Shown one piece after another: positions 1 through 43,365 of a DNA stretch of 43,365 bases. The stretch is from contig PFDR01000056.1 in NCBI GenBank assembly GCA_002772545.1, forward strand, positions 1-43,365. The letters run 5' to 3'. The notes below the pieces were generated by a model. That model searched no databases. It saw only the letters and a list, made by a program, of their open reading frames with translations, and was not told the origin of the DNA. The position numbers and the translations under genes are program-made. Source of the stretch: Candidatus Peregrinibacteria bacterium CG10_big_fil_rev_8_21_14_0_10_49_10. GTDB lineage: Bacteria; Patescibacteriota; Gracilibacteria; Peribacterales; Peribacteraceae. How positions within the stretch are numbered: position 1 is the first letter of the stretch; every line of letters starts with the position of its first letter.

Positions 1-679
1 CATCGAGATTTCCGATCTTTTCCACGGCATCCTGCGCAGTGCGAATGTCCCCGTTGCCCAGTACCGGAACAGAGACATGCTTCTTCAATTCGTAAATGGG
101 CTCCCAGTCAGCCTTCCCTCCAAATTTTCCCTCGTATGTCCTCCCATGAATTGCCAGCGCATCGGCACCGGCATCTATGAGTCCTGTGCAAAACGGTATG
201 AGAGAATCGGTGCAGTCCCAACCCAGACGTGTTTTTACACTGACGGGAATAGAGACTGCCTTTTTGGTTGCCTCCACCAGACGCTTGGCAAGATCCGCAT
301 TCTTAATGAGAGCGGACCCATGGCAGGAAGACACCACTTTTGCAGCCGGGCACCCCATGTTGATATCTATACCGTCTGCACCCAGTTCCTCTATAACCTT
401 AGCGGCAGAGAGGAAATGCTCAGGATCTTTGCCGAACACCTGTACAACGAACGGATGCTCACGTCGCGCATCAAAATGGAGCATGCGCATTGTTTTGGAG
501 GCACCGTAGTGGATGGCATCGGTACTCAGGAACTCTGTGTACACAACGGTCTCGGGGGCCAGAAGTTTTATAAACTGCCTGTAGGAAGCATCCGTCACAC
601 CGGCCATAGGGGCAAGCGCGACAATAGGCCGGGGCGTGGAACTCCAGGAAAAAGGCATAGGAACAGAAATCTGAGACAT
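1..679 (-). CDS. dus: tRNA-dihydrouridine synthase, 3' end cut by window edge
   Basis: FMN-dependent enzyme family that reduces uridine to dihydrouridine in the tRNA D-loop. About 226 N-terminal residues are visible; the C-terminus lies beyond base 1. Seen: the FMN-barrel start motif APMAGVTD near residue 23, the INMGCPAAKV block whose Cys is the catalytic residue in this family, an IHGRT motif, and GNGDI close to the window edge. I place the start at the ATG whose first base is 679, because the barrel motif follows about 22 residues later, as in relatives. Which Dus subfamily it belongs to cannot be decided from this part. It is divergent from the pilin-like gene at 765. Confidence 0.93.
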   Translation of the reverse strand, partial: MSQISVPMPFSWSSTPRPIVALAPMAGVTDASYRQFIKLLAPETVVYTEFLSTDAIHYGASKTMRMLHFDARREHPFVVQVFGKDPEHFLSAAKVIEELGADGIDINMGCPAAKVVSSCHGSALIKNADLAKRLVEATKKAVSIPVSVKTRLGWDCTDSLIPFCTGLIDAGADALAIHGRTYEGKFGGKADWEPIYELKKHVSVPVLGNGDIRTAQDAVEKIGNLD

Positions 680-764
680 CAGACCACACTTTACAGAGAA
701 ATGCGAGCCAAAAGAGCTCTCTATGGATGCGCAAAAGGGGTGTTTTCACGCACAATACGAGCAC

Positions 765-1145
765 ATGTTTCGCAAGGTTTCTTCTACGGCATCTGCACTG
801 TTCGCAACAGTACTCCTTATACCGACAGCCTTGGCACAAAATTCGCTCATAACAAGTGGAATTAGCGGATGCGATTTTGGAACAGGCAAGATCACCAAGG
901 AATGTGCCCCTGCCTTTCTTGCACATGTTCTTCAGTTTATGTTTGCCATTACAGGTGCGTACTTTGTGATCATGATTGTCATTGGTGGCTACCAGATCGC
1001 CATTGCAAAAGCAGTGGGAAGAGACAGGAGCGAAGGCTTTACCAGAATTCGCGTTGCCATCGGAGGCTTTATTCTCTGTGCATTCTCCTGGGCCATTATT
1101 GATTTTATTATCGCAGCCCTTACTGGAGGAGGCGGACTTTCTTAA
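765..1145 (+). CDS. VirB2/TrbC-like pilin subunit (small membrane protein)
   Basis: A 126-residue protein with an N-terminal signal peptide ending near ALAQ and two hydrophobic segments (roughly 55-80 and 95-120) separated by a short charged loop (GRDRSEGFTR). This is the layout of VirB2/TrbC type IV secretion pilins. Cysteines flank the first segment. An in-frame ATG at 723 would add 14 non-hydrophobic residues before the signal peptide, so I prefer 765. PrgI and TraC-like genes lie about 4.4 kb downstream, so the protein may belong to the same secretion or pilus apparatus. The family call rests on topology and context rather than a diagnostic motif. Confidence 0.65.
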   Translation: MFRKVSSTASALFATVLLIPTALAQNSLITSGISGCDFGTGKITKECAPAFLAHVLQFMFAITGAYFVIMIVIGGYQIAIAKAVGRDRSEGFTRIRVAIGGFILCAFSWAIIDFIIAALTGGGGLS

Positions 1146-1160
1146 ACAACATCCTGTTCT

Positions 1161-2414
1161 ATGGCTGATCCCCAAAAAAAGCACAGCGCATCGTTTACAT
1201 CTCTTCGTATTATCGGAAAAAAGGCGCAGAGCCTTTTAAAGGGGGCACGCAGCAGGGCAACAGAGAAACCTGTTCCTACCACTGCAAAACTACCCAAGCG
1301 CGAACTTGATGAAATGGTAGTCCATCTCTCTGCTAAAAGTATTGCCAAAGGAGCCTTTCTTATACTGGCCATCATCATTGGTGTGTGGCTTGTCATTCAG
1401 ATTCAGGACAAAATTATTATTCTGCTCCTCGCCCTGTTCGTTGCGGCAGTCATAGATCCGGGTGTAGAGGCCCTGGAGCGCATTGGACTCCCCAGGAGTA
1501 TTGCTGTGCTCATTCAATACTTTGCCGCACTTTTCCTGTTTCTCTTCCTTGTTGTCTCCCTCATTCCAATTATTGCCACACAAATCCAGGATATTGCCCA
1601 GCTGATGAGTATCAAAATCAACACCTTTCTTACAAAACCCGAAATTTCACTTCCTCTCGTCTCCGAGACAGTGAATCAGCAACTCACCGTCCTGCTGCAA
1701 TCCACCTTCCAGGATCTTTCCATTATTAAATTTACAGACGCTCTGCAGCAATTGGGGCAAAACCTCTCTTCCGCTGCACAGCAGTCCGTAGCGTTTGCGG
1801 TACGTCTGGCAGGCTCAGTAGTGAACTTTTTTGTGACGATGATCGTAGTCTTGGTGCTCGCCTTCTTCATGCAGCTCGAAAAGGAGAAAATTTCCAGCTG
1901 GTTCTTAAGTTTCTTCCCGCAGCGCTACCGGATGTACGTGACAGCAAAATCCGAAGCCATGCACAGGAAGATCACCCAGTGGGCACGCGGCCAGTTGGTG
2001 CTCTGCTTCGCCATCTTCCTCCTGGTCCTTACTGCTCTGCTCATCCTGCGTATGCCCTACGCCCTTACTCTCGCAGTGCTCGCTGGCTTCTGTGAGTTTA
2101 TTCCCGCAGTCGGCCCTATTTTTGCAGCTGTTCCCAGCATTCTCATTGCCTTTACACAAGGAGGATTGATATGGGGTCTCATTATTACCGGCATCTACTA
2201 CGTTATACAGTGGTGCGAAAACAACCTTCTTGTCCCACTCATTATGAAGAGAGCAGTGGGCCTTTCTCCCATTGCCATACTCTCAGCCATGATGATCGGT
2301 ATCAGCTTCCCGAACATCCTGCACCCTATTCTCGGCGTGATGCTTGCCATTCCCACCACCACCATTATTACCATCTTCCTGGAAGACTGGCGGGTGCATG
2401 AAATGGAGAAGTGA
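1161..2414 (+). CDS. AI-2E family transporter (PerM/YdiK-like permease)
   Basis: A 417-residue integral membrane protein. A charged N-terminus of about 70 residues is followed by paired hydrophobic helices, a long central amphipathic stretch, and a C-terminal helix cluster. The cluster carries the family signature around GFCEFIPAVGPIFAAVPS (residues ~310-330), and the protein ends in a short basic/acidic tail. AI-2E permeases export small molecules or, in some members, work as ion antiporters; the substrate cannot be read from sequence. It begins 15 nt after the pilin gene and may be cotranscribed with it. A 15-bp inverted repeat follows it. Confidence 0.88.
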   Translation: MADPQKKHSASFTSLRIIGKKAQSLLKGARSRATEKPVPTTAKLPKRELDEMVVHLSAKSIAKGAFLILAIIIGVWLVIQIQDKIIILLLALFVAAVIDPGVEALERIGLPRSIAVLIQYFAALFLFLFLVVSLIPIIATQIQDIAQLMSIKINTFLTKPEISLPLVSETVNQQLTVLLQSTFQDLSIIKFTDALQQLGQNLSSAAQQSVAFAVRLAGSVVNFFVTMIVVLVLAFFMQLEKEKISSWFLSFFPQRYRMYVTAKSEAMHRKITQWARGQLVLCFAIFLLVLTALLILRMPYALTLAVLAGFCEFIPAVGPIFAAVPSILIAFTQGGLIWGLIITGIYYVIQWCENNLLVPLIMKRAVGLSPIAILSAMMIGISFPNILHPILGVMLAIPTTTIITIFLEDWRVHEMEK

Positions 2415-2445
2415 TAGCTTTCCAGAAAGATGTACACGGATAGTC

Positions 2446-2498
2446 ATGAGTCGCAAGTCACGAGTCTCTAGTCGCCTAGGTTTTGACTTGCGACTCAT
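2446..2498. repeat. 15-bp perfect inverted repeat after the permease gene
   Basis: Arms ATGAGTCGCAAGTCA (2446-2460) and TGACTTGCGACTCAT (2484-2498) are exact reverse complements around a 23-nt loop rich in GAGTC/TAGTC words. No T-tract follows, so it is not a classical intrinsic terminator, though it could still end transcription or protect a 3' end. Confidence 0.7.
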
Positions 2499-2576
2499 AT
2501 CCCCTCCAAATGGGCAAAAAAGTTAAGAATTCTATACAAATAGTGCAATCCTCCATGATTTTTAGAGTTCTGTCAC

Positions 2577-2605
2577 TCCACAGAAAAAGAGGAGCATGAT
2601 ATAGT
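2577..2605 (+). promoter_or_regulatory. clpC promoter with extended -10
   Basis: TCCACA (2577-2582, 4 of 6 to TTGACA), a 17-nt spacer, and TATAGT (2600-2605) preceded by TG at 2597-2598, giving an extended -10. The predicted transcription start near 2612 lies just upstream of the CIRCE operator and 58 nt before the clpC ATG. Confidence 0.6.
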
Positions 2606-2625
2606 ACTTTGATCTGATCGACGGA

Positions 2626-2652
2626 TCAGCACTCCCTATGGTAGAGTGCCAA
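2626..2652. promoter_or_regulatory. CIRCE element (HrcA operator) of clpC
   Basis: TCAGCACTC, nine bases, then GAGTGCCAA. This matches the CIRCE consensus TTAGCACTC-N9-GAGTGCTAA at 16 of 18 arm positions with the exact spacer length. Its place between the predicted transcription start and the clpC ATG is the usual one for HrcA repression, so clpC is probably a heat-shock gene under HrcA. hrcA is not in this window. Confidence 0.88.
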
Positions 2653-2669
2653 TTGTTCCCCTCTCCCTC

Positions 2670-5282
2670 ATGCATCCCTTCGACCGCTTTACACCGAATG
2701 CAAAACTTGCACTGCAAATAGCAGAGCAGGAAGCAAAGAACATGAAGAGTACATACATTGGAACGGAACATCTCCTTCTGGGTCTGCTGAGCATACCCAA
2801 GTCTCTGGGCTTCTCCATTTTTACGGGAGCCGGAGTCACACTGGAGAATGTGCGCATTTTGCTCAAGGCAATGAAGTCGCAGGATGTGGAAGGCAAGCAC
2901 GTGAAGCATGGACTCTCCACCTATCTCCACAATGTCATTGAGCAGAGCGTCATCACCGCTCACAAATTCCGTCATGCGAATGTGGGTACAGAGCACCTGC
3001 TCCATGCACTGGTCTCTACCGAAAAGAATGCAGCCACTATGCTCCTGGAGCAAATGCAGGTGGATCCGGAAGATCTGAAATCACACGTGGAAGAAATGTT
3101 TGGACAAATCAGTCAGTTCAAACAGCAAAGTAAAGATATGGAACAATCACTGGAATCGTTCTTTCAGGGGCTCCAGGGTGCCATAGTAGGTATGCAGAGC
3201 AGCGGAAACCCCCTCATGGAACCCGATGAGCTCAAGCGCCGCAAAGCAGATGGCAAAAGCAAGACACCGGTGCTCGACTACTTTACAGATGATCTCATTG
3301 TAAAAGCGAAGGAAGGAAAGACTGATCCTATTATAGGACGCGACAAGGAAATTGAGCGCATGATCCACATTCTCAACCGGAAGACAAAGAACAACCCCGT
3401 TCTCGTTGGGGAACCGGGAGTGGGAAAGACCGCACTGGTGGAAGGACTTGCACAACGTATTGCAGCGGGCACTGTTCCCTCCAGCCTCAGACATAAACGT
3501 GTACTCATTCTCAATATGGGTTCCCTTGTTGCGGGCACAAAATACCGTGGCGAATTCGAACAGCGTTTCGATGACATCATTAAGGAAGCAGTACAGTGCG
3601 AAAACCAGATTATCCTCTTTATAGATGAAATGCACACAGTTGTGGGGGCAGGTTCCGCCGAAGGATCACTGGATGCAGCCAATATTCTTAAACCCGCACT
3701 CAGCCGTGGAGCGCTGCAGGTCATCGGCGCAACGACAACCGATGAGTTTAAAACCATTGAAAAAGACCGGGCTTTAGAACGTCGTTTCCAGTCCGTATTC
3801 ATAGATGAGCCAACGACCGAAGACGCCATACAAATCCTCAGAGGAATCAAGGAAGGATTTGAGGAATTCCACGGTCTGGCCATTACGGATGGTGCACTTG
3901 AAACAGCGGTGCTCTTGAGCAAGCGCTACATTACGGACCGTTTTCTGCCGGACAAAGCGATAGATGTCTTGGACGAAACAGCAGCCGGCAAGAGCCTGCA
4001 GCAATCCGAACAGCCACCTGAAATAAAGAAAATAGAAGAGAAGCTTGAAAAACTCATTGAAAAGCAACAGGAAGCAGTAAAAGAACAGAAATACCACGTT
4101 GCTCTCAAGCTTAAACAGGAACAGCAGGAGATGCAGGAGAAACTTGATTTCCTCCGTTCCACACAGGATGGTGACCGACGTACTCCTCTGCAAATTACCG
4201 AAGACGACATAGCACATACCATAGGACACATGACGGGTATTCCGGTAACAAAGCTCCTCAAGACCGAAAAGAAGCGTCTGCAGAACCTGGAAGTAGTGCT
4301 CCGCAAAAGAGTCGTGGGGCAGGATGAAGCCATTCGGAAAGTCTCGCGAGCCATCCGGCGTTCACGCGTTGGCATTAGCGACCAGCGCCGCCCCATAGGA
4401 TCGTTCCTCTTCCTTGGTCCTACGGGCGTGGGAAAGACCGAACTGGTACGTACCATTGCAGCAGAGGTCTTTAACCGGGAAGACGCACTTATTAAAATTG
4501 ATATGTCTGAGTTCATGGAACGCCACAATGTTTCGCGACTCATAGGAGCAACAGCAGGGTACGTTGGGTATGAAGACGGCGGACAACTCACAGAAGCCGT
4601 ACGGAGGAAGCCCTACTCGGTGGTACTGTTCGATGAAGTGGAAAAAGCCCATCCCGAGTTCTTTAACATTCTCCTCCAGATTCTGGAAGATGGAGTGCTC
4701 ACCGACGGCCACGGCAAACAGGTTGACTTCACAAACACAATCATCGTTATGACAAGTAACATCGGAGCCGACAAGCTCACGAAACAGGCTGCAAAAATCG
4801 GTTTCCAGATGGAAGACGAGTCTGGCAAGGAAGACCGCGATTACGAAGAGAAGTGTGAGGAGGTCATACAGGAACTGAAAGAGAACCTCCGTCCGGAATT
4901 CCTCAACCGCATAGATCACACCATTGTTTTCAACGCACTGCACCAGGAACACATTCGGAAAATTGTGAAGATCCATCTAAACACGTTCGCTGAACGGCTG
5001 AAGGACCAGGGGTACAAGCTGGAAACCGATCAGAATGTGATCAACTTCCTGGCGCAGGAAGGGTTTGACCCGGAATACGGTGCACGACCTGTCCGACGGG
5101 TCATACAGGAGCGCATCGAAGATGAAATTGCAGAGCATCTGCTGAAGGAAATCTTTCAGCCGGGTGACACCATTCGTATTGTGAAGAAAGGCAAAGACAA
5201 GCTGGAACTTCTGAGGGGAGAAGCAAAGAAAGTAGAAGCCAAGCAGCCCGAGGAAAAGGCAGTCTCTGCCCCGAACGCCTAA
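2670..5282 (+). CDS. clpC: ATP-dependent Clp protease ATP-binding subunit ClpC
   Basis: An 870-residue Hsp100 unfoldase. Seen: two Clp-N repeats (first ~150 residues), AAA domain 1 with Walker A GEPGVGKT (~247-254), a short coiled M-region (~420-470), AAA domain 2 with GPTGVGKT (~582-589), and a C-terminal D2-small domain. The short M-region favours ClpC over ClpB. An IGF tripeptide in AKIGFQ resembles the loop that docks ClpA/C/X onto ClpP, so it probably feeds substrates to ClpP (not in the window). An in-frame GTG at 2646 lies inside the CIRCE operator, so the ATG at 2670 (MHPFDRFT) is the better start. The C-terminal ~15 residues are low complexity (Lys/Glu/Ala). Confidence 0.95.
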   Translation: MHPFDRFTPNAKLALQIAEQEAKNMKSTYIGTEHLLLGLLSIPKSLGFSIFTGAGVTLENVRILLKAMKSQDVEGKHVKHGLSTYLHNVIEQSVITAHKFRHANVGTEHLLHALVSTEKNAATMLLEQMQVDPEDLKSHVEEMFGQISQFKQQSKDMEQSLESFFQGLQGAIVGMQSSGNPLMEPDELKRRKADGKSKTPVLDYFTDDLIVKAKEGKTDPIIGRDKEIERMIHILNRKTKNNPVLVGEPGVGKTALVEGLAQRIAAGTVPSSLRHKRVLILNMGSLVAGTKYRGEFEQRFDDIIKEAVQCENQIILFIDEMHTVVGAGSAEGSLDAANILKPALSRGALQVIGATTTDEFKTIEKDRALERRFQSVFIDEPTTEDAIQILRGIKEGFEEFHGLAITDGALETAVLLSKRYITDRFLPDKAIDVLDETAAGKSLQQSEQPPEIKKIEEKLEKLIEKQQEAVKEQKYHVALKLKQEQQEMQEKLDFLRSTQDGDRRTPLQITEDDIAHTIGHMTGIPVTKLLKTEKKRLQNLEVVLRKRVVGQDEAIRKVSRAIRRSRVGISDQRRPIGSFLFLGPTGVGKTELVRTIAAEVFNREDALIKIDMSEFMERHNVSRLIGATAGYVGYEDGGQLTEAVRRKPYSVVLFDEVEKAHPEFFNILLQILEDGVLTDGHGKQVDFTNTIIVMTSNIGADKLTKQAAKIGFQMEDESGKEDRDYEEKCEEVIQELKENLRPEFLNRIDHTIVFNALHQEHIRKIVKIHLNTFAERLKDQGYKLETDQNVINFLAQEGFDPEYGARPVRRVIQERIEDEIAEHLLKEIFQPGDTIRIVKKGKDKLELLRGEAKKVEAKQPEEKAVSAPNA

Positions 5283-5437
5283 GACGCCTTCGCGATGAAA
5301 AAATTACGAATGCTGTGGTTATCAAGGATGTATAGTAGCGGCGATCTCGCTACGGCGCACGAGAAGATGCCTTTATTGGTTTTCATGATTAATAACCTTT
5401 TCGTCGCAACTTGGTGTAAGAGGAAAAATGTACAATG

Positions 5438-5466
5438 AGGAATCGTTCAGCTGAACGATTCCTTTT
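5438..5466 (+). terminator. Intrinsic terminator after clpC
   Basis: AGGAATCGTTCAG and CTGAACGATTCCT form an uninterrupted 26-nt palindrome followed by TTT. It ends the clpC transcript and separates it from the PrgI promoter. The stretch 5283-5437 otherwise holds only weak hairpins, such as GTAGCG/CGCTAC near 5335-5355, and no gene I can support. Confidence 0.85.
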
Positions 5467-5512
5467 GTGCGTCACCTTGCCCGTTTTGGAGCTCCTAGAG
5501 GCCCGAAGGATC

Positions 5513-5541
5513 TTGGAAGAAATGCCAATCTATGGTACAAT
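5513..5541 (+). promoter_or_regulatory. Promoter of the PrgI/TraC-like pair
   Basis: TTGGAA (5513-5518), a 17-nt spacer, then TACAAT (5536-5541), lying between the terminator and the PrgI start. The predicted start near 5548 leaves a leader of about 13 nt. Confidence 0.65.
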
Positions 5542-5560
5542 AAGAGGATTTCCCGTACAT

Positions 5561-6085
5561 ATGGCTATCGAACCCGTCAAAATACCGCAGAACGTCGACG
5601 TAGAGGACCATATTATAGGTCCTGTCACACTGAGACAGCTCTTCCTCACTCTGGGTGGCGGAGGAGTGAGTTACGCCATATTTGCAATAATGAAAAAGGC
5701 AGGTGCACTGAATATTGTGACCGGGATTCTGGCATGGACTCCGCTCATTCTTACCGTTGCATTCGCTTTTATCAAAATAAACGGCATCAGTCTGTTTCAT
5801 TTTACCATTTTACTCGCTGAGAAATCTCAAATGCCACCCGTGCGCTACTGGCAGGTTCGGCAGGGTGTGCACATTCGCCCAAAGGGTATAGTGCCGAAAA
5901 AAGCAAAAGAACCTGATGCCAAGACCAGTTCACAGGAACAATTCAACGAAATATCCCAGCTGAGCAACGTACTGGATTCCGGGCCTATTCTGAGTGAAGA
6001 GAAATCTTCCACTGCAAAACCCGAACAGGCTGCCTTGGCAACCGCAGCACACACTTCCACTCCCCCCGAGACTCATGGCCAGTAA
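5561..6085 (+). CDS. PrgI family protein (type IV secretion-associated)
   Basis: A 174-residue membrane protein. The N-terminus MAIEPVKIPQNVDVEDHI is followed by GPVTLRQL and two adjacent hydrophobic helices (~30-75), then a soluble segment and a polar, Ala/Ser/Glu-rich C-terminal tail. This matches PrgI proteins, which sit beside VirB4/TraC in Gram-positive and CPR secretion loci. The open frame extends back to 5435, but that would run through the terminator hairpin and the promoter, so I take the ATG at 5561. It overlaps the TraC-like gene by 11 nt, suggesting translational coupling. Confidence 0.82.
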   Translation: MAIEPVKIPQNVDVEDHIIGPVTLRQLFLTLGGGGVSYAIFAIMKKAGALNIVTGILAWTPLILTVAFAFIKINGISLFHFTILLAEKSQMPPVRYWQVRQGVHIRPKGIVPKKAKEPDAKTSSQEQFNEISQLSNVLDSGPILSEEKSSTAKPEQAALATAAHTSTPPETHGQ

Positions 6086-6809
6086 ATCCAAGAAGACTGA
6101 CGGCAGCGATAAGAAAGTACCGGACACCGTGCGGAAAAAGAAAACAAATCCCAAAGCGGCAACGCAGCGGTTCCTTCCTATAGCAGAAATTCGCAACGAC
6201 ACGGTTGTTCTAAAAAGCGGCGGCCTGCGTGCAGTACTTGCTATAGAAGCCCTCAACTTCAATCTGAAAAGTGAAGTGGAACAGCAGGGAATTATTTCCG
6301 GATATCAGTCGTTTATCAACACACTCGATTTTCCCCTGCAAATCTGCATCAAATCCCGCAAGGTAAACATAGACCCTTACATCAACAATATGCGGGAGAT
6401 CGCAAAAAAGCAGGAGAATGAACTCCTGCGAAAGCAGACGGTGGCCTACACCAAGTTTATAGAAAGAATTATTGATGTCGCAGACATCATGGCCAAGAGC
6501 TTCTATGTAGTGGTCCCTCTCGATGACACACAGACAAAAAAGGCATCCTTCTCTTCTCTGTTCAAATTTTTGGGAATGGATGACAGCGAATCAAAGGCGG
6601 TGCAACGCTACCGGAACTTTATGGCAAAGCATGAAAAACTCAAGGATCGCCTGAACCTTGTGGAATCCGGCTTGAATAACATTGGCCTCATTACCCGCCG
6701 CTACACCACAAGTCAGCTCATAGAGCTCTACTACCAGTGCTACAACCCGCGAACAAGCCAGGAACAGAAACTGGGAGATGACCTGAACACCGCACCTATG
6801 GTGCTCTGA
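6075..6809 (+). CDS. TraC-like type IV secretion protein (N-terminal VirB4-type domain only)
   Basis: A 244-residue soluble protein. After a Lys/Ser-rich N-terminus, the block TQRFLPIAEIRNDTVVLKSG and the following alpha/beta region resemble the TraC-like domain that precedes the ATPase in VirB4 or stands as a separate gene in CPR genomes. There is no Walker A motif, so this is not the motor. It starts inside the end of the PrgI gene and ends 127 nt before rpsA; no VirB4 ATPase follows. An upstream in-frame ATG at 5994 lies deep in the PrgI gene and is unlikely. Confidence 0.72.
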   Translation: MASKSKKTDGSDKKVPDTVRKKKTNPKAATQRFLPIAEIRNDTVVLKSGGLRAVLAIEALNFNLKSEVEQQGIISGYQSFINTLDFPLQICIKSRKVNIDPYINNMREIAKKQENELLRKQTVAYTKFIERIIDVADIMAKSFYVVVPLDDTQTKKASFSSLFKFLGMDDSESKAVQRYRNFMAKHEKLKDRLNLVESGLNNIGLITRRYTTSQLIELYYQCYNPRTSQEQKLGDDLNTAPMVL

Positions 6810-6936
6810 TTGTAGACACTTTTCTTGACAGAATGGCACGGATTTTGAGAAAGTAGCCCCGACGTAAGCAATTGCTCGTGCAGGGATTGTTTACATCCCG
6901 CATTTTACTTCCTCCCTCTTGCACCTCTCTTTTTGT

Positions 6937-8361
6937 ATGGCGCCCACACAAACGAAATCTTCCTTGATGGAAGACCTCCTGAAAAGTGCCCCCCCCGTCA
7001 CACGTATTCACCCGGGTGAACTTGTGGAAGGAACGGTCGTCTTTCGCGGGAAGAATAAACTCCTCCTGGATATCGACGGAACAATCACCGGTATTATTTC
7101 CGGCAGAGAATTGCGTGACTCGTTTAATACATTCAAAGACCTTGGTATTGGAACCAAAGTTTCCGCAATGGTACTGGAAGAAGAGAATGACGAAGGCATG
7201 TATGTGCTCAGCCTCCGCATGGCAAGCCAGCAGAAGGCGTGGGAGCACTTCCATGAGATGATTGAAAACAGCAACACCATGAGCTTTGTAGCACAGGAGG
7301 CAAACCGAGGAGGTCTGCTTGCAAACATCGACGGCATCCGCACTTTCCTCCCTGTGAGCCAACTCGCTCCCATGCACTACCCACGTGTCAATAACGCAGA
7401 CGCGGGAGAAATTATTCAGCGACTGCAGAAGTATATAGGGCACAACTTCACGGTAAAGATCATTACTATGGATGAAGAAGCAGGAAAAATTGTGGTTTCC
7501 GAACGTGAAGCCATGGCCGAAGAGCGTTCCAAGTCACTCGAGTCACTGACTGTGGGCGAAGTAAAGGAAGGAATTGTAACGGGCGTCGTAAAGTTTGGAC
7601 TCTTCGTTGCCTTTGAAGGATTGGAAGGGCTTGTACACATCTCCGAGATCGCATGGGGCCATGTAAAGAACCCCTCGGAACATGCCGAAGTGGGAGATAA
7701 AGTAAAAGTGAAGATTATCGGCATAGAGAGTGACAAGCTCTCCCTGAGTATCAAGCAACTCACACGGGATCCGTGGGAAGAGATAGCCGAGCGCTACCCG
7801 GTTGGTAAAAAGGTACAGGGAACCGTTGTACGTTTTGCAGACTACGGAGCCTTCCTGAAACTTGAAAAAGATATCAACGGCCTTGTGCATCTTACGGAAC
7901 TCGCTCATCACAAGATAACTGACCCGTCTGAAGTGCTCAAAATTGGTGAGAAAGTCGACGCACAGGTGATCAATATTGATATTGACGAGCGCCGCATAGG
8001 CCTTTCCATTAAGGCACTCAAGCCCATAGATAAAGAAACGCTCGCACGTATCAAAAAGGAAAAGGCGGAGGAGGAAGCCAGGAAGGCCGAAGAGGAAGCA
8101 AGGGAAGAGACGAAGAAAGAAAAGACAAAGTCTTCTGAAAAGGCAGAAGAAGCAGAAGAGAAAGAGGAAAAGAAAGAGAAATCTGCTGAAGAGTCCGCAG
8201 ATAAGAAAGAGTCTCACGGAAAGGGTGGTGCATTTGTTGCTTCCAAGACCGGTAAAAAATACTACGCCGCAGACAGTGCACAGGGCATGAAGATCAAAGA
8301 AGAGAATCGTGTGTACTTTGCGAATGGAAAAGACGCAGAGAAAGCCGGGTACTCCGCGTAG
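6937..8361 (+). CDS. rpsA: 30S ribosomal protein S1 with charged linker and short C-terminal module
   Basis: A 474-residue RNA-binding protein with four S1 (OB-fold) repeats. Repeat 1 begins at GELVEGTVVFRGKN, repeat 2 is degenerate, repeat 3 has the typical GIVTGVVKFGLFVAFEGLEG, and repeat 4 is GTVVRFADYGAFLKLE. An approximately 60-residue Lys/Glu/Ala coiled linker follows. The end holds a small module (ASKTGKKYYAADS, then KEENRVYF and EKAGY) resembling a tail seen on CPR surface proteins but without its usual cysteine. S1 helps 30S subunits bind mRNA, which is notable where Shine-Dalgarno sites are rare. The TTG at 6919 is possible, but the ATG at 6937 gives a normal start. Confidence 0.9.
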   Translation: MAPTQTKSSLMEDLLKSAPPVTRIHPGELVEGTVVFRGKNKLLLDIDGTITGIISGRELRDSFNTFKDLGIGTKVSAMVLEEENDEGMYVLSLRMASQQKAWEHFHEMIENSNTMSFVAQEANRGGLLANIDGIRTFLPVSQLAPMHYPRVNNADAGEIIQRLQKYIGHNFTVKIITMDEEAGKIVVSEREAMAEERSKSLESLTVGEVKEGIVTGVVKFGLFVAFEGLEGLVHISEIAWGHVKNPSEHAEVGDKVKVKIIGIESDKLSLSIKQLTRDPWEEIAERYPVGKKVQGTVVRFADYGAFLKLEKDINGLVHLTELAHHKITDPSEVLKIGEKVDAQVINIDIDERRIGLSIKALKPIDKETLARIKKEKAEEEARKAEEEAREETKKEKTKSSEKAEEAEEKEEKKEKSAEESADKKESHGKGGAFVASKTGKKYYAADSAQGMKIKEENRVYFANGKDAEKAGYSA

Positions 8362-8437
8362 GATTCTATAACAGTGAACAGGTAGTTACTGCACTGAAAG
8401 AGAAAGCTCTTGCCACATTCTAGTTTCTCATTTCTAG

Positions 8438-8776
8438 TCACTCGTCTCTCAAAGCTTGTTGTGACAGGAAGTGTAAATGCAGATAGAACACCTCTTGCCC
8501 GCCCGATTTCCCCACATGGAACTTGAGCTGATACCCGTCTATTCCCTCACGCTCCGCAAACTCCTTTGCTTTGTAGATGAGCATACCTGCGATATCTTTC
8601 GTCTCTTCTGTCAGGTCTGCAATGGAGGGGATGCACTCCTGCTTGGAAATGAGGAGAAGATGCGTAGGCGCTTTGGGATGGATGTCTTTAAAAATGAGCA
8701 CTTCCTCATCTTCATACACTTTGTCTGCCGGAATCTCGCCATCCAGTATACGGTGGAAGATGGTTGTTTCAGTCAT
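8438..8776 (-). CDS. HIT (histidine triad) family nucleotide-binding protein
   Basis: A 112-residue HIT protein; the family hydrolyses AMP-linked substrates or other nucleotide conjugates. Seen: TIFHRILDGEIPADKVYEDE at the start, AFKDIHP-like FKDIHPKAP, and the C-terminal motif GGQEVFYLHLHFL. In canonical HINT proteins this motif reads His-x-His-x-His. Here the first His is Tyr (codon TAT), while the nucleophile-position His and the third His are kept. It converges on rpsA with 76 nt between. A TACACT box on the minus strand 15 nt before the ATG could be its -10. Confidence 0.9.
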   Translation of the reverse strand: MTETTIFHRILDGEIPADKVYEDEEVLIFKDIHPKAPTHLLLISKQECIPSIADLTEETKDIAGMLIYKAKEFAEREGIDGYQLKFHVGKSGGQEVFYLHLHFLSQQALRDE

Positions 8777-8939
8777 AGAGTAACAGGCAAGAGTGTAGAT
8801 TGGTCACTGAGTACACCCTGAGCCAGCAGAACAAGCCGAAGGGTGGAAGATAGCTGAATCTATTGTGCGCTTAGCCTACAGTACAAGACATGTAAGCTGA
8901 GATTGACTTTTTGGCCAAAAAAAGAGAAAATATAGATAG

Positions 8940-9434
8940 ATGCCGACGGCCAATACGTCACCAGAAGCCGGCAAACAACATGAAATATCAGTCGAGGCAG
9001 CCCCAACACTGATTGTTTCACAACCAAAAAAACTCGAGGGACTCCTGGAGACGCTCATGCTGCTCGACAAAGTGAGTGAAACCGTGGGCGAAGACCGTTC
9101 CGGAGATATGGGAAGTACAGGAGGAACCGGTCGGGGTGACGATGACGCTACACACGTTTCTCTTAGGGAACTCGCCATCGCACATCTCCCTTCTGAGACC
9201 ACCATGAAAAGAAGGCTCACAGTACACATAGACCGGGAAGTGAAGAAGTTACAGAAGGAAGTAAAGCGCGCGACCAGACGTATAGCCAAACCCGGTTCCG
9301 CCCATAAAGTGAATGCACTCTATGCGCGCATACGTCGACTGAATGCGTTACTTGCAGACCTGCTGGAGGCTTCACAGGAAATACTTAAACGTCTGTACGT
9401 AAAGATCTTCGTGGATAAACAAACTGTTATCTGA
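8940..9434 (+). CDS. Hypothetical protein with basic helical C-terminus
   Basis: A 164-residue protein I do not recognise. The first ~80 residues are low complexity, with a Gly/Asp-rich stretch around GDMGSTGGTGRGDDD. Residues ~90-155 are strongly helical and basic (REVKKLQKEVKRATRRI, then ARIRRLNALLADLLEA), suggesting a coiled coil or nucleic-acid contact. No signal peptide or membrane segment. The stop overlaps the convergent DUF5665 gene by 8 nt. TATAGA lies 3 nt before the ATG, so any promoter using it would give a leaderless or truncated message; that is weak. Confidence 0.7.
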   Translation: MPTANTSPEAGKQHEISVEAAPTLIVSQPKKLEGLLETLMLLDKVSETVGEDRSGDMGSTGGTGRGDDDATHVSLRELAIAHLPSETTMKRRLTVHIDREVKKLQKEVKRATRRIAKPGSAHKVNALYARIRRLNALLADLLEASQEILKRLYVKIFVDKQTVI

Positions 9435-9717
9435 GCATGCGGACCTGCTCCATACGTGAAATGACATCCGTCAGGAAGTCACCCAGGAGCGGAACCCATT
9501 GAATTTGATGTACGAGCAAAATAGCCAGTGGAACCACAAGCGCAACGGCCACTATGATGCCAAGCCCGTATACTACTCCCCGTAAAAACGCGAGAAAGAG
9601 GTTTCGTGCAGGGTGGAACAGTGTTGCATACTCCTCAGGGAAACTCTTAATAGTCTGTTCCAGATGTTCTATAGCACGCCGGAGTTGTGTTTCTTCGCTG
9701 ATACGCTTGGGAGGCAT
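9427..9717 (-). CDS. DUF5665-type small membrane protein
   Basis: A 96-residue protein with an acidic/basic amphipathic N-terminal helix (residues 1-45), then a Gly-containing hydrophobic segment (GVVYGLGIIVAVALVVPLAI), a WVPLLGDFL turn and a short basic end. This pattern matches DUF5665 membrane proteins; the function is unknown. It lies 18 nt downstream of the next minus-strand gene (9736-10008), so the two are probably one transcript. Confidence 0.7.
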   Translation of the reverse strand: MPPKRISEETQLRRAIEHLEQTIKSFPEEYATLFHPARNLFLAFLRGVVYGLGIIVAVALVVPLAILLVHQIQWVPLLGDFLTDVISRMEQVRMLR

Positions 9718-9735
9718 GGTACACTACAGAATCTG

Positions 9736-10008
9736 CTAAGAAGACTTTTTAGAAGCTTTCACTGCTTTCTTAGAGTGCTTCTCTTTTTTGCTCTTCTCGT
9801 CAAAGAATTCCGCTGCGTACTCCATAATGTGTTCCACCAGAGAAATAGGCTTAAGGAGCACATCTTCCAATTGCGCGGTAATGTCTTCTATGCGACGAAC
9901 AATTTTGCGGAGGTCTACTGCTATAAACAAAGCATGGTAGAGCACAATGATCAGCATAATGAAGACCGCAACCTCCAACCCAATGAGAATGTCGTGCGCT
10001 GTAAGCAT
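9736..10008 (-). CDS. Small single-pass membrane protein, Lys-rich tail
   Basis: A 90-residue protein: one N-terminal hydrophobic helix (VAVFIMLIIVLYHALFI), an amphipathic stretch (LRKIVRRIEDITAQLEDVLL), then a strongly basic Lys/Ser tail (KKEKHSKKAVKASKKSS). I do not recognise a family. Topology suggests a membrane anchor with a basic cytoplasmic end. It is the first gene of a probable two-gene minus-strand unit with the DUF5665 gene and is divergent from yidD. Confidence 0.65.
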   Translation of the reverse strand: MLTAHDILIGLEVAVFIMLIIVLYHALFIAVDLRKIVRRIEDITAQLEDVLLKPISLVEHIMEYAAEFFDEKSKKEKHSKKAVKASKKSS

Positions 10009-10053
10009 CTGAGAGAGAAAAAGTGTACAGTGAGACTACATCCCCTCTTCGCG

Positions 10054-10371
10054 ATGCGCAATGTGCTTATGCATCTCTGGCTGACTCCCCGCAAGGCTTT
10101 TATGAAGTGCATTGGGCTCTACCAAGCCACACTTTCACCTGATCACGGCCTGCTGAAAGGATTGTATCCCTACGGATACTGCAGGCATCATCCAACCTGT
10201 TCTGTGTATGGAAGAAAGATCATAGAACAGAAAGGGATAGTGATGGGGGGACCACTCTTGTTCAGGCGAATACTCAGTTGCCACCCGTGGACTAAGCTGA
10301 GTGACGAAAAAATTCTGCACGCTGCAGAGAGATCGGCTACACAGCAGGAAAATCCTGTTCTTTCTGCTTGA
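10054..10371 (+). CDS. yidD: Membrane protein insertion efficiency factor YidD
   Basis: A 105-residue protein. The core has the family pattern: LYQATLSP, then YCRHHPTCSVYG with paired cysteines, GGPLLFRRILSCHPW, and a short polar tail. YidD is a small peripheral membrane protein that aids YidC-dependent insertion and is usually near rpmH/rnpA/yidC; here it stands apart from them. The open frame extends upstream to 9613 across the opposite-strand genes, so I take the ATG at 10054; the ATG at 10069 is also possible. Confidence 0.9.
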   Translation: MRNVLMHLWLTPRKAFMKCIGLYQATLSPDHGLLKGLYPYGYCRHHPTCSVYGRKIIEQKGIVMGGPLLFRRILSCHPWTKLSDEKILHAAERSATQQENPVLSA

Positions 10372-10424
10372 GTGCGTTTTGCTTCGGGGTAGAATTCCCC
10401 ATTGCCTCTCTCCTCCACACCCCT

Positions 10425-10733
10425 ATGAGCATACGCCCCACGCTCCCTGTTTTCATCTTTACGCTCCTTCTATTCGCACCGAGCGCATCCGCCTACAGCG
10501 CACTCCCTATGCTCGATACGCAAATGACGCATAAACTTGTTGTGCCTACAGTGAATGAACTCACTACAGAGAAGCTGATGATGCACACCCGCATACTCTC
10601 GTCTACATCGGACTGGCCACTGTGGATAGGACGCCTGGGGACTTCTGTTCTTCCCGAGAAACTTGTGACCGCCGGCGGCTCTTCCGAAGTCTACTGGCCC
10701 AGCTGGATAGGACGCCTCTCACAGATGCAGTAA
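10425..10733 (+). CDS. Small secreted protein with duplicated WPxWIGRL motif
   Basis: A 102-residue protein with a clear signal peptide (hydrophobic core FIFTLLLFAPSASA, cleavage near SAYS). The mature part is about 77 residues and holds two copies of W-P-x-W-I-G-R-L, WPLWIGRL and WPSWIGRL, about 25 residues apart, the second close to the C-terminus. No known family. An upstream ATG at 10368 is in frame but would bury the signal peptide. TAGAAT at about 10390 may be its -10. It converges on the serine protease gene. Confidence 0.65.
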   Translation: MSIRPTLPVFIFTLLLFAPSASAYSALPMLDTQMTHKLVVPTVNELTTEKLMMHTRILSSTSDWPLWIGRLGTSVLPEKLVTAGGSSEVYWPSWIGRLSQMQ

Positions 10734-10809
10734 GCATCATCCACGTTTACCCGTGCACCAGAACGTCCCGGCCGACTGCCTGCTGGTAAGCAGATGGGGT
10801 CTTGGATCT

Positions 10810-11994
10810 TCACTCTGAACAGACAAAGCCAAAACGTTTTTGAATGCGTTCATTCACGCGCTCCCACATTTTGGCATTGCCCGAAAAGCGTCTGAGAACG
10901 CGGGGGCACACTCTGGAATACATTTTATCCTGCACTGCTACGGGAGCCGCTTCCTGCACTCTGGGCACAACAACACGTTGTACAGTAATCTGCTGCGTTT
11001 TCTCTACTCTTTGCTCCTGTTTCAGCTCCTGCATAAGCTCCGGAGACCCGGGCAAACACTCTGTTCCCTCAGAGTTGCGGTGGTAACTTTTTCTGCACCG
11101 GCAACCATCACCCTGACCCGCAGTATAGCCGGTGGCTTCCGCGCCATCTCCCAAACTCTGTAGACAGTCCGCATTGTTCAATGTACTCCCTGCAGCCGGG
11201 GTGGGATTGAACGGATCGATACTCTTTTGCGCTGCCTGTTGCTGTTCGAGCAGGGTGTAAACCTCATTTGCCTGTTTGTACTGTGGTGTGTAGGCAAAGG
11301 AGGAATCGTTGGCATATTCTAGCCCCCGCTCTATTTGTGAAACGGGGATGAAGTAGCCGTCCAGTGCATTGCCGTTCTGGTCAAAATGCGCAGCAACGGC
11401 AACACCCACTACCAGTCCGCTCTTTACGACTGGCCCCCCGGAATTGCCTTTATTGATCTTTGCATCCGTCCGCAGCCAAAACCCTTCTGTTTCTCCGGGG
11501 ACTATACCTGCCTGCGCCTTCTCCACTACGCTCCCCTCATTGTAGGCAATGTGCGTTCCTGAAACTCCAGGATACCCCACCACTTCTATGGCGTCTCCGA
11601 CTTGCGCATCACTTTTTGCAAAAAACACACTGCTGTGTGCACAGTTAATGAACACACGAATGTACGCGATGTCATCTTCCAAATTCAGCTTAATATCCGA
11701 GCGGTTAATATCTGTATAGCAACTGAGATCCACTTCATCGTTCTCTCCCGTGGTAAAGATACGATAGTACCGAGCCGCACCGTCTATGACATGAATATTG
11801 GTGATCACGATGCCTTCATCCACATAGAATCCAGAACCCCTGCTTATAAAATTGCCCCGAAAGTCAAAACTGGCAATGAGCACTGTAGATTTTTTAAGAT
11901 TGGCGTAGAGGTCGACACCCGCTGCATGAGACACAGACGCAGTTCCTAAACAGAGGATGGCAAACAGAGCAATGGCAGTTCCAATTCGCTTCAT
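10810..11994 (-). CDS. Secreted trypsin-like serine protease (S1/HtrA-type) with Cys-containing tail
   Basis: A 394-residue exported protease. Signal peptide of about 25 residues ending SHAAG. The catalytic triad is visible: His68 in TNIHVI, Asp107/108 in LEDDIAYIRV, Ser185 in GNSGGPVV. After the protease domain (~35-235) there is no PDZ domain. Instead a Gln/Ala-rich linker leads to a short Cys segment (GQGDGCRCRK) and a C-terminal basic module with one Cys near each end (VCPRVLRRF ... GFVCSE). Likely an extracytoplasmic quality-control or processing protease. It lies 40 nt downstream of the cysteine-rich gene on the same strand. Confidence 0.88.
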   Translation of the reverse strand: MKRIGTAIALFAILCLGTASVSHAAGVDLYANLKKSTVLIASFDFRGNFISRGSGFYVDEGIVITNIHVIDGAARYYRIFTTGENDEVDLSCYTDINRSDIKLNLEDDIAYIRVFINCAHSSVFFAKSDAQVGDAIEVVGYPGVSGTHIAYNEGSVVEKAQAGIVPGETEGFWLRTDAKINKGNSGGPVVKSGLVVGVAVAAHFDQNGNALDGYFIPVSQIERGLEYANDSSFAYTPQYKQANEVYTLLEQQQAAQKSIDPFNPTPAAGSTLNNADCLQSLGDGAEATGYTAGQGDGCRCRKSYHRNSEGTECLPGSPELMQELKQEQRVEKTQQITVQRVVVPRVQEAAPVAVQDKMYSRVCPRVLRRFSGNAKMWERVNERIQKRFGFVCSE

Positions 11995-12034
11995 CCGCAG
12001 AATGTTAACGAAGACTCAGATATGTGTCTACGAA

Positions 12035-13723
12035 CTAGTAGACTGTTTTCAGGTAACAGTCTTCGCAGAGCACAATCTCCGGCCTTTCGGGAGAAAAGGA
12101 TGACTGCACGGTCTGCGCGCACGTTGCGCACGTTCTCTCCCACAGTCTACGGGGATTACGTGCATGGAAACGATCTTCATGCCGCTGGTTCCAGTGGCGG
12201 CGGGGCAGAGGAAGCTTTTGCATTTGGTAAAACTTGAGCTCCGCCGCAGTGACAATAAAAAGCTTTCCGGTGAGCTCACATGCTATGGCACAACTCATTA
12301 TATCCTCCGGAGCATCCGCAATATTATCCGGGAGTTCTGCAGCCGGGATGACGCGTTTTACCTCCGGTGACGGTGGTTCATAGTCATCCCAGGGAATACC
12401 CTTGGCCTGCGCTTCTTCTTTGGCCAGCGGATAGTGCAGGTTCGCCGTAGTCTTATTGTAGCCATGTAAGATGTGCGTAAGCGGCAGAAACTCTCCCCAC
12501 TCCCCTGTCCCCTGCATATGCTCAATGATGCGGGGAACAAGTTCCTCGTACTCCTCCTTGGTGTACTGCTTATTAAGAATGCAATACCTCATGTGATGCA
12601 TATTTGCACACCCAAAACAGTTCTTGCAGCTCTCCATGTACCATCCGTAGAACAAAGCATTGCTGTAGTGCGTTTCATGACAGAAATAGCAGTTGTATCC
12701 GTTTAGTCCACAGATGGAATTTTCGTAAGACATCTGGAAGTTATTACCATACTGGTAGGCGTCGTACACATCTTTCGCTCCCAGAACAATCTGATACAAA
12801 AACTTCCCGTTCTCCACTTCGTCACAGTCAAAACTTCTCTGCACATTCTTGCAGTTATAGAGCTGTGAACCCGTGCAGTTCTCCAGATTATGACCCTGAA
12901 ATGCCTTAAATGTATGTGAAAGTTCCAGCTCCCGCAGGCGTGCCTTGCAACGCTTGTAGATGTCAAAGGAGCCCAAGTCTGCCATAGCACACTTTGCTCG
13001 ATACTCTTCTTGTGTCAGCTGTTCGTTCTCAAAACAGTACTCCTTATTCCGCAGGCCGGTGCAGAGAAAACAATCTTTGCACCCCACACAGTCCCGGAGG
13101 AACGCACCGGGCCCGGAATTGATGCAGTCTCTGCTCCCCACCAAGCCATAGCAGCTGTGGCAGTCTATGCAGTCGTAGTTTAGTTCGCAGTAGAAGTTAT
13201 TGAACACATCCACACACGACTTGCACTTCTTCACACCATAGCCGTAGTAGCAGTCCTCATTGTGGTCGGCATGCATAATGAGATAGCAGTTCTTGCAATC
13301 ACCCGTAAGGTGCACGTAGTCACAGTTCTCCACCGTACCCTGAATGCTGAGAGCAGGCGAAGGAGAGGACCGCTTGAGCTCCTTCCATTGGTCAAAAAAG
13401 GGTCTGGTAAAATCAAAATCCCTGCCGTAGTCTCTGGGGTCCCACTTATCTCCGTGCCAACAGTTTCTGCAGTAGATGGGTTGCTTTGCATGCGGAGGAT
13501 GCTCTGTGAGAGTTTTCTCTTTACAGAGATCGCAGGCACTCGGGTACAGGAACTGTTCGTTGTTCACCGCAAGTCTCCTCTGCTCCCTGCAGTCGGGGCA
13601 GTGCGTAGGAGGTGGTATGGGGTATTTCTTTTTATTCAGCACGGGCGACACCTTGTCGTAAAAGGCAATGTCCTCGTCCTCGATCTCAAAGGAAAGCTGG
13701 CAGTTTGCACAGGTTTGCTCCAT
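12035..13723 (-). CDS. Cysteine-rich (42 Cys) putative metal-binding protein
   Basis: A 562-residue cytoplasmic protein with 42 cysteines, most as CxxC pairs: CANC, CPDC, CDLC, CRNC, CKNC, CKSC, CIDCHSC, CVGCKDCFLC, CKNCFGC, and CATC with CEDC at the end. The two termini look like zinc ribbons. The middle repeats a loose unit of about 15-20 residues with Cys and aromatic residues (CYYGYG, FYCELNYDC), suggesting a stacked repeat fold. Similar proteins recur in CPR genomes, often under unreliable names; the function is unknown. The start at 13723 is chosen because TATACT lies 6 nt upstream; the ATG at 13738 would overlap that box. Confidence 0.8.
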   Translation of the reverse strand: MEQTCANCQLSFEIEDEDIAFYDKVSPVLNKKKYPIPPPTHCPDCREQRRLAVNNEQFLYPSACDLCKEKTLTEHPPHAKQPIYCRNCWHGDKWDPRDYGRDFDFTRPFFDQWKELKRSSPSPALSIQGTVENCDYVHLTGDCKNCYLIMHADHNEDCYYGYGVKKCKSCVDVFNNFYCELNYDCIDCHSCYGLVGSRDCINSGPGAFLRDCVGCKDCFLCTGLRNKEYCFENEQLTQEEYRAKCAMADLGSFDIYKRCKARLRELELSHTFKAFQGHNLENCTGSQLYNCKNVQRSFDCDEVENGKFLYQIVLGAKDVYDAYQYGNNFQMSYENSICGLNGYNCYFCHETHYSNALFYGWYMESCKNCFGCANMHHMRYCILNKQYTKEEYEELVPRIIEHMQGTGEWGEFLPLTHILHGYNKTTANLHYPLAKEEAQAKGIPWDDYEPPSPEVKRVIPAAELPDNIADAPEDIMSCAIACELTGKLFIVTAAELKFYQMQKLPLPRRHWNQRHEDRFHARNPRRLWERTCATCAQTVQSSFSPERPEIVLCEDCYLKTVY

Positions 13724-13729
13724 ATCCGA

Positions 13730-13758
13730 AGTATACAACTATCAGTGGTCAGTGTTCA
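13730..13758 (-). promoter_or_regulatory. Leaderless-type promoter of the cysteine-rich gene
   Basis: On the minus strand: TGAACA (13753-13758, 4 of 6), 17-nt spacer, TATACT (13730-13735), then 6 nt to the ATG at 13723. Transcription would begin at or next to the A of the start codon. Confidence 0.6.
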
Positions 13759-13887
13759 GCAACTACCTGCTGATTTCTGAGCACTGAGTACATATCTGTA
13801 AAGGAACCTTCCTCACATAAAACACTTCTCAGGAATCTCCTTCACGCAGACAGTAAATATAAGTATCCTTCTGCAAGATCTTTTCAT

Positions 13888-13962
13888 GCGGGCGTCGTAT
13901 AGTGGTTATTATGTCAGCCTTCCAAGCTGAAGATGGCGGTTCGATTCCGCTCGCCCGCTCCA
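13888..13962 (+). tRNA. tRNA-Gly (anticodon TCC)
   Basis: A 75-nt cloverleaf with encoded CCA. Acceptor arms are GCGGGCG and CGCCCGC, the anticodon stem is TCAGC/GCTGA around CTTCCAA (anticodon TCC), and the T-loop is GGTTCGATTCC. It starts a repeat-rich island; its last bases recur as a 10-bp direct repeat at 16405-16414. Confidence 0.95.
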
Positions 13963-14001
13963 CGTAGTACACGTCGCTACGCTCCGTGACTACGTGGCGC
14001 T

Positions 14002-14026
14002 GCCACAATGCTCAGTGTGGCTTTTT
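14002..14026 (+). terminator. Intrinsic terminator of tRNA-Gly
   Basis: GCCACA (14002-14007), 8-nt loop, TGTGGC (14016-14021), then five T. Upstream, CCACGTAGT (13960-13968, starting in the tRNA CCA) is mirrored by ACTACGTGG (13989-13997), giving a second hairpin between the tRNA and this terminator. Confidence 0.75.
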
Positions 14027-14170
14027 CGACGTGTACGGAGTGCCGTGTAGTGATTGAGTTGCAAAGCAACGAAATCTACTACTGCGGCTTTTAGTTTGCA
14101 AGCGCATCTACTACTGGGGCCTGCCCCATAGTGTTGCGAAGCAACTACTATTGGGGCATTCTACTCCGCT
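14027..14170. repeat. Hairpin-rich repeat tract between tRNA-Gly and the GIY-YIG gene
   Basis: No gene seen. Small palindromes recur: GTTGCaaaGCAAC (14058-14070), GGGGCctGCCCC (14116-14127) and GTTGCgaaGCAAC (14133-14145), with repeated CTACTACT and ATTGGGGC words between them. CTACGTAGT/GTACTACGTCG words reappear just after the GIY-YIG gene (14446-14480), so similar sequence brackets it. Confidence 0.6.
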
Positions 14171-14455
14171 ATGTTTCACGTCTACATCCTTCATAGTGAA
14201 AAAGATGACGGTCTGTACACCGGCTTTACAACCAATGTAAGAAACCGATTAAAAGAGCATAACGAAGGTAGTGTGATCTCGACAAAAGCTCGTCGTCCTT
14301 TGAAGCTAATATTTCTGGAATCATATACCAATAAAGGTGATGCAGTGCGTCGTGAAAAGTACCTGAAAACAGCAGTAGGCAGAAAGATGCTCAAAGTTAT
14401 GCTGAGAAATACTTTACGAGAGAATGTTCATGAAAATATAAGCGGTGCTACGTAG
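14171..14455 (+). CDS. GIY-YIG nuclease superfamily protein (UPF0213/YhbQ-like)
   Basis: A 94-residue single-domain GIY-YIG protein. Motif residues are seen in order: VYILHSEKDDGLYTGFT (the GIY and YIG elements), NRLKEHNEG with the helix Arg and His, and EAVRREK-like GDAVRREKYLKTA with the catalytic-type Glu region. Single-domain members are structure-selective or uncharacterised nucleases. Its place just after a tRNA inside repeats resembles many CPR genomes, where such genes look mobile. Whether it acts in DNA repair or helps move its own locus is not shown. Confidence 0.85.
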   Translation: MFHVYILHSEKDDGLYTGFTTNVRNRLKEHNEGSVISTKARRPLKLIFLESYTNKGDAVRREKYLKTAVGRKMLKVMLRNTLRENVHENISGAT

Positions 14456-14564
14456 TCTGCCGCAGCAGTACTACGTCGTCTAAATCCTTAGGAGGGGTTG
14501 TCATGCTGCGCACAGTAGTAGCACATAGTGCTTACTGCTGTGGACAGAAACTCCTAGGATGTAA

Positions 14565-16226
14565 CTATTCTTCATCGCCGCTTTCATCTCGGTCTTCTGC
14601 TGCTGTGATATCAGAAGTAGAGATGGGCACAGCAATATTCCGTAACGCTTCTCTCACTGAACTGGCTACTTGCAATGGTGTATTCTTTTGCAACCATTCA
14701 TTTCTGCTTAGATAGTGTGCAGGATAACCCCAACCCCTAACAATATGAGTGGGCTTTCTTTGTTTCAGGGCAAGAAGAGCTTCATACAGTGTTCCCCTTG
14801 CACCACCTAACACGAGCACAACATCACTCTGTTCTATCATTTCATTTCTGCGTCTATCCTGTTCCTCATCAGAACCAGCATGACGCACATCATAATTTTC
14901 CCATGCTTTGCTTGCCCTGCTTGCAACAGCACCAGCATTGCCTCTCTCAGTGCCTGTAATAATTTGGCATGTTTCACCATCAAATGAGTTGGCTATTGCG
15001 CTCACATCATCTTCCGATAAGTCTCCATTCGCACCACCAATTAACAATACCTTTTTTCCAGCAATTCTGGTTTCTGAGAGTGGCAGGAAACCAAGGTCAA
15101 AACTATCTCTAAATGCATCCAACTCATGCTTGGAAACAACCATGTCACACAAAGCATGAATCCGAGTTTGTATACCTTCGGGGACTTCATATTTTTCAGC
15201 CTCATCAGAAGATAACACCTCTTCCAAATCAAAGTCTGAAAGATCAAAAACATATCCATTAGGTACAGAGAAGAAAACTTCACGTATCTTCTGTGAAGCA
15301 GGATTAGACATCTCAACAACCTTTGTGTGAGAGTGGTCAGAATAGTCAACACCCATGAGTCTAGAGTCGTCTTCAAACGTAGTATCAGGGTCAACACCCC
15401 AGTTGATATTGAGATGCTTATATAAAGACTCACCGTCTTCGTTTGAACCTACGATGCTCCAACTCTTGTATCCTAATTGCCTAGTCCATTCCTCATCATC
15501 AAAGTATTTTTTAAGCACCTCTATCTGGCGACCGCTATCAACCGTTGAATCAACAAACAGTACGTGTTTACCTTGTAATGTTCCAGATTCTACAAATTCT
15601 TTTATTCTGTCTTCATCAAGTTGCCTACCACCTTGATCTACTTTGAGTGAATGCCTATTTTTGTTGTTGAGTGCGATACTAAGAAGCTCCGAGGGAAGCC
15701 TTCCTCCTCTATCCACACTTACAAGCACCACATCATCAAGCTCAATGCAGTAGGTATCTTTCAGGTGATCTTTTACTTCTCTGTAAATTTCATGATAAGG
15801 AACAGCTCTGGCAATACGTTCCATGTGACCAACATTTTCAGTAATGTATTTAGCTCTCCTGTACTCTGCTTCACTGATTTCCTCTGCAATATCATCAATA
15901 TTTACATTGAAATTTCGCATCAATGGAATGCGGTAATATTCTCTATCTTCATCATCTACATCGTCTTCGTCCCCCTCTTCCCTACCATCTGTGTAGGCAT
16001 AACGAAAAAGTCTATTCTCGTAATCAATCAACTGCAATTTTTGTGCGTGAGTGTACCCATCAAATCCATCAATACGAGTCCTCGTATGGGTTAAAGGAAA
16101 GACAAACCCCATTTTTTCATCCTCATCGTATGCATTAACCATGCTCCACTCAATTGGAGCTGGCGGGCTAATAGTCATTCGCTGTGCGAGTGACTGCCTC
16201 ATGCTAAGACCCATAGACATTCTCAT
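14565..16226 (-). CDS. Phosphoribosyltransferase-like plus SLOG/LOG-like fusion protein
   Basis: A 553-residue protein in AT-richer sequence than its neighbours. The N-terminus is Met-rich (MRMSMGLSMRQSLAQRM), followed by an acidic stretch (~80-95). The middle has a PRTase fold signature: VVLVSVDRGGRLPSE (~166-180) and the PRPP-loop-like VLFVDSTVDSGRQ (~222-234). The C-terminal third has a Rossmann start KKVLLIGGANGD (~391) and SDVVLVLGGARGTLYEA (~467-483), matching the GGxGT signature of LOG/SLOG domains, which bind or cleave nucleotides. The consensus promoter 25 nt upstream fixes the start and excludes the ATG at 16286. A role in nucleotide signalling or defence is inference. Confidence 0.7.
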   Translation of the reverse strand: MRMSMGLSMRQSLAQRMTISPPAPIEWSMVNAYDEDEKMGFVFPLTHTRTRIDGFDGYTHAQKLQLIDYENRLFRYAYTDGREEGDEDDVDDEDREYYRIPLMRNFNVNIDDIAEEISEAEYRRAKYITENVGHMERIARAVPYHEIYREVKDHLKDTYCIELDDVVLVSVDRGGRLPSELLSIALNNKNRHSLKVDQGGRQLDEDRIKEFVESGTLQGKHVLFVDSTVDSGRQIEVLKKYFDDEEWTRQLGYKSWSIVGSNEDGESLYKHLNINWGVDPDTTFEDDSRLMGVDYSDHSHTKVVEMSNPASQKIREVFFSVPNGYVFDLSDFDLEEVLSSDEAEKYEVPEGIQTRIHALCDMVVSKHELDAFRDSFDLGFLPLSETRIAGKKVLLIGGANGDLSEDDVSAIANSFDGETCQIITGTERGNAGAVASRASKAWENYDVRHAGSDEEQDRRRNEMIEQSDVVLVLGGARGTLYEALLALKQRKPTHIVRGWGYPAHYLSRNEWLQKNTPLQVASSVREALRNIAVPISTSDITAAEDRDESGDEE

Positions 16227-16257
16227 ATGTACAAAAGGAAACGGGTAGGTTGAAGTA

Positions 16258-16286
16258 TATATACACCAGTTTATGAGATATGTCAA
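16258..16286 (-). promoter_or_regulatory. Consensus sigma70-type promoter of the PRTase-SLOG gene
   Basis: On the minus strand: TTGACA (16281-16286), exactly 17 nt, TATATA (16258-16263), with the ATG at 16226. It is the closest match to consensus in the window and predicts a leader of about 25 nt. Confidence 0.8.
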
Positions 16287-16404
16287 GCAAGGCTAACCCC
16301 ACATCCAAGCAAAATAAAGCCGTAATGGTCGGCTTCAAAACATGATTCCTCATCGACACAACCTCCTAGGCACATGCCGCTAAAGTTGTAATAACCTCCA
16401 ACCC

Positions 16405-16414
16405 CCCGCTCCAC
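16405..16414 (+). repeat. Possible att-like copy of the tRNA-Gly 3' end
   Basis: CCCGCTCCAC repeats bases 13954-13963 (end of the tRNA plus one base) in the same orientation. It closes an AT-richer segment of about 2.45 kb. Ten bases is short and no integrase is present, so chance is possible. The 186-nt gap 16287-16472 otherwise contains an imperfect inverted partner (16351-16370) of 14486-14505 and no gene. Confidence 0.3.
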
Positions 16415-16472
16415 ATTCACTTATTTATCCTGACCTTGCACAAGCATTGCATAATGATAGACTAATGCCTCT

Positions 16473-16832
16473 ATGAAGTTATTTCACAGATATCCATCTA
16501 TCTCGGCTTGGAAGATCGGCTTGCTGCAAACAGCGCTTGTGATTGGGTACATTCTCACGGGTGCGCTCGTAGTGACTTCTTCGTTTGCACCGAGGTTGCC
16601 TGAAAGAATCTTCGATTTTTCTCCGGCACTGGGCTTCCTCACGTTTCTTACGACCTTTGTTTTTTCCGCGCTCTTTTGTGGTACCAGCATGTTGGGGTAT
16701 CCCATGCTTCTTTGTTTTGAAAAGAATTATCGCCGTGCCACTCAGATCATCCTTTGGAGCATCGGATGGCTTGCACTCTTTCTCCTCAGTATGTCACTCA
16801 TCGCGATAATAAATTTGTCCATACAGGCTTAG
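16473..16832 (+). CDS. Small three-helix membrane protein, unknown function
   Basis: A 119-residue protein with three hydrophobic helices at roughly 15-38, 52-80 and 92-116 and short basic loops (SISAWK, KNYRRATQ). I recognise no family. Upstream, TTGCAC, 16 nt and TAGACT lie 9 nt before the ATG, so the leader would be only a few bases. The next minus-strand gene is the broken DUF4256 gene. Confidence 0.65.
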   Translation: MKLFHRYPSISAWKIGLLQTALVIGYILTGALVVTSSFAPRLPERIFDFSPALGFLTFLTTFVFSALFCGTSMLGYPMLLCFEKNYRRATQIILWSIGWLALFLLSMSLIAIINLSIQA

Positions 16833-16852
16833 ATTCACTGATCACGGTTGTA

Positions 16853-17017
16853 ATGGTTTTCATCCTTCTTGTCTTAGCTATGGCCAGCAGGCCAGCCTTC
16901 GAACGAGGCATCAATCAGCAGACATACCACCCGCTCTCAGCTCAAATAGACAAGAATGTATTCATACTTAAAGCTCGTGCGAAGCCATATGTTCATATTT
17001 TTTCAGAAAACCCCTAG
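16853..17017 (+). CDS. Possible short exported peptide
   Basis: A 54-residue ORF beginning with a hydrophobic run (MVFILLVLAMASRP) that could be a signal peptide, then a polar remainder ending FSENP. It starts 20 nt after the membrane protein stop and its stop overlaps the end of the convergent DUF4256 remnant. No ribosome binding site or known family; it may be a chance ORF. Confidence 0.3.
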   Translation: MVFILLVLAMASRPAFERGINQQTYHPLSAQIDKNVFILKARAKPYVHIFSENP

Positions 17018-17582
17018 ATCCTGAGCGATCCACGGAATCCCCTTGCAGCGTAATATGAGTCCGCATCCTTGTGATACACAAAAACATGGTCGAAACGTCG
17101 ATCCGCAAACAGGGCACCGCCAAGTTTTTGAATAGCCGAAGGTGTTTTTATCCAGCTCGATGTCTTTGCGTCGAAATCATCCAGTTCCTGTAACTCACGA
17201 TATTGTCCCTCCGTTAAAAGCTCTACGCCCATGGCAGCTGCCACATCGAGAATGTTATCTCTAGGCTTATGTTTTTCTTCCTTCCAGCACTTTGCGGTCA
17301 TAACAAGGACTTCTGCGACCTGAAGGACTTTCTGCAGAACAATCATAAAAAAATCATCTGTTTTTTTGTCATAACCAACAACATCCTGTTCACCAGCGGT
17401 TCTCTCCATTTCATGAAGTGACCACAGTTTTTTTGTATGAGTATGTAGTCTTGTTTGTACTTTTGCCCATGTAAGACCTGTATGGCGGTTCGGGTGTTTC
17501 TCAAAACGAATTTTTAATATGTTGAGCAGTTCTGCACATTGTTCCGGCGACAGATCATTTTCTTACTTTTTACTTTGCTCAT
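17014..17582 (-). pseudogene. DUF4256 family gene broken by three homopolymer frameshifts
   Basis: The longest continuous frame is the last 131 residues (from 17409), but family-like sequence continues upstream in all frames. Reading from an ATG at 17582 gives MSKVKSKK. A shift at the A4 run (17558-17561 on the plus strand as T4) leads into DLSPEQCAELL and FEKHPNRHTGLTWAKVQ. A second shift at the 7-base run 17347-17353 leads into YDCSAESPSGRRSPCYDRK. A third at 17272-17276 returns to HKPRDNILDVAAAMG and the family ending VFVYHKDADSYYAARGF. Restoring the runs would give about 190 residues, the usual family length. It is either a decaying gene or an assembly with homopolymer errors. Confidence 0.8.
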
Positions 17583-17648
17583 ACTTACATAGTACCTCTA
17601 CCGAATAGGCGTGTGAAAATTTTTGCTTGTTCCAAAAACCCGTATACC

Positions 17649-19358
17649 TCAAGTTTTTTCTTCTTGCGCTTCTTTCCGGAAAAGAAGCATCATCCCCTCC
17701 TGCGGCAGACGGATACTGGATGCACAGGGCCAGGGTGTCTTTGTAAAGTGCGCTACTAAGTAATCGTATTGCTCCTGGGTAATTTCCACCTCCTCTGTAG
17801 AGCGAATAATGAGCGGAGTGTGCATGAGATTCTTCTGGAAAGTGGACTGGAACAGGGGAATGACATTGTTTAACTTCTCCTGGAAGAAGCCGGGCCCCAG
17901 CGGAGAGTGACGTGTGTACCCGTGCACCAAAGGTCCGAACTGCACATAGCGCTCCTTTCCGCAACGATCCAACACATCATCTACCGTAGCTGCCCACTGT
18001 GTTTGCAGCTCTAAGCGCTCACCCAAGTCATGTTGGATAGATCGATAATCCATACGGTAATGGAACACTACAGTCAGGAAAAGAAAGAGTAGAAGAACAG
18101 TACTGGAAAGTTCAAAGTGGTCACTCTTTGCAAAAAGACGAAACCAGACGAAGAAGAAGGCAGCATATATGGGCACAGCAAACACAAGGTGATGGTCCAA
18201 AAACTGCCCCTTTATCCCAGAAAGCAGAACAACTCCATACGCTCCGGCGAACACTGAAAAAACCGCATAGAAGCTCTCAACGTTCCGGCGCGGAAGAGCG
18301 AGAAAAATAAATCCGCAAACCAGAAGACATAAAAGAAGAAACCCGGGAGTCCACAGAGCAGGGCTCAACCACTCAATGCCAAAATCAGGATGCACAAAGC
18401 GGAATGCATACATTATTCCCAAAAGAGCGACGAGAAAAAGTGCCAACGTCACTGCCTTCTTCCGATTCCTCCAGGCAGAAAGACGTACAAGAAGAATACT
18501 CACTATCAGCCACAGAAGAGCACACCCAAGAAAAACTGAGTAATGGGAAAGTTCCTTCCAATAAAAATCCCACACCAGTCCGCGAATCCAGAGCGGTTCT
18601 ACCGCGCCGGACCGAAACATGATTGGTAAATAAATACCAACATACGGTTGCAGATACCCAAACAGGGCAAGGAGTACTACGCCGGCTACGCCGGCAAGAA
18701 GAAGGGGAATAAAGAAGTGTTGCACAAGATCCCGCGGGTGATGCGTAAGTAAAAGAGCAACAAAAAAAGCGGCAAGAACAAAGGGCTCCTTTATACCTGA
18801 TGCAAGTAAGATGCACAGTGCGGAGAGGCACACATGTTTTTTTGTCCACTGTTGCCCCCCTGTAAAAAGTACCGCAGCGTACCCTGCAAGAAAAACCGCA
18901 CCGAACGACTCAGCATACAACATGCCACCTGACTGTGCGGTATACAGTGAGAGCACTAGTCCAAAGAGAAGGGTGAGGAAGCCAAAGCTGGAAGATTGCA
19001 GAGAGTGCTTCTTGCAGAAGATTCTCACCGGAACAATGATCATTGCCCCCAAAGTGAGGATGGCAAGCACCTGAAAAATACGGGCGAGTAGCATGCCTTT
19101 GGTAGCCCAAAGAGAAAGCGCAACGAGGAGGAAGATGCTGGGAGGTTTTGTTTCAAAGAGGTCTCTGTATGGCGTGAGTCCGTTGAGTATCCCCCGCCCT
19201 AGCGCCATAAAGAATGTGCTATCACCCAGGTACGGAACGGATAATTCAAACAGTACCCTCTGGAGTAGCTCTGCACTCGTGACCACAATGGCTACAGTGG
19301 CAAGCACAGTAATGCCGCGTTGTACCCGGGGGTGGCGAAGGAACTCACGCACAGACAT
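17649..19358 (-). CDS. GT39/PMT-like membrane glycosyltransferase
   Basis: A 569-residue polytopic membrane protein with about 11-12 hydrophobic helices and a soluble C-terminal ~110 residues. The first extracytoplasmic loop has the family look: PYLGDSTFFMALGRGILNG followed by TPYRDLFETKPP, where the acidic residues bind the lipid-linked sugar or metal in ArnT/PMT-type enzymes. Such enzymes move sugars from polyprenyl-phosphate donors onto proteins or lipids outside the membrane. The acceptor is unknown; surface proteins such as the SLH pair here are conceivable. The start is 312 nt upstream of cysE, divergent. Confidence 0.82.
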   Translation of the reverse strand: MSVREFLRHPRVQRGITVLATVAIVVTSAELLQRVLFELSVPYLGDSTFFMALGRGILNGLTPYRDLFETKPPSIFLLVALSLWATKGMLLARIFQVLAILTLGAMIIVPVRIFCKKHSLQSSSFGFLTLLFGLVLSLYTAQSGGMLYAESFGAVFLAGYAAVLFTGGQQWTKKHVCLSALCILLASGIKEPFVLAAFFVALLLTHHPRDLVQHFFIPLLLAGVAGVVLLALFGYLQPYVGIYLPIMFRSGAVEPLWIRGLVWDFYWKELSHYSVFLGCALLWLIVSILLVRLSAWRNRKKAVTLALFLVALLGIMYAFRFVHPDFGIEWLSPALWTPGFLLLCLLVCGFIFLALPRRNVESFYAVFSVFAGAYGVVLLSGIKGQFLDHHLVFAVPIYAAFFFVWFRLFAKSDHFELSSTVLLLFLFLTVVFHYRMDYRSIQHDLGERLELQTQWAATVDDVLDRCGKERYVQFGPLVHGYTRHSPLGPGFFQEKLNNVIPLFQSTFQKNLMHTPLIIRSTEEVEITQEQYDYLVAHFTKTPWPCASSIRLPQEGMMLLFRKEAQEEKT

Positions 19359-19502
19359 GCAGGTATGGTAGAGCAGTTACGTACCACAACAAAGAAATGC
19401 CCAGGGGCCGATTTTGATCCTGTAACCAAACTGGTGTACGGGCTCTTCTTTGGGGGTTGAATCTTCTCTCTGCAAAAAAGAAAAAATGTTCCGGGTGCAG
19501 CA

Positions 19503-19531
19503 TTGACTCACAGATCAAACACTTTTACAGT
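19503..19531 (+). promoter_or_regulatory. cysE leader promoter
   Basis: TTGACT (19503-19508), 17-nt spacer, TACAGT (19526-19531). The predicted start near 19538 is only a few bases before the poly-Cys ORF at 19542 and about 130 nt before cysE, leaving a leader long enough for attenuation. Bases 19359-19502 show no gene or clear signal. Confidence 0.75.
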
Positions 19532-19541
19532 ACTCGCACAC

Positions 19542-19577
19542 ATGAATAGAAGCATCTGCTGTTGTAAGGTTTCCTAA
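19542..19577 (+). CDS. Poly-cysteine leader peptide of cysE (putative attenuator ORF)
   Basis: An 11-codon ORF, MNRSICCCKVS, with three consecutive Cys codons (TGC TGT TGT), lying between a good promoter and the serine acetyltransferase gene. Its ATG is 10 nt after the -10 box, so it would be translated from a nearly leaderless message. The Cys-codon segment CTGTTGT (19559-19565) can pair with ACAACAG (19601-19607). A terminator-like hairpin follows at 19623-19647. Short Cys-rich leader ORFs are known cysteine-responsive attenuators in mycobacteria; the equivalent here is inferred from position and sequence only. Confidence 0.6.
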   Translation: MNRSICCCKVS

Positions 19578-19622
19578 CTACTGCCCTCGGGCCGGACCAC
19601 ACAACAGATTCACGCACACGTC

Positions 19623-19647
19623 CGTAACCAGAGGGGTACGTCTTTTT
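19623..19647 (+). terminator. Terminator-like hairpin in the cysE leader
   Basis: CGTAACC (19623-19629), loop AGAG, GGGTACG (19634-19640; one A-G mismatch), then TCTTTTT. It lies 23 nt before the cysE ATG, the position of an attenuator. The upstream word GCCCTC (19583-19588) could pair with GAGGG at 19631-19635 as a competing structure. Confidence 0.5.
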
Positions 19648-19670
19648 GTATATCTCTTCCTTTTTACACC

Positions 19671-20510
19671 ATGAACACCGTCGATCTTCATACTTTGGCT
19701 CAAGAACTTTCCTCACAGGATATCCCTCTCCCACCTTCCAAAGAAGCCATAGATACGCTCATCACTTCGCTCAGAGAGCTTCTCTTCCCGCATACAAAGA
19801 GGAACGCAGAAACAGGCACAATACAACTCGAATGGATACAACACGAACTTGCCAAGCTGATTGCGGATGCAATGGCCGTTGCAGAACAGGGCGACCACTC
19901 ACAAAAGGCAGAAGAAATCACAAATGCATTCCTTGCCTCACTTCCACAAATTCAGGACATGGCACGTCGTGATGTAGAAGCAGCACTTAAAGGAGATCCG
20001 GCAGCCAAGAGCCCTACAGAAGTCATAGCGTACTATCCGGGCTTCTTTGCCATTTTGGTCAACCGCATAGCGCATACGCTCCATAGCATGGGAGTTCCTT
20101 TTATCCCCAGAGGTATGACAGAGTTCGCGCATAGCAGAACGGGCATAGACATTCACCCCGGTGCCACCATTGGCAAAGGCTTCTTTATAGATCACGGCAC
20201 AGGTGTAGTCATAGGTGAAACAACCGAGATTGGGGAAGACGTGATTCTCTACCAGGGTGTCACGCTTGGCGCACTCTCCTTTAGGCATGATGAAAACGGT
20301 AAGGTAATTCGGGAAGCCAAAAGGAGGCATCCGAAGCTTGAAGATCGTGTGACCATCTATGCCAATGCAACCGTGCTTGGGGGAGATACCATCATTGGCC
20401 ATGATTCTATTGTGGGTTCCAGCGTGTGGCTTACAGAAAGCATAGAACCGTACTCCAAAGTGGGCATGAAACCCCCGGAAGTGCGGATGAAAAAGAGGGA
20501 AACTACCTAG
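19671..20510 (+). CDS. cysE: Serine O-acetyltransferase (first step of cysteine synthesis)
   Basis: A 279-residue enzyme that acetylates serine for conversion to cysteine. N-terminal helical domain (~1-150) with RDVEAALKGDPAA and YPGFFAILVNRIAH. The left-handed beta-helix of hexapeptide repeats (~160-270) has GIDIHPGATIGKGFFIDHGTGVVIG, where the catalytic His-Asp pair sits, and the loop YQGVTLGALS. The ending VGMKPPEVRMKK is short and does not clearly carry the usual C-terminal Ile that binds cysteine synthase. The long N-terminal domain resembles SrpH/EpsC-type forms. It is preceded by the poly-Cys leader, and its stop overlaps the convergent acyltransferase gene by 8 nt. Confidence 0.92.
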   Translation: MNTVDLHTLAQELSSQDIPLPPSKEAIDTLITSLRELLFPHTKRNAETGTIQLEWIQHELAKLIADAMAVAEQGDHSQKAEEITNAFLASLPQIQDMARRDVEAALKGDPAAKSPTEVIAYYPGFFAILVNRIAHTLHSMGVPFIPRGMTEFAHSRTGIDIHPGATIGKGFFIDHGTGVVIGETTEIGEDVILYQGVTLGALSFRHDENGKVIREAKRRHPKLEDRVTIYANATVLGGDTIIGHDSIVGSSVWLTESIEPYSKVGMKPPEVRMKKRETT

Positions 20511-21240
20511 TGTCTATGCCCTGCAAATCTGTATAGAGTGTTTTACGGTTTGTGAGAGGTTCATGGAACCGCACAACTTCCCTACGGAAGATCGACTTCT
20601 TCTCCAGTGGTTTCTCTGCCCTTGCGAAGGAATGGAATGAAACCGGAACAACGGGGACAGTTGTATTGTTCAAAATATGCAGCGCGCGCTCATTCACTCT
20701 GGTACGCACTGTTTGCTCTATGGGTGTGGCAGCCAACACAAGATGCATGGCCTGGGTATTGAGATGGGAAGTAAGGTACTCCACAACTCTCCTGTTCATA
20801 TCCTTTCCTCTCTTTACAAGCGCATCATTGCTAAGAATCTGTGCATACATCTTTCTGTAGTAGCTTCTTTGCCGGTCGGTACCATTATCTGCATTCTCTC
20901 TGTACACAGGCAAAGCGTTAGGTACCCTCCGTGTAAAAAACCCAGGCACACCTACAAAATTTTCCAGCCACGTCATGCTGGCTATGGGCAACTGAGAGCC
21001 AAAATCCCGTACTGCTTTTACCAACTGAGGACCATCCAGATACGTGGGATGATTGACTAAAGCAAATATGGCCGCTCCTTCCGGAATATTACTTGTACGG
21101 GCAAGAACGCACCTCATCTGCAACAGTGTATCTACGCAGTACAACGCAATACCGGGGCTCTCCATAAGCTGAGGTTCCCCCTGTGTCATCTGTACACCAT
21201 GATCTACCGCACTGCTGAATTGATCCGGAGAAAGGGGCAT
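20503..21240 (-). CDS. PlsC-like (glycero)lipid acyltransferase
   Basis: A 245-residue protein with the acyltransferase HX4D motif in LVNHPTYLDGPQL (His64, Asp69). The second block around FTRRVPNALPVYREN is placed like the PlsC Arg motif, and VPVVPVSFHSF resembles the late PlsC block. No clear transmembrane helix, so it is probably peripheral. Members acylate lysophosphatidic acid or related alcohols; the substrate is unknown. The overall match is weaker than for standard PlsC, so another HX4D acyltransferase is possible. Confidence 0.65.
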   Translation of the reverse strand: MPLSPDQFSSAVDHGVQMTQGEPQLMESPGIALYCVDTLLQMRCVLARTSNIPEGAAIFALVNHPTYLDGPQLVKAVRDFGSQLPIASMTWLENFVGVPGFFTRRVPNALPVYRENADNGTDRQRSYYRKMYAQILSNDALVKRGKDMNRRVVEYLTSHLNTQAMHLVLAATPIEQTVRTRVNERALHILNNTTVPVVPVSFHSFARAEKPLEKKSIFRREVVRFHEPLTNRKTLYTDLQGIDTR

Positions 21241-21298
21241 AGGAAGTGCCTTAAACTATTCCTTCGTTCATACCGGAGTCAACAATAGTGTTTTCTTT

Positions 21299-21742
21299 CT
21301 ATGCACCTGATTCGTCATCTCCCAATTCATGAGGATAAATGATGAGGACATCATCGGCTTGTAAGCTTTCTGGTTCAATAGAAATTCTCTCGCCCGAAGC
21401 GAGGAGAATATCAAAACCACCTATTTCTTCCAGATCTTCTTTATTGAGCACAACAGCCTGCAATCCCGTTTCATGAATAAGATCACTTCTCTTAAGAGGA
21501 GAATCCGCCTCGGCAAGGTTCCAGAGAAAGTTACAATCAAAATCGTATGGACTAATTTGTTCTGCGCTTTCTTCTCCTCGCCAACGTGCAAGAGCAGCTA
21601 ACTTAGCTTCCTTCCGTTTTTTAGGATCAACCACCTGCGAAATTTCATCCTCTACAACTTTCCTTCTCTGTTCCACAGAACCATCTTGCTTGTCAGCATT
21701 CTCATCACCTTCTGCCGGTAATGGTGTTTCTGAGTCAGACAA
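21299..21742 (-). CDS. Hypothetical acidic protein
   Basis: A 147-residue soluble protein, acidic at both ends (ETPLPAEGDENADKQDG at the start, HELGDDESGA at the end), with a Lys/Arg-rich helix near residues 40-60 (DPKKRKEAKLAALARWRG). No motif recognised. Base composition is somewhat AT-richer than the SLH gene 30 nt upstream on the same strand; the two may be cotranscribed. Confidence 0.6.
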   Translation of the reverse strand: MSDSETPLPAEGDENADKQDGSVEQRRKVVEDEISQVVDPKKRKEAKLAALARWRGEESAEQISPYDFDCNFLWNLAEADSPLKRSDLIHETGLQAVVLNKEDLEEIGGFDILLASGERISIEPESLQADDVLIIYPHELGDDESGA

Positions 21743-21772
21743 CAGCGGGTGGAGGAAATTGGGGACAGAATA

Positions 21773-23983
21773 CTACTTCTTGTTCCAGAGCGTGTAGTGC
21801 ACCTGGCCAAGTGCCATGGAAGCATTGCCAATCTTTCCGACAATACCATCGACCGTCTGGAAACAAACAATGTTCTCCGGCTTCTGCAGCATAATGGCCG
21901 AGTAGTTATCGGAGTAGTCGGCGTTCAGACAATCAAGATAGGTAATGGCCGCGTAGTCCTGCTTGGCAGGTCGTGCAATCTTGGTCGCAAGAGCATTTGC
22001 TCCCCACGGTCTGTTAATGCCAATCTGGCCGTTATTGGTCTCGTAGCTAATGGAAAAGTCATACTGGGTTCCGTACGATGTGCTATTCTGCGCGGAAAAA
22101 TCATAGTAGGTCCAGTATGATTTCAACATCAGAAGGTTTGCCTTCTGTGTGGTCGCCGGAGCAGTGTCTGCCGTATAAAGCTCCTCGCAGGAACCAATAC
22201 AGCAACGTGGTTCTTTGGATGTGCGCTTATTTAACCCGCTGCAGACGGTATCTGCTGAACACACCTTTCCATCGTAGTCCGAACATTCTTTGTAGACACA
22301 GTAGCCGCTCTGGCACTTTTGGTAATCCGGACAGGAAATGCCTGCACAGAGATCCTGGACAGCAATCTGCGTGCCGACACATTTGCCAGTCTTGCACTGA
22401 TCATTTTCTGTATCGGCATTGCCATCGTCACATGCCATTCCAACATTGACCGGTGAAAATACACAGTCACTCGTCTTGGTATCGCACGTATCGGTCGTAC
22501 AGGAATTATGATCATTGCACACTTTTACCGTACCGGTGCAAGCTCCCTTCGTATACACGTCATAAATGGTGCAGGCGTTTCCATCATCGCAGGGTGTGCC
22601 GTCCTTCGGCGGTTCCTGTGCAATGGAAGAAGCGGACGATGCGCTGGATGCAGCGCCGGAACACTCCTGATACTGAGTCTCTCTTGTAGCACCACCCCCC
22701 GTGCGAATGCTTCCATCGGCATTGTAGATGAGCACACCTCGCTGAAAGCGACTGGCGCTGTTTCTCGCATCTGCACAGTAACGGGCTTCCAGTGCTTCGT
22801 ATTCACCGGCACATCGTTCCCGAACAGAGGGAATGTCGTAGTCTTCCGTCAGGTGAAGTTTAACGTAGCCGTCTCCCAGTTCCGGGTCTCCTGCTCTTGG
22901 TGAACCACCGTTATCCGCATTGACGATACAGGCGGCTTTTGTGACTACAGGTGCTGCAGCATGTCCTGCATCTGCATCCATTGCATTTGCATCGTATCCC
23001 TGAAGGTTAGAAATCCCCTCTTCTTCAATTTTATTGAGGATGCGGAACATGATGACTGCCACAGCTGCTCTATTGAGGTCATCATCCACACCAAAGTCCC
23101 CTGTGGGGTACCCTGTCATAAGACCCGTAAGATTCGTGACGGCGGTATCTTTGAAAGAAGGATGACCTACGGGAACATCATCGAATACCTGTGTACCATC
23201 CGGACGGGTTCCAATGGCACTCAGCAGCGTTTCACCCAGCGTTCTGTTCATGAATCCCGCAGTCACACCGCGGGGCGATGCGCTGTCCGGAGCAAGAGTT
23301 GCACCATCCGAAGACCACCCCTGCCTGCGAAATGTGCAGGCTGGAAGAAATGCATAGTGGTCGGATGCAACGTCGTTGTACACCTTCATACATCCCGTGG
23401 GTTCCTGAATAAGATTTGCGTAGAGCAGAATGCGATGCAGGAGCGTAATCACCTGACCATTCGTCACCGGATCACCGGGACCGTAACGACCATCGTCATA
23501 GCCTTTTACAATCCCCTTCTGGTGCATACGGACAATGGCTTCAAACGCCCAATCGGGCAGCTCATCTTTGAATGGATTCACCAGAACTTCTTTTTTCTCT
23601 TCTATGAGAATGTCTGCAACGTCAATGAATTTGCCATCTCCCACCTGCGCTTGCACGCTCGTAGCCCCCGCAACGTCACCTGCGGTAAATGTGCAGGTTT
23701 TCGCGTTGCTGCAGGCTCCGAGTGTACCCATACCCTCTTTAAGCAGGGACCAGTCAGCACGCACCGGCATAGTACGAGTGCCGTAGTCGCCTTCCGCGCT
23801 CAGGCGGATGCTTTCGCCGACACCGACGGTAGCCTTGGCAGGAGTGATAGAAATGCCCACAAGGCCATCCGGCACACTGGAAACCGACGCGGTAATGGAT
23901 TGGACCGTTACCAGGGCAAAAGCGAAGACAGCGATACAACTGAAGAGTCCTGCGAGCCGATTTTCGTTCTTGGTCTTTAACAT
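21773..23983 (-). CDS. SLH-domain surface protein with CTDC-type Cys repeats
   Basis: A 736-residue exported protein. Hydrophobic N-terminal segment (~10-32), then an Ig-like region (GISITPAKATVGVGESIRL ... RADW). Three S-layer-homology repeats follow (~137-185, 200-250, 266-316; markers GYDDGRYGPGDPVTNGQV and MTGYPTGDFGVDDDLNRA), which usually bind cell-wall polymer. After a Ser/Ala linker comes a Cys-rich zone (~470-600) with CDDGNACT, CNDHNSCTTDTC and CDDGNADTEND, resembling Dictyostelium CTDC repeats. The C-terminal ~120 residues form an unknown domain containing VGKIGNAS, shared with the upstream paralogue. Probable cell-envelope protein. Confidence 0.82.
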   Translation of the reverse strand: MLKTKNENRLAGLFSCIAVFAFALVTVQSITASVSSVPDGLVGISITPAKATVGVGESIRLSAEGDYGTRTMPVRADWSLLKEGMGTLGACSNAKTCTFTAGDVAGATSVQAQVGDGKFIDVADILIEEKKEVLVNPFKDELPDWAFEAIVRMHQKGIVKGYDDGRYGPGDPVTNGQVITLLHRILLYANLIQEPTGCMKVYNDVASDHYAFLPACTFRRQGWSSDGATLAPDSASPRGVTAGFMNRTLGETLLSAIGTRPDGTQVFDDVPVGHPSFKDTAVTNLTGLMTGYPTGDFGVDDDLNRAAVAVIMFRILNKIEEEGISNLQGYDANAMDADAGHAAAPVVTKAACIVNADNGGSPRAGDPELGDGYVKLHLTEDYDIPSVRERCAGEYEALEARYCADARNSASRFQRGVLIYNADGSIRTGGGATRETQYQECSGAASSASSASSIAQEPPKDGTPCDDGNACTIYDVYTKGACTGTVKVCNDHNSCTTDTCDTKTSDCVFSPVNVGMACDDGNADTENDQCKTGKCVGTQIAVQDLCAGISCPDYQKCQSGYCVYKECSDYDGKVCSADTVCSGLNKRTSKEPRCCIGSCEELYTADTAPATTQKANLLMLKSYWTYYDFSAQNSTSYGTQYDFSISYETNNGQIGINRPWGANALATKIARPAKQDYAAITYLDCLNADYSDNYSAIMLQKPENIVCFQTVDGIVGKIGNASMALGQVHYTLWNKK

Positions 23984-24022
23984 GGGAAAGAGGGGAATAA
24001 AGGGAGAGAAAAATGAGCAAAA

Positions 24023-26743
24023 TTATTTTTTCCAGGTTTTAAACTCCACCGAGGAGGTACTCAACTTTCCGACTGCAGCCACAGTACCGTCTTTCGCCTG
24101 TACACAGAGCACCACAGAATTGGGTGAACTGGTAACACTGTAGCTAAGCGCATTTGCGGTACCGCTCCTTGTAAGCGATGCACTGCATTCTTCTTTGGTC
24201 ACATATTCAAAAGGTTTTGAGGGGCTTAACGCAGCCACCGTTCCTCCCCCGTTCTGCTGTACAATCAGATTGTAGTATGTGTACGTGGAACAAGTGGTTC
24301 TCTTGCGGAAACCACCGGACGTGTGGCAACTGCGTGAGGAATTTGTTTTTACCGTTGCTGAAATATCGGAGGTACTGTCTGCCGTACCATCCTTGGTATT
24401 GCCCGTAAGCAGATCAATGAATGTGGATACTGATCCAACACGAACCTCTCCGCTCTTTAGAATATCGGCAGTATTCACAGGACAGGAGACGTATTCGCAA
24501 CCCATGCTGCCGCATCCGCTGGAAGAAACACCATTGTCGCTGTTAAAGGTAAGCACACCGCGTTGGACCTTTGGATTCACACCAAGCGCACAGTAGTCCT
24601 TGAGGAGAGTATCATAGACATTCTGCGTACAGGCAGTACGGAGACCTGCTATGTCATTCACGCCTGGAATATGTCTCATGACGTAATCTTTTCCCGTATC
24701 CGGCACATCACCACGGGGAGCATTACCGGCACGAAGGATGCAGACACCGCTCACCTTCGCGCCAACGAGAGGAGCGGAAGAAGACGAAGGAGATGAGGAA
24801 GATGAAGAAGACGAAGGAGATGAGGAAGATGAAGAAGACGAAGGAGATGAGGAAGATGAAGAAGATGAAGAAGCAGGCCGAGGCGCGATGGGTTGGCTGC
24901 TCCATACCTGGAGTGTCACTTCTGCATCGTACGGCGCAAAGCTTCGCACCGTAGCATCGCCGATCTTGCCAACGACTCCTCCATCCGTGCGGAAGCACAC
25001 CGCACCCGACAGTTTGTTGAAACTGACATAATAATCACCATTCGGAAAATCAATCAGACGCGCGCGACAGTTCTCCTCCGTCACCGCGGCAAAGCTGGGG
25101 GCGGGAAGAGCAACGATCTTCGTCACGCGATACCCTCCCCACCCTCCGGGGGGAAGCACATTGAAGTTCGGTTGGATGAGACTGAAGTTAAGATCGTAAT
25201 CTTTGCTGCTGTAGTTACGCACGAATGCGTTCGTCCTGACATCATAGTTTCCTCCACCGATGCCACGGATGCGCAGCGCATACGATCCATCGGCATGCGC
25301 GGTCGCCGTGAGTTCCTGGACGGGTGCGGAAGAAGAGGACAAGGAGGACAGAGAGGATAAGGAGGACAAGGAGGACGAAGAGGATAGAGAGGACAGAGAG
25401 GACAAGGAGGACGAAGAGGACGCCGCAACCTGTGGCACCGGAATGGCAGTGCCGGCGCATTTGGCGTCGGCGGTGCATACATCCTGCTCCGTGCCCGCAA
25501 TACCGTCGTCACAGGCGGAACCCGTATTGGTCACGGAAGAACATGTCCCCGTCGAAGCACCGCAGGAATCCGTCGTACAGACGTTCCCATCATCGCAGGG
25601 CTTGGGAATCCCCTGACAAATACTTTCCTTGTACACGTCGTTGACGGTACAGAGATTTCCATCGTCGCAGGAATCGCCGTCCTTCGGAGTATCGGGTGCT
25701 TTGCTGGAAGGAGCCGCTGCGTGGTCTGAGCCTTCAGCGGCGCCGGCATCGTATCCCTTCAGGGTAGTAATACCCAGAGTCTCCACGTTATCTAATACAC
25801 GGAACATCACCACGGCCGCTGCAGCCCTGTTCAGATCGTCATTCACACCAAAATCACCAGTGGGGTATCCCGTCATAATGCCTGTAGCGTTGGCTGCAGC
25901 AGTATCGGCAAAGTTTGGATGAGAAACGGGAACATCATCGAACTGCTGTCCCTGCGGAGCCGAAGACCCCTTGGCACTCAAAATGGTATCTCCCACCACA
26001 TGACTGATAAACGCAGCCATTGCTCCACGGGAAGCTGGGCTGTCGGGACGGAAGAGGCCATCTGCAGCAGACCACCCCTGTCGCTTAAAAAGGCAGGCTG
26101 GTTTAAAAGCATAGTGCCCCTGTGGAACATCGTCATAGACCTGTTCACATGCCGTCGGCTCATCCACAAGCTTGGCATGCCGTAATATACGTTCGAGCAA
26201 TGTAATAACCTGGCCATTGGTCACGGAATCTCCGGGACCGTACCGACCGTCGTCATATCCTTTTACAATCAATTTTTTGTACATGCGCACAATTGGTTTA
26301 AATGCCCAGTCCGGCAACTCATCGGTAAAAGGATTCACCAGCTTCTCCTCCTTCTGCTCAATGGTAATGGTTGCCTCATCCACAAAAACACTGTCTCCCA
26401 CCTGCGCCTGGATGGTTGCCGCACCGGTTACCTCGCCGGCAATGAACGTACAGGATTTTGCATTGGTACACTTCTCTAGAGTGCCTAAATCTGCGCCTTT
26501 CAAGAGGAACCAATCGGCACGCACCGGCATAGTCCGAGTACCGTAATCCCCTTCCGCACTAAAGCGGATGGACTCGCTGACAGAGACAGTTGCCTCTGAA
26601 GGTGAAATGGAAATTCCTTCCAGACCCTCCGGAACAGTACTGGAAACAGAAGCAGTAATCGTATTCACGGTAACGAACACTGCAGCAAGTGTGAGTGCGG
26701 AGCCGCACACGGCGAACCCTTTGGCACTTCGAATATTCTTCAT
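24023..26743 (-). CDS. SLH-domain surface protein, paralogue with serine-repeat linkers
   Basis: A 906-residue exported protein, tandem paralogue of the next gene. It has the same order: hydrophobic N-terminus, Ig-like segment (GISISPSEATVSVSESIRF), three SLH repeats, CTDC-like Cys region (CDDGNLCTVNDVY, CDDGNVCTTDSCG), then serine linkers of the type SSLSSLSS and SSSSSSSSP around an internal domain with VGKIGDATV. A second, Cys-containing C-terminal half has RGVLTFNSD and a repeat of the terminal domain. The ATG at 26743 is preferred because the signal peptide follows directly; the ATG at 26788 adds 15 polar residues. The serine linkers differ between the paralogues, suggesting repeat expansion. 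Confidence 0.82.
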   Translation of the reverse strand: MKNIRSAKGFAVCGSALTLAAVFVTVNTITASVSSTVPEGLEGISISPSEATVSVSESIRFSAEGDYGTRTMPVRADWFLLKGADLGTLEKCTNAKSCTFIAGEVTGAATIQAQVGDSVFVDEATITIEQKEEKLVNPFTDELPDWAFKPIVRMYKKLIVKGYDDGRYGPGDSVTNGQVITLLERILRHAKLVDEPTACEQVYDDVPQGHYAFKPACLFKRQGWSAADGLFRPDSPASRGAMAAFISHVVGDTILSAKGSSAPQGQQFDDVPVSHPNFADTAAANATGIMTGYPTGDFGVNDDLNRAAAAVVMFRVLDNVETLGITTLKGYDAGAAEGSDHAAAPSSKAPDTPKDGDSCDDGNLCTVNDVYKESICQGIPKPCDDGNVCTTDSCGASTGTCSSVTNTGSACDDGIAGTEQDVCTADAKCAGTAIPVPQVAASSSSSLSSLSSLSSSSSLSSLSSLSSLSSSSAPVQELTATAHADGSYALRIRGIGGGNYDVRTNAFVRNYSSKDYDLNFSLIQPNFNVLPPGGWGGYRVTKIVALPAPSFAAVTEENCRARLIDFPNGDYYVSFNKLSGAVCFRTDGGVVGKIGDATVRSFAPYDAEVTLQVWSSQPIAPRPASSSSSSSSSPSSSSSSSSPSSSSSSSSPSSSSAPLVGAKVSGVCILRAGNAPRGDVPDTGKDYVMRHIPGVNDIAGLRTACTQNVYDTLLKDYCALGVNPKVQRGVLTFNSDNGVSSSGCGSMGCEYVSCPVNTADILKSGEVRVGSVSTFIDLLTGNTKDGTADSTSDISATVKTNSSRSCHTSGGFRKRTTCSTYTYYNLIVQQNGGGTVAALSPSKPFEYVTKEECSASLTRSGTANALSYSVTSSPNSVVLCVQAKDGTVAAVGKLSTSSVEFKTWKK
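24777..24857. repeat. Three perfect 27-bp tandem repeats (Ser-Pro linker)
   Basis: Three identical 27-nt units run head to tail (24777-24803, 24804-24830, 24831-24857), followed by a partial unit. They encode repeated Ser8-Pro blocks on the minus strand and keep the frame. Perfect identity suggests recent slippage. Confidence 0.9.
25329..25421. repeat. Purine-rich low-complexity tract (Ser/Leu linker)
   Basis: About 93 nt of imperfect 9-nt words such as GAGGACAAG and GAGGACAGA. Read on the minus strand they encode the SSLSSLSS linker between the Cys-rich region and the next domain of the SLH protein. Confidence 0.8.
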
Positions 26744-26781
26744 TAACAGAGTAGGAAAATAGGTATGTGTTTTTATATTTG

Positions 26782-26805
26782 CCGACAATACGTCGGAGTC
26801 ACTCC
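26782..26805. promoter_or_regulatory. Paired small inverted repeats between divergent SLH and Nramp-like genes
   Basis: CCGAC-aatac-GTCGG (26782-26796) overlaps GGAGT-c-ACTCC (26795-26805). The position in the 169-nt divergent intergenic region suits an operator or leader hairpin; no regulator can be named. Confidence 0.4.
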
Positions 26806-26896
26806 GTATTATACCAAAACATGTACGATTTTACAAGTTCCGGGGACCGGTCATTCCCTCCTGATTCCTATACCATCTCGCTCCGACAAAAAAAGA

Positions 26897-26905
26897 TGCT
26901 ACACT
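26897..26905 (+). promoter_or_regulatory. Extended -10, leaderless-type promoter of the Nramp-like gene
   Basis: TGC then TACACT (26900-26905), 7 nt before the ATG at 26913. The same TGCTACACTGC word stands at the same distance before the HMG-CoA synthase gene. Confidence 0.6.
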
Positions 26906-26912
26906 GCCCCCA

Positions 26913-28322
26913 ATGCTTTCCTCTCCCCTCGCTCTCGGAACCAAAGACCTGCCGGAAGCACCGCCGCTCCGCAAACTCATTGGTCCCAGTTTTATAATCC
27001 TGGGACTCGGTCTTGGCAGTGGAGAAGTAGTACTCTGGCCCTACATGGCAAGCAACTACGGGCTGGGGATTGTATGGGGAATACTGATAGGAATCACCAT
27101 GCAGTTCTTTATTAATATGGAGGTGGAACGCTATGCCTTAATTAATGGTGAAAGCATCTTTGTGGGATTCGCACGACTTCTTAGATGGCTCCCTGCATGG
27201 TTCATGATCTCCACTTTTCTTGGGTTCGGCTGGCCCGGAATAGGGCTCTATGGCGCCACACTTCTCTCGGCGGCATTTAGTTTGGGCAATCCAAATATAG
27301 TCGGGATCGTCCTGTTCGTCGCCATTGGTTTTATTCTCACACTCGGCAAAGTACTCTATAAAACGGTGGAGACGCTGCAGAAATATCTCATTTCCATCGG
27401 TGTGCCCTTCATCGTTATTCTCACCTACTCCCTCGCCAGTCGTGCGGATGTAGGCGCTCTTGTACAGGGGCTTATGGGTCAGGGAATAGTGAATGGAGAA
27501 CCTTACTACTTCCTTCCCGTTGGCATAGCCATGGGCACCTTCCTCGGCGCTCTGGCTTACGCAGGCGCCGGAGGAAATTTGAATTTAACCCAGTCGTGCT
27601 ATGTGAGGGATAAAGGATACGGGATGGGCAAGTATGCCGATAAAATTACAAGTGTGATTACTTCCAAGGAAGGGAGTCACTCATTCTCCCTTACGGGGAA
27701 CACCTTTCCGCCAACCGATGAGAATGTCCGACGGTTTCGGAAGTGGTGGAAGACGGTGAATACAGAGCACTTCCTCATTTTCTGGGCACTGGGTCTGTTT
27801 ACCATGCTTACACTCTCTCTCCTTTCCTACGTCACGGTCTTCGGGCACGGTGACGCCGGAGGAATCAACTTTGTGGTGACCGAAGCGGTGGCGATAGGCG
27901 AAAGGACACTCCCCTTCCTCGGAACACTTTTCCTCCTTATTACAGGCATCATGCTTGCCGCCACGCAGCTTACTGTTCTCGATTCAACTTCTCGGATCAT
28001 TACAGAAAACCTTCTCCTGCTTACAAATAAGAAGTCCATTCGCGTATCACGGGTGTACTACACCGTCCTCTGGGTTCAAATCCTCTTCGGCATCACTGTC
28101 TTTAGTTTGGGCTTCGACCAGCCGCTTACACTCATTGTGCTCGGCGCCATCATAAACGCCTTTAGTATGTTCGTGTACACCGGCATCATCCTGATACTGA
28201 ACAACAAGCTTCTCGCGAAGGCACTCCGACCACGGCTCTGGAGGAACCTGGTAATGACTGCTACGTTTATCTTCCTGGGTTACTTTTGTGTAGAAACGCT
28301 TATGACAAAATTAGGAATATGA
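26913..28322 (+). CDS. Nramp (SLC11)-related membrane transporter with altered ion-site motifs
   Basis: A 469-residue protein with about 11 hydrophobic helices. The first reads GPSFIILGLGLGSGEVVLWPY and the sixth is around LGALAYAGAGGNLNL. The overall pattern is that of Nramp-type LeuT-fold transporters. The canonical metal-binding motifs, DPGN in helix 1 and MPH in helix 6, are replaced by GSGE and an AGAGGN segment, so transition-metal transport should not be assumed. A soluble loop near residues 245-290 contains GSHSFSLTGNTFPP. The start is supported by the TACACT box 7 nt upstream. Confidence 0.75.
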   Translation: MLSSPLALGTKDLPEAPPLRKLIGPSFIILGLGLGSGEVVLWPYMASNYGLGIVWGILIGITMQFFINMEVERYALINGESIFVGFARLLRWLPAWFMISTFLGFGWPGIGLYGATLLSAAFSLGNPNIVGIVLFVAIGFILTLGKVLYKTVETLQKYLISIGVPFIVILTYSLASRADVGALVQGLMGQGIVNGEPYYFLPVGIAMGTFLGALAYAGAGGNLNLTQSCYVRDKGYGMGKYADKITSVITSKEGSHSFSLTGNTFPPTDENVRRFRKWWKTVNTEHFLIFWALGLFTMLTLSLLSYVTVFGHGDAGGINFVVTEAVAIGERTLPFLGTLFLLITGIMLAATQLTVLDSTSRIITENLLLLTNKKSIRVSRVYYTVLWVQILFGITVFSLGFDQPLTLIVLGAIINAFSMFVYTGIILILNNKLLAKALRPRLWRNLVMTATFIFLGYFCVETLMTKLGI

Positions 28323-28386
28323 AGAAAAGGATAGGAAGGATACAACAAAGCTCGACAAACACACTAAAATCGAAGATCATGTACCC

Positions 28387-29364
28387 ATGAGTTCCATTGC
28401 ATTTCTTGAAGTAGAAGCTGATGACAGAGCACAGGTGCAGGCAGCCTACTCCGAGAGCTTGATTCTGGAAGGTAAACTGCAAGATGCAGATGTTCTTGAA
28501 CAATGTAAAGAGACAGAAGTACTCTCCTGTTTCATCTACTCAAAAATACAGGAGAAAGAGCTGGATCTATTGCCAAACCTTACACTGATCGTCACTCGTT
28601 CTGTAGGATTCGATCATGTTGACCTTGATGCGTGCAAAAAGAGAAATATTACCGTGTGCAATGTGCCGGACTACGGCTCACATGTGATTGCCGAACATGT
28701 GTTCGCACTGCTCCTGAGCGCTTTACGGCACATTACAGAAGCAGATGAGCGTGTGGAAGGAGGTACGTTTGACTACCAGGGACTCCGGGGCATGGCTTTG
28801 CGAGGCAAAACGCTGGGAATACTGGGCACAGGAAAAATAGGCAGGCGCGTTGCACAAATCGCCCACGGATTTGGAATGAAAATAGTGGCCTACGATGTGT
28901 GCCGGGTCACGGAACTCACCGATCTTTTGGATGTAGAATATGTACCTCTGGATGAGCTCTTCCGCAGGAGTGACATCATCACGCTGCATCTCCCCGCTCT
29001 CAAAGAAACAGAACACATCATCAACGCAGAAGCCTTTGAAAAAATGCGTGAAGGCGTTGTACTGGTCAACACCGCCCGTGGAGCACTCATAGATTCCACG
29101 GCACTTCTGCAGGCACTGAAGAGTGGAAAAGTATCGCATGCACTTCTGGACGTACTGGAGCACGAAAAAAACTTTGAGGAGAATGAAGAGCTCATTGAAC
29201 ATCCCAATGTTGTTTCCACCCCGCACATCGCCTTTTATGCGGATGACAGTATGCGTAACATGTACATCGACTGCTTTGAATCCATAGATCAGTTCCGCAG
29301 GGGGAAGACACCTGAGCACACGGTCAAACCACCTACCATCGTGTGTGATCTTCCACATACATAA
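28387..29364 (+). CDS. D-isomer-specific 2-hydroxyacid dehydrogenase
   Basis: A 325-residue NAD-dependent dehydrogenase. Catalytic-domain start (~1-100) with TRSVGFDHVDLDAC, nucleotide-binding GTGKIG (147-152), then the catalytic Arg231 in VNTARG, an acidic segment near 258-265 and His280 in STPHIAFY. The family includes D-lactate, glycerate and phosphoglycerate dehydrogenases. The absence of an ACT domain argues against a full SerA, and D-lactate dehydrogenase-like activity is the most likely, which would suit a fermentative organism. It lies 64 nt after the Nramp-like gene and may be cotranscribed. Confidence 0.9.
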   Translation: MSSIAFLEVEADDRAQVQAAYSESLILEGKLQDADVLEQCKETEVLSCFIYSKIQEKELDLLPNLTLIVTRSVGFDHVDLDACKKRNITVCNVPDYGSHVIAEHVFALLLSALRHITEADERVEGGTFDYQGLRGMALRGKTLGILGTGKIGRRVAQIAHGFGMKIVAYDVCRVTELTDLLDVEYVPLDELFRRSDIITLHLPALKETEHIINAEAFEKMREGVVLVNTARGALIDSTALLQALKSGKVSHALLDVLEHEKNFEENEELIEHPNVVSTPHIAFYADDSMRNMYIDCFESIDQFRRGKTPEHTVKPPTIVCDLPHT

Positions 29365-29444
29365 GACAAGCACCCGTCTAGTGCGGCACAAAATGCTCTC
29401 AGGGGAAGGCAATGCATTTGCACATGTCAAAAAAGGTGTGCATT

Positions 29445-30104
29445 ATGGTGTCTGCAATTATGCACATCCAATACAAAGCAACCGCAGGCATGTTCCTTAT
29501 ACTGCTCCTTCCTACGGGAGCATTTGCTGCCAAAGCTGTACAGGCATATGAGCAGGTAACGGGACCATTCGAGACACAGGAGGAAGCAGAGGCTGCCTGC
29601 ATGAAAGCGGTGGGACTGAATGAAACAACGGTACGTCTCTACACAGGGCACATCGGAAATTTCTGGAAGCTGGATAATCCCCTTCGCTTCCTGGTTCGAC
29701 GCTGTCTGAGCAACGTGAAAAAGAATGAAGAAAATCTGCGACTCAGCACAAGGAAGATCGGTCGTATGGAAGGGCGTATACAGAAAAGACTTACAGACCG
29801 CAGCAAGATGAAACTACAGCAGAATATAGTAAACGTACGGAAGAATACCGCTGCCAATGCACGCCTGAAGCTAAATCAAAACACGAGAAGCACCCAGGAA
29901 AATATTCGCACGTTTGTGAATGCAAGATCTCAACGACGGGTACAAACTCAGGCGCAAGAGCGCAACCTACGTGAAAAGCTGGATAAGAGAAAGCAGTTCC
30001 AGAAAGAGGCAGAACTCATTTGTCGCGGCCAAAAAGGGAATCAGCACGTCATGTGCATTCGCAAAGAGGTACGGGAGAGAGAGGAAGCACTGTACGGTGA
30101 TTAG
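29445..30104 (+). CDS. Secreted coiled-coil protein, unknown function
   Basis: A 219-residue protein with a signal peptide (hydrophobic FLILLLPTGAFAAK). The mature part is basic and almost wholly helical, rich in Asn, Arg, Lys and Gln (NVRKNTAANARLKLNQN, RSQRRVQTQAQERN), with four Cys in the mature part (EAACMKA, RRCLSN, ELICRG, VMCIRK). I chose the ATG at 29445, which has AAAGGTG upstream and leads directly into the signal peptide; 29412 is in frame. Its stop codon falls inside the first unit of an 18-bp tandem repeat. Confidence 0.65.
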   Translation: MVSAIMHIQYKATAGMFLILLLPTGAFAAKAVQAYEQVTGPFETQEEAEAACMKAVGLNETTVRLYTGHIGNFWKLDNPLRFLVRRCLSNVKKNEENLRLSTRKIGRMEGRIQKRLTDRSKMKLQQNIVNVRKNTAANARLKLNQNTRSTQENIRTFVNARSQRRVQTQAQERNLREKLDKRKQFQKEAELICRGQKGNQHVMCIRKEVREREEALYGD

Positions 30105-30160
30105 CTTGCCTAGCTGGATTAGCTTACCTAGCTGGATTAGCTTGCCTAGCTGGATTAGCG
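30099..30160 (+). repeat. 18-bp tandem repeat array at the 3' end of the coiled-coil gene
   Basis: Units GATTAGCTTGCCTAGCTG at 30099-30116, 30117-30134 (one change) and 30135-30152, then a partial copy. An inverted relative (AAGCTAATCAAGCTAG, about 30307-30322) lies downstream. The 241 nt between the flanking genes hold only these repeats, a CTCAGGATAACA-type element near 30211-30242 and the hairpin below. Confidence 0.85.
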
Positions 30161-30260
30161 TGGTTAGGAAGGAGTAATTTTCTACATTAAAATCTTTGCA
30201 GACGCACCTATGCCCTTCTTCAGGCTCAGGATAACAGGGTGCGGTTGCGAAAATAATCAA

Positions 30261-30296
30261 ACATGAGCTGCACCCCTCCGTGGGTGCAGCTCATGT
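30261..30296. terminator. 15-bp perfect hairpin between convergent genes
   Basis: ACATGAGCTGCACCC (30261-30275), loop CTCCGT, GGGTGCAGCTCATGT (30282-30296), followed by ATTCCTT. It is probably a bidirectional terminator between the coiled-coil gene and the MscS gene. Confidence 0.7.
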
Positions 30297-30345
30297 ATTC
30301 CTTAGTTAAGCTAATCAAGCTAGTGGAGCTAATGAAGCTCGAAAG

Positions 30346-31455
30346 CTATTGCACAAGGTGCACTGTCCTCGTGGGAAACGCCATTTGTATCCCCTCTTTT
30401 GCAAATGCTTCAAGAATACCCAAATTAATATCCTGCTGTGCGTCCATGTACTCCTCATAGTGTGCACTGTTTATAAAGTACACAATCTCAAAGTTCAGAC
30501 TCGACTCCCCAAATTGCCAAAAGTGAGCACGATTGAATACTGCGTTCTTCTGCGCAGTCACCACTTCTTCTATAAGAGCTGTGGCCTTTCGCAGTTTCGC
30601 CGGAGGAGTGTCGTAATTCACGCCTACAGAGAATGCAATGCGCCTCTTTTCCAGCTTCTTAAAGTTCTGTACACGTGCCGCCGTAAGCTCTGCATTGGAA
30701 ATCACCAGCTCTTCTCCTTGCAGTGCCTTAAGACGAGTGGTCTTAAGACCAATGCGCTTCACCGTTCCTTTGTACTCTCCACAAACAATATAATCCCCTT
30801 CTTCAAAAGGTTTATCGAGAATAATGGAGAATGAGCTGAAAATATCGGAAAAGAGCGGCTGCAGAGCAAGTGAAACAGCAAGACCCCCTATGCCCAAGCT
30901 CGCAAGCAGAGAGGTGACATTGAATCCGAGATTGGAAAGGATAAGAAGGAGACCGACACTCCAGAGAAGAATCTTTAAAATAACGGAAAGAGCAGAAGAA
31001 AAACTCGTTTCTCCATCTTCTGTTCGTTTTCCCATTTTCTTGGCTACCACAATCTCCAGTACTCTCTCCGCCAGGCGAATAAGCTCGTACACGAGGAGGA
31101 GGAAGAATGCCCCCTTTATAAGAAGATGCAGAAGACCGGGAAGAACAAGATGCTGTACTGCAGCATAGAGCGCGGCGGAAAGGTAAAAGGACTTCCGTAT
31201 TTCCTTCAAAAAACAAATCACCGAATCATCAAAATAGGATGACGTAATCTTGGCCAATTTTTCGAGATGTGTGAGAAAAACGTGTTTGAGAAGAACAAGT
31301 AACAGTAATGCAGCAAGCAAAATACAGAGTGCCCCAAGCCAACTAAGAAGGGTATTCCCCAACACAACTTCTGAAAGAAAGCCCATCTCACCATTGGCTA
31401 TGGCTTCTGTAATACGCATAAAGATAGTGCCCGTTTCTGTATCGACTGGTTGCAT
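30346..31455 (-). CDS. MscS family small-conductance mechanosensitive channel
   Basis: A 369-residue membrane protein. N-terminal hydrophobic helices (~25-60, 90-130, 160-185) precede the pore-lining helix with the family's small-residue pattern (LLASLGIGGLAVSLALQPLFSDIF). The beta domain follows (FEEGDYIVCGEYKGTVKRIGLKTTRL), then the alpha/beta C-terminal domain. Such channels open under membrane tension to release solutes during osmotic downshock. It is divergent from idi; 76 nt separate the two start codons. Confidence 0.9.
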   Translation of the reverse strand: MQPVDTETGTIFMRITEAIANGEMGFLSEVVLGNTLLSWLGALCILLAALLLLVLLKHVFLTHLEKLAKITSSYFDDSVICFLKEIRKSFYLSAALYAAVQHLVLPGLLHLLIKGAFFLLLVYELIRLAERVLEIVVAKKMGKRTEDGETSFSSALSVILKILLWSVGLLLILSNLGFNVTSLLASLGIGGLAVSLALQPLFSDIFSSFSIILDKPFEEGDYIVCGEYKGTVKRIGLKTTRLKALQGEELVISNAELTAARVQNFKKLEKRRIAFSVGVNYDTPPAKLRKATALIEEVVTAQKNAVFNRAHFWQFGESSLNFEIVYFINSAHYEEYMDAQQDINLGILEAFAKEGIQMAFPTRTVHLVQ

Positions 31456-31531
31456 AAAAGGAAGAGGAGATACTCAGGAAACAGTGTACCAACTTGCATG
31501 AGAATGCCAAATAGAAGACCATAGGGATCCC

Positions 31532-32050
31532 ATGCGACAGGTCATACTTACAGATACGAAAGGCAACCAAACGGGTCTCTCGGAGATCATGCAAGCACAT
31601 ACCGGAGAAGGAAAACTGCACCGTGCATTTTCGGTTTACATCTTCCGCAAGCAAGGAACAGAGATACTTATGCAAAAGCGCAGCAGCAAAAAGATGCTTT
31701 TCCCTCTTCTATGGGCAAATACCTGTTGCAGTCACCCCTTCCCCGATGAGGCAATGATGGACGCGGCTCAGCGTAGGCTGCAGGAGGAATGTGGCCTCAC
31801 CTGCGACCTTAAAGTAGCTGGAACCCTTGTGTATCGCGCAGAGGATCCGGAAGGCAGAGGTGTGGAGCATGAACACGTCACTCTTCTTAGAGGAGATGAT
31901 CCCGTTTCCGAGCCCAAGCCCGACTCTGAAGAGATAGAAGAAATAAAATGGATGCCGGTAGAAGATCTCCTCACAGATATGGAAGAGCACCCCAAAAAGT
32001 ACGCACCCTGGTTTCACCTGGGACTGCAAAAACTTCTTCTCATACTATGA
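31532..32050 (+). CDS. idi: Isopentenyl-diphosphate delta-isomerase, type 1
   Basis: A 172-residue Nudix-fold enzyme that interconverts IPP and DMAPP. Seen: QKRSSKKMLFPLLWANTCCSHP with the active-site Cys (65/66), the Nudix-like helix AAQRRLQEECGL, and VEHEH (111-115), where the catalytic Glu lies. Type 1 uses a divalent metal and no flavin. It is the first gene of the mevalonate cluster; its stop overlaps the uppS start (ATGA). Most MEP-pathway bacteria can do without an isomerase, whereas mevalonate-pathway organisms need one, in agreement with the cluster. Confidence 0.93.
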   Translation: MRQVILTDTKGNQTGLSEIMQAHTGEGKLHRAFSVYIFRKQGTEILMQKRSSKKMLFPLLWANTCCSHPFPDEAMMDAAQRRLQEECGLTCDLKVAGTLVYRAEDPEGRGVEHEHVTLLRGDDPVSEPKPDSEEIEEIKWMPVEDLLTDMEEHPKKYAPWFHLGLQKLLLIL

Positions 32051-32751
32051 AAAACGAGCAGAAACTGCACATTGCCATTATTCCGGACGGCAACAGGCGC
32101 TGGGCTAAGACGCATGCCCTGCACCCCTGGGACGGCCACAAAAAAGCCATTGAAAACTTCCGCTTACTTACGGAATGGTGTCACGACGACCCTCGTGTCT
32201 CTGTGCTGACCATTTGGTGTTTTTCCACGGAAAACTGGAAACGGGACAAGAGGGAAGTGGATATGCTTATGCAGCTTCTTGAAGTACATCTGCAAAAAGA
32301 GCGGGCTCTTTTGGAAAAGAACAATACGCGGTTTGTGCACTCCGGCAGAAAAGACCGCATACCCGCCCAACTGGCCAAACTCATAGAGGATGTAGAAGAG
32401 GAGAGCAAGAACAGAACGGCATCTACACTGCATCTTGCTATTGATTACGGCGGGAAGGATGAACTACTGCGTGCCATGCAAAAAATGGCGACGAGCGAAC
32501 GAGCGAACGAGCGAACAAATAATACCATCGCAGAGAATATATTTTGTTCGTTCCTCGACCATCCGGAACTGCCGGATATTGATCTCATTGTTCGAACATC
32601 AGGAGAAAAACGCACCAGCAACTTCTTTCTGTGGCAGTCAGCCTACAGCGAGTGGTCTTTTGTGGAGAAGAAGTTCCCCGATTTCACCGCAGAAGATCTC
32701 GCAAACGAAGTAGATGCGTTTATGACACGTTCCAGGAGGTTCGGAGGATGA
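32047..32751 (+). CDS. uppS: Isoprenyl (undecaprenyl) diphosphate synthase, cis-prenyltransferase
   Basis: A 234-residue enzyme that condenses IPP units to the long polyprenyl carrier for wall and glycan synthesis. Motifs: IIPDGNRRWAK near the start, FSTENWKR, and the C-terminal block LIVRTSGEKRTSNFFLWQ through FVEKKFPDF. The usual Met before DGN is Pro. A variable loop before the C-terminal motif contains SERANERTNN, encoded by three tandem copies of GAGCGAAC (32493-32516). The ATG at 32047 sits in ATGA with the idi stop; its own stop overlaps the mevalonate kinase start in the same way. Confidence 0.92.
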   Translation: MKNEQKLHIAIIPDGNRRWAKTHALHPWDGHKKAIENFRLLTEWCHDDPRVSVLTIWCFSTENWKRDKREVDMLMQLLEVHLQKERALLEKNNTRFVHSGRKDRIPAQLAKLIEDVEEESKNRTASTLHLAIDYGGKDELLRAMQKMATSERANERTNNTIAENIFCSFLDHPELPDIDLIVRTSGEKRTSNFFLWQSAYSEWSFVEKKFPDFTAEDLANEVDAFMTRSRRFGG

Positions 32752-33599
32752 CAACGGAATCTTTTGCCCCCGGCAAAATCATCCTCACCGGCGAGTACGC
32801 CGTGGTCTTTGGACACCCCGGCATTGCCGTGCCTGCGTCTCTCGGTATGCGGGTAACGTATGAGGAAGATCTTGCAAGACCCGATCTCACCATACGGTGG
32901 AAGGGTATACAGGGCGGTGAGGAATGGACGCAGTACCTGCAAGGAATTGTGGAAGAATGCAGTGAGGAACCCGATCAGCTCTTCTACGGAACATTGACCG
33001 TGAATAACGCACTCCCTTTGGGAAAAGGCATGGGTTCCTCCACCAGCCTTGTCGTCGCAACGACAAAGGCACTGCTCGGGGAAGACTGCGAAACGAAAGC
33101 TCTTGCAATAGAAAATACCGTAAACCCCGGTCATAGCGGCATCGACTTTCGCGTTATTTGGAATGCCACACCTCTGTACTTTAAAAAGGCCAGTGAACCG
33201 GAAGCATTCCTTCTCCCAAAGGACCTCCTCGCAGGTGCTCTCCTTATAGACACCGGGGCACCCAACGAAACCACACCCGAACTTGTTTCCTGGGTGGAAG
33301 AACGCAAAGAACAGCTTGCTGGGCCACTGGAAACAATTGGCCGATGCACGGAACAGCTGAAGGCGGGAGAGGATTTGGGGGCAATTTTGTGGGAGCACCA
33401 TCGCGCACAAATTGCGCTTGGTGTGGTACCTCTGAATGTCCAGGATCTTATAGAAGCCATTGAGGATGCCGGCGGTAGCGCAAAGGTCATTGGGGCTGGA
33501 GGCAAGACGGGTGGTGGTGGTATGGTGCTTGCCGTGCATCAAGATTCAGAATCGTTACGAAATGCGATTCCTGAGACATTTCCCGTTCACATGCTATGA
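32748..33599 (+). CDS. Mevalonate kinase (GHMP family)
   Basis: A 283-residue GHMP kinase that phosphorylates mevalonate at O5. Motif 1 is SFAPGKIILTGEYAVVFG, motif 2 PLGKGMGSSTSL (~90-101), the catalytic-Asp region GHSGIDFRV (Asp133), and motif 3 GAGGKTGGGGMV near residues 257-268. Neighbours (idi, uppS, decarboxylase, HMG-CoA reductase) support mevalonate over other GHMP substrates; a phosphomevalonate kinase of the same superfamily cannot be wholly excluded from sequence alone. It overlaps both flanking genes by 4 nt, so translation is probably coupled. Confidence 0.88.
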   Translation: MTTESFAPGKIILTGEYAVVFGHPGIAVPASLGMRVTYEEDLARPDLTIRWKGIQGGEEWTQYLQGIVEECSEEPDQLFYGTLTVNNALPLGKGMGSSTSLVVATTKALLGEDCETKALAIENTVNPGHSGIDFRVIWNATPLYFKKASEPEAFLLPKDLLAGALLIDTGAPNETTPELVSWVEERKEQLAGPLETIGRCTEQLKAGEDLGAILWEHHRAQIALGVVPLNVQDLIEAIEDAGGSAKVIGAGGKTGGGGMVLAVHQDSESLRNAIPETFPVHML

Positions 33600-34609
33600 G
33601 TGCTACTGCCATATCCACACCAAACATTGCGCTGATCAAATACTGGGGAAACCGATCTAACGAGTTGCGCCTGCCCGCTGCCGACTCACTCTCCATGACG
33701 CTGAATACGCCAACTGTGGAAATAACTGTTGACTATGCGGAGGACCTCATCATCCGATCCTATGAATCGGATGGTGCAGAACGGGAAATGACTGAAAAAC
33801 ACATGGCAAGATTTGCAAAACACCTGGAGCTGACCAGGCAATACCTCACACAGATTGGAGCAGAAGATGCGATACCCGCATCTGTACAACTCACCATCCG
33901 CTCCGGCATTCCCCCCGGTGTAGGCCTTGCTTCTTCTGCAGCCGTTTTTAGCGCAGTCGCAAAAGCGTATGTGGGACTCATCGCCTCTTCTATCATATTA
34001 ACAGATGAACAGACGAGTGTGATTGCACGCCTGGGTTCCGGCTCTGCTGCACGCAGTATTTTTGGAGGATTCGTCACACTCGAAAATACGGGGAGAAATG
34101 GTATGGACGGCGCCGTTGCTAAGCAGGTTGCTTCCGAAGATCACTGGCTCCTGCACGACATTGTGATCATCCCCAGCTATGATGAAAAAAAGGTAGGTTC
34201 TACCGAAGGGCACGCCATTGCACAGACCAGCCCTCATTTTATGGAGAGGATTGAAGCCATTGGTTCTTATCGACAAAAGGATTGTATAGATGCCATCCTC
34301 GCAAAGGATTTTGAGAAGTTACAGAAGGTCGCAGAGGAGGACAGCCTGAATATGCACCATGTGATGGAGACGAGTAGTCCCCCACTCCAGTACCTGACGC
34401 AGGACACACATCGGATTGTTGATGCAGTAACAAGACTGCGTGAAGAAGGGCATCTTCCAGTCTTGTACACGATGGATGCCGGACCGACCGTGCATCTTCT
34501 CTGCACAGATGAGGCGAGAATGCAGATCGTGGACTTCGCCCACGCGCAAGAGGGCTGCACTATTTTTGAGGCATCGGTTGGTTCAGGTTCAAAGATTATT
34601 CAGAAATAA
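33596..34609 (+). CDS. mvaD: Diphosphomevalonate (or phosphomevalonate) decarboxylase
   Basis: A 337-residue GHMP-fold decarboxylase. Seen: IALIKYWGNR with the conserved Lys, DSLSMTLNT, the phosphate loop PPGVGLASSAAVF, SGSAARSIFGGFV with the conserved Arg, and MDAGPTVHLL with the catalytic Asp. These residues are shared with enzymes that decarboxylate mevalonate diphosphate to IPP, and also with the phosphomevalonate decarboxylases of some Chloroflexi and archaea. Because no phosphomevalonate kinase gene is visible, the true substrate is open. It ends the first half of the cluster and is followed by a hairpin. Confidence 0.9.
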   Translation: MSATAISTPNIALIKYWGNRSNELRLPAADSLSMTLNTPTVEITVDYAEDLIIRSYESDGAEREMTEKHMARFAKHLELTRQYLTQIGAEDAIPASVQLTIRSGIPPGVGLASSAAVFSAVAKAYVGLIASSIILTDEQTSVIARLGSGSAARSIFGGFVTLENTGRNGMDGAVAKQVASEDHWLLHDIVIIPSYDEKKVGSTEGHAIAQTSPHFMERIEAIGSYRQKDCIDAILAKDFEKLQKVAEEDSLNMHHVMETSSPPLQYLTQDTHRIVDAVTRLREEGHLPVLYTMDAGPTVHLLCTDEARMQIVDFAHAQEGCTIFEASVGSGSKIIQK

Positions 34610-34663
34610 GGAATCAAGAATGCATGTACACAATCATACGCTGGAGCAAGCTTCTTGATTCCT
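34609..34663 (+). terminator. Hairpin between mvaD and HMG-CoA reductase genes
   Basis: AGGAATCAAGAA (34609-34620) is mirrored exactly by TTCTTGATTCCT (34652-34663) around a 31-nt loop. The left arm begins just after the mvaD stop. There is no T-tract, so it may attenuate or process the message rather than end it. Confidence 0.55.
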
Positions 34664-34685
34664 AATTCATCATTCTTCATTCATA

Positions 34686-35861
34686 ATGAGAGTAATGGAT
34701 CTCCGCACTCTCCCCGACGGTCTCTCTCCTTCTCAGCGTGCTGCAGAACGCCGAAAGAGGATCGAAGCAGAAACGCACAGAGACATCTCTCTTACAGACG
34801 ATACTGATGATCGACTCGGTATAGCCGACGAGAAAAACTGTGAGCAGATGTTTGGTACGGTTCCCCTTCCTGTCGGGTATGCAGGTCCGCTTACCTTTAC
34901 CTGTAGCAGCGGCGAAAGGACGACTGTCCACCTACCACTCGCAACGACAGAGGGCGCACTGGTAGCTGGTGTGAATCGTGGGTGCAAAGTACTTTTCGGA
35001 ACGAACGTACACTCTACATCTTTCTACCACGGTATGTCCCGTTCCATCGCATTGGCAGTACCTGAAAAAAGCCTCCAGGCATTCATAGGTGCATTGGAAA
35101 GTACACAAGGCGATTGGTACAAGGCTGCGGAAACAACAAGTGCACACCTCAAGATAAAACGGCATGAAGTGGACCAGCAGGATACGTATGTCTTCGTCAC
35201 CCTATGGTGTGACACGGATGAAGCCATGGGTATGAACATGGTGACCATTGCCGCACAGGCCGCAGGGGACTGGATCACCGAACATCTGCATGAGTACTCC
35301 CCTGCTCTCATCACTGTTGCGGGAAATGTGGATAGTGATAAAAAACCGAGCAGGCGCACACAGGAGAAAGGACGTGGATACGAAGTAACGGCAGAAGTAC
35401 TGCTTCCCAAAGACGTTGTAGCATTGGTGCTCAAAACAACGGCAGTAGATATGAAACGCACCGCTGACGCAAAATTGAAAGTGGGATCAAGTATTGCAGG
35501 TGCCATAGGGTCCAATCTCCACGCGGCAAACGTGATTGCGGCGCTCTACCTCTCTACAGGACAGGATGCTGCACACGTAGTAGAAGGTTCACTGACGGAT
35601 ACAACGGTGGAATTACGAAAGGAAGGACTGAACATAGCAGTGCGATTGCCTGCCATTCTCGTCGGCATACGCGGGGGGGGCACTGCGCTTCCGGCACAGC
35701 AGCAGTGTCTGCAGATGCTACTCAAAGAAAAGACATCGCTCCACCCCTGTGCACAACTTGCAGAATCCATTGGTACGGCAGTGCTCGCTGGGGAAGTATC
35801 CTTGTTGGCAGCTCAGGCAAACCAGACGCTGGCGAAAGCACACAGGGAATTGGGACGTTAA
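34686..35861 (+). CDS. mvaA: Hydroxymethylglutaryl-CoA reductase, class I type
   Basis: A 391-residue enzyme that reduces HMG-CoA to mevalonate. Catalytic residues by family match: Glu89 in TTEGALVAGVNRG, Lys219 in SDKKPSRR, Asp294 in GQDAAHVVE and His386 in KAHRELGR. The nucleotide motif DEAMGMNM (178-185) and LPVGYAGPL near the start are present. The pattern is that of the class I (eukaryote/archaea-type, NADPH) enzyme rather than bacterial class II. An alternative start is the ATG at 34695. The gene ends directly at the left inverted repeat of the four-helix-bundle insert. Confidence 0.93.
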   Translation: MRVMDLRTLPDGLSPSQRAAERRKRIEAETHRDISLTDDTDDRLGIADEKNCEQMFGTVPLPVGYAGPLTFTCSSGERTTVHLPLATTEGALVAGVNRGCKVLFGTNVHSTSFYHGMSRSIALAVPEKSLQAFIGALESTQGDWYKAAETTSAHLKIKRHEVDQQDTYVFVTLWCDTDEAMGMNMVTIAAQAAGDWITEHLHEYSPALITVAGNVDSDKKPSRRTQEKGRGYEVTAEVLLPKDVVALVLKTTAVDMKRTADAKLKVGSSIAGAIGSNLHAANVIAALYLSTGQDAAHVVEGSLTDTTVELRKEGLNIAVRLPAILVGIRGGGTALPAQQQCLQMLLKEKTSLHPCAQLAESIGTAVLAGEVSLLAAQANQTLAKAHRELGR

Positions 35862-35864
35862 TTT

Positions 35865-35889
35865 GAAATTTTCAATTTGAAATTTGAAA
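35865..35889 (+). repeat. Left 25-bp inverted repeat of the IVP insert
   Basis: Perfect reverse complement of 36387-36411, made of GAAATTT and CAATTTGAAAT words. It begins 3 nt after the HMG-CoA reductase stop. Related AATTTGAAA words continue to about 35917. Confidence 0.9.
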
Positions 35890-35921
35890 ACAATTTGAAA
35901 TGCAATAATTTGAAAATAGAC

Positions 35922-36299
35922 TTATCGCCTCTCACGACAGGAGTTTGCGATACGAGAGAATATGCATGTCAATTCCTGACACTCACGCCATAAAGTTCTT
36001 AACTCTTCTTTTCGTTCAGGATGCGCAGCTGCAAGCAAGCGTAAGTGATGCTTTGTCTCCTTGCACTCTTTCTTCACTATGAAAATTTTGTTCTGAAAAT
36101 CTTTCTTCGAACATGCCCCATTCGCTTCCATGTAGTTAGCGCCTATACTGGCAGAAGAACCGATAAGCTGCTCCACAATACGTCGATTGATAGGAGTTTG
36201 CTTGATAGATTTGCACAGAATTATGACGCGTTCACCAAAGACAGCCGTTCTCTCCTCAAGATCATAGATTTTCCCCATTGCTGAAACATTAGTTGCCAT
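35922..36299 (-). CDS. Four-helix-bundle protein (23S rRNA IVP/S23 family)
   Basis: A 125-residue helical protein of the family first seen in intervening sequences of 23S rRNA. The core is visible: INRRIVEQLIGSSASIGANY followed by MEANGA, KDFQNKIFIVKKECKET and a C-terminal Arg-rich helix. Relatives such as Avd form pentameric bundles that bind nucleic acid. Here it is free-standing, opposite in strand to the mevalonate genes, and enclosed by perfect 25-bp inverted repeats. MGKIYDLEERT (ATG at 36278) is an alternative start. Its function is unknown; it seems to be an insert in the cluster. Confidence 0.85.
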   Translation of the reverse strand: MATNVSAMGKIYDLEERTAVFGERVIILCKSIKQTPINRRIVEQLIGSSASIGANYMEANGACSKKDFQNKIFIVKKECKETKHHLRLLAAAHPERKEELRTLWRECQELTCIFSRIANSCRERR

Positions 36300-36386
36300 A
36301 AGTGACGAATATTACCCTTAAAGAGACAACAGGAATAGGACTTTTTTACATGACACAATCATTTCAAATTTCGAATTGTTTTTAAA

Positions 36387-36411
36387 TTTCAAATTTCAAA
36401 TTGAAAATTTC
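36387..36411 (-). repeat. Right 25-bp inverted repeat of the IVP insert
   Basis: Exact reverse complement of 35865-35889. Imperfect homology extends inward (ACAATTTGAAAT against ACAATTCGAAAT). The two repeats bound about 550 bp that contain only the four-helix-bundle gene. Confidence 0.9.
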
Positions 36412-36439
36412 TCAAGATTCCCTTTCATACCCACCAATC

Positions 36440-36448
36440 TGCTACACT
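36440..36448 (+). promoter_or_regulatory. Extended -10, leaderless-type promoter of HMG-CoA synthase
   Basis: TGC then TACACT (36443-36448), 7 nt before the ATG at 36456. It would let the second half of the mevalonate cluster be transcribed independently of the insert upstream. Confidence 0.6.
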
Positions 36449-36455
36449 GCTGCCA

Positions 36456-37487
36456 ATGAGCAAATCAGTAATTGTGGGCTTTGGCATGTATCTTCCAAGC
36501 AGCCGAATTAAGACTGCTGCTATCGCCGAGCACTGGCAGCAAAATGCTGTTTCTATTCAAAACGGACTTGGCATACGGGAAAAGACAGTACCCGGCGAAG
36601 GAGAAGACTCCTTTACCATGGCATTCGAAGCCGGGAAGCAGGCTATAGAAGTGTCTGGATTGCGTTCGTCACAGATTTCTGCAGTATTTGTGGGCTCCGA
36701 GAGCCACCCCTACGCTGTAAAACCTACAAGTGGGATGGTGGCGGACGCACTGGAACTTGACCCCTTCTGCCACTGTGCAGATTTGGAATTCGCCTGTAAA
36801 GCGGGCACGGCAGCCATGCAGATAGTGGATAGTATGGTGAGGGCGAAACAAATACGCTTTGGGATGGCCATAGGGAGTGATACCGCACAGGCTGCTCCCG
36901 GAGATGCTCTGGAGTACACGGCAGCAGCCGGTGCGGCTGCAGTCATACTCGGACCCGAACGTGCCAAGAATGCACTATGTCGCATAGAACAGACGCTCTC
37001 CTTTACTACAGACACACCCGACTTCTGGCGTGCGGCAGAAGAGAGGTATCCCAGCCATGCAGGACGATTCACCGGTGAACCGGCATACTTTCACCACATG
37101 CGTGAAGCCATCAACGGCATACTGGAAACGACTTCCTGCAGTGTGCAGGAAATTGATCATGTCATCTTGCATATGCCAAACGGAAAATTTCCGGGCAAGA
37201 TTGCCAAAGAATTTGGTTTCACAAAGGAACAAATGCAGCACGGGTTTATTGTTCCGCATATCGGCAATACCTATAGCGCCTGTTCACCCCTGGGTCTTGC
37301 CCATGTCTTGCAGGAAGCAAAAGAAGGTGACACACTTCTTCTTGTGTCCTACGGTTCCGGTGCGGGCTCGGACGCTTTCCTTCTGACCATGTTGCGGGAC
37401 GGTGTGCGTCTCCCGCAGGAAAGAGGAGAACTGCAATACCTCACCTACAGTCAGTATAACAAACGCACTGCCGCGCTCCACGCATGA
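36456..37487 (+). CDS. mvaS: Hydroxymethylglutaryl-CoA synthase, archaeal type
   Basis: A 343-residue thiolase-fold enzyme that condenses acetyl-CoA with acetoacetyl-CoA. VGSESHPYAVKPTSG holds the catalytic Glu, DLEFACKAGTAA the nucleophile Cys114, and HMPNGKFPGKIAKEFGF with VPHIGNTYSACSP the later His/Asn regions. The EFACKAGT wording and the gene order synthase-thiolase-DUF35 match archaeal HMG-CoA synthases, which work in a complex with the thiolase. Its stop overlaps the thiolase start (ATGA). Confidence 0.92.
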   Translation: MSKSVIVGFGMYLPSSRIKTAAIAEHWQQNAVSIQNGLGIREKTVPGEGEDSFTMAFEAGKQAIEVSGLRSSQISAVFVGSESHPYAVKPTSGMVADALELDPFCHCADLEFACKAGTAAMQIVDSMVRAKQIRFGMAIGSDTAQAAPGDALEYTAAAGAAAVILGPERAKNALCRIEQTLSFTTDTPDFWRAAEERYPSHAGRFTGEPAYFHHMREAINGILETTSCSVQEIDHVILHMPNGKFPGKIAKEFGFTKEQMQHGFIVPHIGNTYSACSPLGLAHVLQEAKEGDTLLLVSYGSGAGSDAFLLTMLRDGVRLPQERGELQYLTYSQYNKRTAALHA

Positions 37488-38599
37488 ACAAAGATATTTT
37501 TCTCATCGGATCCGGCCAGACACGCTTTGGAGAGTGGTGGGAAAAGAGCCTTCGTGACCTTGCGGGCGAGGCAGTGGAAGCCGCACTGAAAGATGCCCCC
37601 TGCACCTCGCTGGATATCGATATGGTTATCGTTGCAAATATGATCGCGGAACGCACCAACGGGCAGGCGCATCTCGGTGCACTTGTTTCTTCCCTGTTTC
37701 CACACAATCCTCCCGCACTGCGAGTGGAATCTGCCTGCGCTTCGGGTGCGGTGGCTCTGCATACCGCCTGCGGATTGCTGGAGAGCGGACGGGCACAGAC
37801 TATTGTAGTTGTAGGGGTGGAGAAAATGACCGATGTGTCCACCGAGGAAGTTGCAGATGCCCTCATGGGAGCCGCAGACAGCGAAAAAGATGCACCGTGT
37901 GGCCTTACCTTCCCCGGCATTTTTGGACTCATCGCAAAGCGTTACATGCATGAGTACCACCTCACCAGAGAGAGACTCAACCATGTAAGCTCTGCACACC
38001 ACCGCAATGCTCTCCACAATCCCTTTGCACAATTTCGGAAGGAAATACCTGCCGAACACATTTCCCAAAGCCCGGCAGTCGCTGACCCTCTGTGTATGCT
38101 CGACTGCTCTCCGGTAAGTGATGGCGCAGCGGCCTGTATTCTCTCCACAGTAAAAGAGAGTGATATCAAAATTGCAGCATCACAACTGGCAAGTGATGCG
38201 GTAAGTCTTACGGAGCGTGCAACCATTACCTCCTTTCCCGCCACAAAACGGGCAATGGAAAAGGCACTTGCAGAAGCAGATATAGACCGCAAATCTGTTT
38301 CCCATCTTGAAATCCATGACTGCTTCTCCATAGCGGCTGTCATCAATGTAGAAGACCTCGGGTTTGCAGAGCCAGGAAAAGGAGTGGAACTCTATGAACA
38401 GGCAGATCCTGTTCCGAGCATCAATGCCAGCGGGGGCTTAAAGGCCTGTGGTCACCCAGTAGCCGCCACGGGTATAAAGCAGGTAACGGACATGGCGAAA
38501 CAGCTCCGCACTTCCGGCAGTCGTTTTGGTCTTACACAGAACTTTGGCGGTGCCTGTGCCAGTTGCGGCATTCACATCCTTGAACATACGCATGTCTAA
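37484..38599 (+). CDS. Acetyl-CoA C-acetyltransferase, archaeal/SCP-like thiolase
   Basis: A 371-residue thiolase that makes acetoacetyl-CoA. The nucleophile is Cys85 in VESACASGAVAL; HDCFSIAAVIN and GGLKACGHPVAATG carry the later active-site His. The sequence style (GSGQTRFGEWWEKSLRDLAGEA at the start, in the SCP-x/archaeal manner) differs from bacterial PhaA/AtoB. In archaea this enzyme and HMG-CoA synthase share a CoA site and are bridged by a DUF35 protein; here the next gene begins with a DUF35 OB-fold and overlaps by 8 nt. Confidence 0.9.
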   Translation: MNKDIFLIGSGQTRFGEWWEKSLRDLAGEAVEAALKDAPCTSLDIDMVIVANMIAERTNGQAHLGALVSSLFPHNPPALRVESACASGAVALHTACGLLESGRAQTIVVVGVEKMTDVSTEEVADALMGAADSEKDAPCGLTFPGIFGLIAKRYMHEYHLTRERLNHVSSAHHRNALHNPFAQFRKEIPAEHISQSPAVADPLCMLDCSPVSDGAAACILSTVKESDIKIAASQLASDAVSLTERATITSFPATKRAMEKALAEADIDRKSVSHLEIHDCFSIAAVINVEDLGFAEPGKGVELYEQADPVPSINASGGLKACGHPVAATGIKQVTDMAKQLRTSGSRFGLTQNFGGACASCGIHILEHTHV

Positions 38600-39527
38600 C
38601 CCCTCTGTCGTTCACAGGGCCAAATCCGCTCGCAAGCAGAAGATGCAGGAAGGAACAATTGTGTCCTTTACGACGGTACGACACCCTCCCGCAGGCTTTG
38701 GAACGAACCCACTGCGTATTGGCTTGATAGCACTGGAAGACGGCTCCCAGGCCATGGGGCAACTGATTGCACCTGCACACGAGGACATACAGATTGGGAG
38801 CAAAGTACGCCCCCGTATGAAACTGCTCCGTGTACAGAAAAACGGGCTGCGCATCTACGACACCGCATACGAACTCTGCGCGGCAAAGCCGGTAGTACAA
38901 GAACAGAAGGTGGAACGGGAATTTCCCGGCTACATCGTGGCTCTGTACGGTCCTTCGGGCGTTGGAAAATCAACGGTGTGCACACTGATGACAAAAGTAC
39001 TGGTGGAGTATGTGGAGAACGTCCCCATTCTTACCACACGTGCAAAGAAGAAGGGTGATGCCGATGAGTACCATTACACAACTGCCGCAGAATTCACCAG
39101 GCTCCGAAAGGACAAGAAAATTATTGCCGCTACACAAATTCCCTCACGTTCCGAGAAACGGTGGTACGGCTACCGGGAAGAAGATATTCAGGCCATATGG
39201 AACAAAGGAAAAATTCCCATTGTTATTACCGAACAACACCTGCTCCAAAACCTCAGCAGTTACTACGGAAGGCGTTCCATTCTCTCCTTCGGCCTGCTTC
39301 CACCCGGTAAGAGCCGCCGTGCCATGCTTTCCCAACTGCTGCATCGGTTGCGTAGCCGTGGACGCGATACAGAAAAACACATTCAGGATCGCATGAAGAA
39401 CGCAGAACACGACTTAGACTTCTTTGAGAAGCGCAAAGAACTCTTTGACCATATTCTGGTGAATGAAGATCTGGATGCGGTCATGGAAACACTCAAGGGT
39501 CATGTGCTGGGTGTGGAAAGAACTTGA
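38592..39527 (+). CDS. DUF35 OB-fold fused to guanylate-kinase-like P-loop domain
   Basis: A 311-residue two-domain protein. Residues ~15-95 look like the DUF35 OB-fold (EGTIVSFTTVRHPPAGFGTNP, GQLIAPAHEDIQIGSKV) without the usual N-terminal zinc ribbon. Residues ~112-310 look like a guanylate-kinase fold: Walker A GPSGVGKS (120-127), TTR (148-150), EYHY (159-162), YGY (192-194) and a lid region around LPPGKSRRAM. The first domain fits the archaeal thiolase/HMG-CoA synthase scaffold. The kinase may be the cell's guanylate kinase, or an unrelated replacement for the missing phosphomevalonate kinase; neither is shown. The start at 38592 overlaps the thiolase end. Confidence 0.75.
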   Translation: MSNPSVVHRAKSARKQKMQEGTIVSFTTVRHPPAGFGTNPLRIGLIALEDGSQAMGQLIAPAHEDIQIGSKVRPRMKLLRVQKNGLRIYDTAYELCAAKPVVQEQKVEREFPGYIVALYGPSGVGKSTVCTLMTKVLVEYVENVPILTTRAKKKGDADEYHYTTAAEFTRLRKDKKIIAATQIPSRSEKRWYGYREEDIQAIWNKGKIPIVITEQHLLQNLSSYYGRRSILSFGLLPPGKSRRAMLSQLLHRLRSRGRDTEKHIQDRMKNAEHDLDFFEKRKELFDHILVNEDLDAVMETLKGHVLGVERT

Positions 39528-39594
39528 ATGGGATGTGCTTTCCTAAGGGCTTTTTGAACATACCACATCCAAATGCCTCTAGGATCAATGTGTG

Positions 39595-39600
39595 TAGAAT
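39595..39600 (+). promoter_or_regulatory. Possible leaderless-type -10 of the next gene
   Basis: TAGAAT, 6 nt before the ATG at 39607, with no clear -35. GGATGTG/CACATCC (7 bp) just upstream could end the preceding transcript. Confidence 0.4.
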
Positions 39601-39606
39601 GCTAGA

Positions 39607-40533
39607 ATGCGACCCACCCTCCCCATGACTTACCGCCGCTCCACAGTACTGCTTTCCGTTGCATTCTTGGCACTGTGCGTTTCCAAAACCTACGCACAGG
39701 AGCACTCCTCATCTTCATCGTCACCATCTTCATCATCGCAGATGACGGAAGAGGAGCAACAATGGCAGCAGCGATTTGAACGTGCGGAAGGATTCCGGCT
39801 CGAAATGCTCCAGACACGAAGAGGTGTGGAATTCTACTACGACTTTCGGAAGAAGAATGTGCAGGATGTACAGAAGAGCCGCACCAAGTGTCAGGAAGAT
39901 CTACGCCACGCAAACAGAGATACGACTTTCCCCACTCTTCAGCGCTGCTACACAAAAGAACTGATGCTGAACAAAGAGCTGCGGGAGAAGCAGAAAGAGT
40001 ACGCAGAGAGTGTTCCCGGTGTTTCGGAGGATATGCGGCAACAGACCCTCGCAGCCCTGAATACACTCATAGATGCTCTTACATCCATGATAGAAGGCAC
40101 AGAAAATGCGGTCTTTCGCAGTAAGGAAGAACTCATAGAGGCTAAAAAAAACCTACACACTGCGTACAGAACACCAACTCTGCTTGCCCTCCTGCGGATG
40201 GAAGCAGACCGCACGGATACCTGGATAGCACACCTCATGCAGCGCCTCTTTACAATGACGCAGAATACAAGCCTCAGTCCCGATGCCTTTGCAAAAGCCT
40301 CTGAAACAATGCAATGTTACGAAGAGGCAGAAACCGAGATGCAGTCCATAGGCAATACCAATGAATTCATCAAAGAAAACGGGAATATGCGCGCAACCAT
40401 GCAGCATCTGCAACACTGCGCGGAACTCCTGCGGGAAGCACATACGCTCCAGGATGTGTTTGAACACCCACCGGTAGAACCGACAGAAGACCGATCTATG
40501 TACTCACCGAGGAGGAGGTGGAGTGGGCAGTAA
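39607..40533 (+). CDS. Secreted helical protein with Ser linker, unknown function
   Basis: A 308-residue protein with a signal peptide (hydrophobic TVLLSVAFLALCVS, cleavage near TYAQ), then a short Ser/Pro linker (SSSSSSPSSSS) and about 220 residues of charged helix with spaced Cys (KCQEDL, QRCYTK, MQCYEE, QHCAEL). The linker resembles those of the SLH proteins. No domain recognised. The start at 39607 is taken because of the -10 box 6 nt upstream; 39625 is the alternative. It ends 3 nt from the convergent HELGH gene. Confidence 0.65.
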   Translation: MRPTLPMTYRRSTVLLSVAFLALCVSKTYAQEHSSSSSSPSSSSQMTEEEQQWQQRFERAEGFRLEMLQTRRGVEFYYDFRKKNVQDVQKSRTKCQEDLRHANRDTTFPTLQRCYTKELMLNKELREKQKEYAESVPGVSEDMRQQTLAALNTLIDALTSMIEGTENAVFRSKEELIEAKKNLHTAYRTPTLLALLRMEADRTDTWIAHLMQRLFTMTQNTSLSPDAFAKASETMQCYEEAETEMQSIGNTNEFIKENGNMRATMQHLQHCAELLREAHTLQDVFEHPPVEPTEDRSMYSPRRRWSGQ

Positions 40534-40536
40534 GAA

Positions 40537-41478
40537 TTATCGGTTTTTTTTGCGACTCCTTTTTGCTTGCTTACTTTTTCTTTTTTTTCTGTCCTCATGA
40601 CGAGGAGACCGGGACCTACTCCTGTTAGTATGACCCGGCACCCAACTCTCGAGGCTTTCCCTCTCATGAGGAAGAATATACGTTTCTACCGGGTTTTCTT
40701 CTGAAGCTGCAGGGAAGAGTGCAGCCAATTTTTCAAGTCGCGCTATACTCTCGCTATAGTTCTCTCTTTCTTCTTGCTTATAATTTTGACAGTTCCTTCC
40801 TTGTTGAACACGTGAGATATGACCAAGTTCATGGTCTAACAAAGCAATTGTCTTATAGAAACTAGCAAGTGATTTCTTACTCAGGAGCACAATAAAACTT
40901 GCGAGGAGTATGCTGCCCTTCCCGAACCCCATCACAGCTCCATCCTCAGAACCATTCACATAACTCCTATATATTTGCTGTAAACCATGTAAGAAATTTT
41001 TGTGTGTCCCGCTTCGTTCAATTTTTTTTATCTCCTCACGAAGGGCAGGAACAAATGCATCCACAACGACGAAAAAGATGGTATCTCTTTTATTCATCGT
41101 TCCGGCAATTCCTTCATCATTGGACGAAACAACATCTAGTGCTCTAGTGATATGAGACTGAAATGTCTCTCGCTCTTCCGCACTTTGCGAAGAAGGAAAG
41201 CAAAGAAAACAACCCTCTCTCTCCTGAGGATCACTCTTAGCTACATTGAGCACCAAATGAAGAATCATTGGTCTGTCTTCTGGTAAATTCACAATTGTAT
41301 GAATCGATGATGGGTTCGACCTTTCTTCCTGAGCTCCTGAGGAGTTCAACAACAGAGTTCTTAACCTGACTTTTGTAGTCTCTGCCTGCTGTTGCAATGT
41401 ATCCGCTACCTGCTGCACAGGATGCTCTTTAGTGCCTTCTGGGCTTGGCTGGACTGGATCATTGCCTTCAATATTCAT
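40537..41478 (-). CDS. HExxH-motif protein with Arg/Ser/Lys-rich tail
   Basis: A 313-residue protein in AT-richer sequence. The centre has a hydrophobic stretch (SILLASFIVLLS) followed by LLDHELGHISRV (HELGH at 216-220), the zinc-site pattern of metallopeptidases. ENYSESIARLE, about 17 residues later, could supply a Glu ligand, but no full family signature is seen. The last ~35 residues are RS/KR-rich (NRSRSRSPRHEDRKKRK). The N-terminus is polar and Gln-rich. The start at 41478 is set by TATAAT 6 nt upstream. The role is unknown; activity is not proven by HExxH alone. Confidence 0.6.
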   Translation of the reverse strand: MNIEGNDPVQPSPEGTKEHPVQQVADTLQQQAETTKVRLRTLLLNSSGAQEERSNPSSIHTIVNLPEDRPMILHLVLNVAKSDPQEREGCFLCFPSSQSAEERETFQSHITRALDVVSSNDEGIAGTMNKRDTIFFVVVDAFVPALREEIKKIERSGTHKNFLHGLQQIYRSYVNGSEDGAVMGFGKGSILLASFIVLLSKKSLASFYKTIALLDHELGHISRVQQGRNCQNYKQEERENYSESIARLEKLAALFPAASEENPVETYILPHERESLESWVPGHTNRSRSRSPRHEDRKKRKSKQAKRSRKKNR

Positions 41479-41484
41479 TGTTGT

Positions 41485-41511
41485 ATTATATAATATAAAA
41501 AAATAATTCAA
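41485..41511 (-). promoter_or_regulatory. Leaderless-type promoter of the HELGH gene
   Basis: On the minus strand: TTGAAT (41506-41511), 15 nt, consensus TATAAT (41485-41490), then 6 nt to the ATG at 41478. The region is very AT-rich and also lies upstream of the divergent YgjP-like gene, for which TATAGACT (41513-41520) may serve. Confidence 0.55.
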
Positions 41512-41542
41512 GTATAGACTGACGTTTTTTCACACTTGTTCC

Positions 41543-42301
41543 ATGAATATTTGCAGATATTGCATACCCAATCTATCTCTCTCCTTTACACTAATACCTG
41601 TGTCACAAAAACCCTTTCCCCACCGCATAGAACAGACCAAAAATAAGCACTCACGTGCGGTATTCCGGGAAGAAACCATCGTCATTCGTCTTGCACGCAA
41701 TCTTTCCGAACAAGACCAAAAAAAACATGTGGAGGACCTGCTGAGCCGTATGACAAAACAGCTGATACAGGAAGAAGTACAACGTGTGCGTATTCATCCG
41801 TTTAAAGCACTGTTGGAAGGCAGAGAGGAAGAAACCATCACACTCGCAAACGGAACCACGTACACCTTCTGCCTGCACCCCGGGAAAAGGCTTGCATCAC
41901 GTCGTACTAAAGAAGGCTGGCGTGTGTCAGTCTCTCAACAGACAAGATGCCCGCAACTGCACCGCTTCCTCTGGAAACTCCTTTCGGATGCCGAGCAGGA
42001 ACGCACGGCAGCATGGGTCGGGGCAGTGAACCAGGAGACGTTTCAGGTACGTATACAACATGTGCGACTGCGTTTTGCATCTTCACAGTGGGGCAGCTGC
42101 TCTTCCAGGGAAGTAATTATGCTGAACACCGCCTTACTCTTTCTTCCTCCGCATTTACTCCGCTATGTAGCCATTCACGAACTTGCCCATCGTCTCTGCC
42201 CAAATCACTCCGCTGCCTACTGGAAGAGAGTGGAAAAGGTGCTGCCACACTACAAACAAGCACGCTCAGAACTCCATTCCTATCGACTCCCCACAGCGTA
42301 G
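41543..42301 (+). CDS. YgjP-like metal-dependent hydrolase (M48/DUF45 type)
   Basis: A 252-residue protein. The family signature is clear: RFASSQWGSCSSREVIMLN followed by LLRYVAIHELAHRLCPNHS with zinc ligands His212, His216 and probably His222 and catalytic Glu213. The N-terminal ~100 residues form the variable beta domain. The first residues contain CRYC, which is unusual; a later start is possible but no good Met is available before residue 70. YgjP proteins are soluble and little characterised. The TAG stop is 36 nt before the small acidic ORF. Confidence 0.87.
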   Translation: MNICRYCIPNLSLSFTLIPVSQKPFPHRIEQTKNKHSRAVFREETIVIRLARNLSEQDQKKHVEDLLSRMTKQLIQEEVQRVRIHPFKALLEGREEETITLANGTTYTFCLHPGKRLASRRTKEGWRVSVSQQTRCPQLHRFLWKLLSDAEQERTAAWVGAVNQETFQVRIQHVRLRFASSQWGSCSSREVIMLNTALLFLPPHLLRYVAIHELAHRLCPNHSAAYWKRVEKVLPHYKQARSELHSYRLPTA

Positions 42302-42337
42302 AACCTATACTCAACATATCATTTTCCTCTTACTATT

Positions 42338-42466
42338 ATGCAACACGATACCGAAGAAACAGCAGACACGAGCAAAGAAGTCGAAACAGGAGACTACAAT
42401 ATAGGTGACGATATAGGAGAACGGGTAGGCGAAGGAAACGATCCTCTCGCAGACGAGATATCATGA
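42338..42466 (+). CDS. Small acidic ORF coupled to the IMPase gene
   Basis: A 42-residue ORF (MQHDTEETADTS ... DPLADEIS), with 14 Asp/Glu and few hydrophobic residues. Its stop overlaps the IMPase start as ATGA, the same coupling used in the mevalonate cluster, which suggests it is translated. It contains short repeats of the type IGDDIGER/VGEGND. No family recognised; it may be a real small protein or a translation-coupling leader. Confidence 0.5.
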   Translation: MQHDTEETADTSKEVETGDYNIGDDIGERVGEGNDPLADEIS

Positions 42467-43290
42467 GTGACCCCGCACCCGAAACATTGCTTGAGGTAGC
42501 AAAACAAGCTGCTGCTGCCGGCGCAGAGCTGCTGGCTAAAAAGCACAGGAGCGTGTTTGGCGAAGCGGGGACAGAATCGCTAAAGGTGGATACAAAATCA
42601 TCATCCACTGATTTTGTAACGGAATCCGACAGGGCGGCACAGGAAAGTATTATTACTCTGATCCAGACTCACTTTCCGGATCACCGGTTCATAGCAGAAG
42701 AGGAAGGTGCGGAACAGTTGGGAACTGTCGCATCCCCGTATGAGTGGATCATAGACCCGCTGGACGGCACCACAAACTTCATTCACGGCAAAGAGAACTT
42801 TGGCACCATTGTGGCTGTGCAGAAGGAAGGAGTCCTCCAGGCCGGAGTGATGTCTCTGCCACTTCTGCGGCAGGAATTTCTGGCGGCAAAGGGCAAGGGT
42901 GCCACCATAAACGGCAAACCGATCGTACTCAGGAATACAAAGAATCTCGATGATGCCATTCTTGCCAGTAACATTATGCGGCGGGCGAAGGAGGGGGAAG
43001 ACGGCGCGTGGTATGCCTCCATGCCCCGCTGCGGCTCACTGGAAAACTACGGGTGTGCCGCACAGGAAATAGGAGAGGTGCTCCTCGGCAGCAATGACGG
43101 CACGTTCTTTCATGGCATTCGTCTGTGGGACATAGCCGCCGGCTGCCTTCTGCTGCAGGAAGCAGGTGGCAAATACCGATACGAATTTCTGGAACCGGAA
43201 AACAAGCGTTCCGGACTGCTCGCCGTGGCATCCACCGCACCGATTTTTGAGGAGCTATGCGATTTTGTGTTTGAGAAGAAGCTAGCCTAA
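42463..43290 (+). CDS. Inositol monophosphatase family phosphatase
   Basis: A 275-residue Mg/Li-type phosphatase. Metal-site motifs: Glu80/81 in IAEEEG, Asp98 and Asp101 in IIDPLDGTTNF, and WDIAAG near residue 225. DFVTESDRAAQ marks the N-terminal helix. Family members act on inositol phosphates, histidinol phosphate, fructose 1,6-bisphosphate or 3'-phosphoadenosine 5'-phosphate; the substrate cannot be fixed here. It is the last gene and is followed by a strong hairpin. Confidence 0.92.
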   Translation: MSDPAPETLLEVAKQAAAAGAELLAKKHRSVFGEAGTESLKVDTKSSSTDFVTESDRAAQESIITLIQTHFPDHRFIAEEEGAEQLGTVASPYEWIIDPLDGTTNFIHGKENFGTIVAVQKEGVLQAGVMSLPLLRQEFLAAKGKGATINGKPIVLRNTKNLDDAILASNIMRRAKEGEDGAWYASMPRCGSLENYGCAAQEIGEVLLGSNDGTFFHGIRLWDIAAGCLLLQEAGGKYRYEFLEPENKRSGLLAVASTAPIFEELCDFVFEKKLA

Positions 43291-43296
43291 AGAAGC

Positions 43297-43341
43297 AATA
43301 GAGGAAATAAAGGATCTTTTATTCCATTTATTGCCTCTATT
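43297..43341 (+). terminator. Hairpin after the IMPase gene
   Basis: AATAGAGGAAATAAA (43297-43311) pairs with TTTATTGCCTCTATT (43327-43341) at 14 of 15 positions, with a 15-nt loop. It starts 6 nt after the stop. AT-rich sequence follows but no long T-run. Confidence 0.6.
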
Positions 43342-43365
43342 ACCTATATTTCTCCTCAAATGAAA

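Follow-up and report, generated by a model that had tools for sequence, protein, structure and literature searches.

A guanylate-kinase-fold protein fused to a DUF35-type OB domain is the candidate second-phosphate kinase in the mevalonate pathway of Peribacteraceae

The alternative mevalonate pathway of Chloroflexi and haloarchaea uses a mevalonate kinase (MVK), a mevalonate-5-phosphate decarboxylase (MPD) and an isopentenyl phosphate kinase (IPK), and it has no phosphomevalonate kinase (PMK). The PMK of animals belongs to the P-loop NMP-kinase-like fold class, and in archaea a DUF35 protein bridges thiolase and HMG-CoA synthase (HMGS). Peribacteraceae are tiny groundwater bacteria. In five complete genomes of Peribacteria described in 2016, genes were present up to mevalonate-5-phosphate and from mevalonate-5-diphosphate on, and the pathway was called 'near-complete' (PMC4736985). 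Here we describe a fusion protein from this family, F, which is predicted from its sequence to fill that published gap.

We analysed a 43,365-nucleotide stretch of Peribacteraceae DNA (the window). Its mevalonate cluster (Table 1) encodes an isomerase (IDI), a polyprenyl diphosphate synthase (UPPS), an MVK-like GHMP kinase (S), a decarboxylase (D1), HMG-CoA reductase (HMGR), an archaeal-type HMGS, a thiolase and F; profile matches bear out the enzymes that a first-pass annotation had listed and add UPPS to them. Between HMGR and HMGS the operon is broken by a gene on the opposite strand (35922-36299, -) for a 23S rRNA-intervening-sequence-type four-helix protein (PF05635). Elsewhere in the window, two adjacent genes (21773-23983 and 24023-26788, both -) encode large paralogous proteins with S-layer homology domains and Cys-rich repeats, the second of which also has Ser-rich low-complexity stretches.

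The gene for F starts with an ATG at 38592, within the end of the thiolase gene (37484-38599; the 8-nt overlap is read in 'ATGTCTAA'), and stops at 39527. The fusion of a DUF35-type OB domain with a guanylate-kinase (GK) domain, as annotated at these coordinates, was confirmed by the open reading frame and by Pfam (OB_ChsH2_C, PF01796, aa 19-76, 44.2 bits, cut-off 27.1; Guanylate_kin, PF00625, aa 116-302, 57.3 bits, cut-off 25.2). Structure prediction, which the first-pass annotation had suggested, gave the same two parts: in the AlphaFold2 model, for which 34 members of the family were used (mean pLDDT 89.8), a short helix at the N-terminus is followed by an OB barrel (21-95), and a linker of low confidence (101-108) leads on to the GK domain (112-310). 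When the model was searched with Foldseek, the best matches were guanylate kinases, at the top yeast GK with GMP (1gky, E=5e-16, TM 0.89 by target length).

Table 1. Coordinates of the mevalonate cluster and of the parts of F in the window
Feature	Position	Strand	Remark
Isopentenyl-diphosphate isomerase (IDI), type I	31532..32050	+	
Undecaprenyl/polyprenyl diphosphate synthase (UPPS)	32047..32751	+	
Short GHMP kinase S, mevalonate-kinase-like	32748..33599	+	TIGR00549 100.7 bits, below cut-off 163
GHMP decarboxylase D1; mevalonate-5-phosphate decarboxylase residues (WGNR, Arg27, GSTEGH); catalytic Asp intact (MDAGP)	33596..34609	+	
HMG-CoA reductase (HMGR)	34686..35861	+	
HMG-CoA synthase (HMGS), archaeal type	36456..37487	+	TIGR00748 379.5 bits, cut-off 353
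Acetoacetyl-CoA thiolase (archaeal-like)	37484..38599	+	
OB-GK fusion protein F, 311 aa; predicted second-phosphate kinase, mevalonate pathway (IPK- or PMK-like)	38592..39527	+	
OB-fold domain of F, aa 19-97, PF01796/DUF35 type, without zinc ribbon	38646..38882	+	matches 6esq_E
Guanylate-kinase-fold (GK) domain of F, aa 112-302	38925..39497	+	
P-loop GPSGVGKST of F, aa 120-128, Lys126	38949..38975	+	
Acceptor site of F; conserved E188/R190 extra to GK	39039..39173	+	

No GHMP-type PMK or IPK had been visible to the first-pass annotation. None lies in the window, and the search of the whole assembly that it had proposed (1.25 Mb, 98 contigs, 89.65% complete) found a guanylate kinase gene (gmk) and neither of the other two. 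The only GHMP kinases of the assembly are the two encoded in the window, with no third over the cut-off; its single member of the AA-kinase family is PyrH, encoded beside frr, and no IPK was detected. The animal-type PMK family (PF04275) had no match in F or elsewhere in this genome, and the GHMP-type PMK model TIGR01220 was not among the families matched by F. Relatives of 98-100% completeness (e.g. G037, G062, G081, G104 and G224) have two GHMP kinases and one AA-kinase each. As far as this assembly and the relatives were searched, no hidden PMK, IPK or animal-type PMK was found, and F is the sole candidate that emerged for the second phosphorylation. Considering all the evidence given below, F very probably is the missing second-phosphate kinase, made of a GK fold and a stripped-down DUF35 scaffold domain.

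We compared the GK half of F with yeast GK, whose phosphate-binding and guanine-binding residues are established, in an alignment with 34 homologues. The residues that bind the acceptor phosphate are kept in F (R150, K153, Y160 and Y192, equivalent to yeast R38, R41, Y50 and Y78), and so are the P-loop Lys (K126) and the LID arginines (R252, R256 and R267). The guanine contacts, in contrast, are replaced (S34 by I146, encoded just upstream of 39039; E69 by A179; S80 by Y194; D98 by I212), and they are gone in all aligned members of the family: Y194 is invariant among these, the D98 position is I or V throughout, and of the D98/D100 pair only the D100 position is still acidic. The separate canonical gmk keeps S39, E73 and D105. 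Because the guanine pocket is lost while the P-loop, LID and acceptor-phosphate residues are kept, F should act as a kinase on a phosphomonoester that is not GMP, and the residues of the rebuilt pocket suggest that this substrate should have a small, largely apolar body.

The OB half resembles the archaeal scaffold. A profile of the family's OB domains matches the DUF35 chain of the archaeal thiolase/HMGS complex (6esq_E, positions 18-90, E=2.1e-6), in line with the scaffold-type DUF35 domain proposed in the first pass. In each mevalonate-positive Peribacteraceae genome searched, the OB domain of F is the only PF01796 domain, and the mevalonate-negative genomes have none. All structurally characterised DUF35 proteins carry at the N-terminus a zinc ribbon of the rubredoxin-like type, which has four Cys (PMC6996347); F has about 18-20 residues before the barrel, with no Cys among them in the window protein and none conserved in the family. 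If the OB half replaces the bridging DUF35 subunit, the kinase of F would be anchored to the thiolase/HMGS complex; the genes of the three proteins are adjacent.

D1 indicates in which order the two last steps may occur. A decarboxylase had been annotated in the window and is present, although it carries the residues of a mevalonate-5-phosphate decarboxylase (Asn21, Arg27 and His196), like the Anaerolinea MPD. This enzyme (6n0x) is the nearest to D1 (177 bits, against 128 bits for the next natural protein). According to the alignment, the engineered 6n0z differs from 6n0x by N to K in 'WGNR' and by H to M in 'GSTQGH', and D1 has N and H at these places. Homologues of D1 have N21 and R27 in 24/24 cases and His196 in 25/25, the Asn at the position of Lys21 and the His at that of Met in the diphosphate-type decarboxylases (MDDs). 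In a published table, all MDDs have Lys21 while MPDs have another residue there, and the MPD types have Arg at 27 (eLife 2013, PMC3857490), a pattern with which D1 agrees at both positions; mutagenesis has switched the specificity of this enzyme class to the diphosphate type (JBC, PMC9254496). D1 nevertheless passes the MDD model TIGR01240 mevDPdecarb (194 vs cut-off 171). In f6, a sister family of the same class with a divergent mevalonate pathway (G047, G138; L044, L045, L046, L047), a His-type MPD-like decarboxylase is encoded with an IPK-like AA-kinase beside it. The MPD-type residues of D1 suggest that decarboxylation probably comes before the second phosphorylation, which would make F an isopentenyl phosphate kinase.

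We tentatively favour F as a GK-fold IPK in an alternative mevalonate route; we give this somewhat less than an even chance and hold it to be likelier than F as a PMK. S would phosphorylate mevalonate to mevalonate-5-phosphate, D1 would decarboxylate this to isopentenyl phosphate, and F would then form isopentenyl diphosphate (IPP) with the gamma-phosphate of ATP. The guanine pocket of the GK half would have been remodelled to a small, mostly apolar one, and the OB half would stand in for the DUF35 subunit that bridges the archaeal thiolase and HMGS. With slightly greater reserve, we propose that an IPK evolved from the GK fold and was fused to a scaffold subunit, the last phosphorylation being anchored to the first condensing enzymes. 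What the sequences show is the architecture of F, its residue pattern, a lack of detectable competitors, its co-occurrence with the pathway and the synteny of its gene; its substrate, activity and complex formation are inferred. A full-text search of the available literature library brought up no paper describing an IPK of the guanylate-kinase type. The earlier proposal that the fusion replaces PMK holds in so far as F belongs to the mevalonate pathway and is the only candidate found for its second phosphorylation, but PMK activity itself is doubtful, as the D1 residues point to isopentenyl phosphate.

Full-length F was found in 49 of 288 genomes of the class (42-74% identity), all from the window's family (f1, Peribacteraceae), and this recurrence led us to reject a chance fusion or an assembly artefact; the 14 matches in 380 genomes of the phylum were all from Peribacteraceae as well. 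In a survey of distribution against the mevalonate genes, also suggested in the first pass, F was present in 48/48 sampled HMGR-positive Peribacteraceae and absent from 7/9 HMGR-negative ones (Fisher p=1.4e-7, relatedness ignored). In all 32 clusters read, the gene for F comes immediately after that for thiolase, with the two on the same strand. The two HMGR-negative exceptions are G172, where two GHMP kinases remain, and G017, which has the GK half only. This stand-alone half (L043:7498-8256, -), with its active site intact, lies inside a ribosomal-protein/secY/adk gene cluster in a genome without HMGR, GHMP kinases and UPPS, and fits neither IPK nor PMK activity well; since UPPS is also absent, we did not count it in favour of an IPK acting in salvage. 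Among the matches listed in a species-level scan, full-length relatives of F came from Peribacteria, Peribacteraceae and one record titled Candidatus Kaiserbacteria (L079), which is either a mislabelled Peribacteraceae genome or a case of horizontal transfer of the cluster.

Eight family members have, in place of D1, a homologue without the catalytic Asp (D2, 'LNTGQ' for 'MDAGP'), and six of these eight also have an extra MVK-like kinase (K). L079 has both in a wholly colinear cluster (S-K-D2-HMGR-HMGS-thiolase-fusion-IDI). D2 is nearest to the Anaerolinea MPD and is the sole decarboxylase homologue found in these genomes and loci (L037:7776-8750, L038:11603-12577, L039:870-1838, L040:10288-11259, L041:8660-9760, L055:489-1463, L057 from 175, L070 from 8798 and L079:4450-5418); the D2 of the eight members and of L079 has a basic residue (Lys or Arg) at position 21. 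In five of the six members with K and D2, F is retained with its acceptor residues lost (R150 to C/H, Y160 to T/L/V/H, R190 to C/G/S and Y192 to C/A), and two of these five have lost the P-loop Lys too. The 28 other full-length homologues that were aligned show a mean retention of 98.7% (lowest value, 94%) in the conserved GK columns, among them those of the P-loop Lys, the LID arginines and the acceptor-phosphate residues. Decay was confined to genomes with K and D2 (Fisher p=2.2e-5, relatedness ignored), and the five genomes that show it fall into two separate parts of the HMGS+thiolase tree. Judging from this pattern, the kinase of F seems to be under selection together with D1 and relaxed once K and D2 take over. 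This is a tendency only: we rejected a simple replacement of F by K and D2 as a rule, because G154 and L079 have both and keep F intact or nearly so. In G099 and G272, D2 occurs without K alongside an intact F, which counts against the IPK assignment and fits a PMK at least as well.

The nearest competitor is F as a GK-fold PMK, which would convert mevalonate-5-phosphate and ATP to mevalonate-5-diphosphate, to be decarboxylated by D1 to IPP. Although rather unlikely in our judgement, it is kept because the Anaerolinea MPD reportedly takes the diphosphate too and because R190 might serve a carboxylate. The pathway gap, the co-occurrence and the phosphate-site residues agree with it equally, D1 is over the MDD cut-off, the extra conserved pair E188/R190 might bind a carboxylate or hydroxyl, and D2, whose residue 21 is Lys or Arg, is found alongside intact F. 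Against it, the remodelled pocket is mostly apolar, and D1 has the residues of the Anaerolinea enzyme and not the Lys21 of all tabulated MDD classes (PMC3857490). The roles of the two kinases might also be exchanged, with S as the PMK and F acting on mevalonate itself or another metabolite: S is below the MVK cut-off (100.7 vs 163), has a PMK-like 'GEY' for 'GEH' and is retained next to the MVK-like K in six genomes. This is quite improbable, as S scores much higher with the MVK model (100.7 bits) than with PMK models (21 bits), and F keeps the residues that bind the acceptor phosphate in GK, which makes it unlikely that F accepts an alcohol without a phosphate.

Two further explanations would take F out of the second phosphorylation altogether. 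If the GK half were idle or regulatory, like the guanylate-kinase-like domains of MAGUK proteins, F would be a scaffold only and D1 or S would carry out the missing step. The match of the OB half to the scaffold DUF35, of which it is the genome's sole copy, would suit this, as would the five genomes that keep F after losing acceptor and partly P-loop residues; yet the high conservation of the GK columns in the 28 other homologues, and the restriction of decay to genomes with K and D2 at two places in the tree, imply a catalytic role elsewhere, and we regard a mere scaffold as improbable. Finally, F might be a kinase for GMP or another nucleoside monophosphate that came into the operon by happenstance, as its best structural matches are guanylate kinases. 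The first-pass suggestion that it is simply the cell's guanylate kinase fails on the canonical gmk encoded in the same genome (198 aa, contig C71) and in most relatives, and on the loss of the guanine contacts in all aligned members; F also scores 80.2 bits with the guanylate kinase equivalog TIGR03263, under its cut-off of 160.45. The single-contig relative G127 (L169-L234) shows no other gmk, but the usual gmk neighbours are missing there as a block too, which may reflect a deletion or an assembly gap. A nucleoside monophosphate kinase is therefore very improbable.

Should F be a GK-fold IPK, the mevalonate pathway of the Peribacteraceae would take a form not known from any other group, with a new fold for the phosphorylation of isopentenyl phosphate, and the IPP-forming kinases would include one derived from guanylate kinase. 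For the whole family this would close a core-pathway gap that has stood since the first complete Peribacteria genomes, and an archaeal DUF35 scaffold would be seen to carry a catalytic domain. Pathway searches in CPR bacteria with the known PMK and IPK models would have overlooked F.

F shares its fold, its P-loop, its LID arginines and the residues for the acceptor phosphate (R38, R41 as Lys, Y50 and Y78) with guanylate kinase (PF00625; yeast 1gky), and differs in its replaced guanine contacts, its fused OB domain, its place in a mevalonate operon and the presence of a separate gmk in the genome. With animal PMK it shares the P-loop NMP-kinase-like fold class, although it has no PF04275 match and its nearest fold matches are guanylate kinases; from IPK (NF040647) it differs in having a P-loop GK fold and not the amino-acid-kinase fold. 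Like the archaeal bridging DUF35 protein (6esq_E), F has an OB domain and a gene adjoining those of thiolase and an archaeal-type HMGS, whereas it lacks the rubredoxin-like zinc ribbon and has a kinase domain attached. The cluster as a whole resembles the alternative pathway of Chloroflexi and haloarchaea in its MVK-like kinase, its MPD-type decarboxylase and the absence of a PMK, but in the place of an amino-acid-kinase-fold IPK it has the GK-fold fusion.
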